From positions 124,001 through 188,000 of the forward strand of contig NZ_JAPZSK010000014.1 in assembly GCF_027531815.1 (NCBI RefSeq): a stretch of DNA of 64,000 nucleotides, given 5' to 3'. This stretch comes from Gemmatimonas sp. Its GTDB lineage: Bacteria; Gemmatimonadota; Gemmatimonadetes; Gemmatimonadales; Gemmatimonadaceae. Positions 1 to 64,000 of the stretch are shown one piece after another. Position 1 is the stretch's first letter; every line of letters begins with the position of its first letter. The notes under the pieces were generated by a model. It was not told the origin of the DNA, made no database searches, and saw only the letters and a list, made by a program, of their open reading frames with translations. The position numbers and the translations under genes are program-made.

Positions 1-899
1 CCATTTTTCGGCAGGCGCGCCAGAATGCTGTCGGGCACGTTGCGCGGCACGTTGGTAATGGCGCGTGCACTCGAGTGGGAGAAGATCACTGGCGCTTCGG
101 TGGTGGTAAGCGCATCGCTCATCACGCCGGGCGACACGTGCGAGAGGTCCACGAGCATCCCCAGCCGGTTCATCTCGCGCACCACTTCGCGCCCGAAGTT
201 GGTGAGGCCACCGTGCCGCTGGCGGTCGTTGGCCGCGTCAGCCCAGTCGAGGGTGACGTTGTGCGTGAGCGTCATGTAGCGCACGCCCAGATCGTAGTAC
301 GCGCGCAGCGCTCCGAGTGAATTCTCGATGGCGTGCCCCCCTTCCATGCCCAACAGCGACCCGATCTTCCCCTGGGCGTACGCCTTGCGCACCTCGGTGG
401 CCGTGAGCGCGGGCGTGAACACATCGGGATAGCGGGCAATGACGCGACGGGCGATGTCGATCTGTTCGAGCTGCACGCGCGCGTAGCCGCTGTCGCGGAT
501 GTCGCCGGGGATGTACACCGACCAGAACTGCCCGCCCACCTGCCCCTGCCGCAGCCGGGCAATGTCGGTCATGCCTCTCGTCGTGCGGCGCAGGTTGTAC
601 GCCTCCACGTCGAGCGGCTTCTCCTTCTCCTCGCGCATGGCCCACGGCAGGTCATTGTGCCCATCCACGAGCGGCGAGAGGCGCAGCAGCCGGCGCACGT
701 ACGCCAGACGCACCTCGAGCGAGGCATTGCGGAGGTCCTGCGTGGCCTTGCTGGTGGCGGCGGGCTTGCGGGCGGGGGCCTGTGCCGCGAGCGGGGCGGT
801 GGCGATCGCGGCCGAGAGCGCCAGGGTGACGGCGGTGAGCAGCGCAGTCGTGAGTTTGGGGTTTGTGTCATGGGTTACGGGTTTGCGCCCACGACCCAT
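1..899 (-). CDS. Membrane dipeptidase (peptidase M19), 3' end outside window
   Basis: Zn-dependent dipeptidase of the renal/membrane dipeptidase family, which hydrolyses dipeptides. Only about 299 codons are in the window; family members are usually 350-420 residues, so the C-terminal part is missing. I read it from ATG at 899. The first ~40 residues are a basic start plus an Ala/Leu-rich core ending AAQA, a Sec signal, so the enzyme is exported. Family marks follow in order: VDGHNDLP (metal-binding His and Asp), GMEGGHAIEN, LTLTHN, DLSHVSPG and SHSSARA. It is the last gene of a minus-strand series (DUF411, GNAT, esterase, dipeptidase) and lies 59 bases after the esterase stop. Family assignment is firm; substrate is unknown. 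Confidence 0.88.
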   Translation of the reverse strand, partial: MGRGRKPVTHDTNPKLTTALLTAVTLALSAAIATAPLAAQAPARKPAATSKATQDLRNASLEVRLAYVRRLLRLSPLVDGHNDLPWAMREEKEKPLDVEAYNLRRTTRGMTDIARLRQGQVGGQFWSVYIPGDIRDSGYARVQLEQIDIARRVIARYPDVFTPALTATEVRKAYAQGKIGSLLGMEGGHAIENSLGALRAYYDLGVRYMTLTHNVTLDWADAANDRQRHGGLTNFGREVVREMNRLGMLVDLSHVSPGVMSDALTTTEAPVIFSHSSARAITNVPRNVPDSILARLPKN

Positions 900-958
900 G
901 CACGCGAACTCACACCCCGAAACGGATCGGTCCAAAGCCGGCTCGTTCGTGATCTCCG

Positions 959-1723
959 TCAGCATCCCAGTCGCTCCAGATAATGCGGGAGCATCTTGCG
1001 CCACCACGGCCAGTCGTGGTTCACGTCGTGCCCCCACAGGTCGAAGATGTGGCCGATTCCCTTGCGGTCGAGCAGATCATGGAAGTCGCGGGAGTAATCG
1101 GGACGCTCATAGGCGCCCTGACCACTCACGATGGCGATACGCGAATGGTGCCGCAGCTGATCGAGCGCCCACCCTTCCACATTCGCCACGAACCACATGG
1201 GATTGTTGAAGTAGCAGTTGTCGTCGGAGTAGCCGTGGAAGTAGCTGGGCGACAGGTCGAAGAACCCGCTCATGCCAATGGTGCCGCCAAACAGGTCAGG
1301 ACGACGGAAGAACGCATTGGCGGCGTGGAAGCAGCCGAAGCTGGCCCCGGTGGTGAGGGCGCGGGCGCCACTGTCGCCGCAGATGTGGCGAATGAACGGC
1401 GCCACTTCCTCTTCCACGTAGTGTGAATAGAGTGCCTGACGCCGTGCGCGTTCCGGCACGGGCAAGCCACGATCCATCCACGCGAGGCGGTTGATGCTAT
1501 CGATCGAGAAGACGCGGATCCGCCCCTGCTGCAGCAGCGGCTCGACGGCCTTGATGAGCCAGAACCGCTCGTTCTCGAGAAAGTCGGCGGCGGCGGTTGG
1601 GAAGAGCAACACCGGCTGACCGCGCCAGCCGTAGCTCACAATGGGCATCTCGAGACCGAGTGCCGGACTGCGCCACCGGTCGATGCGCCGGGGCAGATGC
1701 GGATCCACGAACTGAGGAGACAT
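959..1723 (-). CDS. Putative esterase, alpha/beta hydrolase (esterase D/PF00756-like)
   Basis: Cytoplasmic alpha/beta hydrolase of 254 residues with no signal peptide. The nucleophile elbow is TGASFGCFHA (G-x-S-x-G) near residue 148, and a likely catalytic His sits in WGHDVNHDW near the C terminus. The pattern (YGWRGQPVLLFPTAAA at the start, a Trp/His-rich end) is that of small esterases annotated as esterase or poly-3-hydroxybutyrate depolymerase-like. The natural substrate cannot be told from sequence. It sits between a GNAT gene and the M19 dipeptidase on the same strand and may be cotranscribed with them. The 85-base gap upstream holds GC-rich inverted repeats that could end or dampen transcription from the GNAT gene. 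Confidence 0.75.
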   Translation of the reverse strand: MSPQFVDPHLPRRIDRWRSPALGLEMPIVSYGWRGQPVLLFPTAAADFLENERFWLIKAVEPLLQQGRIRVFSIDSINRLAWMDRGLPVPERARRQALYSHYVEEEVAPFIRHICGDSGARALTTGASFGCFHAANAFFRRPDLFGGTIGMSGFFDLSPSYFHGYSDDNCYFNNPMWFVANVEGWALDQLRHHSRIAIVSGQGAYERPDYSRDFHDLLDRKGIGHIFDLWGHDVNHDWPWWRKMLPHYLERLGC

Positions 1724-1807
1724 CCCGGTAAGCTCACCCCCGGGTGCTCCCCCGGCCAGTACTGGCGCGCGCCGGTCTTCGGGGGCTCCGCCGGCGTCAG
1801 TTGCCGA

Positions 1808-2356
1808 TCAGAGGGCCTTGGTGAAGCAGAACTTGCGACCGATCGACAGCTCGGAGCGCGAGATCGACCGATACCGGGCGATCTTCTCCGGGTAGATCTC
1901 GATGCTGGTGAGCGTGTAGCCCATGCGGAGGAACAGCGCTTCGGCGAGGGAGATGGCGAAGATCTCCCGGTGCCCCCGCTCGCGGGCCAGATGCTCGGCG
2001 GCCGTGATCAGGCATTGCCCCAACCCCTGCCCCTGCTGGTCCGGCGCCACGGCCAGCGACACGATTTCGGCCAGCGACGGCGCATATTCGTCGAGCGCCA
2101 CCTGTCCGCGGATGCGCCCGTCGGCGCCGCGAACGACCTGGTAGTCCTGCAGATGCGCCGTGACGAACGTCTCGCTGCGCATCAGCGTGAGGCCGTCGGG
2201 CGCGTACAGGTTGTTGAGGGCCACGATGGCCGGAATGTCCGCTTCGTCGGCGTGATGCACCACGACGTCGCCCACCCGGAACTCGGGAAGCGGCCGAGCC
2301 GGCACCGCCGGCTCCCGCTCCACCACCCCTGCGTCCGGCGACATGCCCCCGGTCAC
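1808..2356 (-). CDS. GNAT-family N-acetyltransferase
   Basis: Acetyl-CoA-dependent N-acetyltransferase of the GNAT fold. The acetyl-CoA loop is visible as VAPDQQGQGLGQCLI (Q/R-x-x-G-x-G/A pattern), after the beta4 segment EIVSLAV. The C-terminal part (ALFLRMGYTL, then a Tyr/Arg-rich tail) resembles ArgA-type N-acetylglutamate synthase domains and their uncharacterised relatives. The GTG at 2356 overlaps the TGA of the upstream DUF411 gene (GTGA), which favours translational coupling; an in-frame ATG at 2344 is the alternative start. The first ~28 residues are Pro/Glu-rich and may not belong to the fold. Substrate unknown. Confidence 0.8.
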   Translation of the reverse strand: MTGGMSPDAGVVEREPAVPARPLPEFRVGDVVVHHADEADIPAIVALNNLYAPDGLTLMRSETFVTAHLQDYQVVRGADGRIRGQVALDEYAPSLAEIVSLAVAPDQQGQGLGQCLITAAEHLARERGHREIFAISLAEALFLRMGYTLTSIEIYPEKIARYRSISRSELSIGRKFCFTKAL

Positions 2357-2853
2357 CGCGACGCGTAGACGCGCGTCTTGCCGGCCTTGTCGAACAGCAG
2401 CACGTCGTAGCGATCCTTGCGGCCGCCCTGCTCCATGCCGGGGGACCCCACCGGCATCCCCGGCACGGCCAGCCCACGGCCAGCCGGCTTCTCGGCCACC
2501 AGCTTCGTGATCAGGTCGGCCGGCACATGCCCCTCAATGGTATAGGGGCCGATGCGGGCGGTATGGCAGGACCCCAGCGCCTCGGGGACCCCCAGCGACG
2601 CCTTCACGGTGGCCATATCGGCGGTGTCGCGGACGGTCACGGTGAACCCGGCCTTCCGCACGTGCGCCACCCACTCCTCGCAGCAGCCGCAGTTGGGATC
2701 CTTGTAGACGACCATCGTGCGTTCCGGTGGCTGCGCCATGGCGAGCGCGGGGCGGGCGATGATCAGGCCGCCAACGGTAAAGGCGGCAGCGCGAAAGAAG
2801 TCGCGGCGGGAGTGCGGCACCACCGCTCCGGACGGCGAGAGAGGAGAGAGCAT
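2353..2853 (-). CDS. DUF411 family protein, Tat-exported, likely metal (copper) binding
   Basis: DUF411 proteins are small Cys-containing periplasmic proteins often found beside copper-handling genes. I chose ATG at 2853 because it puts a twin-arginine signal at the N terminus: SRRDFFRAAAFTVGG, then a hydrophobic run ending ALAMAQ. The mature part opens with VYKDPNCGCCEEWVAHV, the family CxCC motif, and later has GSCHTA and GHVPADLI, both typical. The gene is divergent from the cbb3 oxidase operon, whose product needs copper and whose CcoI is a copper ATPase, so a copper role fits the context (inference). Its start overlaps nothing upstream. A TATACT box lies only 8 bases before the ATG. Confidence 0.85.
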   Translation of the reverse strand: MLSPLSPSGAVVPHSRRDFFRAAAFTVGGLIIARPALAMAQPPERTMVVYKDPNCGCCEEWVAHVRKAGFTVTVRDTADMATVKASLGVPEALGSCHTARIGPYTIEGHVPADLITKLVAEKPAGRGLAVPGMPVGSPGMEQGGRKDRYDVLLFDKAGKTRVYASR

Positions 2854-2860
2854 ACCGCAC

Positions 2861-2866
2861 AGTATA
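2861..2866 (-). promoter_or_regulatory. Possible -10 box close to the DUF411 start
   Basis: Reading the minus strand, GCTATACTG precedes the DUF411 ATG so closely that a start 6-8 bases downstream of TATACT would give a leaderless or nearly leaderless mRNA. No good -35 box is seen at 16-18 bases. Support is motif-level only. Confidence 0.35.
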
Positions 2867-3093
2867 GCGTCCGGCCCAAGCCCGGCTCCTCTCTGCGCCT
2901 CGTCGCGTGCTGCGCCTCCCCGACCCGCCCGAACCGTAAGTCGCGCAAGCACTTGTACTGGGCGGTCCAAGTCCGACCTCCCTATCGGGTTTTCCCCGAC
3001 GCATTCCCATCACCCTCCTGACGGAGTGGCGCCTGGCGAAGGCCTAGACTCTCCATCGCACTGCTCAAATCCCACACTCCCAGAGGGAATTCG

Positions 3094-5358
3094 ATGACCC
3101 CCGCAACCAGCGTGGCCGCCGCAGGCGCCGCCCCACGCGTCTCCGGCGTCGCGCTCGACCGCTTCTCGTATGACGACGCGATCGTCCGGAAATTCCTGTT
3201 TGCCACGCTCATTTGGGGCGTGGTCGGCATGGTGGCCGGCCTGCTGATCGCGCTGCAGCTGGCCAACCCGATCTTCAACCTCGGCCTCGAATGGACGTCC
3301 TTCGGGCGCCTGCGGCCGCTGCACACGAACGCGGTGATCTTCGCGTTTGCGGGGAACGCCTTCTTCACGGGGTGCTACTACAGCACCCAGCGTCTGCTCA
3401 AGGCCCGCATGTTCTCCGATGGCCTGAGCAATTTTCACTTCTGGGGGTGGCAGGCGATCATCGTCTCCGCCGCCCTCACGCTCCCCTTCGGCTTCACGCA
3501 GGCCAAGGAGTACGCGGAGCTCGAGTGGCCCATCGACATCGCGATTGCGGTGGTGTGGGTGGCCTTCGCGGTGAACTTCTTCGGTACGTTGGTCAAGCGC
3601 CGTGAGCGCCACATCTACGTGGCCCTCTGGTTCTACATCGCGTCCATCGTCACGGTCGCCATTCTGCACATCTTCAACAACCTGTCCGTCCCGGCCGGGT
3701 TCCTGAAGAGCTACAGCATTTATGCCGGCGTGCAGGACGCCTTCATGCAGTGGTGGTACGGCCACAACGCCGTCGCGTTCTTCCTCACGACGCCGTTCCT
3801 CGGGCTCATGTACTACTTCATGCCCAAGGCCGCCGAGGGGCCGGTGTTCAGCTACAAGCTGTCCATCCTGCACTTCTGGTCGCTGGTGTTCATGTACATC
3901 TGGGCCGGCCCGCACCACCTGCACTACACGGCGCTCCCCGAGTGGGCGAGCACGGTGGGCATGCTCTTCTCGGTCATGCTCTGGGCGCCCAGCTGGGGCG
4001 GCATGATCAACGGCCTGCTCACCCTGCGCGGTGCGTGGCACAAGGTGGCGCAGGATCCCATCCTCAAGTTCTTCGTCGTGGGCGTGACCGCCTACGGCAT
4101 GTCCACCTTCGAAGGGCCGATGCTCTCCATCAAGAGCGTCAATGCCCTCGCGCACTACACCGACTGGATCATCGCGCACGTGCACACGGGCGCGCTGGGC
4201 TGGAACGGCTTCATGACCTTCGGCATCGTGTACTGGCTGCTGCCGCGCGTCTTCCAGGCGCCGGTGTTCAGCAAGAAGGCCATGGAGCTGCACTTCTGGA
4301 TCGCATCGGTCGGCATCGTGCTGTACGTGGTGGCGATCTACAGCGCCGGCGTCACGCAGGGGCTCATGTGGCGCGCGTTCGACGAAACGGGACGCCTGGC
4401 GTACCCCGACTTCGTCGAGACGGTGCTCAAGCTGATGCCCATGTACTGGATGCGCGTGGCGGGCGGCACGCTGTACATCGTCGGCATGGTGCTCTTCGGC
4501 TGGAACATCTTCAAGACGTGGGCGAACCGGCCGGCCACGTACGAGGTGCCGGTCATCGAGGCGGCGCCATTGGCCAAGAAGTACGTGGAGGAGCACCCGG
4601 TCGTGCCGGCGAACGGCCTCTGGGCGCGCTTCAATCAGGTGCAGTGGCACCGCGCGTGGGAACGGGCACCGATGCTCTTCACGGTGCTCACCACGTTGGC
4701 CGTCATCGTGGCCTCCCTGTTCGAGATCCTCCCCACGTTCCTCATCAAGTCGAACGTGCCCACGATTGCGAGCGTCAAGCCGTACACGCCGCTCGAACTC
4801 GCCGGCCGCGATCTCTACATCGCCGAAGGGTGCTTCAACTGCCACTCCCAGATGGTGCGGCCGTTCCGCTACGAAACCGAGCGCTTCGGCGACTACAGCA
4901 AGCCGGGGGAGTCGGTCTATGAGCACCCGTTCCTCTGGGGCTCGCGCCGCATCGGTCCCGACCTTGCGCGTCAGGGCGGCAAGTACCCCGACCTGTGGCA
5001 TGTGCGGCACTTCGAGAACCCGCGGGCCGTCACGGCCAAGTCGATCATGCCGGCGTACGCCCACTTCCTCCGCAAGCCGCTCGACTTCGACGGCATCCAG
5101 AGCCGCGTGGACGCGATGGCCATGGTGGGTGTGCCCTACGGCGATGCCGTGAACAAGGCCCCCGGCATGGCGCGCGAGCAGGCGAAGCAGATCGCCGCCG
5201 CCATCAGGGAGCAGGGCGGACCCGATGGGCTCGAGGACAAGCAGATCGTGGCCATGGTGGCCTACATGCAGCGGCTCGGCCGTGACATCAAAGTGACCGC
5301 CACGGCAAGTGCCGCGCCCGCCCAGGCGCCCGCACGCGTGAATGGAGGGACCAACTGA
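3094..5358 (+). CDS. ccoNO: cbb3-type cytochrome c oxidase, fused subunits I and II (CcoNO)
   Basis: Catalytic core of the high-affinity terminal oxidase: reduces O2 to water with electrons from cytochrome c and pumps protons. Residues ~1-475 are the polytopic CcoN part. Haem and CuB ligands are visible: His77 (LHTNAVIFAF), His224 (WYGHNAV), His274-His275 (GPHHLHY), and His362/His364 (HVHTGALGWNG). After a linker and a helix at ~527-548 comes the CcoO part, with one haem c site at 580-584 (CFNCHSQMVRP) and the family GSRRIGPDLARQGG. In proteobacteria ccoN and ccoO are separate; fused forms are known in Bacteroidota and relatives. A purine-rich AGAGGGAA precedes the ATG. The TGA overlaps the ccoQ ATG by one base. 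No FNR box (TTGAT-N4-ATCAA) is present upstream. Confidence 0.97.
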   Translation: MTPATSVAAAGAAPRVSGVALDRFSYDDAIVRKFLFATLIWGVVGMVAGLLIALQLANPIFNLGLEWTSFGRLRPLHTNAVIFAFAGNAFFTGCYYSTQRLLKARMFSDGLSNFHFWGWQAIIVSAALTLPFGFTQAKEYAELEWPIDIAIAVVWVAFAVNFFGTLVKRRERHIYVALWFYIASIVTVAILHIFNNLSVPAGFLKSYSIYAGVQDAFMQWWYGHNAVAFFLTTPFLGLMYYFMPKAAEGPVFSYKLSILHFWSLVFMYIWAGPHHLHYTALPEWASTVGMLFSVMLWAPSWGGMINGLLTLRGAWHKVAQDPILKFFVVGVTAYGMSTFEGPMLSIKSVNALAHYTDWIIAHVHTGALGWNGFMTFGIVYWLLPRVFQAPVFSKKAMELHFWIASVGIVLYVVAIYSAGVTQGLMWRAFDETGRLAYPDFVETVLKLMPMYWMRVAGGTLYIVGMVLFGWNIFKTWANRPATYEVPVIEAAPLAKKYVEEHPVVPANGLWARFNQVQWHRAWERAPMLFTVLTTLAVIVASLFEILPTFLIKSNVPTIASVKPYTPLELAGRDLYIAEGCFNCHSQMVRPFRYETERFGDYSKPGESVYEHPFLWGSRRIGPDLARQGGKYPDLWHVRHFENPRAVTAKSIMPAYAHFLRKPLDFDGIQSRVDAMAMVGVPYGDAVNKAPGMAREQAKQIAAAIREQGGPDGLEDKQIVAMVAYMQRLGRDIKVTATASAAPAQAPARVNGGTN

Positions 5359-5552
5359 TGAAGCTCTCCGACATCATGTCGCACGCGCAGCTCTCCTTCT
5401 ACACCGAAGTTGCCCTGGTCCTTTTCCTCGGCGTGTTCATCGCCGTCACCATCCGCACCTTCATGCCGTCGCGCCACCGGGAGATGGAGGTCGCCTCCCG
5501 GTTGCCGCTCGAAGACGATGTGGTGCTCACTCCCCGCACCGCGGAGCGCTGA
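5358..5552 (+). CDS. ccoQ: CcoQ/FixQ-like small membrane subunit
   Basis: A 64-residue protein with one membrane helix (about residues 14-33) followed by a charged tail. Size, position between ccoNO and ccoP, and the short RTFMPSRHREME cytoplasmic stretch fit CcoQ, which stabilises the cbb3 complex. Sequence conservation in this family is weak, so the call rests mostly on context. Its ATG shares one base with the ccoNO stop (TGATG), which implies coupled translation. Three bases separate its stop from the ccoP ATG. Confidence 0.8.
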   Translation: MKLSDIMSHAQLSFYTEVALVLFLGVFIAVTIRTFMPSRHREMEVASRLPLEDDVVLTPRTAER

Positions 5553-5555
5553 CCC

Positions 5556-6131
5556 ATGGCCGGACCCACGAACGACGACATCCAGGACAAGCTCCTGGAC
5601 CACACCTACGACGGCATTCAGGAGTACGACAATCCGATGCCGCGGTGGTGGCTGCTGACCTTCGCCGCGACCATCGTCTTCTCCGTCATTTACCTGTTCA
5701 ACATCGGGCCGGTGGGGAGCGGCAAGGGGCGCATTGCCGACTACGAGGCCGACATGGCCGCGTATGCCAAGGCGCACCCGGCGCCCACGGGTGGCGACAT
5801 GAGCAGCGACCAGCTGCTGGCGCTCGTGAAGGACGAGGAAGCCATGGAGGAGGGGAAGGAGACGTACACCGCCTACTGCGCCTCCTGTCATGCGCCCGAT
5901 GGCGGTGGCCTCATTGGCCCCAATCTCGCGGATGCGTACTGGCTGCACGGTGGCACTATGGCCGACATCTACAAGACCGTCACCATCGGCGTGCTGGAGA
6001 AGGGCATGCCGCCCTGGGGGAAGACGCTCAAGCCCGAGCAGCTCTCCGCGGTGGTGGCGTACGTGAGCACCCTGCAGGGAACGACACCGGCCAACCCGAA
6101 GGCGCCGCAGGGAAACGCGGTCACACCGTGA
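5556..6131 (+). CDS. ccoP: CcoP, cbb3 oxidase cytochrome c subunit (mono-haem form)
   Basis: Membrane-anchored cytochrome c that passes electrons to CcoO. The N terminus has the family signature HTYDGIQEYDNPMPRWW followed by a helix at ~33-50. A single haem c motif, CASCH, lies at residues 108-112, with the distal Met likely in GMPPWG near residue 153. Proteobacterial CcoP is about 290-310 residues with two CxxCH motifs; this one is 191 residues with only one, so the complex would carry two c-type haems rather than three. A Pro/Ala-rich tail ends the protein. It lies inside the oxidase operon, 7 bases before ccoG. Confidence 0.95.
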   Translation: MAGPTNDDIQDKLLDHTYDGIQEYDNPMPRWWLLTFAATIVFSVIYLFNIGPVGSGKGRIADYEADMAAYAKAHPAPTGGDMSSDQLLALVKDEEAMEEGKETYTAYCASCHAPDGGGLIGPNLADAYWLHGGTMADIYKTVTIGVLEKGMPPWGKTLKPEQLSAVVAYVSTLQGTTPANPKAPQGNAVTP

Positions 6132-6138
6132 GCCAGCC

Positions 6139-7578
6139 GTGAGCACCACCGCCGTACCACCGGGGCTGGGGAGGCGCGTCCTCCCCACCCTCAACGAGGA
6201 TGGGACGCGTCGCTGGATCCGCCCCAAGCCGTCGCACGGCGCGTGGTGGCGCCGCCGTCAGGTCGTCGCGTACCTCCTCATGGCGATCTTCTTCGCCGCG
6301 CCCCATCTGCGCCTTTTCGGCAAGCCGGTCTTCCTCATGGACCTGCCGCGCCGCGAGTTCACGCTCATGGGCTACACATTCCTGCCCACCGACACGCTGC
6401 TGTTCATGTTCGCTCTGGGCAGCCTCGTCATTGGCATCTTCCTGGTGACGGCGTTGTGGGGGCGCGCGTGGTGCGGCTGGGCCTGCCCGCAAACCGTCTA
6501 CCTCGAGTATCTCTTCCGCCCCATCGGCCGCTGGTTCGATGGCGGCTACACGCAGTCGCGTGCCCTCGACAAGCAGGGAGCCTGGTTCACGCCGCGGCGG
6601 CTGGGCAAGTACATCACCTTCTTCCTGCTGGCGCTCTTCGTGTCGCACACGATGCTCGCCTTCTTCGTGGGTACGCCGCAGTTGTACGAATGGATGCTGA
6701 ACTCGCCGGCCGAGCATCCGAGCGCATTCTTCTTCGTGGTGCTCTTCACGGGCATCGTGTGGTTCAACTTCACGTATTTCCGCGAGCAGACCTGCCTCAT
6801 CGTCTGCCCGTACGGCCGCTGGCAGTCGGCGCTCATCGATCGGCAGTCCAAGATCGTGGCGTACGACTACGTGCGCGGTGAACCGCGGGCACTGGGCGCG
6901 AAGCAACGCGATGCCAACGCCGGCGATTGCATCGACTGCAAGGCCTGCGTGCAGACCTGCCCCACGGGCATCGACATCCGCAATGGTCTGCAGATGGAGT
7001 GCGTGCACTGCACACAGTGCATCGACGCCTGCGACGAAATCATGACGAAGATCGGCAAGCCCACAGGGCTCATCCGCTATTCGTCGCAGGACGAGATTGC
7101 CGGCAAGCCCAGGCACCTGCTGCGGGTGCGCACCATCCTGTATCCGCTGGTGCTGGCCATTCTGCTGGGCGGGCTGGGGGCGACCATGTACTACAAGCAG
7201 GCCGCCGACCTGACGGTGCTGCGCGGCCTCGACGGGCCGTTTGCCATGGAAGCCGACGGCCGCGTCTCCAACCAGATCCGCGTGAAGCTCACGAACCGCC
7301 GCAGCACGGACATGGCCTACAGCATCGTGCTCGACCTGCAGGGAGCGAGCGACCTCACGGCCAACGACATCACCGTGGTGGCGCCGGAGAACCCGCTGCG
7401 CGTGCAGGCCGGGGCAACCCGGGCCACCAGCGTCTTCGTGCTGCTGCCCACGCGCGCCTTCACGAACGGCGAGCGCTTCATCACCATCACCGTGTCCGAC
7501 GAGCGCGGCTACCGGGAGTCGGTGCGGTACCGGCTGCTGGGTCCGGCCACCGGCACCTCCGGGAGTACCAGGCAATGA
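6139..7578 (+). CDS. ccoG: CcoG/RdxA/FixG, 4Fe-4S membrane protein for cbb3 assembly
   Basis: CcoG is a membrane-bound cupric reductase-like assembly factor for cbb3 oxidase. The 479-residue product starts with the conserved LNEDGTRRWIRPK, then several membrane helices with GRAWCGWACPQTVYLEYLF. Two 4Fe-4S cluster motifs follow: CIDCKACVQTCP and CVHCTQCIDACD. After another helix (TILYPLVLAILL) comes a C-terminal Ig-like IgFixG domain. The start is taken as GTG at 6139, a few bases past the ccoP stop. The TGA at the end overlaps the ccoH ATG (ATGA), as elsewhere in this operon. Confidence 0.96.
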   Translation: MSTTAVPPGLGRRVLPTLNEDGTRRWIRPKPSHGAWWRRRQVVAYLLMAIFFAAPHLRLFGKPVFLMDLPRREFTLMGYTFLPTDTLLFMFALGSLVIGIFLVTALWGRAWCGWACPQTVYLEYLFRPIGRWFDGGYTQSRALDKQGAWFTPRRLGKYITFFLLALFVSHTMLAFFVGTPQLYEWMLNSPAEHPSAFFFVVLFTGIVWFNFTYFREQTCLIVCPYGRWQSALIDRQSKIVAYDYVRGEPRALGAKQRDANAGDCIDCKACVQTCPTGIDIRNGLQMECVHCTQCIDACDEIMTKIGKPTGLIRYSSQDEIAGKPRHLLRVRTILYPLVLAILLGGLGATMYYKQAADLTVLRGLDGPFAMEADGRVSNQIRVKLTNRRSTDMAYSIVLDLQGASDLTANDITVVAPENPLRVQAGATRATSVFVLLPTRAFTNGERFITITVSDERGYRESVRYRLLGPATGTSGSTRQ

Positions 7579-8084
7579 AGGCAGGCATGGGGTGGCCCAT
7601 TGGCGTGGCCACGATTCTCGCGTGCACCGTGGTCGCGAACGTGGTGGTCATGCGCATCGCCAACGATGATCCATCGTTCTCGGTGGAGCCCGACTACTAC
7701 CGCAAGGCGGTCAACTTCGACGCCACCATGGCGCAGGAGCGGCAGAACCTCAGCCTCGGCTGGGGGTTCGATGCCGTGATCGACTCCATCGGGACATCCG
7801 GACGGACGCGCCTGGCGGTACGGCTGCGTGATGCGTCGCAGTCGCCGCTCACCGGGGCGCGTGTGGCGGTCATGGCGCGCTTCAATGCCCGCGCCAACGA
7901 TACGCTCACCGCGCTGCTCACGGAGGAAGGTCCCGGCGTGTATGCGGCCACACTTCCCATCACGCACAGCGGGGAGTGGGAAGTGCGCGTGGATGCCACG
8001 CACGGCAGCCAGCGATTCTCCACGAGTGCGCGGGTCACGGCCGTGCACGCGCTCGCCGCCGCCATGGAGCCGGCACGCCGGTGA
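7575..8084 (+). CDS. ccoH: CcoH/FixH-like cbb3 assembly protein
   Basis: 169-residue protein with an N-terminal membrane helix (GWPIGVATILACTVVANVVV) and a soluble outer domain. The motif DPSFSVEPDYYRKAVNFD just after the helix is characteristic of FixH. CcoH interacts with the oxidase during assembly and is needed for its stability in bacteria where it was studied. ATG at 7575 overlaps the ccoG stop by four bases, and its own TGA overlaps the GTG start of the next gene (GTGA). Confidence 0.93.
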   Translation: MKAGMGWPIGVATILACTVVANVVVMRIANDDPSFSVEPDYYRKAVNFDATMAQERQNLSLGWGFDAVIDSIGTSGRTRLAVRLRDASQSPLTGARVAVMARFNARANDTLTALLTEEGPGVYAATLPITHSGEWEVRVDATHGSQRFSTSARVTAVHALAAAMEPARR

Positions 8085-8812
8085 TCGCCACCGGGGTGGG
8101 AGTGCTGGTGGCCAGCCTGGTGGGCAGTGTCCACTGCGCCGGCATGTGCGGCGGCTTCGTCTGCTTCTACGCCGGATCGGCGAGCGGCAACGAACCCGCC
8201 GCGTTGCGGGCGCACGCCATGTATAACGTGGGGCGCCTGGCCTCCTACCTGCTCCTCGGCGCCATCGCGGGGCTGCTCGGCGCCGGTGTCTCGCGCGCCG
8301 GCGCGATGGTGGGCGTGAGCCGCGCCGCTACCCTCGTGGCCGGGACGCTCATGGTAGGATGGGCCATCAGCACCATCGCCGCGCAGCGCGGCCTCTCCCT
8401 GGCGGCCCCGCGCGCGCCGCAGGCGTGGCAGCGGGCGCTGGGACGCGTGCTGCACGCCGTACGCGAGCAGCCCATCGGCATGCGGGCCGGCCTCACGGGG
8501 CTCTTCACCACGCTGCTGCCCTGCGGGTGGCTCTATGTGTTCGTGGCCACCGCCGGTGGCACCGGCAGTGTGACGTCGGCCATGGCCACCATGGCGCTGT
8601 TCTGGGTGGGAACGGTACCGGCGCTCGTGGCGGTCGGCATGGGCGCGCAGACGCTGCTGGCGCCGTTTCGGCGCCGCCTGCCGGTGTTCAGCGCCGCCGT
8701 GGTGCTGATCATGGGATTGCTCTCCATGTCGGGGCGATTGCTGCCGCGCGCGGCGGCCTCACACGAGCGGCACATGGCCACCACGCCCACGGAGCATATC
8801 CATGGCCACTAA
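8081..8812 (+). CDS. Sulfite exporter TauE/SafE-like (UreH/DsbD-like) membrane protein
   Basis: About 243 residues and six likely membrane helices. The first helix carries GSVHCAGMCGGF and a later one LLPCGWLYVF, conserved Cys-containing motifs of the family variously named TauE/SafE, UreH-like or DsbD_2. A copy of this family is regularly encoded between ccoH and ccoI in cbb3 operons, where a role in copper or thiol handling during oxidase assembly has been suggested; the transported substrate is not established. I chose GTG at 8081 because it overlaps the ccoH stop. A His-rich tail (HERHMATTPTEHIHGH) ends the protein, consistent with metal binding. It overlaps the ccoI start by 11 bases. 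Confidence 0.85.
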   Translation: MIATGVGVLVASLVGSVHCAGMCGGFVCFYAGSASGNEPAALRAHAMYNVGRLASYLLLGAIAGLLGAGVSRAGAMVGVSRAATLVAGTLMVGWAISTIAAQRGLSLAAPRAPQAWQRALGRVLHAVREQPIGMRAGLTGLFTTLLPCGWLYVFVATAGGTGSVTSAMATMALFWVGTVPALVAVGMGAQTLLAPFRRRLPVFSAAVVLIMGLLSMSGRLLPRAAASHERHMATTPTEHIHGH

Positions 8813-11297
8813 CACCCTGCGACTGAGCGGTGCGACGACGGGCATTGGCGAGACCGTCCTGTGTGCGCATTGCGGCTTGCCCGTCCCCGAGGGACTTGTG
8901 GACGACGCAGCCGAACGGCAGTTCTGCTGCACCGGGTGCCACACGGCGTTCACCATCCTGCATGAACACGGCCTCGACTCGTACTACGGCTTTGCCGAGC
9001 GCCGCGAGGCCCCGGTGCGCGCCTCGGGGCGCAGCTACGAGGAGTTCGATCACCCGGCGTTCGCGCAGCTGTATGTCACGCGCACGGCCGAAGGGCTATC
9101 GCGCACAGAGCTGTATCTCGAGGGGGTGCATTGCGCCTCGTGCGTCTGGCTCGTGGAGCGCATGCCGCTGCTGCAGAACGGCGTGGTGCGCGCCGAGCTC
9201 GACGTGCGCCGCTCGCTGGCGGTGGTGGAGTGGGATGCCGAAGCCACGCCGCTGTCGGCGATTGCGCGCGCGCTCGACCTGCTGGGGTATCCGCCGCATC
9301 CGTACCGCGGTGTGGCGCGGGCCGACATGCGACGGCGCGAGGACCGCGCCATGCTGGTGCGCATCGGCATCGCGGGCGCCATCGCCATCAACGTGATGCT
9401 GCTCGCCCTCGCACTGTACTCCGGTGAACTGAACGGCATGGAGTCGCGCTTTACCACCTTCTTCCGGTGGATGAGCTTCGCGGTTACGGTGCCGGCCTTC
9501 ATCTGGCCCGGGCGCGTGTTCTTTACCGGGGCGTGGGCGTCACTACGCACCAAGTCGCTGCACATGGATCTGCCCATCGCCATTGCCCTGGCGGCGGGAT
9601 TCGTGCGGGGCGCCATCAACACGGTCACCGGCGAAGGCCCCATCTACTTCGACGGGCTGGCGCTGCTCATCTTCGCGTTGCTGGTGGGGCGGTTCCTGCA
9701 GCAGCGTGGGCAGCGCATGGCCGCCGACGCGGCCGAACTGCTGCACGCCCTTGCGCCCAGCACCGCGCGCATCGTCGATGCGGGGAGTGCGAGCGAGCAG
9801 GTGCGGGACATCCCCACCGCCGCGCTGCTGCCGGGCATGGTGCTCGACGTGCGCGCCGGCGAGACGTTCGCCGCGGACGGCGTGGTGGTGCGTGGCAGCT
9901 CCAGCGTGAACGCGGCGCTGCTCACGGGAGAATCACGCCCCACGTCGGTGAGCGAAGGGACCACCGTGTACGCCGGCACCCTCAACGTGGCGGCCCCACT
10001 GCGCGTGCGTGTGGTCGAGGCGGGAGAAACCAGTCGCATTGCCAAACTACTGCGGCAGGTGGAGGAAAGTGCACGCCGCCGCGCGCCCATCGTGCAGATG
10101 GCGAATCGCCTGGCGGGCATTTTTACCGCCGTCGTGCTGGTGGTGGCGGTGGCCACCTTCGCCATCAAGACGCAGCTCAATGCGGGCGCAGCGCTCGACG
10201 ACGCCATCGCCCTGCTCATCGTGACGTGTCCGTGTGCGCTCGCGCTGGCCACCCCGCTGGCCATCACGGTGGCCGTGGGACGGGCAGCCGGCAACGGCAT
10301 GCTCATCAAGGGAGGCGACGCGCTGGAGCTGCTGGCCACACCCGGTACCCTCGTGCTCGACAAGACCGGCACCATTACCGAGGGGCGCACGGCCCTGGCG
10401 TCGTGGTCGGGACCCGAGTGGGTGAAGCCACTGGTCCTCGCGCTGGAGGAGGGCTCCTCGCATCCCCTCGCCGACGGCTTCCGCCGAGCCTGGCCCGGCC
10501 TCGCGGTGCCGGTGGTGGAGCAGTCGCGTCACGTGGTGGGCGGCGGGCTGGAGGGGGTGATTGACGGGCGCGTGGTGCGCATCGGCTCGCCGCGCTTCGT
10601 GGCCGAGGGCACGACGCACATCGCGCCCACCATGACGGCGGCGCTCGACACCATGGATCGCACCCTGACACCCGTGCACATCGCGGTGGACGGGGAGTTT
10701 GTGGCGTTGGCCGGCATGGGCGATCGCGTACGCGATGACGCGTTGGCGGCGCTGCAGGCACTGCGGGCGCGCGGCTGGCGCACGGTAATGCTGAGCGGCG
10801 ATGCGACCGATGTGGTGGCCGCCGTGGGACGGGCGCTCGACTTCGACGCGGCCGATGCCATCGGTGCCGCGTCGCCGGAGGACAAGCTGGCCTTCGTGGA
10901 GCACTGCAAGCAGCGGGGCACCGTGGTGATGGTGGGCGATGGCGTGAACGATGCCGCCGCGATTGCCGCAGCCCATGTGGGCATCGGCGTGCACGGCGGC
11001 GCCGAGGCGTGCCTGGCCAGCGCCGACATCTACCTCACGCGTCCCGGACTTTCCGCGCTGGTAGAGCTCACCGAAGGGGCGCGCCGCACCATGCGCGTCA
11101 TCCGGCGCAACATCGGCTTTTCCATTGCGTACAACCTCATCGGGGCGGGGATGGCCGTGATCGGGATGCTCACCCCGCTCATTGCCGCCGTGCTCATGCC
11201 AGCCAGCTCGATTACCGTCGTACTGGGCAGCTGGTACGGCCACACCTTCGCCCGCCGCTTGCGCGGCGGGGCGACCACCACGGAGTTGACGGCATGA
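8802..11297 (+). CDS. ccoI: CcoI/FixI, copper-translocating P1B-type ATPase
   Basis: Copper-exporting P-type ATPase that supplies copper for the CuB centre of cbb3 oxidase. The 831-residue protein begins with a Cys-rich segment (CAHCGLPVP, FCCTGCHTAF), then a heavy-metal-associated-like domain with GVHCASCVWLVE. Membrane motif CPC is at about 476-478 and the phosphorylation site DKTGT begins near residue 520. TGES (actuator), HP (SSHPLADGF) and GDGVNDAAA (hinge) are all present. Extended N terminus and operon position separate it from a general CopA. The stop overlaps the ccoS ATG. Confidence 0.96.
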   Translation: MATNTLRLSGATTGIGETVLCAHCGLPVPEGLVDDAAERQFCCTGCHTAFTILHEHGLDSYYGFAERREAPVRASGRSYEEFDHPAFAQLYVTRTAEGLSRTELYLEGVHCASCVWLVERMPLLQNGVVRAELDVRRSLAVVEWDAEATPLSAIARALDLLGYPPHPYRGVARADMRRREDRAMLVRIGIAGAIAINVMLLALALYSGELNGMESRFTTFFRWMSFAVTVPAFIWPGRVFFTGAWASLRTKSLHMDLPIAIALAAGFVRGAINTVTGEGPIYFDGLALLIFALLVGRFLQQRGQRMAADAAELLHALAPSTARIVDAGSASEQVRDIPTAALLPGMVLDVRAGETFAADGVVVRGSSSVNAALLTGESRPTSVSEGTTVYAGTLNVAAPLRVRVVEAGETSRIAKLLRQVEESARRRAPIVQMANRLAGIFTAVVLVVAVATFAIKTQLNAGAALDDAIALLIVTCPCALALATPLAITVAVGRAAGNGMLIKGGDALELLATPGTLVLDKTGTITEGRTALASWSGPEWVKPLVLALEEGSSHPLADGFRRAWPGLAVPVVEQSRHVVGGGLEGVIDGRVVRIGSPRFVAEGTTHIAPTMTAALDTMDRTLTPVHIAVDGEFVALAGMGDRVRDDALAALQALRARGWRTVMLSGDATDVVAAVGRALDFDAADAIGAASPEDKLAFVEHCKQRGTVVMVGDGVNDAAAIAAAHVGIGVHGGAEACLASADIYLTRPGLSALVELTEGARRTMRVIRRNIGFSIAYNLIGAGMAVIGMLTPLIAAVLMPASSITVVLGSWYGHTFARRLRGGATTTELTA

Positions 11298-11437
11298 GCG
11301 TGATCTTCATAGTGCTACCCCTGGCCATCCTCATCGTGGGCGCGGCGGTGGGGGCGTTCGTCTGGAGCGCCCGGAACGGCCAGATGGATGATCTGGAAAC
11401 TCCGGCCGTGCGGATGCTGCGCGACGAGGGGCGGTAG
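11294..11437 (+). CDS. ccoS: CcoS, small cbb3 maturation protein
   Basis: 47-residue membrane protein, one N-terminal helix (MSVIFIVLPLAILIVGAA) followed by FVWSARNGQMDDLETPAVRM. The GQMDDLETPA segment is the recognisable CcoS mark. CcoS is required for cofactor insertion into cbb3 oxidase in Rhodobacter. ATG at 11294 overlaps the ccoI stop (ATGA), so it is the last gene of the operon. It is easily missed because it is so short. Confidence 0.92.
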   Translation: MSVIFIVLPLAILIVGAAVGAFVWSARNGQMDDLETPAVRMLRDEGR

Positions 11438-11520
11438 GGGGAACGGGGTCGGAGACGCGTGATGCCGGGAATCTTCTCCGTCATCTTGTCCCGTCCGGCC
11501 GGGGAGCGGACATTTCCTCC

Positions 11521-11754
11521 ATGTCTACTCCTGATCACCTCGTCTCCTCCCCGACTGACGGCGGGGAGCGCCGGCGCAATCCCCGGCTGCGGGAGCTCGT
11601 CGACGAAATGCTGGCGTCCATCCGCGCCGCCACCAACGCCGATCTCTGGTCGCCCGAGGAGCGCGCGGCCTATGAGGCCGACATGGCGCGCATCATGGAC
11701 AGCGTGCGCCAGCAGGCATTGGGCGGACCGGCGGCGCGGGCGCGGCTGGAGTAG
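11521..11754 (+). CDS. Small hypothetical protein
   Basis: 77 residues, charged, no signal or membrane segment. Central part (RNPRLRELVDEMLASIRAAT then EERAAYEADMARIMDSVR) is predicted helical and amphipathic, so a small helical or coiled-coil protein is likely. I do not recognise the family. It lies 83 bases after ccoS and may be read from the same or a separate transcript. It converges on the downstream Uma2 gene. Confidence 0.55.
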   Translation: MSTPDHLVSSPTDGGERRRNPRLRELVDEMLASIRAATNADLWSPEERAAYEADMARIMDSVRQQALGGPAARARLE

Positions 11755-11801
11755 CGCGCGGGGCGGCGCGCCGGACGGCGCGGGGGGGCTGACACCCACC
11801 G

Positions 11802-12371
11802 CTACGCTGGCCCGACCACCTCGGTGAAGAACGGATCCAACACGATCACGAAGGGCGCGATGGCGCCCGCCGGCTGCCACACCAGCTCCTCCGTGTGGAT
11901 GCTTGGTCGTTCCTCGCCTGGCATCCAGCGCTCCACCAGACGCGAGTCGAGATCCACGATCCAGTACTCGATTCCCGCCCGCAGGTATCGCTCGCGTTTC
12001 ACCACGCGATCGAACCGCGCGGTACCCGGTGAAAGGACTTCCACGAACAGGAGCGCCTGCGCGCGCTCCTCGTAGGTCCGTGGCCGCCGCCCCTCCACCA
12101 GGGGCACCACGTAGAGGTCCGGCTGAACCAGTGTTCGGACGTCGAGCACCCATTCCGATGGCGCGACGAACACCGTGCCCACCCCGGCCGGGCGCACCAG
12201 CCCTTCCAGCAAGACGTTCAGCGCGGATACCGCGCCCTGGTGTGCGAGTCGCGGCGTCGGGCTCACCAGCAGCACCCCATCCACGCACTCGTACCGGTGC
12301 GACGGGTCGTCGGGGAGCGCCTGAACCTCGGCAGCGGTCCAGAGGCGATCGGCAAGGACGGGCATGGCCAT
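11802..12371 (-). CDS. Uma2 family protein (DUF820, PD-(D/E)XK fold), copy 1
   Basis: Uma2 proteins carry a restriction-endonuclease-like fold and are abundant in cyanobacteria and some other phyla; no cellular role is settled. Start ATG at 12371 gives 189 residues (MAMPVLADRLWTAAEVQAL). Family features: HRYECVDGVLLVSPTP near the N terminus, PDLYVVP, then LLFVEVLSPGTARFDRVVKR, with the D and E-x-V/K residues of the nuclease core, and IEYWIVDLDSRLVERW. It is nearly the same as the gene at 18680-19249 (about 34 differences in 189 aligned residues), and the similarity runs into the 5' flank. Confidence 0.88.
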   Translation of the reverse strand: MAMPVLADRLWTAAEVQALPDDPSHRYECVDGVLLVSPTPRLAHQGAVSALNVLLEGLVRPAGVGTVFVAPSEWVLDVRTLVQPDLYVVPLVEGRRPRTYEERAQALLFVEVLSPGTARFDRVVKRERYLRAGIEYWIVDLDSRLVERWMPGEERPSIHTEELVWQPAGAIAPFVIVLDPFFTEVVGPA

Positions 12372-12609
12372 AGTGTGCAGACGCGACGAGAGGATTGGCA
12401 AGCGGGCATGACGGTACGCTGTCACCGGTACGGGCGCCGTGTGTCATCCAATCGACGCACGTCGTGCCAATCCGACGACTGGCAAGCGCCACTGGTCGCT
12501 GTTCATGCACCTGGCCCAGGCCGCGCCGTGCCGCGGCGATCGCGCCTGCTGAGCGTTCTCGTCAGGGATTCCCGCTCACGCCCCGGAGCGCGCGCCCTAG
12601 CTTGGGAGC

Positions 12610-13761
12610 ATGAGGCTCGCATCCCTTCGTGCCGGGTGGCTGGTGGCCGTGGCGCTGCTGCTGCCGGCCTGCCGCTCGATGAGCCGCGCCACACCCCATG
12701 TGTCGGGGGTCGCGGATACGGTCTTCTACGTGTCGGCGCGCGCGCGCGCCGAGGGGCGGGATTCGCGCGAGCGCGCGCTGGCGCTCGAATACGGCATGGC
12801 CGTCATGCAGCGCCACCGGGGCACCCCCGAAGACCGTGGGGTGGGCCGCGACATCGTGGATAGCGTCCTGCTCGATTCCGCGCGGTTCGTCGAGCAGCTC
12901 CGGACGCGCGTGCAGGTGCAGCGCGCACCACTCGACCTGGCGATGCTGTATGTGCACGGCATGGGCACCTCGTTGCACGAGGCGTGGCAGTACACGGCCG
13001 CCGCGTCGGTGCAGAGTGGTACGCAGGTACCCTGGATCGTCTTCTGCTGGCCGGTCAGCGGTACAGGCGTGAGTCGACCGCAGCCCCATGCGTTCTTCAC
13101 CGCCGGGTACCACCGGGACGCCGCCATGGCGGACAGCGCCGGGGCGGCGTTCGCTCTGGCATTCAGCGTCGTGCGGACGGCGGTGCCGAGTACGCAGCTG
13201 GTGGTGGTGTCGCACTCCCTGGGGGGCCAGCTGGTGGGGCGGGCACTGCACGAGGACAGCACGCTGCGCGCAGGGCTCGAGCAGGCGCCGCTGCGCGCCC
13301 TGGTGTTCGCCATCCCCGACGTGAACGCCCAGGCGTTCAACGACACGCTGGCCCCGGCGCTGCGCTACACGGCCGCCCGGCGCGTGGTGTACGTAACGCG
13401 CAACGATCGCGCGATGATGATCGCGCGCCGCATCAACGGGACGCCGCGTGCCGGCTTGCGGACAGATGACGACTGGCGTGCTCCCGATTCGGCGCTCGTG
13501 GAAACCGTGGACGTCACGAACGCGGCCACCACCGAGGGGTGGTTTCAATCGCGCTTCGGCAGCCACCACGCCATCAAGCGCAAGACCGGGCTGCTCGTGG
13601 ACCTGGTCGTGATCGTCGGTGCCCTGCGCGACGCCACCTGCCGATCGCGCGGAGGCTTTGGCGAGGCCGACGCCGACGGGATCTGGCGACTGCAGCGCGT
13701 GGTGCCAACGACCAGCGACCTGCTCGCGTGCCCCACCATGTACAATGGAGCGCCACGATGA
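12610..13761 (+). CDS. DUF900-type alpha/beta hydrolase, lipoprotein
   Basis: 383-residue exported hydrolase. The N terminus is a lipoprotein signal (LVAVALLLPACRSM, lipobox LPAC), so it is anchored in a membrane. The alpha/beta hydrolase core has DLAMLYVHGMGTS, then the nucleophile elbow VVVSHSLGGQ with Ser203. This layout matches DUF900 (PF05990), whose members act on unknown esters. GGGAG lies 4 bases before the ATG. Its TGA overlaps the ATG of the following PLD-like gene (ATGA), so the two are translated together and likely act in the same envelope process. A late Cys pair (ATCRSRG, LLACPTM) could form a disulfide. Confidence 0.82.
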   Translation: MRLASLRAGWLVAVALLLPACRSMSRATPHVSGVADTVFYVSARARAEGRDSRERALALEYGMAVMQRHRGTPEDRGVGRDIVDSVLLDSARFVEQLRTRVQVQRAPLDLAMLYVHGMGTSLHEAWQYTAAASVQSGTQVPWIVFCWPVSGTGVSRPQPHAFFTAGYHRDAAMADSAGAAFALAFSVVRTAVPSTQLVVVSHSLGGQLVGRALHEDSTLRAGLEQAPLRALVFAIPDVNAQAFNDTLAPALRYTAARRVVYVTRNDRAMMIARRINGTPRAGLRTDDDWRAPDSALVETVDVTNAATTEGWFQSRFGSHHAIKRKTGLLVDLVVIVGALRDATCRSRGGFGEADADGIWRLQRVVPTTSDLLACPTMYNGAPR

Positions 13762-16700
13762 GGCGCGCCCTGCGCATCACGCTCGTGGCCGCCAGCCTCA
13801 CCGTGCCGACGGCGGCGACGGGACAGCCACCGACGCGACTGCCGGCCGACGGCGGTACCACCTTTTCGCTGGGACAACCCGGGGTATGGCTGCCAACCGG
13901 CGGTCTCTCCACCGGGATCGAACGTCGCGAGGGGGAACGCGTCACGGTTACCGAAGTGCGCGGTGGCATGTACGTCGAACTACTCAGCCGTGTGCTCGGT
14001 CTCGGTGGCCTTCATGCCGAGGGGTACGGTGGGCTGCTCGACACCCGCTTCAACGGCGGTGTGCGCCTGCGCGCCGTCTCGCCGTTCCTGCGACTCGGCA
14101 TCGGCGTGGACTACAGTGGACTGGACAAGCAGGTGCGGCCGCTCGTGTCGTTCACCCATCCGGTACGTCGTGGTGGCGTGCGTCACGATGGCAGCATGAT
14201 GCGCATCGATTATCGCGGTGGCCCCGAACGCATGATCACCGTAGGGGTCGATGTGCCGTTCCTGCGGAAGATTCCCCTCGGGACCACGCGCCCGCGTGAG
14301 GATCGCGTGGTGCTCCGCGATCGCGCGAGTCCCGAGGCGCCGCTGCCCGCGGGGCGCGCGGCCATGGCGGCAGCACTGGACAGCGCTCGTCAGGCGGCGC
14401 TCCGCATTCAGGAACTCGTCGTGCCCTGGGCCGACCATACGGGCGGCGGCGGCGCCGCCAGCGACACCGCCGTGGTGCAGCGGCTGCGGCGCATCGGCGC
14501 GCTGGCGCGTGGCACCACGTTGGAGGTCGAGGTCCGGCGGTGGCACGCGGCGCTCGATGTGGCCTTCTCCGCGGCGCTGCACAACGGGTCCGACGATACG
14601 GCCCAGGTCACCCCCGCAGGGCGGCGGGCCGCCGAGGCGGCACGCGACGTGCTGCTCGACGAAGTGATCGTGCCCTACGACCGTCTGCTCGGTCAGGCGA
14701 AGGACCGCGACACCACGCGCGATTTCGCCCTGCTGGCCCGCGGCGCGTTCCTGCGCTGGCTGCACGTGCAGGGCGGCATGCCGCGCCAGGCCATGCCCGA
14801 TGCCCTGGGCGTGTTCGGTGAGGTGCTCGACATCGTGGAGGAGGTGCGGCGCACCGCGCACGCGCAATGGAACGGCTCCCGTTTCGTGTGGCTCCCGTTG
14901 CAGCTCGCGCTGCTGCCGGAGCGACACGACACCCAGCAGGAGCTCGACGCGCTGGTGGCGCGCATGGCCGGCGAACCGGTAACGGAGGGGAATGACATCT
15001 CGTACGTGATCAACGAGCAGTTCCAGTACCAGCTGAGCCGCACGGTGCATGCGGCCCGCGAGTACCACGTGCTCTGGACCCACGACTTTCGGGGCAAGGA
15101 CGCGCGCGGCGATCCCGACGAGATGAGCTTCCGCCATGTCCTGCGCTCCTACCTGGCGGCCATGACGGCGCGCGTGCGCGAGTACGACAGCACGGGGGTC
15201 TTTCCCACGTACCTGATCATTCTCGATGAGTGGTTCTATCGCGCCAACACCTCGCGCCTGTGGCTGGACCTGCTCGAGGACCCGCTGGCGCACCGCGTGC
15301 GATTGCGGGAGGGGTTCGGTGCCTGGGAGGATTCGCTCGCGGCGGCGCAGCAGGCGCTGCGCGACGCCGTGTCGCGCTCATCGTTGCTTTCGGCGCAGCG
15401 CCGGCACTACGGCGAAAGATGGTTGCGATCGCTGCTGAAGGTGCACGTGAACATCACCAATGTCTCCGACCCCTCGTTCACGAGTTGGCGCGTAGCGACG
15501 GCCTTTCCGGTGCCCGATACCTGGATGCGTGACCACCGCAAACTGGTGGTGTACGACGTGTCCGAGCGCGACCCCTATCGCGGCGAGTCCATCGTGACCG
15601 GTGCCGGGATCGGGGAGCATTACGCGAATCTCTCCTGGGAGGATCGCTCGCTGCTCGTACGCGGACCGGCCAATCTGTCCCTCAAGACGGCGGCCCGGGA
15701 GCTGCTCCTGAGTCAGGGGGTGTCCCCCGACCGCATCCCTGCGGTGCTGCGCCCGCTGCCGCTGGCGCCCGACTACGCCGCGCTCGTGGAGCGGAACCGC
15801 GGCACCGTGGGGCGCGACCTGCGTGCGTTGCTCCTGCAGAACCGCACCGGATACGCGGACAAGAGCCTCAACGTCACGAAGGCGCTGCTCTACACGCTCA
15901 TGCCCGCGGGCTCCGTCATCAAGATTCCCGATTCGCTGTGGAACGGGACCTTCTGGGGCAGTGCGCTGCTGGGGGCCGCATTGCGTGGGGTGCGCGTGCT
16001 GGTGATTGCGCCCACGCTGGCCAACGCGCCAGCGCGCGCCTTCGGGTCGATGATTCGCAGTCGCGAGCTGCTCTGGCGCTTGGTCATGGCCGAGCAGCTG
16101 TTCGGCGACGTCATTCGCCGCGAGGGCGGCCTGCTCAAGGTGGGCTTGTACGCGTCGGAGATTCCCGTGAGCAATGTGCCGGGCAAGATCCTGTCCGTGC
16201 GTACCACGCTGGCCCGCGAGCCATGGCTGCGCGACCTGTTTGCCTTCCCGCCCAGTGTGTACGAGGGGCTCGACGAGCTCGCCGCCACGCTTGGGGCGCT
16301 GCCGACGCCGGTGCGCGACGGCAACGAGTTCGAGGCACGGGAACGGCCGCTGCTGCATCTCAAGGCCAACTTCATCGCCAGCCGCGAAGCCTGGTCGGTG
16401 ATGGCCCGCCGCGATTGGGTGGAGCTGACCCGCGAGTTCGTGCCACGCCGCATGTCGCAACTGCAGGCACGTGGCGCCGCCGTGGCCTCGTTCGGCGACA
16501 CCACCGGTGCCCGCATTGATGTGGGCGGCGACGTGGTGCGCCGCTGGTACGAGGCACTCCCCGCCGCACAACGCGACCGGGTGGTGTTCTATACCCTCAT
16601 CGGGTCGGCCAACCAGAACGATCGCAGCATGGTCAGTGATGGCGAGGCCTCCCTGCTCATGGCCGGCTGGCCCTCGGTGACTGCCACCATCGATCTCATC

Positions 16701-16814
16701 TCGCTCATCGGCCAGTCACGCTGGATCGACGATCCCGCCGTGCTCGACCAGCTGCTTCCCCGACGCAGCGCCGTGGCGACACGCATCGCCCACTGGTTCA
16801 AGTTCGCGTTCTGA
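13758..16814 (+). CDS. Very large secreted phospholipase D-like protein
   Basis: 1,018 residues, start ATG at 13758 overlapping the upstream hydrolase stop. A Sec signal (ALRITLVAASLTVPTAATG) is followed by ~130 residues rich in Gly and alternating hydrophobics (GGMYVELLSRVLGLGGLHAEG, FLRLGIGVDYS) that resemble outer-membrane beta strands. The C-terminal half has two PLD-type HKD motifs. The first is intact: HRKLVVYD at ~593, later ENLSWEDR-like context. The second, HLKANFIA at ~867, has Ala where Asp is expected, followed by GSANQNDRS at ~949. Enzymes of this superfamily cleave phosphodiesters by a His nucleophile. Known bacterial PLDs are about 500 residues, so over 450 residues between signal and first HKD are unexplained. 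Confidence 0.72.
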   Translation: MRRALRITLVAASLTVPTAATGQPPTRLPADGGTTFSLGQPGVWLPTGGLSTGIERREGERVTVTEVRGGMYVELLSRVLGLGGLHAEGYGGLLDTRFNGGVRLRAVSPFLRLGIGVDYSGLDKQVRPLVSFTHPVRRGGVRHDGSMMRIDYRGGPERMITVGVDVPFLRKIPLGTTRPREDRVVLRDRASPEAPLPAGRAAMAAALDSARQAALRIQELVVPWADHTGGGGAASDTAVVQRLRRIGALARGTTLEVEVRRWHAALDVAFSAALHNGSDDTAQVTPAGRRAAEAARDVLLDEVIVPYDRLLGQAKDRDTTRDFALLARGAFLRWLHVQGGMPRQAMPDALGVFGEVLDIVEEVRRTAHAQWNGSRFVWLPLQLALLPERHDTQQELDALVARMAGEPVTEGNDISYVINEQFQYQLSRTVHAAREYHVLWTHDFRGKDARGDPDEMSFRHVLRSYLAAMTARVREYDSTGVFPTYLIILDEWFYRANTSRLWLDLLEDPLAHRVRLREGFGAWEDSLAAAQQALRDAVSRSSLLSAQRRHYGERWLRSLLKVHVNITNVSDPSFTSWRVATAFPVPDTWMRDHRKLVVYDVSERDPYRGESIVTGAGIGEHYANLSWEDRSLLVRGPANLSLKTAARELLLSQGVSPDRIPAVLRPLPLAPDYAALVERNRGTVGRDLRALLLQNRTGYADKSLNVTKALLYTLMPAGSVIKIPDSLWNGTFWGSALLGAALRGVRVLVIAPTLANAPARAFGSMIRSRELLWRLVMAEQLFGDVIRREGGLLKVGLYASEIPVSNVPGKILSVRTTLAREPWLRDLFAFPPSVYEGLDELAATLGALPTPVRDGNEFEARERPLLHLKANFIASREAWSVMARRDWVELTREFVPRRMSQLQARGAAVASFGDTTGARIDVGGDVVRRWYEALPAAQRDRVVFYTLIGSANQNDRSMVSDGEASLLMAGWPSVTATIDLISLIGQSRWIDDPAVLDQLLPRRSAVATRIAHWFKFAF

Positions 16815-16842
16815 TCGCGCTCTGACCGGGTCCTGTTCGCAC

Positions 16843-18159
16843 CTACTTCTTCGCGCTCAGGGTGAGGTAGTCCGTGGCCAGGTTCGTCATGGCGCGGACA
16901 CCCGTGATGAGCGCGCCTTCGTCGGCGAAGAAGAGCGGCGAGTGGTTCACGGGCACGGTGTTCGGGTCCTTGTCCTTGGGCGTGACCCCGAGGAAGAAGA
17001 AGATGCCCGGAATCTCCCGGGTGAACACCGGGAAATCTTCGCTTCCCATCACAGGGTTGATGAACGCCACGTCGCCCGACACCCGCCGCAGCGTGGGAAG
17101 CATGCGGTCGGTGAGCGAGGTGTCGTTCTTCGTCACCAGCCCGCCGCGATCCACTTGCACGATGGCCGTGGCGCCGGCGGAGCGCGCGATGTCCTCGGCC
17201 GTGCGCTCGATGCGCATGGCGATGTCGGCACGCATGGCATCGTCGAAGGTGCGCAGCGTGCCCACCATGACAACGCTGTCCGGGATGATGTTGCTGCGGT
17301 TGCCGCCGCTGATCTGCCCCACCGTGAGCACACTGGGGAGATACGCCACGTTCACCTGACGGCTGGCGATCGTCTGCAGCCCCAGCACGATCTGCGACGA
17401 GACCACGATGGGGTCCACCCCCGACCACGGCTGGGAGCCGTGCGTCTGCTTCCCCTTCACGATGATCTTGAAGTTACCGGCGGCCGCCATGATGGGCCCT
17501 GGCCGCACCCCGATCTGCCCCACGCGATTGGGCCACACATGCAGCCCGAACACCGCGCTTGGCACCGGTGCCTTGAGTGCGCCATCGTCCACCATGGCCT
17601 GCGCCCCGCCCAGCCCTTCCTCCGCAGGCTGAAAGAGGAACTTGATCGTGCCCGGGAGCTGCGCCTTCATGCCGGCGAGTACCTCGGCCGCGCCCATGAG
17701 AATGGCGACGTGATTGTCGTGGCCGCACGCATGCATGACACCGACTTCCTGTCCCTGCCACTGCGTACGCACCGTGCTCTTGAAGGGCAGATCCACCAGT
17801 TCCGTGACCGGCAGCGCGTCCATATCGGCGCGCAGTGCGACCACGGGGCCGGGCCTGCCGCCGCGCAGAATGCCGACCACGCCGGTGCGGCCCACCGGGG
17901 CCTGCACCTCGAGCCCGAGCTTGCGCAGATGATCGGCCACGAGCGACGCCGTGCGCTTCTCCTCGAAGCTGAGCTCCGGATGCTGGTGGATGTCTCGGCG
18001 CCAGGCGACCACCTTGGGCATCACGGCGGGCAGCCGGCTTTCGATGAGCTTGGCCAGCTCGGATGGCGCAGCGGACTGGGCCGCAGCGGGGGAGATGACG
18101 AGCGCGACGGCGGCCGCACTGGTGGCGGCCGCGCTGGCGGCAAGACGGAACAGGCGCAT
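16843..18159 (-). CDS. M20 family amidohydrolase (hippurate/IAA-amino acid hydrolase type), exported
   Basis: Zn-dependent amidase or aminoacylase that removes acyl groups from N-acyl amino acids. ATG at 18159 gives 438 residues with a Sec signal (AAAVALVISPAAAQSAAP). Metal and active-site motifs: ALRADMDALPV, MHACGHDNHVAILMG, FQPAEEGLGGAQ, and a late HSPLFFADE. The dimerisation (lid) domain starts around GKQTHGSQPWSGVDP. These are the marks of the AmhX/HipO/ILR1 subgroup. The exact N-acyl substrate is unknown. It converges on the PLD-like gene and diverges from the YegP-like gene. Confidence 0.92.
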   Translation of the reverse strand: MRLFRLAASAAATSAAAVALVISPAAAQSAAPSELAKLIESRLPAVMPKVVAWRRDIHQHPELSFEEKRTASLVADHLRKLGLEVQAPVGRTGVVGILRGGRPGPVVALRADMDALPVTELVDLPFKSTVRTQWQGQEVGVMHACGHDNHVAILMGAAEVLAGMKAQLPGTIKFLFQPAEEGLGGAQAMVDDGALKAPVPSAVFGLHVWPNRVGQIGVRPGPIMAAAGNFKIIVKGKQTHGSQPWSGVDPIVVSSQIVLGLQTIASRQVNVAYLPSVLTVGQISGGNRSNIIPDSVVMVGTLRTFDDAMRADIAMRIERTAEDIARSAGATAIVQVDRGGLVTKNDTSLTDRMLPTLRRVSGDVAFINPVMGSEDFPVFTREIPGIFFFLGVTPKDKDPNTVPVNHSPLFFADEGALITGVRAMTNLATDYLTLSAKK

Positions 18160-18320
18160 CAGTGACTCCGTGGTAGGGAAACGCCGCGCGGCGGCGGCGA
18201 GTGCTGACTGGCAAACTACGGATGTCGGGTTTTCGGCGATAGAGCGACGGCTGCCGGCGACTACCTTGACGGTACCTCCCCGATACGTTCCCACCACTTC
18301 ATCCCCACGCAGGAGACGTC

Positions 18321-18647
18321 ATGCCCGGCGGGTTTGATTTCACGACCCACGACAACGGTACGTTCGCCTTTTCGCTCAAGTCCGAGGAGGGCGCCTCGCT
18401 GCTGCGCAGCGAGACCTACGAGTCGAAGGCCGCGGCCGAGAACGGGATCGCGTCAGTCCAGAAGAACAGCCCGCTCGACGAACGGTACGAGCTCAAGGAA
18501 TCGTCGGATGGCCGCTTCTTCTTCAACCTGAAGGCGGGCAACCATCAGGTGATCGGCACGAGCTCGCTGTACAAGACGGCCGAAGATCGTGCGGTGGCGA
18601 TCGAACTCACCAAGGCGTGCGGCAGCACCGAAGTCGTGAAGGCCTGA
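18321..18647 (+). CDS. YegP-like DUF1508 protein
   Basis: 108 residues made of two DUF1508 repeats (about 8-52 and 57-103). Each has the pattern F-x-L-K ... G-x-x-L ... S-x-x-Y-x-x-K/T, here FAFSLKSEEGASLLRSETYES and RFFFNLKAGNHQVIGTSSLY. Family structures form a compact beta-alpha fold as a tandem or dimer. E. coli YegP is the named relative; the role is unknown. No signal peptide. AGGAGA lies 7-8 bases upstream of the ATG. Confidence 0.88.
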   Translation: MPGGFDFTTHDNGTFAFSLKSEEGASLLRSETYESKAAAENGIASVQKNSPLDERYELKESSDGRFFFNLKAGNHQVIGTSSLYKTAEDRAVAIELTKACGSTEVVKA

Positions 18648-18665
18648 TCCTCCCCGGCAGGTGAG

Positions 18666-18692
18666 CGGCCCCGCCTGGTTCAGGCGGGGCCG
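18666..18692. terminator. Hairpin at the 3' ends of yegP-like and Uma2 copy 2
   Basis: Perfect 11-bp stem (CGGCCCCGCCT with its complement) and loop GGTTC, 18 bases past the plus-strand stop and spanning the stop codon of the minus-strand Uma2 gene. It lies between convergent genes. There is no T-run on either side, so its efficiency is unclear. Confidence 0.5.
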
Positions 18693-19249
18693 AGGACCTC
18701 GGTGAAGAACGGCCCGAGGTCGATGACGAACGCCCGCTCCGCGCCGGTCGGCTGCCACTCGATCCGGTCGGCGTGGATGCTCGGGCGTTCGTCGTGCGGC
18801 AGCCACCGTTCCACCAGCCGCGAGTCGAGATCGACGATCCAGTACTCGATGCCGGCCCGTTGGTAGCGACCCCGCTTCACCACCCGATCGAACCGGGCCG
18901 TGCTCGGTGACAGGATCTCGACGAACAGCAGCGCCTCGGTGCGCTCCTCGTAGGTGCGCGGGCGGCGGCCGTCCGTGAGCGGCACCACGTAGAGATCCGA
19001 CTGGACCAGTGTCCGGGGGTCGAGCATCCACTCCGACGGCGCCACGAACACCGTGCCCACCCCCGCCGGGCGGACGAGCGATTCGAGCAAGAAGCCGAGC
19101 GCCGACACGGCGCCCTGATGGGCGAGGCGTGGCGTGGGGCTCACCAGCAGTTCCCCGTCCACGCACTCGTAGCGGTGCGACGGATCGTCCGGCAGCGCCT
19201 GCACCTCGGCGGCGGTCCAGACACGGGGCATGAGCGCGGGCATGGCCAT
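18680..19249 (-). CDS. Uma2 family protein (DUF820), copy 2
   Basis: 189 residues from ATG at 19249 (second possible start 19243), the same length as copy 1 at 11802-12371 and about 82% identical by eye. Core motifs are kept: HRYECVDGELLVSPTP, SDLYVVPL, LLFVEILSPSTARFD, IEYWIVDLDSRLVERW. Differences cluster in the first ten residues and in the last 40 (IHADRIEWQPTGAERAF). The bases just upstream of both starts also match, so promoter and start were copied with the gene. Cellular role unknown. Confidence 0.88.
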   Translation of the reverse strand: MAMPALMPRVWTAAEVQALPDDPSHRYECVDGELLVSPTPRLAHQGAVSALGFLLESLVRPAGVGTVFVAPSEWMLDPRTLVQSDLYVVPLTDGRRPRTYEERTEALLFVEILSPSTARFDRVVKRGRYQRAGIEYWIVDLDSRLVERWLPHDERPSIHADRIEWQPTGAERAFVIDLGPFFTEVLGPA

Positions 19250-19445
19250 CGTGTGCCGAGCGACAGGGGAGGATGGCAAGGGGTCACGGCGTATCATGGC
19301 GTGGCCGCGCGGCCGGTGTGTCACCGACTCCTTGCTGATGGTGTCTTCGCAACGCGGGTCCCCGCGGGCGTCCTCGCGGAGTGGCGTTGGCGGCGGTACC
19401 GTACGCCGGTACGGATCGGCCACGCCACTTCCAAAGGGAGCGATC

Positions 19446-20738
19446 GTGAAACGCATCGCCGAAGGTGTGCTCGTCGCGCTGCTGGGCGCGCTCGCGTCCT
19501 GCACGCGTACCGAGCTGGAGGTCGGCGCCACCGACGGTGCCGTCGCCCCGGCGAAGTATCTCTACGTGTTCGCGGGCTACACGGGCGCGAAAGCGCCGGA
19601 CTACCACGCGCACAATTCCGTGCGGGACTCCACGCTGCCCAGCGATTTCGTGGCAGTGATCGATGTGGACAGCGCAAGCCCGACCTACGCACAGGTGGTG
19701 CGCGTGCTGCCTACGGGCGCCAGCGCCAGCATGCCGCATCACACCGAAATGGTCATGCCCGACAGCGGCTGGCCGTTCGCCGCCAATGCGCATCTGCTCG
19801 ACGCCACGTATCTCATCGACGTGCGCGACGCGGCGGCGCCGGTGATCACGGGCACTATCGATTCGGTGCCGGGGTTCCGGCGGCCGCACAGTTTCGCGCG
19901 GCTCCCCAACGGCGATCTTTTGGGCACCTACCAATACGGCAATGGCCGCGTGCCGGGCAATCCGGGGGCACTGGCGCGCTTCACACGCGCGGGGCGTCTG
20001 CTGCGCATCACCAGCGCCGCCGATCCGGCGTTCGCGGGGCAGGAGTTGCGCACCTATTCACTCGATGTGAGTCCGGCCACCGATCTCGTGCTCACCACCA
20101 GCGTGCCCATGGACCCGGCGGAGACCACGAGTGCCGACGTGGTGCAGTTGTGGCGACTGTCGGACCTCACGCTGCTGCGCACGTTGCCGCTTGCGCCGAG
20201 CGTGGGCGACTCCACGTCGCGCTACCCGTTCGAGGTGCGCTTCCTCGCCGATGGTCGCTCGGCGCTGCTCAACACGTACTACTGCGGCTTCTACGTGCTG
20301 TCGGAACTCGACGGCGCGTCACCGCGCGTGGAGCCGGTATTGGCCCTGTCGCACCCGACACACATCGGCTGTGCCGTCCCGCTGCTCCTCGGCCGGTGGT
20401 GGATCATGCCGGTGGCGAGCACGCGCGAGTTCATCGTGTACGATGTCTCGAATCCGCGACAGCTGCGCCGCGTGGGTTCGCTCGCCGCGGACAGTACGTT
20501 CGAACCACACTGGATCTCCCGCGACCTCGGCAGCGACCGGCTGGTGATGACCGCCGAAGGGCCCAGGCCGGCCGTGCGCCTGGCACGCTTCGACACCACG
20601 ACCGGCCGCCTCACATGGGATGAGCGTTTCCGTGAACGGCCCGACGGCGCGCTCGGCGTGAGCTTCGACCGGAGCGCCTGGCCGGGCGCTCTGGCGGGGC
20701 GCGCGGCCCCGCACGGGGCGCTGTTCTCGCGTCGGTGA
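19446..20738 (+). CDS. Lipoprotein with beta-propeller, selenium-binding protein (SBP56)-like
   Basis: 430 residues from GTG at 19446, which has AAAGGGAG upstream and gives a lipoprotein signal (LVALLGALASC). The mature part opens YLYVFAGYTG and has SDFVAVIDVDSASPTYAQVV, PHHTEMVMPDSGWPFAAN, YLIDVRDAAAP and PHSFARLPNGDLLGTYQYG. The recurring IDV/YDV and His-rich loops recall SBP56/methanethiol oxidase seven-bladed propellers, where His residues bind copper. I judge it a divergent member; a generic propeller lipoprotein is the alternative. It converges on a dihaem peroxidase gene with 10 bases between stops, within an 8-bp stem hairpin (20731-20756) that covers both stop codons. Confidence 0.55.
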   Translation: MKRIAEGVLVALLGALASCTRTELEVGATDGAVAPAKYLYVFAGYTGAKAPDYHAHNSVRDSTLPSDFVAVIDVDSASPTYAQVVRVLPTGASASMPHHTEMVMPDSGWPFAANAHLLDATYLIDVRDAAAPVITGTIDSVPGFRRPHSFARLPNGDLLGTYQYGNGRVPGNPGALARFTRAGRLLRITSAADPAFAGQELRTYSLDVSPATDLVLTTSVPMDPAETTSADVVQLWRLSDLTLLRTLPLAPSVGDSTSRYPFEVRFLADGRSALLNTYYCGFYVLSELDGASPRVEPVLALSHPTHIGCAVPLLLGRWWIMPVASTREFIVYDVSNPRQLRRVGSLAADSTFEPHWISRDLGSDRLVMTAEGPRPAVRLARFDTTTGRLTWDERFRERPDGALGVSFDRSAWPGALAGRAAPHGALFSRR

Positions 20739-20748
20739 CGCGAACGCA

Positions 20749-22617
20749 TCACCGACGACCGGTGCCGGTGGTGTCGGTCAGGGCACGCATGAACGCCACC
20801 AGCGCGCGCTTCTCCCGGGCCGTGAGCTTGAGCGCGTCAGAAGGCAGCGTCTGGTTGTCGAGCGCGATGCCGATGCCGGCGCCGCCACCCCGGTCGTAGA
20901 AGTCCACGACCTCCTCGAGCGTCCGGTACACGCCGTTGTGCATGTACGGCGCAGTGAGCGCCACGTTGCGGATGGACGGCGTGCGGAACGCGTGTTTGTG
21001 CGGCTCCGCGCGTGTCAGGCGATGGCGCCCGATGTCCGGGTCCACCGTGGCGTTGGCGGTCACGGCGCGCGACGGCACCCCCAGCACTTCCACCTCGGCC
21101 TTCTGGTACATGGGCGGCACCGTACCGTTGGTGAGCGGCAGGAAGTGACAGGTGGCGCACTTGCCCTTGCCCACGAACACATTGAAGCCTAGCCGCTCGT
21201 CGGCGGAGAGGGCGCCCACCTCGCCACGCAGCGCGCGGTCCACCGGTGAGTCGAGGCGCGAGAGGCTGCGCTGGTAGGCGGCGAGCGCCGTGCGGATGCG
21301 CGCCGCCGTCACGAGGGTATCCCCGCGCGTCGGCTCTTCGGCGAAGGCTGCGCGGAACTGCGCCGCCAGCGAAGCATCTCGCGCCAGCGTCGCGGCCGTG
21401 GCATCGAGACTGCCATGCATCTCGTCCACGTTCTCCACCACGTCGGTCACCTGGTCCTCGAGGTACGTGGTGCGTAGGTCGGAAAAGACGCCCACCTGCA
21501 GCCCGGCGTTGATCACCGTGGGCGTGTTGCGGGACAGCGGGGCGCCACCGCGTGCCGCGTTCACCTTGAGACCATCGGTGAACGCCTTCTCCGGCAGGTG
21601 ACACGAACTGCAGGCGCGCCGGCCGTCGCCCGAGAGCCGCGTGTCGTGGAAGAGCTGCCGGCCCAGCGTTACCTGCGCCTCGGTCATGGGCGGGGCATCG
21701 AGCGGGGCGAACGCCATCACATCGAAGGCGTTCGAGTCGAAGACCGTGGCCGCCTCCATGCGGAAGGCACGACGCTCGGTCGGCGTCTCGATGCCGAGCG
21801 CGGCCCGCGTGTCGCGAAGTGCCCGCGCCAGCGGGTTGGCATGGTCCACGATGAACGCGAAGTGGTCGAACGTTTCCCGCGAAGCACCGGCCGTCAGCAC
21901 TCCGCGCGCGGCGCTCACGAGCGTGTCGAACCGCGTCCAGTTACCCGCCTCGCTCCGGTAGGGCGCGAGGGTGCGCACGAGCCCTTCGAGCGCCGCGTCG
22001 GCCTCGGCGAGTGAGTGCCCTGCCACCGGCGAATCGAACCCGGTGATGCCGAGCGTCACGATACGGGCGACCTCGAGCTTGGCGGCATCCCGGACGTGGT
22101 CGTCGGTGGACTGCTGCGCCGCCATCATGGTGGACGCGCGGGTCACGAGTTGCCGCAGGGTGGCCGTTTCCTGCGTCAACCGTTCGGCATCACCGACGGG
22201 GTCCTCGCCGTACAGGATCTCCTCGATGACCTGAAAGCCGGTGGGTGGAAACACCGCCTCCGGCCCCTCCGTCTCTTCGACTTCTGGGAGCGCGGGGCCG
22301 TTCATGTTGCGCGCCGTGGACGGCGTGTAGTACTCGAGGCCCAGCTCCACGAGCTTGAAGGCGCGCCGCGCAGCCACGAAGGCGTTTCGCGCGCGTTCGA
22401 CGCCGTCGGGTTCGGCGAGGCGGGCCGCCGCGCTGTCGAGCTGCGCCGTGCGCAGGGCCAGCGTGTCGAGTCCGGAGCGCCAGATGCCGACGACCTGCAT
22501 GGCGCGTGGTTCGGCCGCGCCGGTCGACGTGGTCGAGGGCGTGTCGGTGGCGGGAGCCACGCAGGCCGCGACCAGCACGCCGGCAAGCAACCGCGAGGAA
22601 ATACGAAAGGTCTTCAT
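20749..22617 (-). CDS. Dihaem cytochrome c peroxidase (MauG/CcpA family) with helical N-terminal domain, lipoprotein
   Basis: 622 residues with lipoprotein signal LLAGVLVAAC. Residues ~40-290 are helical, Glu/Ala/Arg-rich and carry no haem motif; they resemble imelysin-like regions fused to peroxidases in some Bacteroidota (inference). From ~300 comes a MauG/CcpA-type domain: LGRQLFHDTRLSGDGRRACSSCH (first haem c), later KGKCATCHFLPL (second haem c), then FRTPSIRNVALTAPYMHNG and TLEEVVDFYDRGG, strongly typical. Such enzymes reduce H2O2 or do haem-based oxidations in the periplasm. It lies 66 bases after the PhoX-like gene on the same strand with a stem-loop between. Confidence 0.9.
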   Translation of the reverse strand: MKTFRISSRLLAGVLVAACVAPATDTPSTTSTGAAEPRAMQVVGIWRSGLDTLALRTAQLDSAAARLAEPDGVERARNAFVAARRAFKLVELGLEYYTPSTARNMNGPALPEVEETEGPEAVFPPTGFQVIEEILYGEDPVGDAERLTQETATLRQLVTRASTMMAAQQSTDDHVRDAAKLEVARIVTLGITGFDSPVAGHSLAEADAALEGLVRTLAPYRSEAGNWTRFDTLVSAARGVLTAGASRETFDHFAFIVDHANPLARALRDTRAALGIETPTERRAFRMEAATVFDSNAFDVMAFAPLDAPPMTEAQVTLGRQLFHDTRLSGDGRRACSSCHLPEKAFTDGLKVNAARGGAPLSRNTPTVINAGLQVGVFSDLRTTYLEDQVTDVVENVDEMHGSLDATAATLARDASLAAQFRAAFAEEPTRGDTLVTAARIRTALAAYQRSLSRLDSPVDRALRGEVGALSADERLGFNVFVGKGKCATCHFLPLTNGTVPPMYQKAEVEVLGVPSRAVTANATVDPDIGRHRLTRAEPHKHAFRTPSIRNVALTAPYMHNGVYRTLEEVVDFYDRGGGAGIGIALDNQTLPSDALKLTAREKRALVAFMRALTDTTGTGRR

Positions 22618-22633
22618 GAGGTCGGGAACGACA

Positions 22634-22660
22634 CCGGCCCGGGGCAGTGCCCCGGGCCGG
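22634..22660 (-). terminator. Intercistronic stem-loop between PhoX-like and peroxidase genes
   Basis: Perfect 11-bp GC stem (CCGGCCCGGGG and its complement) around a 5-base loop, placed between two codirectional genes and 17 bases before the peroxidase ATG. No U-run follows, so it may shield mRNA ends or reduce read-through rather than act as a full terminator. Confidence 0.4.
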
Positions 22661-22683
22661 CATGCAGGTTCAGTGCGACAGGA

Positions 22684-24150
22684 TCAGCGCGGGAGCCCCT
22701 TCACGACCACCATCATGCTGGCCTGGTTCTCGTTCGGGCGGAGCGTCCCGCCGTCCACACCACGATACTTGTCGGCGCGCCACGAGTGCGGCTGCAGGGC
22801 GATGATGAACGTGTCGTTCTGCCCCAGCATCGGCGACACGTCGATCATGGCGCCGTACTCCCACCCCGCCTTGCCCGCCGGACGCGCACCGACGGCGTTG
22901 TACAGCGCCGCGTCGGGCTGCGTGCGACGGTGATCCATCTCGAGCACCGGCCGCATCTCGCGCGTGGCGATGTTGTACTGGTAGATGTAGGCGTCGTGCG
23001 TCTCGTCGCCGTAGCCGTTGTCGTCTTCCTGGATGTAGACGAAGTTCTGGCCCACGTACACGTTGTCGGGGTTCTGGAACAGGCGGGCCGGCCCCGTACG
23101 GTCGTCACCATCGGCGATCACTTCCAGCGTGCCGCGCAGCGGATCGGATTCGCTGAGGCGCAGGCGATAGGCGCGGCCATACTTGGTACGGCCGTAGTCG
23201 GAGTTCACGCCCGTGTTGTTCTGCCCCGTGGCCACGAAGTACAGCTCGCGGTTGTTCGTGGCCGACCCCTTGCGATAGTCCACGTCTTCCACGCGCGCGA
23301 AGCGGATGGCGTTGAGTGTGGCGCCTTCCTGATTGATCTGGCGTCCGGTGAGCGTGCGCTGGTTGCGAATCTGGCGGAACTCCACCGGATACGACTGTCC
23401 CACCGCCATGTCGCGCTCCCGCGTGTTGTTGTCGCTGCGGGCCAGTACGTACAGGTTGCCGTTGTCGAGATCGCCGACCGTGTTGGACAGGTACATGGCG
23501 ATCTGCCCGCCTTCCACGCCCGAGTCATCGTCGCCGATGACAATGACGGTGCGGTTGGGGTAGGCTACCCTCGGCAGCGGGACGGCGTTTTCGGTATTGA
23601 AGCGCCCGAAGCCGGCGAGGTACTTGGGCGTGTTGGCCGGACCCTGCGGGTCCACGGCGAGAATCTCCGACTCCTCGTTGCTTTCGCCGGCGGTGATGAA
23701 GGCGCTGAACCCGTGCTCTTCCACCGTCGCGAGCGTGGCCGAGCAGAGGCGATAGCGGCCGGCGGTGGAGTTCACCACGTAGTCGCCCGAGAGCGGCTTG
23801 AGCTCACGATCGAAGCGGATGCGCGATACGGCGAAGTTGTCTTCGTGGTTCGTGAGCAGGGTAAACGAACCGTCGGCATTGCGAATGAAGCCGGCGCCGT
23901 CCGCAGAACCACCGAACACGAAGTTGGGCGATCCCGGCAGCCGGTCATCGCTGCTCACGAGGCTGTAGATCTCGACACCCGACACCAGCGACTTGAGGAG
24001 CGGCGGCGTGACCGACTGATTCTTGAGGGCAACGGCCTGAATGCTGCTGTTGGGCGTGGCGATGCCGGTGGTATCGTCGCCGCAGGCGACCAGGGCGGCG
24101 CTACAAGCGGTAGCGAGCGCGGTACGAATGGAGAGAGCGCGAATGGACAT
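22684..24150 (-). CDS. PhoX-like (DUF839) beta-propeller lipoprotein
   Basis: 488 residues with a lipoprotein signal (ALATACSAALVACGDD). Family-type segments: FTLLTNHEDNFAVSR, TAGESNEESEILAVDP, GDDDSGVEGGQIAMYL, VGQNFVYIQEDDNGYG. These acidic, Glu/Asp-rich loops match the Ca/Fe-binding propeller of PhoX alkaline phosphatases and the broader DUF839 group. It lacks an obvious Tat signal, unlike classical PhoX, and phosphatase activity is not proven by sequence. It is followed on the same strand by a dihaem peroxidase and is divergent from a Rieske gene. Confidence 0.7.
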   Translation of the reverse strand: MSIRALSIRTALATACSAALVACGDDTTGIATPNSSIQAVALKNQSVTPPLLKSLVSGVEIYSLVSSDDRLPGSPNFVFGGSADGAGFIRNADGSFTLLTNHEDNFAVSRIRFDRELKPLSGDYVVNSTAGRYRLCSATLATVEEHGFSAFITAGESNEESEILAVDPQGPANTPKYLAGFGRFNTENAVPLPRVAYPNRTVIVIGDDDSGVEGGQIAMYLSNTVGDLDNGNLYVLARSDNNTRERDMAVGQSYPVEFRQIRNQRTLTGRQINQEGATLNAIRFARVEDVDYRKGSATNNRELYFVATGQNNTGVNSDYGRTKYGRAYRLRLSESDPLRGTLEVIADGDDRTGPARLFQNPDNVYVGQNFVYIQEDDNGYGDETHDAYIYQYNIATREMRPVLEMDHRRTQPDAALYNAVGARPAGKAGWEYGAMIDVSPMLGQNDTFIIALQPHSWRADKYRGVDGGTLRPNENQASMMVVVKGLPR

Positions 24151-24381
24151 TTCGGGGGCACCAGGTGGAGGAACGGCACGCGCCGCTGAAGACGAACACC
24201 TCCACTAAGCGGGTGCCATGTCTCGGATCGTACGCTGCGATGTCACGCGCGGGTCACGCGAACGCCACGAATACCTCGATTGCTGTTGCGGTGCGCGCCT
24301 GACGACGAGCTTGCATGCGTCAACGCTTTCAGCCGCGCGCGCCATCGCGGTGCATGTTCCTTCCGCATCTCCTCCATCGCT

Positions 24382-24861
24382 GTGCCTCAACCTGCGTCGA
24401 TCACGCGTTGTCTCACGCGACGTGATGCCGTGTGCGCTGCGCTCGCCGTTGTGAGCGGCCCGCTGCTCGCTTGCGCCACCGCAGACGGCCCGACGGATGT
24501 TCCGTTGGCGGCAACGCCCGACGACGCCGTACGGCGCACGGGTGACAGGTTGGAGATTGACATTGCACGGGTGCCGGCATGGGGCGCCGCGACGACGGAG
24601 CCCACCGCGGTGGTGTTTCTGCAGGCGCGCGTCATCGTAGTGCGCCGCGATACCGCCACCTTTACGGCCCTTTCGGCCGAGTGTCCGCATGCGGGGTGCG
24701 GTGTTTCCATCGTTGACCGTCGGCGGCTGCTCTGTCCGTGCCACGGGTCGGCGTTCGATTTCGGGGGAGCGCGTCTCGAGGGGCCGGCTCCCTCGGGGCT
24801 CCGGCAGTTTACCGCCACCGTGTCACCAACCTCAGGCCGCCTGCTGATTCAACTGGACTGA
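24382..24861 (+). CDS. Rieske 2Fe-2S protein, exported
   Basis: Single Rieske domain with both cluster motifs: CPHAGC and CPCHGSAFDFGG. Residues ~60-159 form the domain. I favour GTG at 24382 because it brings a twin-arginine-like TRRDAVCAALAVVSG and a lipobox-like LLAC to the N terminus, as expected for an exported Rieske lipoprotein; an ATG at 24280 in the same frame is the other choice. No clear ribosome site is seen at either. It could pass electrons to or from the neighbouring peroxidase, or be part of a quinol or arsenite-type oxidase whose other subunit is elsewhere; no cytochrome b is adjacent. Confidence 0.8.
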   Translation: MPQPASITRCLTRRDAVCAALAVVSGPLLACATADGPTDVPLAATPDDAVRRTGDRLEIDIARVPAWGAATTEPTAVVFLQARVIVVRRDTATFTALSAECPHAGCGVSIVDRRRLLCPCHGSAFDFGGARLEGPAPSGLRQFTATVSPTSGRLLIQLD

Positions 24862-25010
24862 TCCGCGTCCTTGCCGGTCATTCCCCCCACCGCCGTCAGG
24901 TTTTCTCCGTTTGCGGGGGGAGGGTACGGGATGCACCGTGGGACTACGCCTCGACGTGCGTGGCGTCGATGGCCGCGCAGTTGTGCCCCACGCGTCACCG
25001 TGCACTTCCC

Positions 25011-25247
25011 ATGAGGGAAGAAGAGTACGACCGCTTGCGTGCGGCCGCCGCCGAGCGGCTCGGTCATGAGCTCGCGCACTTCCGCGGCCGTGTGGCGCAC
25101 AAGGCCATGCTCGATATCTGGGAGGCACACCAACGGTTCGAGAGCCCCGTGGCGTTCAGTGCGTTCGTCGAGGAGGCCGTACGCCAGGAGGCGGACTTCC
25201 AGCGACGCAAGCATGCGGCGCTTCGCCACCGTGACGGTCAGGCGTAG
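25011..25247 (+). CDS. Short sigma-70 region-2-like ORF
   Basis: 78 residues, no signal. The pattern EEEYDRLRAAAAERLGHEL ... AMLDIWEAHQRFESPVAFSAFVEEAVRQEADFQRRK resembles region 2 of ECF sigma factors (the LW-x-x-F then R-x-x-x-D-x-x-R-R pattern), but no region 4 is present. It ends with an in-frame TAG; the same reading frame continues 12 codons later into the FecR-like gene. It could be a regulatory sigma fragment, the first half of a fused sigma-FecR protein interrupted by amber, or chance resemblance. No good ribosome site precedes the ATG. Confidence 0.5.
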   Translation: MREEEYDRLRAAAAERLGHELAHFRGRVAHKAMLDIWEAHQRFESPVAFSAFVEEAVRQEADFQRRKHAALRHRDGQA

Positions 25248-25283
25248 CACCACGTCGACGTTCCCTCGGTCGACGACGCGGTC

Positions 25284-26048
25284 ATGGCCCTGATGGCCGA
25301 ACTACATGCGCCCGTCACCGATCACGCCCACACCCTCGAGGAAGTGCGCGCCCTGAAACGGGAGCACACCAAGGAGCACGTGGAGCGCGTGGTGGAGAAG
25401 CCCCGCTGGCTGCTGTACGGCGGCATGGCGCTCGTGGCAACCGTGGTCATCGTGGCGGCCCAGCGCGTCCTCGATCAGGCAGGCAGCGAAGTGCCCGTCG
25501 ACCGCGCCCTCACGAGCGAGGCCGCACAACACCTTCCGTCGAACCGGGGGCAGCGCGGCTCATTCACCCTCCGTGACGGCACGGTCACGGTTACGGCCGC
25601 CGGCACGGGGTTCACCATGCGACACTACCCCGAGGAGGCCGACGTGGTGGTGCAGGTCGCGGAGGGGATGGTCTCGGTACGGGACAGGGACTCCGACGCC
25701 ACGCAAACGGTGAAGGCGGGCGAGGCGGTACGCGTGACGAATGGTACCGTCACGCCACGCGACGGGGTCGCGCGTGATGCGGCGCTGGCATGGACCCGAG
25801 ACGGCATCGTCTTTGTCCAGGCGCCGCTCACGACGGTGGTGCCGGAGCTGGTGCGCTGGTTCGGTATGAACGCCGCCCTCGTCGATACCACGGTCGGTGA
25901 CCGTCCGGTTTCCATGCGTATTGCCAAAACCTCGGCGGGCGATGCCGCCACGGCCCTCACGGCGGCGGCCGATCTGGTGATCACCTTCGGCAAGAACGAT
26001 CGGATCGAGTTCAAGGGGGCGCCGGCCGCGTCCCTACGCACGCCGTAG
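25284..26048 (+). CDS. FecR-like anti-sigma/signal transducer
   Basis: 254 residues with the layout of FecR proteins. Residues 1-45 are cytoplasmic and Arg/Glu/His-rich, followed by one helix (WLLYGGMALVATVVIVAAQ), then a FecR domain (FTLRDGTVTVTAAGTGFTMRH, DVVVQVAEGMVSVRD). The C terminus (APLTTVVPELVRWFGMNAAL ... RPVSMRI) resembles the short secretin/TonB N-terminal domain (DUF4974) used to sense a partner receptor. Such proteins control an ECF sigma factor in response to an outer-membrane receptor. No full sigma gene is adjacent; only the short upstream ORF. The next gene codes for an outer-membrane barrel. Confidence 0.75.
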   Translation: MALMAELHAPVTDHAHTLEEVRALKREHTKEHVERVVEKPRWLLYGGMALVATVVIVAAQRVLDQAGSEVPVDRALTSEAAQHLPSNRGQRGSFTLRDGTVTVTAAGTGFTMRHYPEEADVVVQVAEGMVSVRDRDSDATQTVKAGEAVRVTNGTVTPRDGVARDAALAWTRDGIVFVQAPLTTVVPELVRWFGMNAALVDTTVGDRPVSMRIAKTSAGDAATALTAAADLVITFGKNDRIEFKGAPAASLRTP

Positions 26049-26251
26049 CCTGGCTTGGCAAGACCGCGCGCCAGCGCACAACCATTGACGCGCCCTGCCC
26101 CCGGAACCAAGGCGGCGCGGGTGGGGACCGCTGGCGCGAACCCTTTGCGAAGCTCGTGCGTATGGCGGATGCACGCTCCGCCGGGAGGTGCGCTTTCCAT
26201 GCCGCAATTAGGACCGCCAGTCCGGTCCAGCTCCTCATATTCAGGACCCCC

Positions 26252-27688
26252 ATGCGTTCCCCTTGGTGCGCCGCGCGCTCGGTTGCCGCGGCGTTTTCGT
26301 TCTGGCTCCTCGCCGCCTCGACGCTCGCGGCGCAACCGCGGGGTGAGCGCGGCGCCCGCAGCGGTGCCCCCGAGGCTGGCGCGTCGGCCACCGCCGGCGC
26401 TGGCGCCACGGTGCTCCCCGACAGCCTGCTGCAGAGCTCGCTACGGGTCTTTCTCGACTGCCAGGGGGGCGTACGCGGGTGCGATCGTCAGTTCTTCGTC
26501 CAGGAGATGGGGTTCGTGAACTGGGTGCGCGACCGCTTCGACAGCGACGTACATCTGCTGCTGACGTCGCTCAATGCCGGCAACGGAGGCCGACAGATCA
26601 CGGTCAACTTCCTGGGCCAGAAGGGCTACGCGGGAAAGATCGACACCCTCGTCGTGTCGACCCTGCCCAACGATGCCGATGACGTGGTGCGACGTGAGCT
26701 GCTGCGCACGTTCCAGCTGGGGCTTGCCCCCTACGTGGCGCGCACCCCCATCGCGTCGCGCCTGCGCCTGTCGCTGGCGAATGGTGTCGTGGCGCCCACC
26801 CTCAACCCGCGGGCCGTGAAGGACCGCTGGAACCTCTGGCTCTACCGCGTGGACGGCAACATGAATGCCAGCGGTGAGCAGTTGGTGCGCACCACCAATC
26901 TGTCCTCGACGCTGTCGGCAGCGCGCACGACCGAGCAGTGGAAGATCAACGTGGGAGCTACGGGCAGCTACAACGAGCGCGACTTCAAGGTGTTCCAGAC
27001 CAACCGTGCCAACCCCGCGCTGCGCGATACGGTCTCGGTGGTGGTGCTGCAGCGCGCGGCCAACGCCAACGCGCTGTTCGGTCGCACCATCAATGCACAC
27101 TGGACGGCCGGTCTGAAGATCGCCGGCGGCTTCAGCGAGGTCCTCAACCAGAAGCTCAACGTACGCGTATCGCCGGCGATCGAGTACAACTACTTCCCGT
27201 GGAGTGAGGCCACGCGCCGCCAGCTCACCGCCCTGTACTATGTGGGTCCCAACTACTACCAGTACTACAGTCGGACGGTGTTCAACCAGGTGGAGGAGAC
27301 CCGCTTCAACCACACGCTCCTCCTGGCACTCACGCAACGGCAGAAGTGGGGCAACACCAACCTCACGCTCGAAGGCTCCCAGTACCTGCACGATCCCAAT
27401 CGCAATCACGTCACCCTGAGCGGCTTCGTGGACCTGCGACTCGGGCGCGGCTTCTCCCTCAACTTCCGCGGCTCGGCGTCGCGCGTGCGCGACCAGATCT
27501 ACATTGCCGCCAACGCGCAATCGGAGCGCGACATTCTCACGCAGCGCCAGCAGTTGCAGACGAACTTCCGCTACAACATGAATGTGGGGGTGGGCTACAC
27601 CTTCGGCTCCATCTACAACACCGTGGTCAACCAGCGCTTCGGCAACCTGGGCGAGTTGGGACGGCGCTTCGGTTCCTTCGGCGGCTGA
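26252..27688 (+). CDS. Outer-membrane beta-barrel protein of unknown family
   Basis: 478 residues with a Sec signal (VAAAFSFWLLAASTLAAQ). Residues ~60-160 form a soluble part with two Cys (FLDCQGGVRGCDRQFFVQEM) and QITVNFLGQKGYAGKIDTLVV. From ~195 to the end the sequence alternates polar and hydrophobic residues with Tyr/Phe/Trp caps (WKINVGATGSYNERDFKVF, LTALYYVGPNYYQYYSRTVF, NMNVGVGYTFGSIYNT), typical of a porin-like barrel. I do not recognise the family. ATG at 26252 is preferred to 26156 because AGGA precedes it and it gives a clean signal. It follows a FecR-like gene. Confidence 0.75.
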   Translation: MRSPWCAARSVAAAFSFWLLAASTLAAQPRGERGARSGAPEAGASATAGAGATVLPDSLLQSSLRVFLDCQGGVRGCDRQFFVQEMGFVNWVRDRFDSDVHLLLTSLNAGNGGRQITVNFLGQKGYAGKIDTLVVSTLPNDADDVVRRELLRTFQLGLAPYVARTPIASRLRLSLANGVVAPTLNPRAVKDRWNLWLYRVDGNMNASGEQLVRTTNLSSTLSAARTTEQWKINVGATGSYNERDFKVFQTNRANPALRDTVSVVVLQRAANANALFGRTINAHWTAGLKIAGGFSEVLNQKLNVRVSPAIEYNYFPWSEATRRQLTALYYVGPNYYQYYSRTVFNQVEETRFNHTLLLALTQRQKWGNTNLTLEGSQYLHDPNRNHVTLSGFVDLRLGRGFSLNFRGSASRVRDQIYIAANAQSERDILTQRQQLQTNFRYNMNVGVGYTFGSIYNTVVNQRFGNLGELGRRFGSFGG

Positions 27689-27709
27689 GGCCGCGGAGGC
27701 CGACTCGGC

Positions 27710-28519
27710 TCAGCGCAGCCCAAACTCCTCGCGCGCCTGCCGCCGCGCGAGCGCCTCGGCCGCCGGATCGGCAATGGCGGCCGCATCGGTGCGCGTCAGC
27801 ATCATGGCGTCTTCGCGGCGCTTGAGCAGGGTCCAGAATTCGGCCGCGTCGGCCTCCTGCTCGCTGCCGCCGGGCAGCAGGGCGTACATGGCCTTGTACA
27901 TGAGACTGAACGCGAAGAACAGCGCGAGCATGTCCGGCAGCACCAGCACGATACGCGTGATGGCGTTGACATTGGCCACCTGGTCGTTGAAGGCGGGCGT
28001 GTTGAACGACGCCGTGACCATGCGCAGGTTGATGAGGTAGTTCGCGCCGCCCGCCGCCAGGTTGGTGGCGCCGATGAGCAGCGCCGCCTGGGTCATGGCC
28101 CGACGCACCGACGGCTCATCGAGCAGGCGGCGCATCTGCTGTTCCCGCTCTGGCGTGTCGGGATCGAGCCCCTGCAAGGCAATGCTGCGCGTGACCGGAT
28201 TACCCATGAGCGCCGTCACCCCGAACACCACGAACGCCAGCAGGTAGCTCGCGCTGTCCTTGAAGGCGAAGAGCGCGCCATCCACGTACCAGAACGCCAA
28301 CGCGCCGCGCATGACGGCCGACGCGCCGCCGTAGGTGGTGATGAAGTTGAAGCGGCGACTGATGACGAAGAGGTCGAGCAGGACCCACGCCACCGGCACC
28401 AGCGCCGCCGTGAGGTACGCCGGGAGGGTGCCCAGCGGCGCGGTGCCGTATTTGAGAATCAGCACCGGCGCGGCGGCGCCGATCAGGATATCCAGCGTGA
28501 GCTTGAGCGACTTCGACAT
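27710..28519 (-). CDS. VC0807-family integral membrane protein
   Basis: 269 residues with about six membrane helices. The N terminus KLTLDILIGAAAPVLILKYG matches the VC0807 family, whose function is unknown. Mid-section WYVDGALFAFKDSASYLLAF and TQAALLIGATNLAAGGANYL are further helices, and the C-terminal 45 residues are charged and cytoplasmic. ATG at 28519 is preferred to 28561 because the helix then begins at the usual distance. It is the last gene of the long minus-strand block. Confidence 0.78.
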   Translation of the reverse strand: MSKSLKLTLDILIGAAAPVLILKYGTAPLGTLPAYLTAALVPVAWVLLDLFVISRRFNFITTYGGASAVMRGALAFWYVDGALFAFKDSASYLLAFVVFGVTALMGNPVTRSIALQGLDPDTPEREQQMRRLLDEPSVRRAMTQAALLIGATNLAAGGANYLINLRMVTASFNTPAFNDQVANVNAITRIVLVLPDMLALFFAFSLMYKAMYALLPGGSEQEADAAEFWTLLKRREDAMMLTRTDAAAIADPAAEALARRQAREEFGLR

Positions 28520-28594
28520 GTCGAGGGAATCTCGCCGGGCCTCATGGCCGGCGGTACCCATGAGTATCGGCGGTAACCGGGCCGAGCCCGTCCC

Positions 28595-29317
28595 CTACAG
28601 TCGACTGTGGCGCGGAGCCAGCCCCAGCGCCGCGTTGAGCCAGCGCACGAAGGGGGTCATGGCGGCATAGTGCCGCGCCAGCAGCTGCGGCAGCCGCGGA
28701 CTGGTGATCTCGTCGTCAGACAGTGGGGCGCCGGCGGTGAAGCTCTGGTAGCGCAACCACGCGGCGGCCGGATGATCGGCGGCATAGCCACGCGGGACGC
28801 GGGTCAGCATCCCCTCCTGGTCCAGCTCCCCGAAGCGGCGACGAAACGCCTTGTCGCCCACGATGTCGTTCCATCCCGCGAGGTCGTGCACGAGCGCGTC
28901 ACGGATCTTGTTGAGCGCGGGACGGGGCGGCATCCAGATACCGCCCCCGCAGAAGCACTCGCCCGGGGACACATGAAGGTAGAAGCCGGCGCCGCCATGG
29001 ACCGCCTCGCTCTGCATGCGGGTGCCGATGTCGCCATGATAGAACCAGCAGGCTACGTGCGTCTTGTACGGCGACTTGTCCTTGCTGAAGCGCACGTCGC
29101 GGTGAATGCGGAACGCCGACTTCCTGGGCGAGCCTACGATCTCGGGGGCGATGGTCGCCAGATGCACGTCCATCTCCTCGATGAGTGCCGCCAGCGGCGC
29201 CTTGAGCTCCTGCTCGTACTGGGTCCGATGCGCTTCGAACCACTCCTTGCGGTTGTTCTTCCTGAGTCCGCGCAGGAACGTGAGGGCCTTGGGGGAGAAG
29301 CTCGTGAAGCTGTCCAT
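28595..29317 (-). CDS. DUF2461 family protein
   Basis: 240 residues, TIGR02453/DUF2461 type: FSPKALTFLRGLRKNNRKEWF at the N terminus, then FRIHRDVRFSKDKSPYKTH and GFYLHVSPGECFCGGGIWMPP, which are the family's conserved blocks. Function unknown; the His/Asp/Glu pattern hints at metal binding. ATG at 29317 gives the expected length. It sits 32 bases after the esterase gene and may share its transcript. Confidence 0.9.
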   Translation of the reverse strand: MDSFTSFSPKALTFLRGLRKNNRKEWFEAHRTQYEQELKAPLAALIEEMDVHLATIAPEIVGSPRKSAFRIHRDVRFSKDKSPYKTHVACWFYHGDIGTRMQSEAVHGGAGFYLHVSPGECFCGGGIWMPPRPALNKIRDALVHDLAGWNDIVGDKAFRRRFGELDQEGMLTRVPRGYAADHPAAAWLRYQSFTAGAPLSDDEITSPRLPQLLARHYAAMTPFVRWLNAALGLAPRHSRL

Positions 29318-29349
29318 CGGTTGCTCCGAACAGGGGACGCGCAGTCCCG

Positions 29350-30177
29350 TCAGGGGTGCGCCGGAAAGAGAAAGCGCAGGAACAGCCCCGCCCGTTCCCC
29401 CCACGCGCGTTCATCATGCAGCGCACCCTCGGCTTCCATGTAGTGCAGGTCGGTGCCAATGCGCCATCCCTTGCGCAGCAGCATGCGGTACAGGAGCCGT
29501 GTGCCCTTCAGCATGCGTGCCTCACCGGTGCCCACGTCGAGCCAGATGCGCAGGTCGGGACGCCGCCCGCCGGCGGCGAGCTGCCGCACGATCCAGCGGT
29601 CATCCCACCACACGCTGGGGCTCAGCAACCCCACCTTGCCGAAGATGGCCGGATGGGTGAGCCCGAGATGCAGACTGAGCAGCCCGCCCAGTGAACTGCC
29701 CGCCACCGCCGTGTCCCGTGCGGTGCGCCGCGTGCGCCAGCTGTGGTCCACCCAGGGCTTGATCTCGTACACCAGCATCTGGCCATAGCGATCGGCCAGC
29801 CCCCCGGCATCGTGCATGTTGTCGCGCGTGGGGGTGAACTCGTCGATGCGATCACGCCCCGCATTGCCCACGGCGACGATGATGAGCGGTTCGATGACGC
29901 GCGCGTGCACGAGGGCGCGCGCCGTGGTGTCCACGCCCCATTGCACGCCGAAGGGGGACAGCGGCAGGTCGTCGAAGACATTCTGCCCGTCGTGCAGATA
30001 CAGCACGGGGTACCGACGGTGCGGTTGCTCGTGGTAGCCCGGGGGCAGACAGACGATGACGTCGTGCGGCTGCTCCAGAAAGCGGGAGCGGATCTCCGGA
30101 AAATGCAGCAGCGACCCCGCCGTCGCGGGAACGGGCGGGGTCGGGTGCAGCGAGGGGTCAAGGCCGGCGATCAGCAC
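29350..30177 (-). CDS. Esterase, enterochelin esterase/esterase D-like (PF00756)
   Basis: 275-residue alpha/beta hydrolase with no signal peptide. LPPGYHEQPHRRYPVLYLHDGQNVFDD is the family oxyanion region, and the nucleophile elbow is TAVAGSSLGGLLSLH. An Asp follows at LDVGTGEA and a terminal His near GALHDERAWGER. The family includes carbohydrate and siderophore esterases; substrate unknown. It is encoded between a hydroxyacid dehydrogenase and DUF2461 on the same strand. Confidence 0.85.
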   Translation of the reverse strand: MLIAGLDPSLHPTPPVPATAGSLLHFPEIRSRFLEQPHDVIVCLPPGYHEQPHRRYPVLYLHDGQNVFDDLPLSPFGVQWGVDTTARALVHARVIEPLIIVAVGNAGRDRIDEFTPTRDNMHDAGGLADRYGQMLVYEIKPWVDHSWRTRRTARDTAVAGSSLGGLLSLHLGLTHPAIFGKVGLLSPSVWWDDRWIVRQLAAGGRRPDLRIWLDVGTGEARMLKGTRLLYRMLLRKGWRIGTDLHYMEAEGALHDERAWGERAGLFLRFLFPAHP

Positions 30178-30237
30178 AGCGGCAGTCTAACTGGACGTGG
30201 CGGGGGCTGCCCAGCATGGCGCGGCAGCCAGCGCCGT

Positions 30238-31224
30238 TCACCCCACGCGATCAGGGAGGCCAGTGCCGGCCACGAACGCGTCCACGTTGCGGAGCGCGCG
30301 CATGCCCATGTTCGTGCGAGTCTCGATGGTCGCGCTGCCAAGGTGCGGCAACAGCACCACGTTCTCGAGGTCGCGCAGTTCGGCCGTGACACTGGGTTCG
30401 AACTCGTACACATCGAGCCCGGCGCCGGCAATGCGCCGCTCCTTGAGCACGAAGGCCAGCGCGGCCTCGTCCACCACATCCCCCCGCGCGGTGTTCACGA
30501 GGTACGCATGCTCGGGCATGTGCGCCAGCGTCGCGGCATTGATGAGGTGGCGCGTTTCCGGCGTGGCCGGACAGTGCAGGCTCACCACGTCGCTGCGCTG
30601 CAGTAACTCGTCCAGGGTGTCCACGCGCTGCGCCCCTGCCGGACCCGCCGTCGCGGGGTCGTCCACACGCGGGTCGCGCGGCGCCTGCCAGAGGATGTGC
30701 ATGCCGAAGGCGTCGTGGGCAATGCGGGCCACCGCGCGACCGATGCGGCCGTACCCCACGATGCCCAGTGTCTTGCCGCGCAACGTCCGTCCCAACATGA
30801 ACGTGGGGCGCAGCCCGCCCCACGCCCCACTGCGCAGATGCCGCTCCCCCTCACCCAGTCGCCGCATGGTCATGAGAATGAGCGCGATGGCCACGTCGGC
30901 CGTGTCATCGGTGACCACGTCCGGCGTGTTGCTCACGGCAATGCCCGCGCGGCGTGCGGCCTCGAGGGCAATGTGGTTCACTCCCACCCCCACATTGGCC
31001 AGCAGCTTGGTGCGGATGCTCGTGGTGTCGAAGATCCCCGGGTGCCACTTGTCCGTCACCGTGGTGATCACCACGTCGGCCTGCTGCAGCACCTGCGCCA
31101 TCTGCTCGGCCGTCAGCGCCACGTCGGTGCGATTGAAGAGCGCGTCGTAGCGCGACGCAATCTCGGCCTCCACGGCCGCCGGCATCTTGCGGGTGACCAC
31201 CACCCGCACGTCGTGTGTGCTCAC
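30238..31224 (-). CDS. D-2-hydroxyacid dehydrogenase (hydroxypyruvate/glyoxylate reductase type)
   Basis: NAD(P)H-dependent 2-hydroxyacid dehydrogenase of about 328 residues. The Rossmann motif is GIVGYGRIGRAVARIAH. Active-site residues appear as NTARGDVVDE (Arg), DVYEFEPS (Glu) and LLPHLGSAT (His). I chose GTG at 31224, which overlaps the stop of the upstream aminotransferase (GTGA); 31239 would start inside it. Coupled with a serine-glyoxylate aminotransferase, the likely reaction is hydroxypyruvate to D-glycerate, or glyoxylate to glycolate (inference). Phosphonate or formate dehydrogenase-like relatives are less likely given the motif set. Confidence 0.87.
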   Translation of the reverse strand: MSTHDVRVVVTRKMPAAVEAEIASRYDALFNRTDVALTAEQMAQVLQQADVVITTVTDKWHPGIFDTTSIRTKLLANVGVGVNHIALEAARRAGIAVSNTPDVVTDDTADVAIALILMTMRRLGEGERHLRSGAWGGLRPTFMLGRTLRGKTLGIVGYGRIGRAVARIAHDAFGMHILWQAPRDPRVDDPATAGPAGAQRVDTLDELLQRSDVVSLHCPATPETRHLINAATLAHMPEHAYLVNTARGDVVDEAALAFVLKERRIAGAGLDVYEFEPSVTAELRDLENVVLLPHLGSATIETRTNMGMRALRNVDAFVAGTGLPDRVG

Positions 31225-32387
31225 GCCGGCACCCGCCACTGCGCCAGGGCCGCGCCCACACCACTGCCCAGCGTGATGTCGAAGCCGGCATCGGCGAGTG
31301 CCATTTCCGTTCCCGCCAGCGCACCGGCCAGCGTGAGTGCGTTCATGTCACCAAGGTGCCCGATGCGGAACACCTTCCCCGCCACTTCACTCAGCCCGCT
31401 GCCAAGCGCGATGTCGTAGCGCCGGAAGGCCAGATCGATGACGGTGCGCGCATCCTTGTCTGCCGGGACGAGCACGGCGGTGAGCGAATCGGACGCGATT
31501 TGTGGGCGCTGCGCGCATTCGCGCAGCCCCCACGCCTTCACCGCGGCGCGCACGCCGGTGGCCAGGTAGCGGTGGCGCCGGGCGACGTTGTCCATCCCCT
31601 CCTCGAGCAGCATCGTGAGCGCCTCGTCAAGGCCGTACAGCAGGGAAAGCGCCGGGGTGCTGGGGAAATAGCCCTGGGCGTTGTTCGCGCGCATGGCGCG
31701 CAGGTCGAAGTAGGCGCGCGGTGTGGTGCACGCCTCCACGCGCGCCAGCGCCTTGGGGCTCGCGAACAGCATGCCCAGCCCCGCCGGCAGCATGAAGCCT
31801 TTCTGCGAGCCCGTAATGGCGCAGTCCACCCGCCAGTCATCGAAGCGGAAATCGAGACTGGCGATGGAACTCACGCCATCGACGAACAGCAGGGCGGGAT
31901 GCCCGGCGCGGTCCATGGCCGCGCGCACCGCGGCCACGTCGCTGGTGACCCCGGTCGCGGTTTCGTTGTGCACGAGCAGCACACCCTGAATCTCGTGTGC
32001 CGTGTCCGCCGCGAGCGCCGCCTCGATGCGCTCGGGGCTGGCAGCCTCGCCCCAGGGTTCCTCGAGCACATCCACCTGATAGCCCAAGTGGCGCGCGGTC
32101 TGGATGAAGAGATGCGAAAACTGCCCGAAGCGCGGCGCAAGCAGACGCGCGCCGGGGTTGACCGTGTTGACCAGCGCCACCTCCCACATGGCCGAGCCGG
32201 TCGCCGGAAAAACGAACGCCTCACCGTGCGTCTGGTGCACCACCTGCGGCAGCCGCGAGAGAATGCTGCGCGTGAACGCCGGGAAGGCCGACGAGCGATG
32301 ATCCTCCATCTGGCGGTGCATTGCCCGCTGAAGGCGGTCGGGTACGGGTGTCGGCCCGGGGATCTGCAGGAAATGACGTCCAGCCAT
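31221..32387 (-). CDS. Serine-glyoxylate / alanine-glyoxylate aminotransferase
   Basis: Class V PLP aminotransferase, 388 residues. Opening motif FLQIPGPTPVPDRLQRAM, PATGSAMWE for the PLP phosphate, LLFVDGVSSIASLDFRFDDW, and the Schiff-base Lys196 in ITGSQKGFMLPAG. These match serine-glyoxylate aminotransferase (SgaA) and AGT1. It would move the amino group from serine (or alanine) to glyoxylate, giving glycine and hydroxypyruvate (or pyruvate). The next gene encodes a hydroxypyruvate reductase-like enzyme that overlaps it by four bases, so the pair runs glyoxylate plus serine to glycine plus glycerate. Confidence 0.92.
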   Translation of the reverse strand: MAGRHFLQIPGPTPVPDRLQRAMHRQMEDHRSSAFPAFTRSILSRLPQVVHQTHGEAFVFPATGSAMWEVALVNTVNPGARLLAPRFGQFSHLFIQTARHLGYQVDVLEEPWGEAASPERIEAALAADTAHEIQGVLLVHNETATGVTSDVAAVRAAMDRAGHPALLFVDGVSSIASLDFRFDDWRVDCAITGSQKGFMLPAGLGMLFASPKALARVEACTTPRAYFDLRAMRANNAQGYFPSTPALSLLYGLDEALTMLLEEGMDNVARRHRYLATGVRAAVKAWGLRECAQRPQIASDSLTAVLVPADKDARTVIDLAFRRYDIALGSGLSEVAGKVFRIGHLGDMNALTLAGALAGTEMALADAGFDITLGSGVGAALAQWRVPA

Positions 32388-32417
32388 GAGGGGATCGGTG
32401 GTAAACGTGGGGAGTGG

Positions 32418-33038
32418 TCAGGGGGACGGCGGCGCGTCGGCGGCGGAGGCGTCGGCGGTCGGTGGCTCGACGTTTACGTCTGCGCGGTCGGTGACGCTGG
32501 CGTCCCCGGCGGCCGTCGCCTCGTTGGCCTCGTCGGGTTCGTGGCGTTCGTCGCGTTCGTCGCTTTCGTCGGACTCGTCGGTCGGCGGCGGCTCCGACGG
32601 GTCGAGTACCCGGAGCAGGCGCCGACAGAGGCGCACCAGCCGGGTCTTCTGGTCACCACTGAGTTCGCGCATGAGCGCCACCACCGCATCGGTGCGCGCA
32701 GGCGCCGCCTCGGCCAGCAGCACCCGTCCCGCCTCGGTGAGATACACCGAGATGAAGCGCCGGTCCACGGCGTGCCGCTCCCGGCGCACGACGCCGCGCG
32801 CTTCGAGCGCGTCGATGATGGCCGTCATCTGTGCCTTGCTGCGTCCGAGGGCTTCCGCCAGCTCCTGTTGGTGCGTGGGCCCGCGCTCCAGGAGGGTGTC
32901 GAGCACGCCGTACTGGGACGCCGAAAGACCGAACGGATGGACGGCGTCGTCCACCCGCGTCGCCGCCAGCGCCGCTGCCCGCTGCAGCGCCCAGTAGGCG
33001 TCGAGTGCCCGGCGCCGCTTCTTCTCGCCCTTGCTCAT
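32418..33038 (-). CDS. MarR-family transcription regulator with acidic repeat tail
   Basis: 206 residues. Residues ~25-135 form the winged helix: LSASQYGVLDTLLERGPTHQQ, LAEALGRSKAQMTAIIDALEARGVV, RRERHAVDRRFISVYLTEAG. The last ~55 residues are low-complexity and acidic (DESDESDERDERHEPDE), encoded by a cgt/tcg triplet-rich stretch at about 32520-32600. MarR proteins are usually 140-160 residues, so the tail is extra. It is encoded just upstream of the aminotransferase/reductase pair and next to a GMC oxidoreductase, and may regulate them. Confidence 0.9.
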   Translation of the reverse strand: MSKGEKKRRRALDAYWALQRAAALAATRVDDAVHPFGLSASQYGVLDTLLERGPTHQQELAEALGRSKAQMTAIIDALEARGVVRRERHAVDRRFISVYLTEAGRVLLAEAAPARTDAVVALMRELSGDQKTRLVRLCRRLLRVLDPSEPPPTDESDESDERDERHEPDEANEATAAGDASVTDRADVNVEPPTADASAADAPPSP

Positions 33039-33081
33039 GGGTATGCCGTGGGAACCGGTGAAGAGTCGTGAAGGAGACTGG

Positions 33082-35139
33082 TTACTGCGACACGCCGCGG
33101 TGACGCGCCGCGATACGCGACGCCAGCAGCTGCGCCACGGCCATGATGGTCTCCTGCGGGTTCACCCCGAGCGCAGTGGGGAGCAGCGAGCCGTCGGTAA
33201 TGTACAGGCCGCGCACCCCATGGCGCTCACCGTCGGGCGTCGCGCCCGACGTCGCCATGTCCGTACCCATGCGGCAGGTCCCGTTCACATGGGCCGAGAA
33301 GAGCGCCAGCCGGTTGGGGGACAGCGCTCCGGTCGCCAGCGACTCCACGGCAGCCATGGAGCGCGCCACGATGGGGGTGGCGTGCACCGTCTCCACGGCG
33401 CTCGCGCCCATGGCGAGGTGCAGCCGCCCCATGGCTACGATCGATGCCCGCACGCGCTGTTCGTCGTCGGGGGTGAGGCGGTAGCGAATGGACGTCTCAC
33501 CCCGCCGGTTCACGGTGACCCGACCGCTGGATACCCCCCGCGCCGCGCCGTCGCGCGTGAGGCCAATGAAGACCCCGAGCCGGTTGAAGCGCGCCATGGA
33601 GGCGGCGTGCGCCGCACCGAAGCCGGGAAGCACGGTGGCGGTGTGCGCGGGGTGCATGGGCGGCGTTTCGATCCAGAAGCCGTAGTCGGTGCCACGCCAG
33701 CGGATGAACTCGTCGCACATCGTGGTGAGGGGAATGCCTGTGCTGGGCACGATGTCCCGGTCATACACCCCGTTCACCATGGTCGTGGGGTGCAGGCGCA
33801 ACCAGTGCCCCACCCCGCCGCCACCCAGCCCCGAGCGTTGCAGCAGGACCGGCGTGCCCACGGCGCCGGCGGCCACCACCACCAGTGGTGCGTCCACGGT
33901 GACGTGCGTGCCCTGTGGCGTGGAGGCATGCACGCGCTTGCGGGGAGGGGTCCCGCGGCCGGTATCGCGTTCGATGACCTCGACCTGCGTCACCGAGAGG
34001 TCGGTGTACAGGGTGGCACCGGCGGCACCGGCGCGCGGCAGATAGGTGCGCAGCACCGACTGCTTGGCGTCGTGTCGGCAGCCGAAGCTGCAGAAGCCGC
34101 AGCGTACACACTGCCGGGCGTTGATCATGCCGCTGTGCACACGCCATCCCAACGCCCGCGCCCCGTTCCACAGCAGCTGATTGTTGGCCGAATGGGCGTC
34201 GTGCGGCACCAGCCCCGCGTGCACATCGCGTTCGACCTGCGCAAACACGGGGGCCATGTCGGCGGGCGTCATGCCGTCGGTACCGGCCTCGCGTGCCCAC
34301 TGCTCCAGCACGTAGTCGGGAGTGCGCAGCATCATCATCCAGTTGACCGTGCTGCCCCCGCCCACGGCGCCCCCCTGCAGCAGGGCAATGGCGCCATCGT
34401 CGGTCGCGCGCAGTCCACCGTCGGCGAAGAGGCGCTCCGTGAGGGCCGCGTCCTGTTCCGTGAAGTCGGCGCGTGTCACCCACGGACCGCTTTCGATGAC
34501 CACCACGTCGTAGCCCGCTTCGGCCAGCGTGGCAGCGGCCACGGCGCCGCCGGCCCCGGTGCCGATGACCACCACGTCAGCGCGACGGGACAGATCGGTG
34601 GTGAGGGACGCGCCTCGGTGTACCCCGGCTGGCAGCGGCTCGGGGGGAAGCGCGCCGGGCAGGATCACGGGCCCTCTGGCTACCGGCTCAGCGGGCGTAA
34701 TGCGGGGGCCGTCGGGGAGCGGCCCCTCGAAGGGCCGGAACTGCTGCCGTGCTTGGAACGGCCCGTCGTAGCCAACGGCGCCCGCCACCTCCGGCTGCGC
34801 GTAGTGCACGGTGAGCACCAGCCGGCGTATCGCCTGCCAGGCGGAGCGGATCGGCGGCAGCGCGCTCTCCGTCCAGGCCAGGCAGCAGCGACGCTGCTGG
34901 GTGGCCGTGAGTTGCGCGAAGGGGCGTGGTGGGCACCCGGCCAGGAGGGTGGCCGTCCCGGAGCCCAGCAGGTCGAGGGCGGTGCCCATGAGGGCACGCC
35001 GGTGCAGCGGCAGCGTGTGCAGCCGTGCGCTGCACCGGGCGAGGAACTCCGCCCGGGATTCGTGCCCTGCCGGCGCCCCCTCCAGAATGCAGTCGGCGAG
35101 CGCGCCAAGGGTCTCCTGCTGGAAGGGGGTATGGGGCAT
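33082..35139 (-). CDS. GMC-family FAD oxidoreductase with N-terminal gluconate-dehydrogenase subunit-3-like part
   Basis: 685 residues. Residues ~1-115 (FQQETLGALADCILEGAP ...) look like the small subunit 3 of gluconate 2-dehydrogenase, which is usually a separate protein. The FAD site follows: DVVVIGTGAGGAVAAATLAEAG. Then GGAVGGGSTVNWMM, and a Cys-rich CVRCGFCSFGCRHDA, seen in the cholesterol oxidase/GMC subgroup. The C-terminal ends with FSAHVNGTCRMGTD and VNPQETIMAVAQL, the GMC_oxred_C marks. It likely oxidises an alcohol or sugar and passes electrons to a membrane cytochrome, none of which is adjacent. No signal peptide was seen. Confidence 0.85.
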   Translation of the reverse strand: MPHTPFQQETLGALADCILEGAPAGHESRAEFLARCSARLHTLPLHRRALMGTALDLLGSGTATLLAGCPPRPFAQLTATQQRRCCLAWTESALPPIRSAWQAIRRLVLTVHYAQPEVAGAVGYDGPFQARQQFRPFEGPLPDGPRITPAEPVARGPVILPGALPPEPLPAGVHRGASLTTDLSRRADVVVIGTGAGGAVAAATLAEAGYDVVVIESGPWVTRADFTEQDAALTERLFADGGLRATDDGAIALLQGGAVGGGSTVNWMMMLRTPDYVLEQWAREAGTDGMTPADMAPVFAQVERDVHAGLVPHDAHSANNQLLWNGARALGWRVHSGMINARQCVRCGFCSFGCRHDAKQSVLRTYLPRAGAAGATLYTDLSVTQVEVIERDTGRGTPPRKRVHASTPQGTHVTVDAPLVVVAAGAVGTPVLLQRSGLGGGGVGHWLRLHPTTMVNGVYDRDIVPSTGIPLTTMCDEFIRWRGTDYGFWIETPPMHPAHTATVLPGFGAAHAASMARFNRLGVFIGLTRDGAARGVSSGRVTVNRRGETSIRYRLTPDDEQRVRASIVAMGRLHLAMGASAVETVHATPIVARSMAAVESLATGALSPNRLALFSAHVNGTCRMGTDMATSGATPDGERHGVRGLYITDGSLLPTALGVNPQETIMAVAQLLASRIAARHRGVSQ

Positions 35140-35180
35140 GCCTGAGGCTACGCGACTCCCCCCTCACCGGCAACCAACGA

Positions 35181-35546
35181 TCAGCCGTGGAGCGTGAACT
35201 CGCGTACGGTGTCGTCGTGCGTCAGCACCCAGATGGAGTAGGCGCCAAAGGCGGTCCCCCACGGCCATTTGAAGAGACGGAAGGCCGACACGACCAGGAT
35301 GACATAGCGCGCCCAGTTCTGGTGGTTGAGCAGCGCAAAGCCGGCGATGAGGCCGAAGAGGCTGACGAGGCCGATCATACTGGCGGCGATCACGCCCCCC
35401 ACCGTCCCCACGATCATGACGATGGGATTGAGCGTGGCCATGGAGCCGAAGATGCTGCCGAAGAGCGTGCCCAACGCGGCCAACATGCCCAGCGCGCTGT
35501 AGAGCAGGTTGACCAGCGCGACGACCTTGATGTGTGTGCGCACCAA
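35181..35546 (-). CDS. Small integral membrane protein
   Basis: 121 residues with four hydrophobic segments (VALVNLLYSALGMLAALG, IVMIVGTVGGVIAASMIGL, LIAGFALLNHQNWARYVILV, WPWGTAFGAYSIWVLT). The last part, NHQNWARYVILVVSAFRLF, resembles DUF-type proteins with an amphipathic Trp/Asn motif. I do not recognise a function. It lies 41 bases before the GMC gene on the same strand and 52 bases after the EamA transporter. Confidence 0.7.
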   Translation of the reverse strand: MVRTHIKVVALVNLLYSALGMLAALGTLFGSIFGSMATLNPIVMIVGTVGGVIAASMIGLVSLFGLIAGFALLNHQNWARYVILVVSAFRLFKWPWGTAFGAYSIWVLTHDDTVREFTLHG

Positions 35547-35598
35547 CGACTCCGTAGGATGAGGACCGTGGACACTACGGCGGCGTGGCGAGCGCGTT

Positions 35599-36585
35599 TC
35601 AGCGGCGCCGGCGCCGCGCGTCCACGAGACTCACGAGGGCGACCCCTCCCACGATGATCGACATGGCCACGAACGCGGTGGCGGGGAGTCGTTCGCCACC
35701 CAGGGCCACACCCAGCAGCACGGCGACCAGCGGATTCACGTACGCATACGTGCCCACGGCCGTGGGGCTGGCCACCTTGAGGAGCCACATATACGTGGAA
35801 AACCCAATGAGTGAGCCGAAGATGATCAGATAAAGTAGCGATGCTGCCGAGAGTAACGTGACATTGGAGGGATGCAGCCTCGCCCAGTCTCCCGTCAACG
35901 CCGCCAGCACACTGAGTAGCACGCCGCCCGTGAGCATCTGCATGGCGATGGCGAGGGCCGCCGGCTTCGCCTGCTGCGACGCGCGTGAATACAGCGAGCC
36001 AACGGTCCAGCTGAGCGACCCGAGCGTAAGCACGACCGCGCCCACCGGGTCCACCACGGGGCTCCGTCCCCCGGCGCCGGCGCGGGCCGACGGCAGCACC
36101 AGCAGCGCCACCCCCACCAGCCCCACCACGACGCCCACCAGCTGCATGACCCGGGGACGCTTTCCCTGGTACGCCTCGCACAGCACCAGCCAAAGCGGCA
36201 CGGTGGCCACCAGCACGGAGGCGATACCGGAGCTCACCCGCTGACTCGCCCAGCTGACGGCGCCGTTCCCCACGAAGAGCAGCAATGCGCCCACGATGGC
36301 CGAGTCGCGCCATTCGGCGCGGGACGGCGCCGCGGCACCGCGCCAGCGCATGAACCCATACAGAGCCCCGCCGGCGAGCAGAAAACGCATTGCCCCGAGG
36401 GCAAAGGGAGGGATCGTCTGCACGCCCCACTTGATGGCCAGGTAGGTCGACCCCCACACCACATAGATGATGAAGAAGCCACAAACGAGCTTCCATCGCG
36501 GCACTACAAGATCAGTAGAATGATCCGAGGCCACCGGTTGCGCCGGCACCGGTGGCGGCGTGGCAGAGGAACGCGACTCAGGCAC
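35599..36585 (-). CDS. EamA/DMT-family transporter (YedA/RhaT-like)
   Basis: 328 residues with ten predicted helices arranged as two EamA repeats. The first starts CGFFIIYVVWGSTYLAIKWG, the second PVGAVVLTLGSLSWTVGSLYS. The end carries GVALGGERLPATAFVAMSIIVGGVALVS, typical of the drug/metabolite superfamily. Amino-acid or other metabolite export is typical of this group; substrate unknown. It is followed by the small membrane protein and the GMC gene on the same strand. Confidence 0.9.
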   Translation of the reverse strand: MPESRSSATPPPVPAQPVASDHSTDLVVPRWKLVCGFFIIYVVWGSTYLAIKWGVQTIPPFALGAMRFLLAGGALYGFMRWRGAAAPSRAEWRDSAIVGALLLFVGNGAVSWASQRVSSGIASVLVATVPLWLVLCEAYQGKRPRVMQLVGVVVGLVGVALLVLPSARAGAGGRSPVVDPVGAVVLTLGSLSWTVGSLYSRASQQAKPAALAIAMQMLTGGVLLSVLAALTGDWARLHPSNVTLLSAASLLYLIIFGSLIGFSTYMWLLKVASPTAVGTYAYVNPLVAVLLGVALGGERLPATAFVAMSIIVGGVALVSLVDARRRRR

Positions 36586-36591
36586 GCGGCG

Positions 36592-37605
36592 TCATGACGA
36601 GGGGGACGCCGGAGCCGGGCGCAGGGCGCGCAGCGCGGCATCACCGGCAGCCAGCCCGCCGATGAGGATGTAGAGATAGAAGGTGTAGAAGCGCCACCAG
36701 AGCAGGGCGGCGGCGAAGATCCCGGCCGGAATGGCGGTGGAGAGCGTGGCGGCAAAGGCTCCCTCGATGAAGCCGCCGCCACCCGGCGCCGGCACGACCA
36801 CGCCACCGTAGAAGAGCGCCAGCGGCCAGAGCACGAGGGGCGCCAGGGTGTCCATGGTGCGCGGGAAGGTGGGATCGCCCAGGAACACCAGGATGGGGAG
36901 CGTGGCCACCTTGCACAGCACGTGCAGCACCGACCCCCCGAAGGCGAGCAGCATGAGCCCCATCTTGGCGCTGCGCAGCGACGCCACCGCCTCGCGCAGG
37001 GAGCGCAGCGTGCGCTGCACCGCTCGCCAGCGCGGTGCCTTCAGCCCCAGCGAACGCGCCCACGCTGGCGGCGGCCCGTTGGCGTTGCGGCGGGAGAGCA
37101 GCCACCCCGTCGTACCGGAGCCCAGCACCACGGTGCTGTAGCCACCCACCAGGGCCAGCAGCCCGCCGGTGCTGGCGCCGCGTCCGGCAAAGAGCACCGC
37201 CAGGACACTACAGACCAGCACCAATGACCACATTTCGAGGAAGAGCTCGAGAAAGAGCACCAGCACCCGCTGCGCGGCGCCTGTGCCGCTCTCCGCCAGC
37301 ACCAGAAAGCGGGCCGGTTCTGCCCCCGAGCGGGCCGGCGTAATGGCCGCGGCAAAGTCGCCCGCCAGACAAACCCGCAACGCCGTGCCGAACGCAAGGG
37401 GAATGCGGCAGGCGCGGGCCGACGCCTGAATCTTGAAGGCGCGGGTGGCGATCTCGGCGGTCACGGTGGCCAGCGCCGCCACGTGCACCGGCCAGGCCAG
37501 CCACGGCATGCCGCCGGCGGGCCAATGCGGCGCCACGACCCATGCGGAGATCCCCAGCATGAGCCCGAACGACAGCAGGGTGACCAGCCAACGTTTCCAC
37601 GACAT
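36592..37605 (-). CDS. AglD/LPG-synthase-type integral membrane protein (UPF0104)
   Basis: 337 residues from ATG at 37605, with about eight hydrophobic helices. The family marks are ITPARSGAEPARFLVL after the second helix block and GVVVPAPGGGGFIEGAF near the end, both matching lysylphosphatidylglycerol-synthase TM / UPF0104. Such proteins occur as flippase-like or glycosyl/lysyl-transfer partners. No soluble aminoacyl transferase domain is attached, so lysinylation of lipid is not supported. It is 6 bases after the EamA gene start region on the same strand, and divergent from the HisC-like gene. Confidence 0.82.
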   Translation of the reverse strand: MSWKRWLVTLLSFGLMLGISAWVVAPHWPAGGMPWLAWPVHVAALATVTAEIATRAFKIQASARACRIPLAFGTALRVCLAGDFAAAITPARSGAEPARFLVLAESGTGAAQRVLVLFLELFLEMWSLVLVCSVLAVLFAGRGASTGGLLALVGGYSTVVLGSGTTGWLLSRRNANGPPPAWARSLGLKAPRWRAVQRTLRSLREAVASLRSAKMGLMLLAFGGSVLHVLCKVATLPILVFLGDPTFPRTMDTLAPLVLWPLALFYGGVVVPAPGGGGFIEGAFAATLSTAIPAGIFAAALLWWRFYTFYLYILIGGLAAGDAALRALRPAPASPSS

Positions 37606-37730
37606 GGCGCGCAAGATAGTGGAAACCCGTGTTCCTCTGGCGAGGTCCCTGTTTCGGCTGTCGATTCCCACGTCGGCCTGCTGCCGCGGGGCACCCGCCC
37701 CCCATACTCCCACCCGTGTCGAGGTGCTGC

Positions 37731-38933
37731 GTGAGCTCCGAGTCTCCTTCCGGCCCGTTTTCCCGCGCCCTGTCGCGGCGCCAGTGGCTCCGCACCACCG
37801 GTCTTGGCGTTGGCGCCAGCGTCGCCCTGCCCGGTCTGCTCCCCGCCGCGGAGATGTCGCGGGTGCTGGGGGGCGGGCTGCCCTACTCGGCGCTGCTCAC
37901 GCAAATGGAACGTGACGTGACCACGGCGCGCCGGGCCGCCGGGCCCATTCGCCTCAACTTCAACGAGAACCCGTTCGGCATGTCGCCGAAGGCCAAGGAT
38001 GCCCTCATGGGCAACTGGGGGCAGCACACCTGGTACATGCCGCCCGTACGCGACGAACTCACGGCCACGTTTGCGAAGCATGTGGGCGTGCCGGTCGATC
38101 ACGTGCTCGTAACGCAGGGCTCGAGCGAGGTGCTGTCCATTCTTGCACTCGCCTACAACATGCACGGCGGCGAGATCGTGGCGCCGTGGCCCACCTTCGA
38201 AGACCTGCCGCGCTGGGGCGACACGCTGGGCGCCACGGTGCACAAGGTACCGCTCGATCATCGCCTCGATCACGACCTGTACCAGATGGACGCGAAGATC
38301 AACGGCAACACGAAGCTCGTGTTCGTGTGCAACCCGAATAATCCCACGTCCAACCTCGGCGATGATCAGGCGCTGCGCGACTTCGTGTCGAACGCCGCGA
38401 AGCGTTCCACGGTCATCGTGGATGAAGCCTACTACGACTTCGTCACGCAGCCGGGGTACAAGAGCATGACCGATCTCGTGCTCAAGGGCGAACCCATCAT
38501 CGTGTCACGCACCGCAAGCAAGATTCACGGACTGGCGGGGCTTCGCATCGGCTTTGCCATCGCACGACCGGACATCATCAAGAAGCTCTCCCAGTACGTG
38601 AGCGGCGATCCGAACGTGTTCGGCCTTACCGCCGCCAACGCGTCGATCATGGACACCGAGTATCAGGCGTTCGTGAAGGCGAAGAACGCCGAAGGGCGCA
38701 CGATGCTGATCGACGCCGTCACGAAGCTGGGCAAGAAGGTCGCGCCGTCGCAGACCAATTTCGTGTTCTTCCAGACGGGCAAGCCGGTGGAGCAGTCGCA
38801 GCAGTACTTCGCCGCGAAGGGCTTCACCATCGGCCGGGCCTTCCCGCCGTACACCGACTGGTGTCGTGTCTCCATCGGGACGCCGGCGGAGATGCAGCAG
38901 TTCGTCGCGGTGTTGCCGGGGGCGTTCGCCTGA
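37731..38933 (+). CDS. Tat-exported histidinol-phosphate aminotransferase-like PLP enzyme
   Basis: 400 residues. Class I/II aminotransferase: LNFNENPFGMSPKAKDAL, VTQGSSEVLSILALAY, VFVCNPNNPTSNLG, VIVDEAYYDF, and the Schiff-base Lys264 in RTASKIHGLAGLRIGF. These are HisC-type marks. GTG at 37731 gives a leading region with SRRQWLRTTGLGVGA, a twin-arginine signal, followed by a hydrophobic run to LLPAAEM. That predicts export of a folded, PLP-loaded aminotransferase to the periplasm, an unusual location. The stop is directly abutted by the stop of the convergent hrpB gene. Confidence 0.88.
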   Translation: MSSESPSGPFSRALSRRQWLRTTGLGVGASVALPGLLPAAEMSRVLGGGLPYSALLTQMERDVTTARRAAGPIRLNFNENPFGMSPKAKDALMGNWGQHTWYMPPVRDELTATFAKHVGVPVDHVLVTQGSSEVLSILALAYNMHGGEIVAPWPTFEDLPRWGDTLGATVHKVPLDHRLDHDLYQMDAKINGNTKLVFVCNPNNPTSNLGDDQALRDFVSNAAKRSTVIVDEAYYDFVTQPGYKSMTDLVLKGEPIIVSRTASKIHGLAGLRIGFAIARPDIIKKLSQYVSGDPNVFGLTAANASIMDTEYQAFVKAKNAEGRTMLIDAVTKLGKKVAPSQTNFVFFQTGKPVEQSQQYFAAKGFTIGRAFPPYTDWCRVSIGTPAEMQQFVAVLPGAFA

Positions 38934-41537
38934 TCACGTCCCCCGGGGCTTGGCCCGACGCGTCGCCTCGGCGGTGAGCGGGTCGTCGGGCCAGGGGTGT
39001 CGCGGATAGCGCCCGCGCATCTCCTTGCGCACCTCGAAGTAGCTGGACGTCCAGAAGCCGGCGAGATCACGCGTCACCTGTACCGGGCGCTGTGCCGGCG
39101 AGAGCAGGTGCAGCGTGACCGGCACCCGTCCGTCGAAGAGCATGGGCGTGGTGGTCCAGCCGAACACCTCCTGCAGCTTCACCGCCAGCACGGGTGCCAT
39201 GGGATCGCTGTAGTCGAGCGCAATGCGCGAGCCGCTCGGCACGTCGAGATGGGTGGGCGCGAGGCGATCGAGTGCCGCGCGCTGGTGCCATGGCACCAGC
39301 CCCGCGAGCGCCTCGTGCCAGTCGATCTGCTCGAGATGTGCCCAGGTGCGCGCACCGTCGAGGAAGGGACCCAGCCACTCGCCACGTGAGGACACCAGTG
39401 CGGCGTCGCTCACATCGGGCCACGCGGCATCGTGCGCATGCGCGAAGGCCAGCCGCTCGCGCAGCCGCTGTGCGCGCTCGCGCCACGGCCACGCACTCAC
39501 CCCCACGCGGGCGAGCTGCTCCAGCAGTGTACTGCGCACCGCTTCGGCGTCCGGCTCGCGCTGCGGCTTCTCCTCGAGGGTGATGGCGCCCAACATGCTG
39601 CGCTCCACGGCCTTCACACTGCGCGAACGCTCGTCCCACACCACCACGGATTCCCGCGCGATCTGTTCGCCGAAATCGTCACGGATCTCGTCGAGCGTGA
39701 GCGGCGCGGCGCGCGCAATCCGATATTCCGGCGGCTGTCCCTCCAGCTCGGCCACGGCGAGGTACGGCGCATCGTGCAGGCTGTCGCCCTTGCGCAGCAC
39801 GGCCCCACTGCCATTGCGCAGCAGATACCGCGGTTCGGCACCCGCACGGCGCTGCGCCACACGATCGGGAAACGCCAGTGCCAGCAGCGCCCCCGTTTCG
39901 GCATCGTCCCATGGTTGCAGCCGTGCGCCGCCGTCGATGCGTCGCACCAGGTCGTCAGCGCCCTCCTTCACGCGCCGCACCGCGTCGCGATCGGCGCGGG
40001 CGCCGTACATGGACAGCGCGCCACCATCACCACCGCGCTGCAACAGCTCGGTGCGGAGCCGCAGGTCGGCCGGTGCGCCGCCAACACCCTCGCCGCGCAC
40101 CACGTCCCGCTCCTCCAGCAGCGCGGCGATCGCGGCGCCCAGCGGCAGCTGCCCGCGCGTCTGCGCGTGCAGCACCAGATGCGCGAGTCGTGGCTGCAGC
40201 GGCAGCGCCGCCATGCGCTTGCCGTGCGGAGTGATGCGCCCCTGCGCATCGAGTGCCCCAAGCTGTGCAAGGAGCTGCCGCGCCTGCAGGAAGGGGCCAG
40301 GGCGGGGCACGTCGAGCCAGCGCAGCTGCGCCGGATCGGCAATGCCGGCATCGGCGAGCTCCAGCGCCAGGCTCGACAGATCGGCATCGATGATCTCCGG
40401 GCGCGATGCGGCGAGAAAGCCGTGTTCTTCGTGCACATCCCACAGCCGGTAGCACACGCCCGGTGCCGTACGCCCGGCGCGCCCGCGCCGCTGGTCGGCC
40501 GAGGCACGGCTCACGCGCACGGTGTGCAACCGCGTCAGCCCAGCCACCGCATCGTAGCGGGGAATGCGCGACCAGCCGGCGTCGACCACCACGCGCACCC
40601 CTTCCACAGTGAGGCTCGTTTCGGCCACGCTCGTGCTGAGCACCACTTTGCGCCGTCCAGCCGGCGCCGGCGCGAGCGCCGCCTCCTGCTCATCCAACGG
40701 CATGCTGCCGTGCAACACGTAGACATCCACCGTGGGCGGTACGCTCCCCGTGAGCCGCTCCGCCGTACGGCGCTGCTCACCCATGCCGGGCAGAAACACC
40801 AGCACGTCGCCCTCGCACTCGGCGAGGGCATCACGCACGACGCGACTCGTTGCGGCTTCCATGCGCTCGTCGCTGCGTGGGGCGCGATGATGCGTGGTAA
40901 TCGGAAACATGCGACCGCTGCTGCGTACGACCGGTGCCGGTCCCCGTGCGTCGGCAATGAGCTGCGCCACGGCCTCGCCGTCGAGAGTGGCCGACATCAC
41001 CAGCACCCGCAGATCGTCGCGCACCTGTTGCGTCTCCAGCACCAGCGCGAGGCCAAGGTCGGCGTGCAGCGAACGTTCGTGGAACTCGTCGAAGAGCACG
41101 GCGGCGTAGCCGTCGAGCGTGGCGTCGGCCGACAGCATTCGCGCCAGCACCCCTTCGGTGACGACCTCGATGCGCGTGTGTTTCGAGACCCGTGTGTCAC
41201 CGCGCACGCGGTACCCGACGGTCCCTCCAACGGACTCGCCGAGCTGCCGCGCCAGGTAGTGCGCGGCGGCGCGTGCGGCAAGGCGACGCGGTTCGAGCAT
41301 CACCAGGCGCCGACCGGCCATCCACGGTTCGGGAAGCAAGGCCAACGGCACGCGCGTGGTCTTGCCAGCCCCCGGAGGGGCTTCGAGCACGGCTACGCCG
41401 CGAGACTGTAGCGCGGCGGAGAGTGCGTCGAGCACGTCCTCGATGGGCAGCCGTGTGGGCAACGGCGGAGGCAAGCGAAAAGACCTCAGGTGGAAGAACG
41501 CCGGGACATGATCAGCGGCGTCGTCCCGCGCGCCCAT
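38934..41537 (-). CDS. hrpB: HrpB, DEAH-box ATP-dependent helicase
   Basis: About 867 residues. Helicase core: PPGAGKTTRVPLALL (motif I), FDEFHERSLHADLGL (DEFH box), MSATLDGEAVAQL (motif III), STSVAETSLTVEGVRVV and QRRGRAGRTAPGVCYRL (motif VI). The C-terminal third (RLAPTHLDVPSGSRIALDYS, then VFGWTTTPMLFDGRVPVTLHLLSPAQRPVQV) is the HrpB-specific domain. It is an RNA-type helicase of unknown target. ATG at 41537 overlaps the S41-like gene by 26 bases and is uncertain; the core needs nothing upstream of about 41470. Confidence 0.92.
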   Translation of the reverse strand: MGARDDAADHVPAFFHLRSFRLPPPLPTRLPIEDVLDALSAALQSRGVAVLEAPPGAGKTTRVPLALLPEPWMAGRRLVMLEPRRLAARAAAHYLARQLGESVGGTVGYRVRGDTRVSKHTRIEVVTEGVLARMLSADATLDGYAAVLFDEFHERSLHADLGLALVLETQQVRDDLRVLVMSATLDGEAVAQLIADARGPAPVVRSSGRMFPITTHHRAPRSDERMEAATSRVVRDALAECEGDVLVFLPGMGEQRRTAERLTGSVPPTVDVYVLHGSMPLDEQEAALAPAPAGRRKVVLSTSVAETSLTVEGVRVVVDAGWSRIPRYDAVAGLTRLHTVRVSRASADQRRGRAGRTAPGVCYRLWDVHEEHGFLAASRPEIIDADLSSLALELADAGIADPAQLRWLDVPRPGPFLQARQLLAQLGALDAQGRITPHGKRMAALPLQPRLAHLVLHAQTRGQLPLGAAIAALLEERDVVRGEGVGGAPADLRLRTELLQRGGDGGALSMYGARADRDAVRRVKEGADDLVRRIDGGARLQPWDDAETGALLALAFPDRVAQRRAGAEPRYLLRNGSGAVLRKGDSLHDAPYLAVAELEGQPPEYRIARAAPLTLDEIRDDFGEQIARESVVVWDERSRSVKAVERSMLGAITLEEKPQREPDAEAVRSTLLEQLARVGVSAWPWRERAQRLRERLAFAHAHDAAWPDVSDAALVSSRGEWLGPFLDGARTWAHLEQIDWHEALAGLVPWHQRAALDRLAPTHLDVPSGSRIALDYSDPMAPVLAVKLQEVFGWTTTPMLFDGRVPVTLHLLSPAQRPVQVTRDLAGFWTSSYFEVRKEMRGRYPRHPWPDDPLTAEATRRAKPRGT

Positions 41538-43950
41538 CGAGCTGCGGTGCCAACCACTCCTGCGCGCGCTGCAGCACCTCGTCGGTCCCGGTGCGGAAGC
41601 TGCGCAGCGTGAGCCGAGCATCCACCATCGGGGCAATGCCCACGCGCTGCCACTGCGAGCCATCGGTGCGGCGCAGTTCGGCCGCGGGCACTCCCAACAC
41701 GAGACCGCCAGGGAGCGGCACGTCCACGGCCTCGGCGGGGGATCCGCCCGTCGCACTCCCCACGAACGTGATCTCCGTCGTGGCCTCCAGGGCGAGCGCC
41801 AGGCGCTCCATGGCCCCGGCCGTCCGTTCGTCCACGAGCGCGACGAGCCGGCCACGGTACTGTCCGGTCGAATCGCCACGCGACACGCGCGAGCGCACCT
41901 CCCGCTCGTCCGGGCACTGGGCCGCCTGATCGCGCAGCGACTCGGCCAGGCAGGGAACCGACTGATACCGGTGCAGTTCACGCGCCACCACCGCGACCGG
42001 ACGCGTGCGGACCGCGCGCAGCACGACGGCGGCCACCATACTGCTGTCGGCGAGCGTCCCGCGCAGGTCCAGCACCCAGGCGCGCGCACGGCGGTGCCGG
42101 TCGAGTTCCCCCTGCACCGTCTGATCGGTGAGGCGATTCACATCGAGATAGGCAACACCGCCGCTCAGCGCAATCGAAGCCGGCTGCCACGGCCGCTCCA
42201 CCTGCGGGAGCAGCGCCATCGTTTCGACCCGGCGCGGCACCGCCAGCTGCCGCTCCCGCCCCGTGACGTCGCGCAACCGCACCAGCGATGCGCCCACGGC
42301 GCCGCGCGGCAGCAGCGTCATGAGGAGATGCTGGCGTGACCAGTCGTTGGGGGCGCTTACCGCCCGCCGACGCTCCTGGAGCCAGGCGGGAAGGGGAAAG
42401 CCGTCCACCGCCGTGAGTTCCTGCCCCACGCGAATGTCGAGCGCCCGCGCGTCGTCGGTGCTGACCACGTCGGTCACGACGGCCCGTCCATCCGCCCAGC
42501 GTACGCGAAAGGGCAAGGTGGCCACGCCGCGCACGCTGTCCACGGTCGCCCCGCGCAGCGTGACCTGCGCATCATCGAAGGCACTCACGAACGAGAGCAG
42601 CGCCGCGGCGTACTCGGTCGCGTAGCGCGCCGACTCGAGCCGCGGCAGGGCGCGCTCGAACACCGCATCGATATCGTCGTCGTACAGGTCACGATGCGCA
42701 TGCCGTGCGCGCATGGCACTCCACACCCGCGCGCCGGCCAGCACGCGCGACCCCATGAACGGGTAGGGGTCGCTGTCGTAATAGCCGGGCAACACCGCAC
42801 GCGGCCGCACGCGTGCCAACCGGGAGGCACGCACGAAGCGCCCGCTGCGCAGCATGCCGAGGGCCACGCGCAGTGCAGGAGCGCTGTCGGCAGGCGCGGC
42901 GGCGCGCGACACCACGGTATCGGCCACCAGACCACCACTGCCGTCGGCGTGGAGCAACTCGCCGGTGCGGAGGCGCACCATCAGACCGGCGCCTATGGGC
43001 ACGCGCACGCTGGGGGCCAGCGCGTCGTCGCGCACTCCCTGCTCCGCCACGAGCGTTGCCCGCCCCGTGGCGAGCAGTCCCAGCACGGCGCGCGGCATGA
43101 CCGTGTGCTCGTTGGCGAGCACCACGACGCGGCGCGGCGCCGCATCGACCGGGCTGATCAGCGCCCCATCACGCCCGAGCCACGAATCGTCAAAGGACCA
43201 TCGACCGGCGTCTTCGCGAGCGCCACCCACCCGGCGCACCCGCAGGCCGCTCATCGTGAACGGCACCGATGCCAGACGCTCGGCGAGCTGCGTGCGCGCC
43301 ACGAACGCCTCCACGCTGTCGGCGTCTGCGCCCGGCGCGCTCGCCCGCAAGTCGAGCACCACGCGCGATGGCACGCTGGCCAGCGCCTGCCGCACCCCCA
43401 CCGCCGCACTTTCCTCGTAGCGCCACGCCGAGGGCAGCTGCAGCACGAGGATGCTGTCGCGCGTGCGCTCGGCGTTCGCCACGGTGACCACCGGGCCGGG
43501 GGCGGTGGGCACGTCGGCACTGTCACGTTCCACGCGCGTCAGCGGATCGCCAAGCGCCGCCAGAAAGCGGGTATAGGCCAGCGCCAGCTGGTCGGCATCG
43601 GTGGCGCGGCCCACGAGTGTGACGGCGCGGATGAACGCCGAGTCGAGCGGCGCCCCACGCACCGCCACCGCCGGGTGATGCAGCGACGCCAGGTGCCACA
43701 CGAAGGCCAGACGCAGCAGCCGCGCCCCTCCTGCCGAATCAGAAGCGGCAGCGACCGGCTCGGGATCGTCGGGGGCCGGCGGCAGCGCGGCGCCGGCGGC
43801 CAGGGGATCGACGTCGCGCAGGGTGGTGCCTGCCGGGACCGGAGCAGGTTGCACCGGAACGCAGGCGAGCAGGCCCCCTGCGGTGGTCGCCGCCAGAACC
43901 GCAGCGGCAACGGCGCGACGGGTACCCGAAAGGAGCGGGGAACGCGTCAT
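41512..43950 (-). CDS. Tandem S41 peptidase-like lipoprotein lacking catalytic serines
   Basis: 812 residues from ATG at 43950 with a lipoprotein signal (AAVLAATTAGGLLACVPV). Two S41-like regions follow, around residues 115-345 and 540-800. The second has LVDERTAGAMERLALALEAT and GSATGGSPAEAVDVPLPGG, the shape of the C-terminal-processing-protease active-site block, but Ala-Gly replaces the Ala-Ser nucleophile. The first has VVVLANEHTVMPRAVLGLLA, again without Ser. Between lies a PDZ-like segment (TDDARALDIRVGQELTAVDGF). The protein therefore looks like an inactive protease scaffold. Divergent from the alanyl-tRNA editing gene. Confidence 0.7.
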   Translation of the reverse strand: MTRSPLLSGTRRAVAAAVLAATTAGGLLACVPVQPAPVPAGTTLRDVDPLAAGAALPPAPDDPEPVAAASDSAGGARLLRLAFVWHLASLHHPAVAVRGAPLDSAFIRAVTLVGRATDADQLALAYTRFLAALGDPLTRVERDSADVPTAPGPVVTVANAERTRDSILVLQLPSAWRYEESAAVGVRQALASVPSRVVLDLRASAPGADADSVEAFVARTQLAERLASVPFTMSGLRVRRVGGAREDAGRWSFDDSWLGRDGALISPVDAAPRRVVVLANEHTVMPRAVLGLLATGRATLVAEQGVRDDALAPSVRVPIGAGLMVRLRTGELLHADGSGGLVADTVVSRAAAPADSAPALRVALGMLRSGRFVRASRLARVRPRAVLPGYYDSDPYPFMGSRVLAGARVWSAMRARHAHRDLYDDDIDAVFERALPRLESARYATEYAAALLSFVSAFDDAQVTLRGATVDSVRGVATLPFRVRWADGRAVVTDVVSTDDARALDIRVGQELTAVDGFPLPAWLQERRRAVSAPNDWSRQHLLMTLLPRGAVGASLVRLRDVTGRERQLAVPRRVETMALLPQVERPWQPASIALSGGVAYLDVNRLTDQTVQGELDRHRRARAWVLDLRGTLADSSMVAAVVLRAVRTRPVAVVARELHRYQSVPCLAESLRDQAAQCPDEREVRSRVSRGDSTGQYRGRLVALVDERTAGAMERLALALEATTEITFVGSATGGSPAEAVDVPLPGGLVLGVPAAELRRTDGSQWQRVGIAPMVDARLTLRSFRTGTDEVLQRAQEWLAPQLDGRAGRRR

Positions 43951-44020
43951 ATTTCGCGGCATGGTGACGGCATATCCGGAAGATAGCCGTCGAAATCCCC
44001 CGTTCCGAGTGCGCCTGCGC

Positions 44021-45223
44021 ATGACTGCACCCACGGCCGACCATCACGACGTCACCACACGCCTGTACTACGACGATGCGCGGCTTGCGCGATTCAGCGC
44101 GACCGTCACCGCCGTGGCTGCGGAGGGAACGGTGGTGTACCTCGACCGCACGGCCTTCTACCCGACCTCCGGGGGACAACCGCACGACGTGGGGACGCTG
44201 GCCGACGTGGCCGTCGTGGATGTCATCGACGAGGAGACGCGCGTGGCGCACCGCCTGGCGCAGCCGTTGGGACTCCCGCTGGGGGCCATGGTGGTGGGCC
44301 ACGTCGATACGGCGCGGCGGCTGGATCACATGCAGCAGCACACCGCCCAACATTTGTTGTCGGCGCTGCTCGCCGACGAATACGGATGGGCGACGGTGAG
44401 TGTGCACTTCGGCGATCAGGCCTCGACGGTGGATGTGGCGTGCGCCGAGGGCATCGGCGCTACCCAGCTGGCCCGCATCGAACAGCGGGTCAATGCGCTG
44501 CTGCGCGCGCGGCACGCCGTACAGGTGAGCTACGAGGAGGCGGCCACGGCCAGCGGGTTGCGCAAGGCGAGCGACCGGGACGGCACGTTGCGCATCATCA
44601 CCATCGAGGGGCTCGACCGCAGCGCCTGCGGCGGGACGCATCTCGCGAACACCGCCGAAATTGGCGCCCTCCTGCTGCGCGGTGCCGAACGGACACGTGG
44701 GCACACGCGCATCGAGTTTCTGGCGGGCGATCGCGTATTGCGGCGGGCCCATGGCGATGCGGAGCTGCTGACCCGTGCCGCGCGACCGCTGTCGGCGGCG
44801 GCGAGCGATCTTCCGGCGCTCGTCGAGCAGCAGGTGGCTCGCCTGGCCGAGCTCGAGCGCGACCGGAAACGGCTGCTGGCAGAGCTGGCGGGGCACGAAG
44901 CAGTAGCGCTGTGGCAGGACAGCAACGTCGATGCGCGTGGCGTGCGGCGCGTGCGTCATCGCGTGTCTGGTGCGGTGAAGGATGCCGAGCCGCTGGTCCA
45001 GCAGTTGCTGACGCGGGGTCCCTGCGTGGTGCTCGTCACCAACGACGCCACCGGTGCCGTGCTGCTCGCGGCCTCACCGGACGCGTCGCTCGACGCGGGG
45101 CAGACGCTGCGCGCCGCGCTGCAACACGCGGGTGGGCGCGGCGGCGGGTCACCACGACTCGCCCAGGGCGCGCTCCCCAACGCCACCGCCCTTCCCGCCC
45201 TCGCCACGGCGCTCGGGTTCTGA
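44021..45223 (+). CDS. Alanyl-tRNA editing protein (AlaX-like) with DHHA1-type tail
   Basis: 400 residues, an editing domain free of the AlaRS synthetase. Zn-binding residues: His107 and His111 in MQQHTAQHLL, and Cys203 with His207 in ACGGTHLANT. It hydrolyses mis-charged Ser- or Gly-tRNA(Ala). The C-terminal part is coiled (LARLAELERDRKRLLAELAG) then ends in a DHHA1-like region (RGPCVVLVTNDATGAVLLAAS, GGRGGGSPRLAQGA). This is the AlaX-L type. ATG at 44021 is preferred. It starts the short operon with the DinB-like gene 25 bases downstream. Confidence 0.9.
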   Translation: MTAPTADHHDVTTRLYYDDARLARFSATVTAVAAEGTVVYLDRTAFYPTSGGQPHDVGTLADVAVVDVIDEETRVAHRLAQPLGLPLGAMVVGHVDTARRLDHMQQHTAQHLLSALLADEYGWATVSVHFGDQASTVDVACAEGIGATQLARIEQRVNALLRARHAVQVSYEEAATASGLRKASDRDGTLRIITIEGLDRSACGGTHLANTAEIGALLLRGAERTRGHTRIEFLAGDRVLRRAHGDAELLTRAARPLSAAASDLPALVEQQVARLAELERDRKRLLAELAGHEAVALWQDSNVDARGVRRVRHRVSGAVKDAEPLVQQLLTRGPCVVLVTNDATGAVLLAASPDASLDAGQTLRAALQHAGGRGGGSPRLAQGALPNATALPALATALGF

Positions 45224-45248
45224 GTTCCCCCTTCACCTCGTGACGACC

Positions 45249-45797
45249 ATGCCGACCGATATCCTCCGCCCCGGCGACGACGAATTCGCGCCCTACTATG
45301 CCGGGTACATCGACCAGGCCGCCCGTACCATGTCGGCGCGTGGCCTGAGCCACGTGGCGCAGCTGCTCGAGGCGCAGCGCACCGAATGTGAGACGCTCCT
45401 GCGCACGGTGCCGGAGGAGCGGGCGGCGTATCGCTACGCCCCCGGCAAGTGGACGCTCGCCGAGTCGCTCATCCACGTGACCGACACCGAGCGCGTCTTC
45501 GCCTATCGTCTGCTGCGCATCGCGCGCGGCGACGTCACGCCGCTTCCCGGTTTCGAACAGGACGACTGGGTCCCGGCCAGCCGCGCCGGCCAGCGGACAC
45601 TCGCCAGTATCACGCGTGAGCTGTTGGCGGTCCGCACGGCAACGCTGGAGCTGGTGGACTCTCTGGACGCGGAGGCGTTGGCGCAGCGCGGGGTGGCCAG
45701 CAGCAAGGCCGTATCGGCGCGGGCGCTCGTCTGGATGATGGCCGGACACCTGGCGCACCACCTCACGCTGACCCGGGAGCAGTACCTCGCGTCGTAA
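45249..45797 (+). CDS. DinB-superfamily protein
   Basis: 182 residues with the four-helix DinB fold. Metal-binding His candidates are in ESLIHVTDTERVFAYRLL and GHLAHHLTLTREQYL at the ends, a typical arrangement. Function is not predictable; the family includes bacillithiol transferases and stress-linked proteins. It sits after the alanyl-tRNA editing gene and is closed by a GC hairpin. Confidence 0.9.
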   Translation: MPTDILRPGDDEFAPYYAGYIDQAARTMSARGLSHVAQLLEAQRTECETLLRTVPEERAAYRYAPGKWTLAESLIHVTDTERVFAYRLLRIARGDVTPLPGFEQDDWVPASRAGQRTLASITRELLAVRTATLELVDSLDAEALAQRGVASSKAVSARALVWMMAGHLAHHLTLTREQYLAS

Positions 45798-45802
45798 CGG
45801 AT

Positions 45803-45823
45803 GCGCGCGCCGGCGGCGCGCGC
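45803..45823 (+). terminator. Hairpin after the DinB-like gene
   Basis: Nine-base perfect GC stem (GCGCGCGCC) around a 3-base loop, 5 bases after the DinB-like stop. No clear T-run follows. Probable end of the editing-protein/DinB operon. Confidence 0.4.
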
Positions 45824-45924
45824 GGTTGGCCCAGGAGGGCGCAGGGGGGCCCGAAATCGGCTAGATTTGAGGGCTGTGGTGCACCACCCGCACCACCCCC
45901 TCGCCGAATTTTCCGGAGCGATCC

Positions 45925-47952
45925 GTGTCCGCTGTGTCACCCCTTCTTGCTTCCGCGTCACCCGAGACGGTGCGTCTCGCGATCGACACCGTGCGCACCC
46001 TCGCCATGGACGCGGTGCAGGCCGCGGAGTCGGGTCACCCCGGCACGCCCATGGCGCTCGCGCCGCTCGCGTACGCGCTGTACGCCACCCACCTGCGGCA
46101 CGATCCGGCCGCACCGGCCTGGGCCGACCGCGACCGGTTCGTGCTGTCGGTGGGACACGCCTCGATGCTGCTGTACGGCACACTGCATCTCGCCGGCTAT
46201 GACCTCCCGCTCGAGGAGATCCGCAACTTCCGCCAGTGGGAGAGTCTCACGCCCGGGCACCCCGAAGTGCACCACACCAAGGGCGTGGAAACGACCACCG
46301 GCCCGCTCGGTCAGGGCATTGCCAATGCGGTGGGCTTTGCGGTCGCCGAGGCGAGCCTGGCGGCCACGTTCAATCGCCCCGGCCACCAGATCGTCGACCA
46401 CTACACGTACTTCATTGCCGGCGACGGCTGCCTCATGGAGGGCATCTCGCACGAAGCGGCAAGCTTCGCGGGACACATGAAGCTCGGCAAGCTCATCGGC
46501 TTCTTCGACGACAACGGCATCACGATTGACGGCAGCACGGCCCTCACCTGCAGTGACGACGCGGCCCAGCGCTTCGCGGCCTACGGGTGGCAGGTCCTGC
46601 ATGTGGACGATGTGAACGACCTCGCCGCCATCGATGCGGCCATTGCGCAGGCCAAGGCGGATACCGAGCGCCCCACGCTCATCATCACGAAGACGCATAT
46701 CGGCTTCGGTTCGCCCAACCGGCAGGATTCGGCCAAGGCGCACGGCGAGCCGCTGGGCAAGGAAGAGATTGCGCTCACCAAGGCCGCCTACGGATGGCCG
46801 TCGACGGAGCCGTTCTTCGTGCCGGCCGACGCGCTGGCGCACTGGCGAGAGGCCGCGGCGCAGCGCGCCGCTACCCACGCCGAATGGCAGCGCACGTGGC
46901 AGGCGTATGAAACCGCGTACCCGGAGCTGGCCAAGGAATTCGAACGCCGCATGAAGGGGGAGCTGCCGCCGCAACTCGAGCAGGCGTTCCCGGTGTTCGA
47001 TGCCAAGAGCGGTGCCGTGGCCAGTCGCGCCGCGAGCGGCGCGGTGATCAACGCCATCGCCAATGTGGTTCCCGAACTGCTGGGCGGCAGTGCCGACCTC
47101 ACCGGCTCCAACCTCACCAACGTGAAGGGGGCGCACCCGTTCAGCGCCGCGCAGCGCGACGGACGCAACTTCCATTTCGGCATTCGCGAACACGCCATGG
47201 GGGCGATCATGAATGGCATGGGGCTGCACGGCGGGGTGATTCCGTACGGCGGCACCTTCCTCGTGTTCAGCGACTACATGCGCCCCGCCATTCGGCTCGC
47301 CGCGCTCATGGGCGTGCAGGCGATCTACGTCTTCACGCACGACTCCATCGGGCTGGGTGAAGACGGTCCCACGCACCAGCCCATCGAGCACCTGGCGGCA
47401 CTGCGGTGCATTCCCAACCTCCTGGTCCTGCGCCCCGCCGATGCCGACGAAGTGAGCGAAGCGTGGCGCACGGCGCTGCATCATCGGTCGGGACCGTCGG
47501 CCATCGTGCTCACCCGACAGAAGCTCGCGTATTTCGGGGAACCGGCGCGCGCCCGTGACGGGGTGAAGCAGGGTGCCTATGTCGTGGCTGACGCGGCGGG
47601 ACACGTCCCGCACGTGGTGCTGCTGGCCAGTGGCTCGGAGGTAGAAGTGGCGCTCAAGGCCCGCGAGCAGCTGTCGGGTCATGGCGTGCACGCGCGGGTG
47701 GTGAGCTGCACCAGTCTCGAGCGCTTCGCGCAGCAGCCCGTGGAGTATCGCCACCATGTGCTCCCCACCGGCGTGCCGCGCGTGGCGGTGGAGGCCGCAC
47801 ACCCCATGAGCTGGTACCGATGGGTGGGTGACCACGGTGCCATTGTCGGCATCGAGTCGTTCGGCGCCAGCGCGCCAGCGCCGGTACTCTTCGAGAAGTT
47901 CGGCATCAGCGCCGACCGCGTGGTGCAGGCGGCCCGCTCCGTGCTCGCCTGA
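45925..47952 (+). CDS. tkt: Transketolase
   Basis: Thiamine diphosphate enzyme that moves two-carbon units between sugar phosphates in the pentose phosphate pathway. 675 residues, full length. N-terminal [19 protein letters not shown], the ThDP motif [27 protein letters not shown], and [12 protein letters not shown] and [15 protein letters not shown] in the pyrimidine domain; final CTSLERF and [12 protein letters not shown] at 45925 has GGAG seven bases upstream. A two-way terminator follows at 48066-48096. Confidence 0.97.
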
Positions 47953-48065
47953 CTCCTCGCACGCCAGACGGCAGGACTACGCGCTCGCCCGTGCGGTGAG
48001 CGCGTTTTCCATGCCGACCAGCAGGGTGGTGATGGTCGGCGTGGCTTCAGCACGCCACTGCGACA

Positions 48066-48096
48066 AAAGGCCACGACGCTTCACGTCGTGGCCTTT
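48066..48096. terminator. Strong bidirectional terminator
   Basis: Perfect 13-bp stem AAAGGCCACGACG with a 5-base loop (CTTCA), flanked by A on the left and TTT on the right, so it can act in both directions. It lies between tkt (plus) and the susD-like gene (minus), and the T-run works for each. Confidence 0.85.
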
Positions 48097-48120
48097 CGCG
48101 TAGCTCAGCAGGGCGGTGAA

Positions 48121-49722
48121 TCAGCTGGGGCAGCGCGCGAGCCCTGCCACCGGGCACCGCTCCGGATCGCGGGCCGGGGCACTCCCCTGTCCGCCGGGAC
48201 CGCCGAAGGTGTACAGCGGCAGCTGGAGGGTCTGGAGCTCACGGCCCGGAATGGGCAGATGCACGGGCGTGTTCTCGGGAAGCGTCTGCCACCCGCGCGC
48301 GTCGAGGAAGGCAATGACCCCGTTCATGCCGAGCCCCTCGATGCCCTTTTCGTAGCGGAGCGCATCCCACAGGCTGCCGCAGGCGCCGCTCTCCTTGCGC
48401 GGCACGCACCCGGGCTCGTTGGGCGGTCCCTCCACGGTCACCGGCGGCAACTCGCCGTTGGCGATACGCGTCCTGTTGATGAGGGGCACTGCCTCCGCCG
48501 CACGCCCGAGGCGAATGAGCGCTTCCGCCTTGAGCAGGTCCATCTCGGCCACGCTCATGGCGAGCTGCGGGCCGGTCTGCCAGGTGAGGTCCACGCCGCT
48601 GCGACGGAAGAAGTAGTGCGACCAGCGGAAGGTGCCACGGTCGGCCGCGAAGATGTTGTTGAGGTTGTACCCCACGTACTTGCCGGGCGACGCCGGCCCC
48701 GTGGTGCCCTGAATGCGACGGTCACGCGTGCGCATCTGGAACGGCTGGCGGTTGTCGTTGGGGGTAGCCACCCAGTTCACCCAGCCGTTGGTGGAATCGG
48801 CCGGACCAATGAGCCAGTAGCTGGGCCGTCCGAAGTCAGACGGACGTCCCGCCGTGCGCAAACGCGCCACCAGACGCTTCCAGTCGTCGAAGAACACATC
48901 GGGCTGGGCGAGCGGGGCGTAGTCAGTCTGGATGCCGGCGTCCACGCGACGGATGACCTCCGCCCAGTTCACGGCGGCCCGCTCCGCGCGGGAGCGCGGC
49001 GTGTAGACCAGAATGCGCGCCGCGTACGAATTGGCGAGGCGCACGAACTGGTCGCGCGTGAGACTCTGGTATAGCCACGCGTCCGCCGGGAAGGTCATGG
49101 ACGGTTGCGTCTGCGCCACGGCGATCGCCGAATCGAGCTGCCGGATGGCGAACGCCGCCACCTGCCGGTACTCCGTGAACTGCGGGGTGCGCACGGTGTC
49201 GAGCTGCGTGGACTCGTCGATGAGCGGCGCCTTGTCGAAATAGAAGCCGATGTGCCCGTACGACAGCCCCTGCATGAACTTGCCCATCGCCTTGGCGCGT
49301 GCCGTACGCACGGGGTTCTCGATTACGAGCCCGCGGTTGATCGATCCCACCACGTCGTTGACGGACGACACGGTACGGAACAGCTGGAACCAGGGCGTTT
49401 CGTTCACGAAGCGGCGCACGTTCACGGGGCTGTTGTTCCACCCCTGCCGCGGCTCGGCGCTCAGTTCGAGCTGGCCGAAGTCGGCGAAGCCCGAGGTGAT
49501 TTCGCGCGCCATGGTGCTGAAGGCCCACGAGGGATAGTCATCGTGTCCCGCCACCGGCCACCAGGTGCGGAAGGAGGTGGCCACGAAGTTTTCGGTAGTG
49601 AGCGGCTGCGCCGTGGCGCGCTCCGCATCGGGGCGATTGGGATTCACCACGTCGAGGTCCTGGCAGGACGCCGCAACGAGGAGCAATCCCACCGGCCAGA
49701 CGAACTTCTTGAGTGTGTGCAT
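48121..49722 (-). CDS. SusD/RagB-family substrate-binding lipoprotein
   Basis: 533 residues with lipoprotein signal LLLVAASCQDLDVVNPN. The N-terminal DLDVVNPNRPDAERA and many aromatic helices (TEYRQVAAFAIRQLDSAIAVA, FVRLANSYAARILVY) are typical of the SusD fold, with the later ATPNDNRQPF and the end block EMDLLKAEALIRLGRAAEAVPLINRTR. SusD proteins sit on the outer membrane as lids for their SusC partner, here the next gene. They bind glycans or peptides; the substrate is not evident. Placed 17 bases downstream of the SusC gene. Confidence 0.95.
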   Translation of the reverse strand: MHTLKKFVWPVGLLLVAASCQDLDVVNPNRPDAERATAQPLTTENFVATSFRTWWPVAGHDDYPSWAFSTMAREITSGFADFGQLELSAEPRQGWNNSPVNVRRFVNETPWFQLFRTVSSVNDVVGSINRGLVIENPVRTARAKAMGKFMQGLSYGHIGFYFDKAPLIDESTQLDTVRTPQFTEYRQVAAFAIRQLDSAIAVAQTQPSMTFPADAWLYQSLTRDQFVRLANSYAARILVYTPRSRAERAAVNWAEVIRRVDAGIQTDYAPLAQPDVFFDDWKRLVARLRTAGRPSDFGRPSYWLIGPADSTNGWVNWVATPNDNRQPFQMRTRDRRIQGTTGPASPGKYVGYNLNNIFAADRGTFRWSHYFFRRSGVDLTWQTGPQLAMSVAEMDLLKAEALIRLGRAAEAVPLINRTRIANGELPPVTVEGPPNEPGCVPRKESGACGSLWDALRYEKGIEGLGMNGVIAFLDARGWQTLPENTPVHLPIPGRELQTLQLPLYTFGGPGGQGSAPARDPERCPVAGLARCPS

Positions 49723-49739
49723 GATGAGTCGTGCGCCGG

Positions 49740-52700
49740 TCAGAAGATGATCTCAACACTACCCGTGATCGTGCGGTAGCGAGGATAGTCGAAGCTGTCG
49801 AGGCGGTTGAGGACCGAGCCGACCTCGGGGTCGTAGCCCTTGTACCGCGTGAAGGTGAGCATGTTGCGGCCAATCAGCGACACGCTGGCCTGCTCGGCGC
49901 CGAGGCGCGCAAGCGCAGAAGCAAAGGTGCGCGGCAGCCGGTACTTGAGCGACAGCTCGCGCAGCTTCACGAAGCTTGCGTCTTCCACGAACCAGTCGGT
50001 CGGACTGTTGGCCGCGTACAGCGCCACGTAATAGTCCGTCGTCTTCTTGAGCTCCTCTGCCTTGCCCGCCTGGTCCACGTCGGTGTGACGCCCCCACTGG
50101 TACATGCGCTGCCGCGTCTGGTTGTACGCGTCGCCGCCCACCTGGGCATCCCACAGCATGAACAGCTGCACGCCGCGCCAGCCAATCGTGTTCGACCAGC
50201 CGAGGCGGAAGTCGGGGTTACCATCACCGATCTTCACCACGGCCGCATTGCCCACCGAGTCGAGGGCCGTGATGGGCTGACCCCACCGGTACACGCCGTT
50301 GCCAATGGTGGCACTGGTGCCCCAGAGCCGCTTCGTCACTCCCTCGGTGAAGCTGTTGCCGGCACCCACCCACACCAGGAGCCCCTCATCGTTCACCTGG
50401 AACTCGTTGGCACGCGCGCCCACACTGGCCGGCAGTTCACCGGCACCGCGCATGAAGCGGAACCCGTACATGTTGCCCAGCGTCTCGTTCGCGCAGCGGA
50501 AGGCGATCGTCTGGGTGACAAAGCAGGGCCGGTTGAACTCGGTAATGCGGTTACGTGACCGATCGGCCACGAACCCGGTCCGCCACGAGAACGTGGGGCG
50601 TCGAATCACCTGCGCTTCGAAGGTGCCTTCCCACGTGCTGCCAGTCACCGTGCCCGCATTCTGCCACTGGTTGGCGTAACCGAAGTACCCGGCCAGCGGA
50701 ATGAGGATGAGCTGGTCGGTGGTCTTCTGCCGCGCACGCGACAGCTGCAGCGAGTAGCGGTTCTTGATGATGGCGTCGAGGCCGAACTCCGTTTCCTTCG
50801 AGTACTCCGGGCGCAGATTGCGATTGCCCAGGTTCGCCTTCACCAAGCCGCCGCCTTCCACGAAGTTGAAGGTCTCGAACTGGTCGTTGAAGTCGGGACG
50901 GCCGCCGGCGGTACCCTGCGAGGCGCGCAGCTTGAACTCGTTGAAGAACGACTTGAAGGGGAACCACGCCTCTTCCGACAGCCGGTACGCGGCCGAGCCG
51001 CGGTAGTACCAGTGGACCTGCTGGTCGGGGCCGAACAGCGAGCTGCCGTCCTGGCGCGCCAGCGCGTCCACGATGAGCTTGCCGCGCCAGTCGGCGGCGC
51101 CGCTCACGAAGAACGAGTTGGTCTTGATCGTTTCGCTCGTACTCGACACGAAGCGCACGGTGGCGTTGTTGAGGCTGTTCACCCCGGGCGCCGCGAAGAT
51201 CTGGCCACTCGCATTCACCAGATCGTTGGTTTCCCGCTCGATGAGGCCGCGCACGGTGCTGCGGAGCGTCACGTCACCCACCCGCTTGAGCAGGTTGGCC
51301 GACAGCGACGCATTGAGGGCGTTCGTCACGCCGTTGAAGCGCGAGATCTCCCCGGGACCGCCGTTGGCGAATCCCTCCGTCTTCACCCCCTGATCGAGGA
51401 AGAAATCGTTGGCGCGATCGGAGCGGTCGTAGGAGAGATTGGCGTCGACCGTAAGCCAGGAGCGCGGCGTGTAGCGTCCCTCGAGGCTGCCCTGGAGGCG
51501 ACCGCGGTTGCGATTGCGGCTTTCCGTGGACAGCACGTAGAGCGGGTTCTCTTCGCGCCCCTCGAAGTCCGGCTGGAAGACGTACGGGGTCCCGTCGGGG
51601 TCGCGCTGCCGCAGGTTGACGTCGGGGGCCTGATTGATGAGGTCGAAGAAGACATCGTCGTACAAGTTGAGCCGCTTCGACTTGCTGTAGTACGCGCTCA
51701 CGCCGAACTGCAGGTCGCTGCGCGGACGATGATCGAGGTTGAGGCGGAAGTCATTCTGGTCGTAGCGCCCGCTGTTGAGCACCACGCCATCTTCCCGCTG
51801 ATTCACGAACGCGAAGAACCAGTTGGTCTTGCCGCCGTTCTGTGCGATGTTGAGCGAGTTGCGCGTGAAGTTGCCGGGATCGAAGAACTCGTCGACCTGG
51901 TTGAAATACGTCCCCGGCGCGTACGGCCGATCCTGAATGCGCTCGAAGGCGGGGCGCGGTACGCGCTGTTCACGTGGTACCCGCTGGCCGGCCGCATTGG
52001 TGTAGGCGCCGGTCTCGTCGGCCAGGAAGAAATGCTGGTTCGCCCAGTCCACGGTGCGCGCGAGCGAGTTGGCCCCGTACTCGGTGCGCAACGTGAACTT
52101 CGTCGTCCCCTCGGCCAGGGTGTTGCCGCGGCGCGTGCGAATCTGAATGACGCCCGCCGACGCGCGGGACCCGTACAGCGAGGCGGCTGAGGCGCCCTTC
52201 ACCACCTCGATGCTTTCAATGTCCATGGACTGCAGGTCGGCGCTGGCCGCGTCGAAGGACTGCGACTGGATGACGCCGTCCACGACCACCAGCGGCGCGT
52301 TCGACTTGCTGATCGACGTGGGGCTGCGGAGCTGGATGTTGGTGCCGCCACCAGCCTGCCCGGTGGGCACCACGCTCACACCGGCGATCTTGCCCTGGAT
52401 CGTTTCCAGCGCGTTGGTGGCGGGCACCGGCGCATCCTCCGCCGAAACGCGTCCGACCGAGAAGGGCACCCGCGTACCGCTGGTGGGGTCCACCACGCCG
52501 GTGGTGACGATGGCCTGCAGGTTGAGCGCCGCGGCCGTCATCTTGAGGTCATACGTGAGCGTCTGCCCGGCCACGACAGCCACCCCGGTGCGCTGCACGC
52601 GCCGATAGCCCAGGCGGATGGCCTCGAGCCCGTACGAGCCCGCCGGAACCGACGCGAACAGGAAGCGACCATCGGTGCTGGTGCGCGCCTCCAGGCGGGT

Positions 52701-52874
52701 GGTGCCACGGGACAGGAAGAGCTGCACGGATTGGAGCGGCTGCCCCGTCGCCGAGTCGGTGACGACTCCGCTGACGCGGCCGGCAGCGCCGCCCTGCGCC
52801 GACAGCGGCGCGATGAGGGCACCGCCAAGCAGCAGTGCCGCGAACGACAGCGTCGCGGCAATTCGGTTGACCAT
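49740..52874 (-). CDS. SusC/RagA-type TonB-dependent transporter
   Basis: About 1,044 residues. ATG at 52874 has GGAGG four bases upstream; ATG at 52889 is another choice. A Sec signal (FAALLLGGALIAPLSAQG) leads a carboxypeptidase-like regulatory domain (GRVSGVVTDSATGQPLQSVQ), then a plug with NALETIQGKIAGVSV and PLVVVDGVI. The barrel runs from ~260 to the end and ends SVEIIF, with a terminal Phe. No STN secretin domain is present, so the standard FecR-sigma link is not built in. It pairs with the SusD gene downstream for TonB-driven uptake of large molecules. Confidence 0.95.
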   Translation of the reverse strand: MVNRIAATLSFAALLLGGALIAPLSAQGGAAGRVSGVVTDSATGQPLQSVQLFLSRGTTRLEARTSTDGRFLFASVPAGSYGLEAIRLGYRRVQRTGVAVVAGQTLTYDLKMTAAALNLQAIVTTGVVDPTSGTRVPFSVGRVSAEDAPVPATNALETIQGKIAGVSVVPTGQAGGGTNIQLRSPTSISKSNAPLVVVDGVIQSQSFDAASADLQSMDIESIEVVKGASAASLYGSRASAGVIQIRTRRGNTLAEGTTKFTLRTEYGANSLARTVDWANQHFFLADETGAYTNAAGQRVPREQRVPRPAFERIQDRPYAPGTYFNQVDEFFDPGNFTRNSLNIAQNGGKTNWFFAFVNQREDGVVLNSGRYDQNDFRLNLDHRPRSDLQFGVSAYYSKSKRLNLYDDVFFDLINQAPDVNLRQRDPDGTPYVFQPDFEGREENPLYVLSTESRNRNRGRLQGSLEGRYTPRSWLTVDANLSYDRSDRANDFFLDQGVKTEGFANGGPGEISRFNGVTNALNASLSANLLKRVGDVTLRSTVRGLIERETNDLVNASGQIFAAPGVNSLNNATVRFVSSTSETIKTNSFFVSGAADWRGKLIVDALARQDGSSLFGPDQQVHWYYRGSAAYRLSEEAWFPFKSFFNEFKLRASQGTAGGRPDFNDQFETFNFVEGGGLVKANLGNRNLRPEYSKETEFGLDAIIKNRYSLQLSRARQKTTDQLILIPLAGYFGYANQWQNAGTVTGSTWEGTFEAQVIRRPTFSWRTGFVADRSRNRITEFNRPCFVTQTIAFRCANETLGNMYGFRFMRGAGELPASVGARANEFQVNDEGLLVWVGAGNSFTEGVTKRLWGTSATIGNGVYRWGQPITALDSVGNAAVVKIGDGNPDFRLGWSNTIGWRGVQLFMLWDAQVGGDAYNQTRQRMYQWGRHTDVDQAGKAEELKKTTDYYVALYAANSPTDWFVEDASFVKLRELSLKYRLPRTFASALARLGAEQASVSLIGRNMLTFTRYKGYDPEVGSVLNRLDSFDYPRYRTITGSVEIIF

Positions 52875-53020
52875 CTGGCCTCCAGACATGGTGAACAAGC
52901 GCGGGAACTCCCTACCCGGTACGGTTACCACGCCTGTCGTGTTGACGCCAGATTTCGCCGATTGGCCAGGCCTGATGGCGACTCGTCCCCGACGCCGCAC
53001 GACGCCGGCACACCGACGCG

Positions 53021-54616
53021 TCAGCGCCGTCGGAGCGCCTTGCCGGCCATCACGTTGGTGGCAGTGCCGTTGGCCACGGCGGCGCGGCCGTTCACGAACA
53101 CCCAGCGCATCCCGGTCGCCATTTTGCGCGGTGCGGTGTACGTGGCTGCTTCGCGCAGCTCCGCGGGATCGAAGACCAGCACGTCCGCAAAGGCCCCGAC
53201 ACGCAGCACGCCGCGGTCGGCGAGGCCGTAGGTGGCCGCAACCTGCCCCGACGCCGAAGCGACCATGCGCTCCATGGAAATGACCGGCTTGTCGAGCACG
53301 TAACGTCGGATCTTGCGCGGATACGTGGCGAAGAGCCGCGGGTGCCCGTCGGAGCCGTCGCTGCTCGTCATCACGAACGGGTCGCGCATGAAGGTCTCGA
53401 TATCGGTTTCGGTCATGTTGAAGCTCGCCACGCCCATATCGATGCCACGCAGCACCAGATCGAGCGCGGTCTCCACGGCGGGCTGGCCCACCTCGGCCGC
53501 TACCTGCCTGAGTGTCTTGCCCAGGTAGGGGACCGCATCGATGTTGCCGTCGATGAGCAGGAGCGTCGAATCGCCGCCACGACGCCGGAGATTGTCGCGC
53601 ATGTCGGCCAGCAGTTGCGCACGCAGCGTGGCATCCGCCGCGCGCAGGCGCAGCGAGTCGCGACCACCCGCCTGGGCCCAACGCGGCATGAGCGCAGCGC
53701 TGAGGCCCGTTCCGCTGGCCGTCCACGGGTACTGGTCGGCCACCACCGGGCACCCGCGGGCGCGGGCCTCGCGCATGATGGCCAGCACGCTGTCGGCGCT
53801 GCCCCACAGATCCACGCCCAGCGCCTTGATGTGGCCGATGTTGGTGGTGAGTCCCGATTCGCAGCCAATGCGGATGGCTTCGCGGGTGGAGGCGAAGAGG
53901 CCGATGCTGTAGCTGCTTTCGTCACGCTGATGGGTGTCGTAGACGCCACCGAACGGCTTGGCCGCCGACACCACGTCGATGACCTCGTCGGTGCGCGCGT
54001 ACGTCTGCGGCACGTAGAAGAGGCCGCTGCCCACGCCGTAGGCCCCTTCCTGCATGGCCTTGGCAATGAGCGCGCGCATGGTGGCGCGCTGGGCCGGCGT
54101 GGCGGAAGCCGAGGAGTTGCCCATCACGCGGCTGCGCACCGTGCCGAAGCCCGTGAGCGCGTAAGTGTTGGTGCCCAGCCCGAGCGCCTCCGAGGAATCG
54201 AGCACCTGCTGCACCTCCAGCGGTCCCCGACCGTCGGCCCCCAGCACGACCGTGGTGATCCCCTGCATGAGCGACGACAGATTGCGCCGCCGTTCGAGGC
54301 CGAGCCGCGGCAACCCTTCATAGGCGTGCGTGTGCGGATCGATGAAGCCGGGCGTGACGATCTGCCCGCGGGCATCGATGCGCTGGCGCACGACCGTGTT
54401 GGCGGGCACCGGCCCCACGAACACGATGCGCGCACCGCGGATCCCCAGCGCCGCCTCACGCGGCGCGGCGCCCGTGCCGTCGTACACCCGACCACCGGTG
54501 ATGAGGACGTCCACGGTGTCCTGCGCCGCCAGCGCCACTGGTGTTGCCACAAGGGCCACCAGCAGGGGAACGAGAGCGTGCCGGTGCGATCGGCGCAGCA
54601 GCGACCGAGACATCAT
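53021..54616 (-). CDS. N-acyl-D-amino acid deacylase (D-aminoacylase), exported
   Basis: 531 residues, amidohydrolase superfamily. A Sec signal (VPLLVALVATPVALAAQD) precedes DVLITGGRVYDGTGAAP, then metal-binding GFIDPHTHAYEGLPR. DQYPWTASGTGL and SSDGSDGHPRLFATYPRKI follow, the D-aminoacylase subgroup signs. It would release free D- (or L-) amino acids from N-acylated forms in the periplasm. Its start overlaps the stop of the preceding OCD-like gene (ATGA), so the two are translated together. Downstream on the same strand lie the SusC and SusD genes. Confidence 0.88.
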   Translation of the reverse strand: MMSRSLLRRSHRHALVPLLVALVATPVALAAQDTVDVLITGGRVYDGTGAAPREAALGIRGARIVFVGPVPANTVVRQRIDARGQIVTPGFIDPHTHAYEGLPRLGLERRRNLSSLMQGITTVVLGADGRGPLEVQQVLDSSEALGLGTNTYALTGFGTVRSRVMGNSSASATPAQRATMRALIAKAMQEGAYGVGSGLFYVPQTYARTDEVIDVVSAAKPFGGVYDTHQRDESSYSIGLFASTREAIRIGCESGLTTNIGHIKALGVDLWGSADSVLAIMREARARGCPVVADQYPWTASGTGLSAALMPRWAQAGGRDSLRLRAADATLRAQLLADMRDNLRRRGGDSTLLLIDGNIDAVPYLGKTLRQVAAEVGQPAVETALDLVLRGIDMGVASFNMTETDIETFMRDPFVMTSSDGSDGHPRLFATYPRKIRRYVLDKPVISMERMVASASGQVAATYGLADRGVLRVGAFADVLVFDPAELREAATYTAPRKMATGMRWVFVNGRAAVANGTATNVMAGKALRRR

Positions 54617-55554
54617 GAGGTGACCGGAAAGTGGACGGCGGCAGCCAGCTGCGCCGCGGCGAGGTCTTCGAGCGCGTGCCCCACGGACTTGAACAACGTA
54701 CGATCACGCGCGTCGCGTCGCGCAATGACCTCGCCGCGCAGCACGGCCCCCAGATCCCCCACGATCTGCTCACGGGAGAGCGTGCCGTCGGCGAGCGGTT
54801 GCACGAGATCCCCGGCTTCACGCAGCGCGCTTTCGGCGTGGTCCACCACGATACGCGCGCCGGCCACTGCCGCGTTGTCGGCCTCGCGCATGCCCGGCGT
54901 GAAGCCGCCCACCAAATCGAGGTGCGTACCGGCGCGAAGCCACGCGCCCTGCACGATCGGCTCGTGCGCCGTGGTCACGCAGCTCACGATGTCGGCGGCC
55001 GCCGCCGCCTCGTCGAGCCGCGATGCCGCGCTCACGGGAAGCCCTTCGTCGAGGAGCGTGGTGGCCAGGCGCTGCGCCGTGGTGACATCACGCCCCCAGA
55101 GTTCGACCTGCGTGAGCGACGGCAGCAGCGCGCAATATGCCCGTACCATCCAGGGGGCGAGTCGCCCCACGCCCACCACCAGCAGGCGCGTTGGAGCGGC
55201 CGCCAGGAGGGCACGGGCCGCCAGCGCCGAGGTGGCCGCCGTGCGGCGGACGGTGAGGGCGTCGCCGTCGAGCAGCGCCCGCGGTGCACCGGTGAGCCGG
55301 TCGAGCAGCAGGTACGAGGCGTCCACGGTATGGCCCCCGTGATGCGCCGCGGTCGGGATGACCGTGACCAGCTTCACACCAATGGCCTGCGCATTCCACG
55401 CGGGCATGAGCAGGAGTGTATCCGCCGACGACAGGGCGTGCGCGGTCCGCACCGGCGCCACGGGGGGCACCATGAAGGCCGCCGCCAGCGCATCGGCCAG
55501 TGGCCCCCACGGCAGCGCGGCGTGGACCTGTTCAGCGGAGAGTTGAGGAAGCAC
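54613..55554 (-). CDS. Ornithine cyclodeaminase/mu-crystallin family protein
   Basis: About 313 residues (GTG at 55554); an ATG at 55686 extends it by 44 Arg-rich residues of doubtful relevance. NAD-binding motif RLLVVGVGRLAPWMVRAY (G-x-G-x-x-A/L), then GWHLDLVGGFTPGMREADNAAV-like positions and IVGDLGAVLRGEV, plus an early IGVKLVTVIPTAA. Such proteins interconvert imino and amino acids (alanine dehydrogenase, ornithine cyclodeaminase or L-2,3-diaminopropionate-type enzymes). Substrate unclear. The stop overlaps the start of the D-aminoacylase gene; divergent from a FAD amine oxidase gene. Confidence 0.82.
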   Translation of the reverse strand: MLPQLSAEQVHAALPWGPLADALAAAFMVPPVAPVRTAHALSSADTLLLMPAWNAQAIGVKLVTVIPTAAHHGGHTVDASYLLLDRLTGAPRALLDGDALTVRRTAATSALAARALLAAAPTRLLVVGVGRLAPWMVRAYCALLPSLTQVELWGRDVTTAQRLATTLLDEGLPVSAASRLDEAAAAADIVSCVTTAHEPIVQGAWLRAGTHLDLVGGFTPGMREADNAAVAGARIVVDHAESALREAGDLVQPLADGTLSREQIVGDLGAVLRGEVIARRDARDRTLFKSVGHALEDLAAAQLAAAVHFPVTS

Positions 55555-55724
55555 TTTGTGCGCGGTTGGTGTGCAGCGCGCGGCCCGGCGGTCGCGGCAA
55601 CGGCCCAAGGTACCACCCGGCGCGTCGGGTCGCAGCAGGCGCCGGGGGGAGCGCCGAGCGGCGGCCTCACCGGTCATGGCAGACATGACGGTATCGAGTC
55701 ACAAGGCATTCACTCTGGAGTCAC

Positions 55725-56978
55725 ATGCGCAGTCAGCAGCCGTGGGAAACACGTGAGTGGCAGCGTCCCTTGCACGTGGTCATCGTGGGTGGCGGGGTCA
55801 TGGGCGCCGCCACCGCGTGGTTTCTGGCTCGCGAGCAGGGCGTGCAGGTCACGGTCATCGAACGGGACCTGGCCTATACGCGCGCGTCGAGCGCGCTCAG
55901 CGTGTGTGCCATCCGGCAGCAGTTCTCCACCGCCATCAATATCCGCATCTCGCAGGACAGCCTGGCGTTCTATCGCGCCATCGGTCATGCGCTGGCCGTG
56001 GGCGATGAGGTGCCCAACATCGGCCTCGTCGAGCCGGGATATCTGTACCTGGCCGCCACCGCGGGGGGCGCCGAGGTGCTGCAGGGGCAGCATGCGCTGC
56101 AGCAGCAGCATGACGTCCATACGGCGCTGCTGGCGCCGGCGGCGCTCACCGCGCACTTCCCGTGGCTGCAGGCGGACGATCTGGTGCTGGGATCACTCGG
56201 TCTTTCCACCGCCACGAGCGGCGAGGGGTGGTTTGACGGCTATGCCGCGCTGCAGGCCTTCCGTGTGGCCGCCGTCGGTGCCGGCGTGACGTTCCTTGAA
56301 GACGAGGCCGTCGATTTCGTGGTGGAGACGCACGACGGGCCGGCCACGGTGCGCGCCGTACACACGGCGGGAGGCCGGTCCCTTGCCGGCGACGCCGTCG
56401 TGATTGCGGCCGGCGCCTGGTCGGCGCGGGTGGCCGACCAGCTGGGCGTGGCGCTGCCGGTACACGCGCGTAAGCGTGACGTGTTTGCCTTCGAGGCCGA
56501 CGTGGAGTTGCGCGACGCGAACGGGGGACTGGCGCCGCTGGTGATCGATCCGAGCGGGGTCTGGTTCCGTCCGGAGCTGCAGGCCGGCCGCTTCCTGTGC
56601 GGTGCGCCCCCACGTGATGGTGACCCGGACGACGTGCCGCTCGATCAGGTCGATCGCGGCCTCTTCGACGAGGTCATCTGGCCCGTGCTGGCCGCCCGCG
56701 TTCCGGCCTTCGATGCGCTGCGCGTGACGAGCAGCTGGGCGGGGTACTACGAAATGAACAGTTTCGACCACAACGGCCTGGTGGGGTTGCTCGCGCCCTA
56801 CGGCAACGCCTACACGGCCTGTGGCTTTTCGGGGCACGGGCTGCAGCAGGCGCCCGCAGTGGGTCGCGGCCTCGCAGAGCTCATTGCCACGGGCCGCTAT
56901 CTCACGCTCGATCTGTCGCCGCTGCGTGTTTCACGCATCGCGGAAGGGCGGCCGCTGCTGGAGAAGAACGTGATCTGA
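55725..56978 (+). CDS. FAD-dependent amine/amino acid oxidoreductase (DAO family)
   Basis: 417 residues. The FAD motif HVVIVGGGVMGAATAWFLA is at the N terminus. TRASSALSVCAIRQQFSTA follows, and the C-terminal AGYYEMNSFDHNGLVG and GFSGHGLQQAPAVGRGLAELI are DAO family marks (FOXRED1, sarcosine or D-amino-acid oxidase group). It would oxidise a secondary or D-amine to an imino acid. The HCO-type covalent flavin Cys was not identified. Divergent from the OCD-like/D-aminoacylase genes, suggesting a shared role in amino acid breakdown. Confidence 0.88.
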   Translation: MRSQQPWETREWQRPLHVVIVGGGVMGAATAWFLAREQGVQVTVIERDLAYTRASSALSVCAIRQQFSTAINIRISQDSLAFYRAIGHALAVGDEVPNIGLVEPGYLYLAATAGGAEVLQGQHALQQQHDVHTALLAPAALTAHFPWLQADDLVLGSLGLSTATSGEGWFDGYAALQAFRVAAVGAGVTFLEDEAVDFVVETHDGPATVRAVHTAGGRSLAGDAVVIAAGAWSARVADQLGVALPVHARKRDVFAFEADVELRDANGGLAPLVIDPSGVWFRPELQAGRFLCGAPPRDGDPDDVPLDQVDRGLFDEVIWPVLAARVPAFDALRVTSSWAGYYEMNSFDHNGLVGLLAPYGNAYTACGFSGHGLQQAPAVGRGLAELIATGRYLTLDLSPLRVSRIAEGRPLLEKNVI

Positions 56979-57043
56979 CCGCACGCCGGCACCTGGTAAC
57001 GCACGCGATGACGCGCGACTGATGCCACGCGACAGTGTATGGC

Positions 57044-57445
57044 ATGCGCCCCATCGATCACCTCACCGGTGACATTATCGAGTCGGCCATCGAGATCCAT
57101 CGTGCGCTGGGGCCCGGGCTGCTCGAGTCGGCGTATGAGGAACTACTGGCCGGTGAACTGCATCGTCGCGGATTTGCGCTTCGACGTCAGGCCATGATCC
57201 CGTTCTCGTGGAAGGACCAGCGCGTCCAGTTCGGTTTTCGTGTGGATCTGCTCGTGAACGAGCGGGTGCTTGTGGAAATCAAGGCCACGGATCGTCCCAA
57301 TCCGGTCTTTGCTCGGCAAGTGCTTACGTACCTGCGTCTCATGCAGTTGCCGGTCGGCCTGCTCATCAACTTCGGCACCTACCGTCTCGTTGATGGGATC
57401 CAGCGCGTCACCAATCACGATGCTCCCTACGTCGACCCCCCCTGA
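57044..57445 (+). CDS. GxxExxY protein
   Basis: 133 residues from ATG at 57044 (GTG at 57035 in the same frame adds three). Carries LGPGLLESAYEELLAGELHRRG, which contains the G-x-x-E-x-x-Y motif for which the family is named, followed by FRVDLLVNERVLVEIKA (D and E-x-K nuclease-like core) and VLTYLRLMQLPVGLLINFG. Predicted nuclease fold; role unknown. Confidence 0.93.
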   Translation: MRPIDHLTGDIIESAIEIHRALGPGLLESAYEELLAGELHRRGFALRRQAMIPFSWKDQRVQFGFRVDLLVNERVLVEIKATDRPNPVFARQVLTYLRLMQLPVGLLINFGTYRLVDGIQRVTNHDAPYVDPP

Positions 57446-57487
57446 CGTCGTCTGGCCAACCCGGCATAAAGGGGGAACTGACTGCTG

Positions 57488-57572
57488 GAGAAGCGGAGAA
57501 AAGGAGGGTCCGGTGCGAAAGCTCGATGCCCCGCCGGCGCCGCGTGGCTCCCCGTTTCTCCGTTTCTCCGAT
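57488..57572. repeat. Interrupted inverted repeat downstream of the GxxExxY gene
   Basis: GAGAAGCGGAGAAA on the left (about 57488-57501) and TTTCTCCGTTTCTC on the right (about 57558-57571) are complementary with one mismatch. The right arm is itself a short direct repeat (TTTCTCCG). The spacing loop is about 56 bases, GC-rich. It could be a terminator-like structure for the convergent pair, or the remains of a small mobile repeat. Confidence 0.4.
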
Positions 57573-57582
57573 TCTCTGCATG

Positions 57583-58965
57583 TCAGTTCGGCGTCACCGC
57601 GCTCGTGTGCGGGCGCATGATGGTCGCGATCACCACGGCGCCGGTGAGCCCCAGCAGGGCGAGCGCGACGAACGCGACCGCCGAGCTGCCCGTGGCCACC
57701 CGCACGCGACCGATGAGGTCCGGCCCGAAATGGCCGCCGAGGTTGCCGATGCTGTTGATCCACGCGATGCCCGCGGCGGCGGCACTGCCGCGAAGAAACG
57801 AGGTCGGGATGGACCAGAAGGTGCTCATGCTCGAGAGCACGCCAGCCGCCACCAGCGACAGCGCCACCAGTGACGCCACCACGTGCGTACCAACCACGGC
57901 GAGCAGCGCCAACCCGGCCGTGGTGCACAGCAACGCCGCCGTGACGTGCCAGCGGCGCTCACCGGTGCGATCGGAGTGCTGCCCCCACCAGAGCATCGAC
58001 GCCCCGGCAATGCCCCACGGGATCATCGCCAGCAGCCCCACCTGCAGGTAGGCCGTGCGGGCGAGGCCGAGTTCCTGAATGATGGTCGGCATCCAGAAGT
58101 TCACGCCGTACAACGCGACCGCCAGCGTGAAGTACACGAACGCCAACGCCCACACGCGGCCGCTGCCGAACGCGGCACGCAAGCCACCGTGCCCACCACG
58201 GCCGGCAGGGGCGGACGCGGACGCGGCCGCGGCATCATCGGCCGCCAGACGGGCCAATACGAGCGTACGCTCGGCCTCACCGAGCCATCGCGCCTGCGCC
58301 GGTCCGTCGGGAAGCCACAGCAGCACGGCGACACCCATCACGAGACTCGGTGCACTCTCCAGCACGAACAGCCAGCGCCATCCGGCCCACCCGCTCACCC
58401 CCTCGAAGGCGTCCATGATGAATCCCGAGAGCGGCGCCCCCAGCACATTGGCCACCGCGACGGCCGTCATGAACTTCGCATACGCGCGACCGCGACGATC
58501 CGCCGGAAACCAGTAGGTGAGGTAGAGCACGATGCCCGGGAAGAACCCCGCCTCCGCCATACCCAGCAACAGGCGCAGCGTGTAGAAACCGAAGACATCG
58601 GCCGTGACCCCGAAGAGCGCCGGCAGCGGCCCCCAGGGAATGACGTCGACGAAGGCAAAGGAGGCCGACACGAGTGCCCACGTGATCATGATGCGGGCAA
58701 TCCATCGTCTGGCGCCGACGCGCAACAGCAGCAGGTTGCTGGGCACCTCGAACAGAAAGTAGCCAAGGAAGAAGATGCCAGCACCGAATCCGTAGACAGC
58801 ATCGCTCCACCCCAGTTCACCGACCATCTGCAGCTTGGCGAACCCGACGTTCACCCGGTCGAGGTAGGCCACGATGTAGCAGGAGAACAGCAAGGGCAGC
58901 AGCCGCCAGCCGATGCGGCGAAACGTGGCCGCTTCATCGGGCGTAGGGAGCGCAGGACTCGTCAT
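57583..58965 (-). CDS. MFS transporter, anion:cation symporter (ACS)-like
   Basis: 460 residues with twelve predicted helices. Family marks: FSCYIVAYLDRVNVGFAKLQ near the first helix, GYFLFEVPSNLLLLRVGARRWIARIM (motif A-like) and LRLLLGMAEAGFFPGIVLYL. This is the ACS/phthalate-tartrate type, which carries organic anions such as tartrate, glucarate or 4-hydroxyphenylacetate with protons. The substrate is not evident. Divergent from the rhomboid gene with no room for long regulatory DNA. Confidence 0.92.
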   Translation of the reverse strand: MTSPALPTPDEAATFRRIGWRLLPLLFSCYIVAYLDRVNVGFAKLQMVGELGWSDAVYGFGAGIFFLGYFLFEVPSNLLLLRVGARRWIARIMITWALVSASFAFVDVIPWGPLPALFGVTADVFGFYTLRLLLGMAEAGFFPGIVLYLTYWFPADRRGRAYAKFMTAVAVANVLGAPLSGFIMDAFEGVSGWAGWRWLFVLESAPSLVMGVAVLLWLPDGPAQARWLGEAERTLVLARLAADDAAAASASAPAGRGGHGGLRAAFGSGRVWALAFVYFTLAVALYGVNFWMPTIIQELGLARTAYLQVGLLAMIPWGIAGASMLWWGQHSDRTGERRWHVTAALLCTTAGLALLAVVGTHVVASLVALSLVAAGVLSSMSTFWSIPTSFLRGSAAAAGIAWINSIGNLGGHFGPDLIGRVRVATGSSAVAFVALALLGLTGAVVIATIMRPHTSAVTPN

Positions 58966-59002
58966 GCCGCGAACTTACCGCCCCGCATTACACTTCGTGC
59001 TC

Positions 59003-59602
59003 ATGCCCCGCAGATCGCGCACCTCGCTCACCGACTCGGCCGCGCGCACGACGCGGCAGGTCACCCGCTCCCTCCGTACCCAGGCCGTCACGCTGGGCAC
59101 GATGCTGGGGACGTTCTGGGTGACGTTCGCGGTCAACAGCCTGCTCGGCGGAGCACTCACCGGATTCGGCATCGTGCCGCGCACGACCGATGGGCTGCGC
59201 GGCATCCTCTTCGCGCCGTTTCTGCACGGTAACGTCAATCACCTCGTTGCCAATACGGTACCCTTCGCCGCGCTCGGGTGGATGGTGATGTTGCGCGACG
59301 CACGGCATTTCCTGCCCGTCACGGCGTTCGCTATGCTCGGCGCCGGCCTCATGGCCTGGACACTGGGGGCGCCGGGGTCGGTCCACATTGGCGCCAGCGG
59401 CGTGGTGTTCGGCTACCTCGGCTTTCTGCTGCTGGCTGGCGTGTACGCGCGCAGCTTCTGGAGCATCGCGCTCAGTCTGGTCACGGCGAGCCTCTGGGGC
59501 GGCCTCGTGCTCGGCATTGCCCCGAGCCAGCCGGGCATCAGCTGGCAGGCTCACCTCGGGGGGTTCCTCGGCGGTATCCTCGCCGCGCGGCGCTACACGT
59601 AG
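59003..59602 (+). CDS. Rhomboid family intramembrane serine protease
   Basis: 199 residues, six predicted helices. Catalytic Ser132 in the GASG motif (HIGASGVVFGYLG) and His184 in SWQAHLGGFLGG give the Ser-His dyad. LHGNVNHLVANTVPF is the usual L1 loop and carries the HxxxN. ATG at 59003 chosen; in-frame ATG at 58964 is possible but lies in the divergent promoter. A short GC palindrome follows the stop at about 59606. Confidence 0.92.
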   Translation: MPRRSRTSLTDSAARTTRQVTRSLRTQAVTLGTMLGTFWVTFAVNSLLGGALTGFGIVPRTTDGLRGILFAPFLHGNVNHLVANTVPFAALGWMVMLRDARHFLPVTAFAMLGAGLMAWTLGAPGSVHIGASGVVFGYLGFLLLAGVYARSFWSIALSLVTASLWGGLVLGIAPSQPGISWQAHLGGFLGGILAARRYT

Positions 59603-59623
59603 CCGGCGGCGCGCGCCGCCAGT

Positions 59624-61129
59624 TCACCCGTTGCGGCGACGCCCGATGGCGTCGACCACCAGATCGGCGATCGACGAGGTGAAGCGGATGGTCGCGCGAT
59701 CGGGGCTGGCGGCACCGCCCAGCCGGTCGCAGTACAGGCAACCCACCACCTTACCCCGAACGACGAGCGGAAACACTCCAAACTGCGCCACGTCGAGCTG
59801 CTGCGCCCAGCGCAATTCCGAGTGCGTGAAGCTGCGGTCGACCGGCAGGTAGCTTGCCTGTCGCATCTGGGTCAGGGCGACCACCGGACCGCCTCGTGGG
59901 GACATTGGGAACTGGAACTGGTCGATCAGGGTGTCCACCCCGTCCCCGAGACCGGTTCGTGCCACGAGCTGCTGGCGATCCGTCGTCAGGAAGCACGCCA
60001 GCACGCGATCGTACGGGCCACCGCGCATGATCGCCTCGAGCGCCTGCAGCAGCACCGCGCCAATCGAGGTGCCTGAGGCGGGGTCCACATGCTCCTCCAG
60101 TTCCGCGCGCAGGCGTCCGCGCAGCGTGAGCTCACGGGAGACCGTGTTTTCGACGTCCCCATCGGGCTCCAGCGTGGCGACCTTCGCCCCGAACCCTGTG
60201 CGGGCCGATGTGGCCAGCTGCTTGAAGCGGAGCCGATCACCGGCATCGGGGGAGCGCTGGAGCAGCTCGCGCGTTTCCTCGAGCGCAGCGGCCACGATGC
60301 CAGTGACCTCCTCGCGGTTGAGCTTGAGACGGCTCCCGTGCTGGACCATCACGCGGTCCAGGGCGACGGTGATCTGCGACGGTGTCGCGCCGGACCGATA
60401 GAGCGCTTGCGTGAGGTCGTGGCTGAAGGCTGCAACGGCCGCCGCGCGCGAGGTGGCGGCGGTGGTGTGGGCGTAGATGCCTTGGACTACGGAGTCCGGC
60501 AGCCCCCATTGGCGCGACAGCTCCGCCCCGAGGTCGGCATACGCGAACCCGAGCACCAGTTCAGTGGCTTTCGCCTCGGATTTCCCCTGGTCCTGCATGA
60601 GGGTGCGGATGAGGTGGTGATCCTCGGGGAAGTGGGCGGCAATGAGCACCTCACCGAGGTTGTGGAACATGCCGCCGAGATGCGCCTCTTCCGGTTCCGG
60701 GAGCTCCAGATACGTGGCCGTCGCGCGCGCATGGTTGGCCGTGAGCAGCGACAACAGCATGAGCTCCTTGAGCTGCGGACTCTTCCGCGAATAGTTCTCG
60801 AAGAGCAGCAGGCTGCTGGCCAGCTGCCGCACCGTGCGCGCCCCGAGCAGCAGCATCGCATGCGTCACCCCCTGAATGGGACGCCCGCCGCGGCGGTAAT
60901 GCACGCTGTTGGCCGTCTTCACCACACCGAGCGTCAGGCTGTACTCGCGCAGCACCACGTTGGTGAGCCGCTGCAGCGAGTGGGCATCATCGTCCATGGA
61001 CGAACACATGTCGACGATCTGCTTCGACAGTGCCGGAAACTCCACCCCCTCGTGGATGCGCGCCAAGCGCGCCCGGATGGGACAGGTGTCGGCCAGAGGG
61101 GCCGCAGGACGGGGTTCGGTGGTCACCAT
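59624..61129 (-). CDS. HDOD-GAF signal protein
   Basis: 501 residues from ATG at 61129. Residues ~25-235 are an HDOD domain: FPALSKQIVDMC, VVLREYSLTLGVVKTANSVHYRRGG, THAMLLLGARTVRQLASSLLLF, GMFHNLGEVLIAAHFPEDH, a non-hydrolytic HD relative. Residues ~335-495 form a GAF-like sensor (GTSIGAVLLQALEAIMRGG, VACFLTTDRQQLVARTG, FGVFPLVVRGKVVGCLYCD). Such proteins act in signal output in motility or stress networks. Convergent with the rhomboid gene. Confidence 0.88.
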   Translation of the reverse strand: MVTTEPRPAAPLADTCPIRARLARIHEGVEFPALSKQIVDMCSSMDDDAHSLQRLTNVVLREYSLTLGVVKTANSVHYRRGGRPIQGVTHAMLLLGARTVRQLASSLLLFENYSRKSPQLKELMLLSLLTANHARATATYLELPEPEEAHLGGMFHNLGEVLIAAHFPEDHHLIRTLMQDQGKSEAKATELVLGFAYADLGAELSRQWGLPDSVVQGIYAHTTAATSRAAAVAAFSHDLTQALYRSGATPSQITVALDRVMVQHGSRLKLNREEVTGIVAAALEETRELLQRSPDAGDRLRFKQLATSARTGFGAKVATLEPDGDVENTVSRELTLRGRLRAELEEHVDPASGTSIGAVLLQALEAIMRGGPYDRVLACFLTTDRQQLVARTGLGDGVDTLIDQFQFPMSPRGGPVVALTQMRQASYLPVDRSFTHSELRWAQQLDVAQFGVFPLVVRGKVVGCLYCDRLGGAASPDRATIRFTSSIADLVVDAIGRRRNG

Positions 61130-61255
61130 ACCGGGATTATCGGCAGCAGCCACGCAGAACTTCGCCGATCGGGGGGGGCGGGTGCACATTCCCCTGTGGT
61201 GACGGGCGGGTGCCCGCTGCCGTCCACCAGCATGTTCGACCCCAGCCACCCCCCC

Positions 61256-61642
61256 ATGCCGCGTACCGCCATCCACAGCGACCACGCCCCCAAGGCCATC
61301 GGCCCCTACTCTCAGGCCATCTGGGCCGGGGACCTCCTCTATTGCTCCGGCCAGACCCCCATCGATCCGGCGGTGGGCACCCTCATCGACGGCGATGTGG
61401 AGGCGCAGACGCATCGCTGCTTCGACAACCTCCAGGCCGTGGTCGAGTCGGCGGGACTTACCATGGACGACGTGATCAAGTGCAACGTGTATCTGGTGGA
61501 CATGGCCGATTTTCCGCACATGAACCAGGCCTACGGGGCGCGCTTCTCGCAGCCCTACCCGGCGCGCACGACGGTGGCGGTGGCCGGGCTGCCGCTGGGC
61601 GCGCGGGTGGAGATCGAGCTCGTGGTCCGGCGCGGGGTCTGA
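61256..61642 (+). CDS. ridA: RidA family (YjgF/YER057c/UK114) imine deaminase
   Basis: 128 residues from ATG at 61256 (61232 in frame adds eight). RidA breaks down reactive enamine/imine products of PLP enzymes such as threonine dehydratase. Full family pattern: IGPYSQAIWAGDLLYCSGQTPIDP, NLQAVVESAGLTMDDVIKCNVYL, and the catalytic Arg in YPARTTVAVAGLPLGARVEIELV. The stop codon TGA is the first part of the 12-bp tandem repeat that follows. Confidence 0.95.
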   Translation: MPRTAIHSDHAPKAIGPYSQAIWAGDLLYCSGQTPIDPAVGTLIDGDVEAQTHRCFDNLQAVVESAGLTMDDVIKCNVYLVDMADFPHMNQAYGARFSQPYPARTTVAVAGLPLGARVEIELVVRRGV

Positions 61643-61745
61643 CCCCAGCTCTGACCCCAGCTCTGACCCCAGCTCTGACCCCAGCTCTGACCCCAGCTCT
61701 GACCCCAGCTCTGACCCCAGCTCTGACCCCAGCTCTGACCCCAGC
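61638..61745. repeat. 12-bp tandem repeat, nine perfect copies
   Basis: TCTGACCCCAGC is repeated nine times without error from 61638 to 61745 (108 bases). The stop codon of ridA lies in the first copy. Directly after it a degenerate TCTGACAGCTCTGAC and an inverted ACTGGGGTCAG (61760-61770) allow a hairpin with the last copy. It lies between convergent genes ridA and amidase. Confidence 0.95.
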
Positions 61746-61765
61746 TCTGACAGCTCTGACTGGGG

Positions 61766-63328
61766 TCAGGGTGCGGTGGGGAGCGCGGGCGGGCGCCAGT
61801 GCCGGGTGAGCCGTTCGTAGTCGTAGACGTAGCCGATCAGCTTGAACTCGTCCCAGGCGCGGCCGAAGAACTGCAACCCCGCCGGCAGGCGATCACCCCG
61901 CGTGTAGCCCATGGGCACCGTGATCGCCGGGAAGCCGGTGCTCGGCGAGAAGAGCTGGCTGTTGTCGCCATGCGGCGTGTTGAGGTCGCCGATCAGCCGC
62001 GGCGGGTTGCTCCACGTGGGATACACGAACGCGTCGATCCGGAGCGAATCCATGAGCTGCGTCACGGCCACGCGCAGATCGGCCCGCACCCGCTCGCGGC
62101 TCGCGCAGCCAGCGCTCGTCGCGGGGTCATCCGTACTTGCGGCCGCCTCGCGCAGCCGCAGTTCCACAGTGGGATGGAAGCGCCGGCTGCGCAGGATATC
62201 CGCCAGCGTCTGCACCGGGGCATTCGGGGCCCGAGCCGCGAAGTAGCCCTCGAGATCGGCCTTGAAGCGATTGCATCCGCCCTGCTGGCGCCGCTGGATC
62301 ATGTCGAGCGAGTCCACCCGCACCGAGTCAATTATGTCCGCACCGGCGCGGCGCAGATCGGCGAGCGCGCGTGCGAACACGGCGCGCACTTCGCCGTCGA
62401 GCGTGGGGCGATCGTAGGCCTGCCGCAGCACCCCGATGCGCGCCCCCTTGAGCGCACCCCGCTTGAGCGCCTCGGCATAGCGCGCCGCCCGCCGCGCATC
62501 GGCCGGGGCCGTGATGCTGTCGGCCGGGTCGCTGTGCGCGATCACGTCGAACACCGCCACGGCATCGGCCACGCTGCGCGCCATGGGCCCGGCGATGTCG
62601 GCGGAGGCATTGAGGGGAATCACGCCGGCGCGCGAGGTGAGCCCCATGGTGCTGCGAATGCCCACCAGCGCCTGGTGCGCCGACGGCCCGCGTATGGAAT
62701 TGCCGGTGTCGGTGCCGAGGCCGAGCGTGCCGAATCCGGCCGCGACGGCGGCTGCGGTGCCTCCGCTGGACCCCGCCGTGACGCGATCGAGCGCATACGG
62801 ATTCTTCGTGTAGCCCGGCAGAATCGAACTCACGGTCTCGTAGGGCGTGAAGGCCCATTCGGCGAGATTGCTCTTCGCCAGCACGATCGCGCCCGCGGTC
62901 TTCACCTGGCGCACCATGGTGGCGTCACGCAGTGGCTTCCACCCCTCGAGCGCGAGTGAGCCGCCGGTGGTCTGCAGTCCCGCCGTTTCGAAGTTGTCCT
63001 TTACGATGAGCGGGATGCAGTGGAGCGGCCCGACCGGCCCCTCGGCGGCGAATCGGCGATCAAGCGAATCGGCGATCGTCAGCGCATCAGGATTCTGCAG
63101 CACCAGACTGTTGACGGCGGGTCCGCGCTGGTCGAGCGCCTCGATGCGCGCGAGATAGCCTTCCACAAGGGCGCGGCACGTCAGCCGCCTGCCCTTGAAG
63201 GCGCCGTGAATGGTCGCGATCGACGCGGTATCCACGGGAAAGCGCCGCGACACCGGTTGCGCCGCCGCGGGTGGTGCCACCGCCGCCACAGCGGCAAGCA
63301 GCCCCCCGGTGAGCAGAAGTCTGGTCAT
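61766..63328 (-). CDS. Amidase-signature enzyme, exported
   Basis: 520 residues from ATG at 63328. A Sec signal (LLLTGGLLAAVAAVAPPAAAQ) indicates export. Ser-cisSer-Lys catalytic set: Lys110 in PLIVKDNFET, cisSer at ~187-188 in VTAGSSGGTAAAVAAG, and Ser211 in LGTDTGNSIRGPS. The GLT-type Gly/Ser-rich region and PVGPLHCIPLIVKDN match the amidase signature family. It cleaves an amide or peptide amide; substrate unknown. Its stop lies in the hairpin arm of the tandem repeat. Confidence 0.9.
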   Translation of the reverse strand: MTRLLLTGGLLAAVAAVAPPAAAQPVSRRFPVDTASIATIHGAFKGRRLTCRALVEGYLARIEALDQRGPAVNSLVLQNPDALTIADSLDRRFAAEGPVGPLHCIPLIVKDNFETAGLQTTGGSLALEGWKPLRDATMVRQVKTAGAIVLAKSNLAEWAFTPYETVSSILPGYTKNPYALDRVTAGSSGGTAAAVAAGFGTLGLGTDTGNSIRGPSAHQALVGIRSTMGLTSRAGVIPLNASADIAGPMARSVADAVAVFDVIAHSDPADSITAPADARRAARYAEALKRGALKGARIGVLRQAYDRPTLDGEVRAVFARALADLRRAGADIIDSVRVDSLDMIQRRQQGGCNRFKADLEGYFAARAPNAPVQTLADILRSRRFHPTVELRLREAAASTDDPATSAGCASRERVRADLRVAVTQLMDSLRIDAFVYPTWSNPPRLIGDLNTPHGDNSQLFSPSTGFPAITVPMGYTRGDRLPAGLQFFGRAWDEFKLIGYVYDYERLTRHWRPPALPTAP

Positions 63329-63364
63329 CCGCGAAGTATGCAGCCGAGTGCGCACTCCCCACTA

Positions 63365-63393
63365 TTGCGACAGGTGAACCGGCGCGGTACGAT
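63365..63393 (+). promoter_or_regulatory. Predicted sigma-70 type promoter for the MATE leader
   Basis: TTGCGA (63365-63370), a 17-base spacer and TACGAT (63388-63393). Each box matches 4 of 6 consensus bases and the spacer is exact. It would put the start near 63400 and give a leader of about 230 bases. Confidence 0.5.
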
Positions 63394-63431
63394 AGGTGTC
63401 ACGTTCTGTTTCGACCTTCCGGAATCCGCCG

Positions 63432-63542
63432 ATGATTGTGCTCGCCATCTCTACCACCCCCAGCGACCGCATCTGCATGCGGCCGGTGACGGCCGACGTC
63501 GTCACGGTGGTATCGCATCGCGAAGCAGGGCCTCTCCGGTAG
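63432..63542 (+). CDS. Putative 36-residue leader peptide
   Basis: ATG at 63432 to TAG at 63542, 36 residues, starting MIVLAISTTPSDRIC. It lies between the predicted promoter and an intrinsic terminator ahead of a MATE efflux gene. No strong ribosome site; GGAA is about 8-10 bases upstream. Its last codons lie in a segment (GAAGCAGGG) that can pair with the left arm of the terminator, so ribosome position could affect it. Expression is inference. Confidence 0.35.
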   Translation: MIVLAISTTPSDRICMRPVTADVVTVVSHREAGPLR

Positions 63543-63574
63543 CCGCGGCACTTCGGTCGCGCCTCGGGTTCACA

Positions 63575-63613
63575 CGCCCCTTCTGCTTCGCCTGGCAGAG
63601 GGGCGTTTCGTTT
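63575..63613 (+). terminator. Intrinsic terminator in the MATE leader
   Basis: 10-bp stem (CGCCCCT plus CTG with one bulged T, pairing with CAGAGGGGCG) and 10-base loop, followed by TTTCGTTT. It ends 17 bases before the MATE ATG, so unless it is a terminator for upstream transcripts, it would stop the leader RNA. Confidence 0.65.
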
Positions 63614-63630
63614 GTCCTCCGTGAGGATTC

Positions 63631-64000
63631 ATGCACCATCCGCCGCCACAGTCTTCAGACGGTTCAACACACGTGGTATCCGCCCACCCCGCACCGAGTA
63701 CGCCTGAGCGTACCGACACGGGCGAGCAGGCCGAGCGCACCAGTCTCTGGCGTGACATCCGCGACGCCGTGCGTGGTGCCGAACACGACTATACGCAGGG
63801 GGCCATTGGGCGAGCGATCTTTCTGCTGGCCGTCCCCATGGTGCTGGAAATGTCCATGGAGAGCGTCTTCGCGGTAGTCGACGCGTTCTTCGTGGGGCGG
63901 CTCGGGCCGGCCGCGGTGGCCACGATCGGCCTGACCGAGTCGCTCATGGTGGTCATCTACACGGTGGCCATGGGACTCAGCATCGGGGTCACCGCGACGG
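63631..64000 (+). CDS. MATE-family efflux transporter, 3' end outside window
   Basis: First 123 codons only. After about 55 polar residues the helix region starts with GRAIFLLAVPMVLEMSMESVF, then VVDAFFVGRLGPAAVATIGLTESLMV and VAMGLSIGVTAT. These match the start of MATE (NorM/DinF-like) Na+/H+-drug antiporters. GAGGAT lies 6 bases before the ATG. The long polar N-terminal tail is unusual for the family. Confidence 0.88.
   Translation, partial: MHHPPPQSSDGSTHVVSAHPAPSTPERTDTGEQAERTSLWRDIRDAVRGAEHDYTQGAIGRAIFLLAVPMVLEMSMESVFAVVDAFFVGRLGPAAVATIGLTESLMVVIYTVAMGLSIGVTAT

Follow-up and report, generated by a model that had tools for sequence, protein, structure and literature searches.

Two genes in the window (the whole 64,000-nucleotide stretch of DNA that was analysed) raise the question of whether an exported PLD-like protein and an esterase-like lipoprotein form an envelope lipid-cutting or lipid-remodelling unit, as the preliminary description proposed. 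Both genes and their four-base overlap are where that description placed them:

12610..13761, + strand: gene of the DUF900 alpha/beta-hydrolase lipoprotein (383 aa; PF05990, E 7.8e-19)
12661..12672, + strand: lipobox LPAC (Cys21) of the DUF900 protein (from the sequence; Cys aligned in most homologues)
13216..13218, + strand: probable nucleophilic serine of the DUF900 protein, Ser203 in SHSLGG (unchanged across an alignment of 16 homologues)
13758..13761, + strand: ATGA stop/start overlap of the two genes (also in 6/7 orthologous pairs)
13758..16814, + strand: gene of the barrel-PLD protein (1,018 aa; 56 full-length relatives)

The lipobox of the first product and the N-terminal signal of the second suggest that both are exported, as had been claimed. 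The reading of the first product as a DUF900 lipoprotein also holds: it scores 68.5 bits against PF05990, for which the cut-off is 20.5, and its probable catalytic triad, S203-D266-H320, is conserved in the alignment of 16 homologues.

The second product was said to be about twice the usual length, and indeed its 1,018 residues compare with the ~400-500 that are typical of Cls and PLD enzymes. We distinguish the following parts:

13758..13823, + strand: Sec-type signal peptide without lipobox (residues about 1-22; from the sequence, with a signal-like start in relatives)
13887..14258, + strand: predicted eight-stranded beta-barrel (residues 44-167; AlphaFold2, fold matches and strand alternation)
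14340..14927, + strand: helical domain (about residues 195-390; DSSP of the AlphaFold2 model)
14928..16811, + strand: PLD-fold domain (about residues 391-1018; VIA-align and Foldseek)
15534..15557, + strand: HKD1, HRKLVVYD (residues 593-600; H, R, K and D invariant, 56/56)
15600..15647, + strand: GxGxGE ... WxDR segment following HKD1 (residues 615-630; its three Gly and its W, D and R are invariant)
16356..16379, + strand: HKD2 without Asp, HLKANFIA (residues 867-874; H and K invariant)
16602..16646, + strand: GSxNxxxR...DxE motif (residues 949-963; G, N, R, D and E invariant, 56/56)
16770..16811, + strand: C-terminal cationic amphipathic helix (residues 1005-1018; hydrophobic moment, and a helix in the model)

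A PLD domain is not apparent to simple searches. Pfam, queried with the single sequence, matched no PLD family, and searches of NCBIfam, PHROGs, PADLOC and PDB sequences with the protein gave no match; among relatives, PLDc_2 was the only recurrent Pfam family, with weak hits in 13/48 (best E 7.4e-4). Taken literally, the missing Pfam match is what the preliminary description had said would count against it, but profile-profile and fold evidence overturn that outcome. Comparison of the family with cardiolipin-synthase-type PLDs by hhalign gave a probability of 96% (E 1.9e-9) with clean controls, and in the AlphaFold2 model (pLDDT 89.8, pTM 0.91) the segment 379-1018 has PLD enzymes as fold matches, at Z 17-21 (Foldseek E 5.6e-8). 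The best match is the E. coli PS synthase PssA (8yr5, 8yr6), with a VIA-align Z of 21.4 over 366 residues at 3.1 A. Together with the invariant catalytic residues, these results support a PLD-superfamily domain, and the by-eye reading of such a domain with a barrel-like head is borne out. We looked for an internal repeat between the two PLD halves and detected none. Matches of the helical segment to apolipoprotein A-I in the first PDB profile search reflected composition and were dropped, and the other long proteins of this genome that bear a PLD domain (about 1,045-1,062 aa, on contigs C20 and C23) are different proteins. A defence-system reading was also rejected, with no PADLOC match and exported products.

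One HKD motif is intact and the other has Ala for Asp, as first described: HKD1 is H593-R-K595-x4-D600 and HKD2 is H867-x-K869-x4-A874. All 56 full-length relatives keep H593, K595, D600, H867 and K869, and position 874 holds A in 43, I in eight, V in two, and otherwise M, F or L, with Asp in 0/56. This uniform loss could mark the protein as a dead or weak pseudo-enzyme with a structural or lipid-binding role in the outer membrane, an explanation that we regard as improbable. TDP1-type enzymes of the superfamily are active with HxK and without the Asp; moreover, no relative departs from either His-Lys pair, from the Asp of HKD1 or from the Asn, Arg and Glu in the GSxN motif, a constancy for which a dead enzyme would have no use. 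A precedent in favour of the pseudo-enzyme is ClsD of Acinetobacter, which carries Tyr at that Asp position and has little Cls activity (PMC12846801).

A lipid substrate is not proven by the fold, because the matches also include the nucleases PLD3 and PLD4 (Z 19-20) and PPK1. The domain might thus be a barrel-anchored periplasmic or surface nuclease, like PLD3/PLD4 or NucT, that degrades or processes DNA in the envelope; the superfamily does include envelope-linked nucleases, such as NucT (PMC5714352). We nevertheless think this unlikely. By sequence the domain appears nearest to Cls enzymes, which share a GxGIGE...WxD...GP pattern after HKD1: the GxGxGE ... WxDR stretch aligns with GGMNIGEE..WRD of Cls-type enzymes, and the GSxNxxxR...DxE motif aligns to GSSNLDFRS..NxE of Cls (E 2.2e-4). 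Among E. coli ClsA, ClsB, ClsC and PssA, ClsC is the top scorer and PssA is not significant. The genes that neighbour members of the family, furthermore, encode Omp85 proteins or a lipase-like DUF900 protein, with no genes for DNA uptake.

The Gly-rich beta-strand region noted after the signal corresponds to residues 44-167, where two separate AlphaFold2 runs both placed eight strands. This barrel matches OprF, NspA, PagL and OmpA at Z 13.6-14.8. Its strand alternation exceeds that of shuffled sequences; the polar face is 29% charged, compared with 4% on the other, and E88, R103, D118 and G116 are conserved. The last strand ends in G-V-D-V-P-F, similar to the BAM beta-signal. LpxC is present, and an LPS-type outer membrane is therefore likely. 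The barrel could instead be soluble and the enzyme free or peripherally bound in the periplasm, which we rate a little lower still than the nuclease or pseudo-enzyme explanations. Such a reading would fit the short hairpins and reversed loop lengths, and the barrel alone has no sequence match in Pfam or PDB; on the other side, transmembrane barrels make up nearly all of the top structural matches, the invariant residues lie on the polar, charged face and the strands alternate strongly. A comparison of entropy between the two faces was not significant (p 0.47). The sidedness of the barrel is uncertain because its connections in the model are opposite to the usual pattern, long on the side of the termini and short on the far side.

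We therefore favour, with a probability of roughly 60%, an outer-membrane protein of three parts: an N-terminal barrel like that of OmpA, a helical spacer, and a Cls-like PLD domain that would act as a phospholipid phosphatidyltransferase or hydrolase. The barrel would be inserted in the outer membrane and the PLD domain would lie in the periplasm against the inner leaflet, because, as in OmpA, a barrel with an even strand count has both its ends on the periplasmic side. The C-terminal helix, for which the median hydrophobic moment of this terminus is 0.55 against a background of 0.26 and the net charge is +3, may assist at the membrane. One His would take a phosphatidyl group from a membrane phospholipid to form a phosphohistidine, and the group would then be handed either to water, with phosphatidic acid as the product, or to a second lipid in a Cls-type transfer; the outcome would be a remodelling of outer-membrane phospholipids.

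Is the DUF900 protein part of this activity? The barrel-PLD family is patchily distributed in Gemmatimonadota, Krumholzibacteriota, Latescibacterota, Zixibacteria and others, and a family of ~1,000 residues conserved across several phyla is more than chance. The pairing with DUF900 is kept in seven species, all within one Gemmatimonadaceae clade (support 99) that also holds two unpaired members, so that the conserved gene order expected from the preliminary description exists only locally. Other members with a covered flank have no DUF900 neighbour, bar one opposite-strand copy nearby, and DUF900 orthologues occur elsewhere without a PLD gene, beside RuBisCO-like or multicopper-oxidase genes. 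These observations do not support the proposed unit of PLD and esterase: the DUF900 partner is a local extra of one small bacterial group rather than a required component. What survives of the proposal is an exported PLD that plausibly acts on envelope lipids, and a conserved gene pair. The pair may even be a co-transcribed neighbourhood without joint function, a possibility to which we give serious weight, somewhat under even odds. The restriction to one clade, the unpaired members inside it and the unrelated neighbours elsewhere all fit this explanation. Against it, the four-base overlap is kept in 6/7 orthologous pairs (the seventh has a gap of ~150 bp) despite divergence of the PLD proteins by up to about 45%, and both products appear to be exported. 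Within the clade, the co-translated lipoprotein, an esterase- or lipase-like hydrolase, would probably act on the same lipids or their products as an optional accessory. A gene for a single-POTRA Omp85 protein is a recurrent neighbour across phyla and adjoins some of the solo members.

Tentatively, at close to even odds, we suggest that Gemmatimonadota and neighbouring phyla have a new class of outer-membrane enzyme, in which an OmpA-like barrel carries a periplasmic Cls-type phosphatidyltransferase and phospholipids are made or remodelled within the outer membrane, with partners interchangeable by lineage (the DUF900 lipase-like lipoprotein, the single-POTRA Omp85 and small barrel proteins). 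Our literature search on PLD, Gemmatimonadota and the outer membrane found no description of this arrangement. To our knowledge, phospholipid synthesis was believed to be confined to the inner membrane before ClsO (2026). If the suggestion is true, this would be a second, structurally distinct way of placing a PLD-type lipid enzyme in the outer membrane, suggesting that phospholipid remodelling there evolved more than once. The envelopes of these phyla have scarcely been studied, and the finding would offer a named gene for testing whose catalytic residues are invariant.

Several known systems share part of this design. OmpA and OprF likewise have an N-terminal eight-stranded barrel followed by a C-terminal domain; theirs binds peptidoglycan, whereas Pfam found no such domain here and the C-terminal part has the PLD fold instead. 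The patatin-Omp85 protein PlpD also combines a phospholipase-type enzyme, a periplasmic catalytic domain (predicted in our case), a single-POTRA Omp85 and an outer-membrane barrel, but it unites patatin, POTRA and a 16-stranded barrel in one polypeptide (PMC11116518). The barrel-PLD protein has none of these, and its Omp85 is a separate neighbouring gene in only some relatives. PssA, the best fold match, has ~450 aa, no barrel and both HKD motifs intact. E. coli ClsC and the Cls-type PLDs of Gemmatimonadota (PF13091) share HKD1 with GxxIGE and WxD..GP, and the GSxN...E motif; unlike the barrel-PLD protein, they have ~400-500 aa, act at the inner membrane and lack a barrel. ClsA, ClsB, ClsC and ClsO all have two intact HKD motifs, compared with HKD1 alone here. 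The closest likeness is to ClsO, the surface-exposed outer-membrane cardiolipin synthase of Acinetobacter baumannii (PMC12846801): both are exported, outer-membrane-associated (predicted for ours) Cls-type PLDs most like ClsC and scattered among relatives. ClsO is a lipoprotein of ~60 kDa with its two intact motifs at the cell surface (PMC12846801), whereas the barrel-PLD protein has a barrel anchor, no lipobox Cys, 1,018 aa, an HKD2 that lacks Asp and, by prediction, a periplasmic location. By this analogy, the best reading is that it would work like ClsO with a different build.

The two genes lie at the positions claimed in the preliminary description and share an ATGA overlap at 13758-13761, within the following arrangement:

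11802-12371, minus strand: 189-aa gene
12610-13761, plus strand: DUF900 lipoprotein, 383 aa
13758-16814, plus strand: barrel-PLD protein (residue numbers are its own unless DUF900 is named)
18680-19249, minus strand: 189-aa gene

The upstream gene encodes an alpha/beta hydrolase of the DUF900 type (PF05990, E 7.8e-19; the only such match in the source genome) that carries an LPAC lipobox and in which Ser203-Asp266-His320, probably the catalytic triad, is conserved. The barrel-PLD protein, 1,018 residues long, carries two HxK motifs behind an N-terminal signal. The two very similar 189-aa genes, which bracket the DUF900-PLD-M20 block, read MAMPxLxxRxWTAAEVQALPDDPSHRYECVDG... and look Uma2 family-like by eye; of the two, only the downstream copy is present in the closest relative (L034).

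Single-protein searches of Pfam, NCBIfam and PDB sequences found no PLD domain in the barrel-PLD protein. We gathered relatives from whole genomes and the GTDB contig collection and aligned 56 full-length members. Invariant among these are H593, R594, K595, D600, G615, G617, G619, W627, D629 and R630 on the HKD1 side, and H867, K869, G949, N952, R956, D961 and E963 in the second half; position 874, the Asp site of the second HKD, is Asp in 0/56. In profile-profile comparison, HKD1 and the GxGIGE...WxD...GP that follows it align with Cls-type PLDs of related genomes (96.3%, E 1.9e-9), as does the second half at GSxN...E (E 2.2e-4), with no match for the controls (N-terminal region; reversed Cls). 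PLDc_2, the sole recurrent family, is matched weakly by 13 of 48 relatives. The highest-scoring E. coli enzyme is ClsC, followed by ClsB and ClsA; PssA gives no significant score. The PLD domain first proposed is thus missed by single-sequence Pfam search but borne out by profile-profile comparison, invariant motifs and fold.

The full-length AlphaFold2 model (56-row alignment; pLDDT 89.8, pTM 0.91) places an eight-stranded segment at 44-167, helical structure at about 200-404 and then alpha/beta structure up to the C-terminus, which is a cationic amphipathic helix. In fold comparison, residues 379-1018 of the model align with E. coli PS synthase (Z 21.4, 366 residues at 3.1 A), and also with vaccinia F13, PLD3/PLD4 and Streptomyces PLD. 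Modelled by itself, the N-terminal domain again folds into these eight strands (pLDDT 83.7, pTM 0.74); the structures it most resembles are a designed transmembrane barrel, OprF, NspA, PagL, OmpA and OmpW (Z 13-15), the OmpA barrel being the first Foldseek match (E 3.2e-3). Strand alternation (7 runs) is above shuffled, equalled in 5/5,000 column shuffles. One strand face is hydrophobic (4% charge) and the other polar (29%), the latter carrying the conserved E88, R103, D118 and G116; overall entropy of the two faces does not differ (p 0.47). We put the probability of this architecture at about 0.9, and rather favour, less firmly, a predicted lipid enzyme at the outer membrane.

In BAM-inserted barrels the chain ends are periplasmic, and a barrel of eight strands would have both of them there; the PLD domain is therefore expected to be turned, from the periplasmic side, towards the inner leaflet of the outer membrane. 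In the model, the connections on the termini side are longer (NPVxGL, PxRRGGxxGxG) and strongly conserved, consistent with their touching the PLD domain. Loop lengths are, however, reversed relative to usual barrels, and we therefore regard the periplasmic placement as likely, with reduced confidence. LpxC is found in the genome, which makes an outer membrane of the LPS type likely. By superfamily chemistry, one HKD His would form a phosphohistidine intermediate, with the other serving as general acid. The sequence kinship with Cls enzymes suggests that the phosphatidyl group is passed on to another lipid, or released by hydrolysis as phosphatidic acid. The missing second Asp may slow or alter the reaction; Acinetobacter ClsD, with Tyr at that site, has little activity (PMC12846801).

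The claim of a conserved pair stands in part. Seven species (that of the window, G069, G133, G142, G048, G024 and G054) carry the DUF900 gene in tandem, but unpaired members occur inside their clade and other DUF900 orthologues adjoin RuBisCO-like, multicopper oxidase or RND-type genes (RND type read by eye). Because the paired sequences form a single clade (support 99) enclosing the unpaired L040 and L063, pairing probably reflects one gain and two losses. In G053 both genes are present on separate contigs. We consider functional coupling an even call. In two Gemmatimonadaceae genomes (L162:4813-6561, L163:7806-9032) a RuBisCO-like gene adjoins, overlapping or almost touching, a DUF900 lipoprotein gene. 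Directly 3' of the second, unpaired barrel-PLD paralogue of G133 lies a different alpha/beta-hydrolase-like gene (LLLVHGIGN; L041:5245-6207) with no Pfam match.

Other relatives have different neighbours. An Omp85 gene adjoins on the same strand at L076, L078, L080 and L090 (Omp85 plus one POTRA in L076, L080 and L090, the three tested with Pfam), and an Omp85-like gene is convergent at L066, L083 and L096. With 3-8 Omp85 genes per genome, 7 adjacent cases compare with about 0.2-0.4 expected (122 neighbour slots; the test was chosen post hoc and some loci are related). An enzyme-Omp85 pair resembling a split PlpD is possible. In one Gemmatimonadota clade (L084, L089, L091, L092, L098) a small secreted barrel-like gene overlaps or directly follows the barrel-PLD 3' end; the L084 product has no Pfam match.

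Genes at the 3' end of barrel-PLD genes
L080:12004-13314, L090:4095-5423, L076:5763-7181: single-POTRA Omp85, directly behind (Krumholzibacteriota, Zixibacteria)
L084:11961-12536, L089:7783-8397, L098:4422-5051: gene for a small secreted beta-rich protein, overlapping

Barrel-PLD matches occur in 22/148 genomes of the family, 25/201 of the order and 33/298 of the phylum, a few of them marginal. Named contigs include Gemmatimonadota, Krumholzibacteriota, Latescibacterota and Zixibacteria, and a few are MAGs labelled Acidobacteria or Deltaproteobacteria.

Searches of the open-licence literature turned up no account of a PLD enzyme carried by an OmpA-like barrel. Closest in predicted working is the outer-membrane Cls, ClsO (PMC12846801), but the barrel-PLD protein lacks a lipobox and a second intact HKD and is not a member. 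Comparable too in predicted working is PlpD (PMC11116518), a phospholipase joined to an outer-membrane barrel, with its catalytic part on the periplasmic side; the barrel-PLD protein has neither patatin nor an Omp85 barrel and does not belong there either. It is a new architecture within known chemistry, and of more interest than the DUF900-PLD pair first reported.

Follow-up and report, generated by a model that had tools for sequence, protein, structure and literature searches.

A broken sigma region 2-FecR fusion gene in Gemmatimonas sp. and its unbroken relatives in the Gemmatimonadaceae

In the window, as we call the whole 64,000 nt stretch of Gemmatimonas sp. DNA that was analysed, an open reading frame resembling part of a sigma factor is followed, in the same frame, by one that resembles FecR, with an amber codon between them. 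What is this split gene? The original prediction, made from the sequence of the window alone, offered three answers, namely a decayed sigma/anti-sigma fusion, a stop codon that is read through by design, and a free-standing piece of a sigma factor under the control of FecR. The gene lies on contig C14 of a 4.3 Mb genome (G000).

The reading frame and its intact relatives

Positions 25011-26048 on the forward strand form a single reading frame with exactly one internal stop codon, the TAG at 25245-25247; the normal terminator at 26046-26048 is also TAG. The second open reading frame starts with an ATG at 25284, 12 codons past the internal TAG and in the same frame, and encodes 254 aa. The predicted layout is borne out by translation. 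The length of 78 codons given for the first open reading frame is correct for a start at 25011; however, there is an earlier in-frame ATG at 24969, and the figure hinges on the start that is chosen.

The frame is not a chance feature, as it can be aligned across the TAG to an uninterrupted protein from a relative. The alignment consists of two pieces with identities of 64 % and 60 %, and the break between them falls at a deletion near 25583, not at the TAG. Relative to L036, the two open reading frames share 71 % (first) and 59 % (second) identity. In the alignment with the 11 closest relatives, the premature amber codon occupies a linker column that contains A, T, Q, K, G or S, and none of the 11 has a stop there.

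Four segments can be recognized along the forward strand. A sigma region 2-like remnant of 78 codons, truncated at its N-terminus (25011-25244), is identified by its identity to L036 and by the match of the family profile to region 2 of extracytoplasmic function (ECF) sigma factors. It is followed by a linker and juxtamembrane segment (25248-25406; from the list of open reading frames and the alignment), in which ATG 25284 is a possible restart. A presumed transmembrane helix, WLLYGGMALVATVVIVAA (25407-25460), was read by eye and aligns with a hydrophobic stretch in the relatives. The remaining periplasmic part (25461-26045; from Pfam and the alignment) comprises a damaged FecR domain and a FecR_C-like end.

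Two names used in the original prediction apply to the family but not to the window pieces themselves. The 'FecR-like' label is justified for the relatives, in which the Pfam FecR domain is present, whereas the window C-terminal open reading frame has no Pfam FecR match up to E=1 and reaches FecR_C only at E=0.22. Likewise, a sigma region 2 without region 4 is found at the family level, but the window fragment by itself matches no Pfam model up to E=1 and its sigma similarity appears only through the family profile. A match of window pieces to PF14262 (E=0.0018, under the cut-off for that model) was judged to be due to chance.

In the relatives, one uninterrupted open reading frame encodes a sigma region 2-like domain, a linker, a transmembrane helix and a FecR domain. 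The comparison of homologues that had been proposed as a check was made, and the relatives keep the reading frame without the stop. Full-length fusions, defined as matches that begin at query residue 10 or before and reach at least residue 375, are present in at least 86 of 179 Gemmatimonadaceae genomes (16 from the genus of the window and 70 others; the 179 include G000), and none of them contains an internal stop codon. Not included in this count were G157, where the gene is spread over two contigs, G036 and G089, where it meets contig ends, and five shortened genes from genus g7. Stops flagged as internal in G002, G072 and G060 were found to be terminal stops when the coordinates were compared. 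Full-length rows were also flagged for G105, G139, G142, G052 and G116, and their family search matches are without a stop. When 395 genomes of the phylum were searched, the matches listed included 76 that start at or before profile position 20 and extend to position 415 or beyond; these all come from Gemmatimonadaceae, and the listed matches from other families cover only the FecR part. As the full-length fusion is widespread and free of internal stops, the unsplit sigma2/FecR fusion is the normal state of this gene, and the window copy is the exception.

One genome, G067, has an additional N-terminal piece at the edge of a contig (L138, G067:C185), besides a full-length copy close to where a different contig starts (G067:C160). 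These two are probably one locus at overlapping contig ends.

As judged from sequence, the window gene and the fusion genes of the relatives occupy the same locus and are orthologues. Among 12 relative loci searched, the PhoX gene (PF05787) upstream of the window gene was found in seven, at 79-86 % identity. The di-haem peroxidase gene (PF03150) beyond it was also found in seven. A Rieske gene (PF00355, E=1.3e-10) was found in two, those of G003 and G015. Downstream of the fusion, a 510 aa open reading frame (window 26156-27688) is shared with four of the 12, at 82-88 % identity. This open reading frame has no Pfam match; its product is a possible partner of the fusion protein. Homologues encoded by two separate genes, which would have counted against a split fusion, were found only at paralogous, ordinary sigma/FecR loci and not among the orthologues.

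Further lesions and the fate of the window copy

The amber codon is not the only lesion. In comparison with all 11 closest relatives, the window copy lacks the first 26 codons. Where the relatives hold the 5′ leader, the Shine-Dalgarno sequence and these codons, the window has a segment (24941-25010, forward strand) in which local alignment detects no similarity to the leaders or N-termini of nine relatives (lowest of 18 p-values 0.08, 500 mononucleotide shuffles). An N-terminus that was frameshifted rather than lost was considered and rejected, as the segment resembles neither. In 35 of 36 relatives, the start chosen by the script is preceded by 4 nt or more that resemble a Shine-Dalgarno sequence, and no such stretch was found before the window ATGs at 24969, 25011 and 25284.

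Immediately upstream, comparison with relatives revealed a promoter-like element (24895-24939, forward strand) made up of GTCAGG, GTTTGC (24909-24914) and CACCGT (24934-24939). GTTTGC is located 86-130 nt before the chosen start in nine of the 11 closest relatives (L036-L046), the pattern being absent in L037 and L038, and GTCAGG is variable among them. The conserved GTTTGC element is a putative promoter. The whole of 24895-24939 could be a promoter plus an operator.

The second large lesion lies within the FecR domain, where 50-52 codons have been deleted in frame, with the junction at 25583-25584 (forward strand) in the alignment to relatives. In L036 and L037, two of the six relatives for which the sequence was printed, GGCAC is present on both flanks of the stretch that is deleted in the window, and these repeats suggest that the deletion occurred by slippage. 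Pfam FecR (PF04773) is recognized in 30 of the 32 rows of an alignment of 30 relatives and the two window pieces. Hence a FecR domain follows the transmembrane helix (read by eye) in the relatives, but not in the window product. G000 showed no second, intact copy; it carries three further FecR genes, each near a sigma gene. The next best match to the window copy shares 62 % identity, across part of the FecR half. With no closer strain for comparison, the TAG taken singly could be a sequence error, which would not account for the stretches that are missing.

The stop codon, the absent front end and the hole in the FecR part, set against unbroken relatives, mark the split as most likely decay. 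Orthologues are intact and the window's own copy carries the lesions, the pattern of a pseudogene. Three events can be seen directly in the window lineage: the start region was lost, an amber codon was gained, and 50-52 FecR codons were lost. At best, two short fragments would still be made, and no ribosome-binding site is apparent for either. We conclude that the window gene is very probably a recently inactivated pseudogene, and not a case of read-through or a regulated sigma fragment. Of the three answers offered initially, the decayed fusion is thus the one that fits, with relatives that keep one stop-free frame and a window copy that has additional lesions.

The codons that remain retain a coding signature. 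The ratio of changes at positions 1+2 to those at position 3 on the terminal branch, computed on a fixed protein tree and expected to be about 1 after long neutrality, is 0.21 for the window, the third highest of 12 (0.06-0.30 in the 11 relatives), with values of 0.31 for the N part and 0.19 for the C part. The amino acid branch of the window is the longest of the 12 (0.41; the next is 0.34). Columns that are invariant in all other sequences are changed in the window at four of 23 positions in the N part and five of 78 in the C part, as many as in the most divergent relatives. The length of the large FecR deletion is divisible by three, and we detected no frameshift beyond 25011. As the remaining codons are still coding-like, either the gene was inactivated recently or it yields a shortened product that remains in use.

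A match at E<=1e-15 is missing from 13 of 30 genomes of the genus. However, only two of 16 good assemblies (>=90 % complete and <=5 % contaminated) lack the gene, and this supports its dispensability weakly.

A product could still be in use if the sigma2-like part had been lost and a transmembrane-FecR protein, restarted at ATG 25284, remained a functional, shortened membrane protein. Besides the coding signature, there is a precedent for this: G051, G053, G055, G061 and G062, all from genus g7, keep a transmembrane-FecR protein with no significant sigma2 match in the stretch that was fetched, and these proteins resemble the fusion family more closely than they do ordinary FecR proteins (best bit scores 129-144 versus 71-88). 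However, the G051 protein, the one of these five for which the Pfam FecR cut-off was tested, passes it (37 bits, cut-off 24), whereas the window FecR, without its 50-52 codons, has no Pfam FecR match, and no Shine-Dalgarno sequence precedes 25284. For this reason, such shedding of a domain is ranked second to gene decay, and we consider it unlikely. The g7 genes (L131-L135) each lie near a similar gene, which we take to be dipeptidase-like.

Fission of the gene, such that the sigma2 fragment of 78 or 92 codons acts as a regulator in its own right under the adjacent FecR-like protein, is very improbable. Sigma factors divided over two polypeptides are known, as with SigO/RsoA of Bacillus subtilis. 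However, the window fragment is missing its 26 N-terminal codons and a ribosome-binding site, it carries the charge-reversed polymerase-contact site of the family (see below), and the FecR domain next to it is damaged.

Programmed read-through, which would make one protein from the two open reading frames, is in keeping with the preservation of the frame across the TAG, but it can be virtually dismissed: the column is unconserved, each of the 11 closest relatives has a sense codon there, the gene itself ends with TAG as well, no tRNA genes are present within the window, and read-through could restore neither the missing N-terminus nor the FecR core. An error of sequencing or assembly in an otherwise working gene is equally hard to credit, as a single wrong base call would suffice to create the stop but would leave the missing N-terminus, the absent Shine-Dalgarno sequence and the 50-52 codon deletion unexplained.

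The sigma region 2 part and the origin of the fusion

The likeness of the N-terminal part to sigma factors is clearest when profiles are compared. A profile of 32 relatives, compared one-against-one with a profile of 13 ECF sigma factors of G000 (hand-picked from 25 sigma matches in that genome), matched over 86 columns in region 2 with a probability of 98 % and E=1.8e-13. Searches with Pfam models gave weaker results. Sigma70_r2 was found in eight of 32 N-terminal pieces (best E 0.0019) and Sigma70_ECF in five (best E 0.0015), and in the 32-row alignment (30 relatives and the two window pieces) no sigma model matched at E<=0.01. The best PDB match of the family N-terminal part is RpoE (E=0.0013). 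An AlphaFold model of the N-terminal domain, built from a five-row alignment, has four helices (pLDDT 75.5, pTM 0.45). With this model, Foldseek returned no match at E<=0.001, and the best of 16 matches was the sigma factor AlgU (E=1.8). A model of a full-length relative was too poor to be used (pLDDT 49).

Two domains expected of an ordinary sigma/anti-sigma pair were not found. No sigma region 4 model matched any of the 32 rows (30 relatives and the two window pieces) at E<=0.01, and such models do match both of the two ordinary sigma factors of the same genome that were tested. The N-terminal sigma-binding domain of FecR (DUF4880) was also found in none of the 32 rows; of four ordinary FecR proteins tested, only two show this domain, and then below the cut-off.

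The region 2 that remains is altered at the site of polymerase contact. Residues of the region 2.2 site were compared by their distance from a W, using the N-terminal 100 or so residues of 32 fusions taken from part of L036-L065 and L079-L085. At W-10, the 13 ordinary sigma factors all have D or E, and the fusions have R or K (31 of 32) and in no case an acidic residue. At W-11, E or D is present in 12 of the 13 ordinary sigma factors and P, G, A or T in all 32 fusions, and the Q at W-7, found in 13/13 ordinary sigma factors, is retained in only three fusions. The window fragment has R at W-10, like the rest of the family. Acidic residues in region 2.2 are usually needed for contact with the polymerase beta-prime subunit, according to an extract of PMC8999054. 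With respect to membership of the ECF sigma factors, the relatives therefore have the homology in region 2, but neither region 4 nor the acidic and Q residues that contact polymerase.

Both halves of the fusion have counterparts in ordinary loci. In all eight ordinary loci compared, the C-terminal part of the fusion profile matches the FecR gene and the N-terminal part matches the neighbouring ECF sigma gene (E 1.1e-13 to 6.6e-9). The eight were picked for their FecR match, and the sigma match is thus the independent part of the evidence. The sigma gene comes first, on the same strand, in seven of the eight, and the pair is divergent in L148. The homology of ordinary FecR starts at fusion profile position 91-110 in L142-L146, which were picked for where the match begins. 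L147 has a weak stretch at position 110, and the start is at 194 in L148 and 162 in L149.

From these matches, we infer that the family most likely arose when a FecI-type sigma gene became joined to the fecR gene beside it. The joining would have been accompanied by loss of sigma region 4 and of the FecR N-terminal sigma-binding domain, and the sigma2 domain would now be placed where that domain was. The simplest origin would be a deletion or fusion across the adjacent pair.

Proposed function and comparison with known systems

In the intact orthologue, a sigma region 2-like domain in the cytoplasm is predicted to be connected, by a linker and a single transmembrane helix, to a FecR domain in the periplasm. 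The intact relatives are probably membrane proteins that sense the periplasm, in which the sigma2-like module would bind a partner rather than start transcription, since these proteins lack region 4 and have the opposite charge at the polymerase-contact site. That the fusion protein acts as a normal sigma factor is unlikely. Our preferred reading of the sequences is a membrane-tethered sigma mimic or partner-binding module. A more detailed scenario is possible, but doubtful: the charge-inverted sigma2 domain would have replaced the anti-sigma domain of FecR, proteolysis on a periplasmic signal would free the partner-binding module from this tethered mimic, and the window species would be a natural knock-out. 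Candidate partners of the freed sigma2 module would be an anti-sigma factor, a sigma factor or polymerase.

The closest known protein is IutY of Pseudomonas putida (ECF243), in which, as described in PMC5411451 and PMC8999054, a cytosolic sigma domain and an anti-sigma part in the membrane are likewise joined in a single polypeptide. PMC5411451 describes the IutY sigma domain as becoming active when it is freed by Prc and RseP. In contrast, the Gemmatimonadaceae chimera has no detectable region 4, its region 2 is altered, and the window copy is broken. A fusion is found in the relatives, but a complete sigma factor is not, and as the protein does not qualify as a sigma factor it is not IutY. 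The window gene is instead a broken member of a Gemmatimonadaceae sigma2-FecR variant.

The resemblance to FecI/FecR-type pairs lies in the matches of the two halves to neighbouring sigma and FecR genes in 8/8 ordinary loci. However, those pairs are two genes and the chimera is one, without region 4 and the FecR N-terminal domain. ECF48, ECF52 and ECF53 also consist of an ECF sigma factor with a C-terminal membrane anti-sigma extension (extract of PMC8999054), but they are actinobacterial and their extensions are zinc fingers, whereas that of the chimera is FecR. EcfP of Vibrio parahaemolyticus (ECF43) is similar in that its sigma 2.2 is without the acidic DAED motif, and it is intrinsically inactive (PMC8999054). 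EcfP is switched on by phosphorylation (STTA motif), and in the chimera the site has R or K instead. In the open-licence papers searched, no description of such a sigma2-FecR chimera in Gemmatimonadota was found.

The split that drew attention to this locus would itself be ordinary gene decay, but tracing it exposed the chimera, and the family found in the relatives is the more interesting part. Half a sigma factor has been kept across many genera, without region 4 and with its polymerase-contact residues reversed. The window genome and the five genomes in which the sigma2 part was shed would be natural cases of loss. If the chimera is functional, sigma domains may be recycled as signalling or decoy modules.
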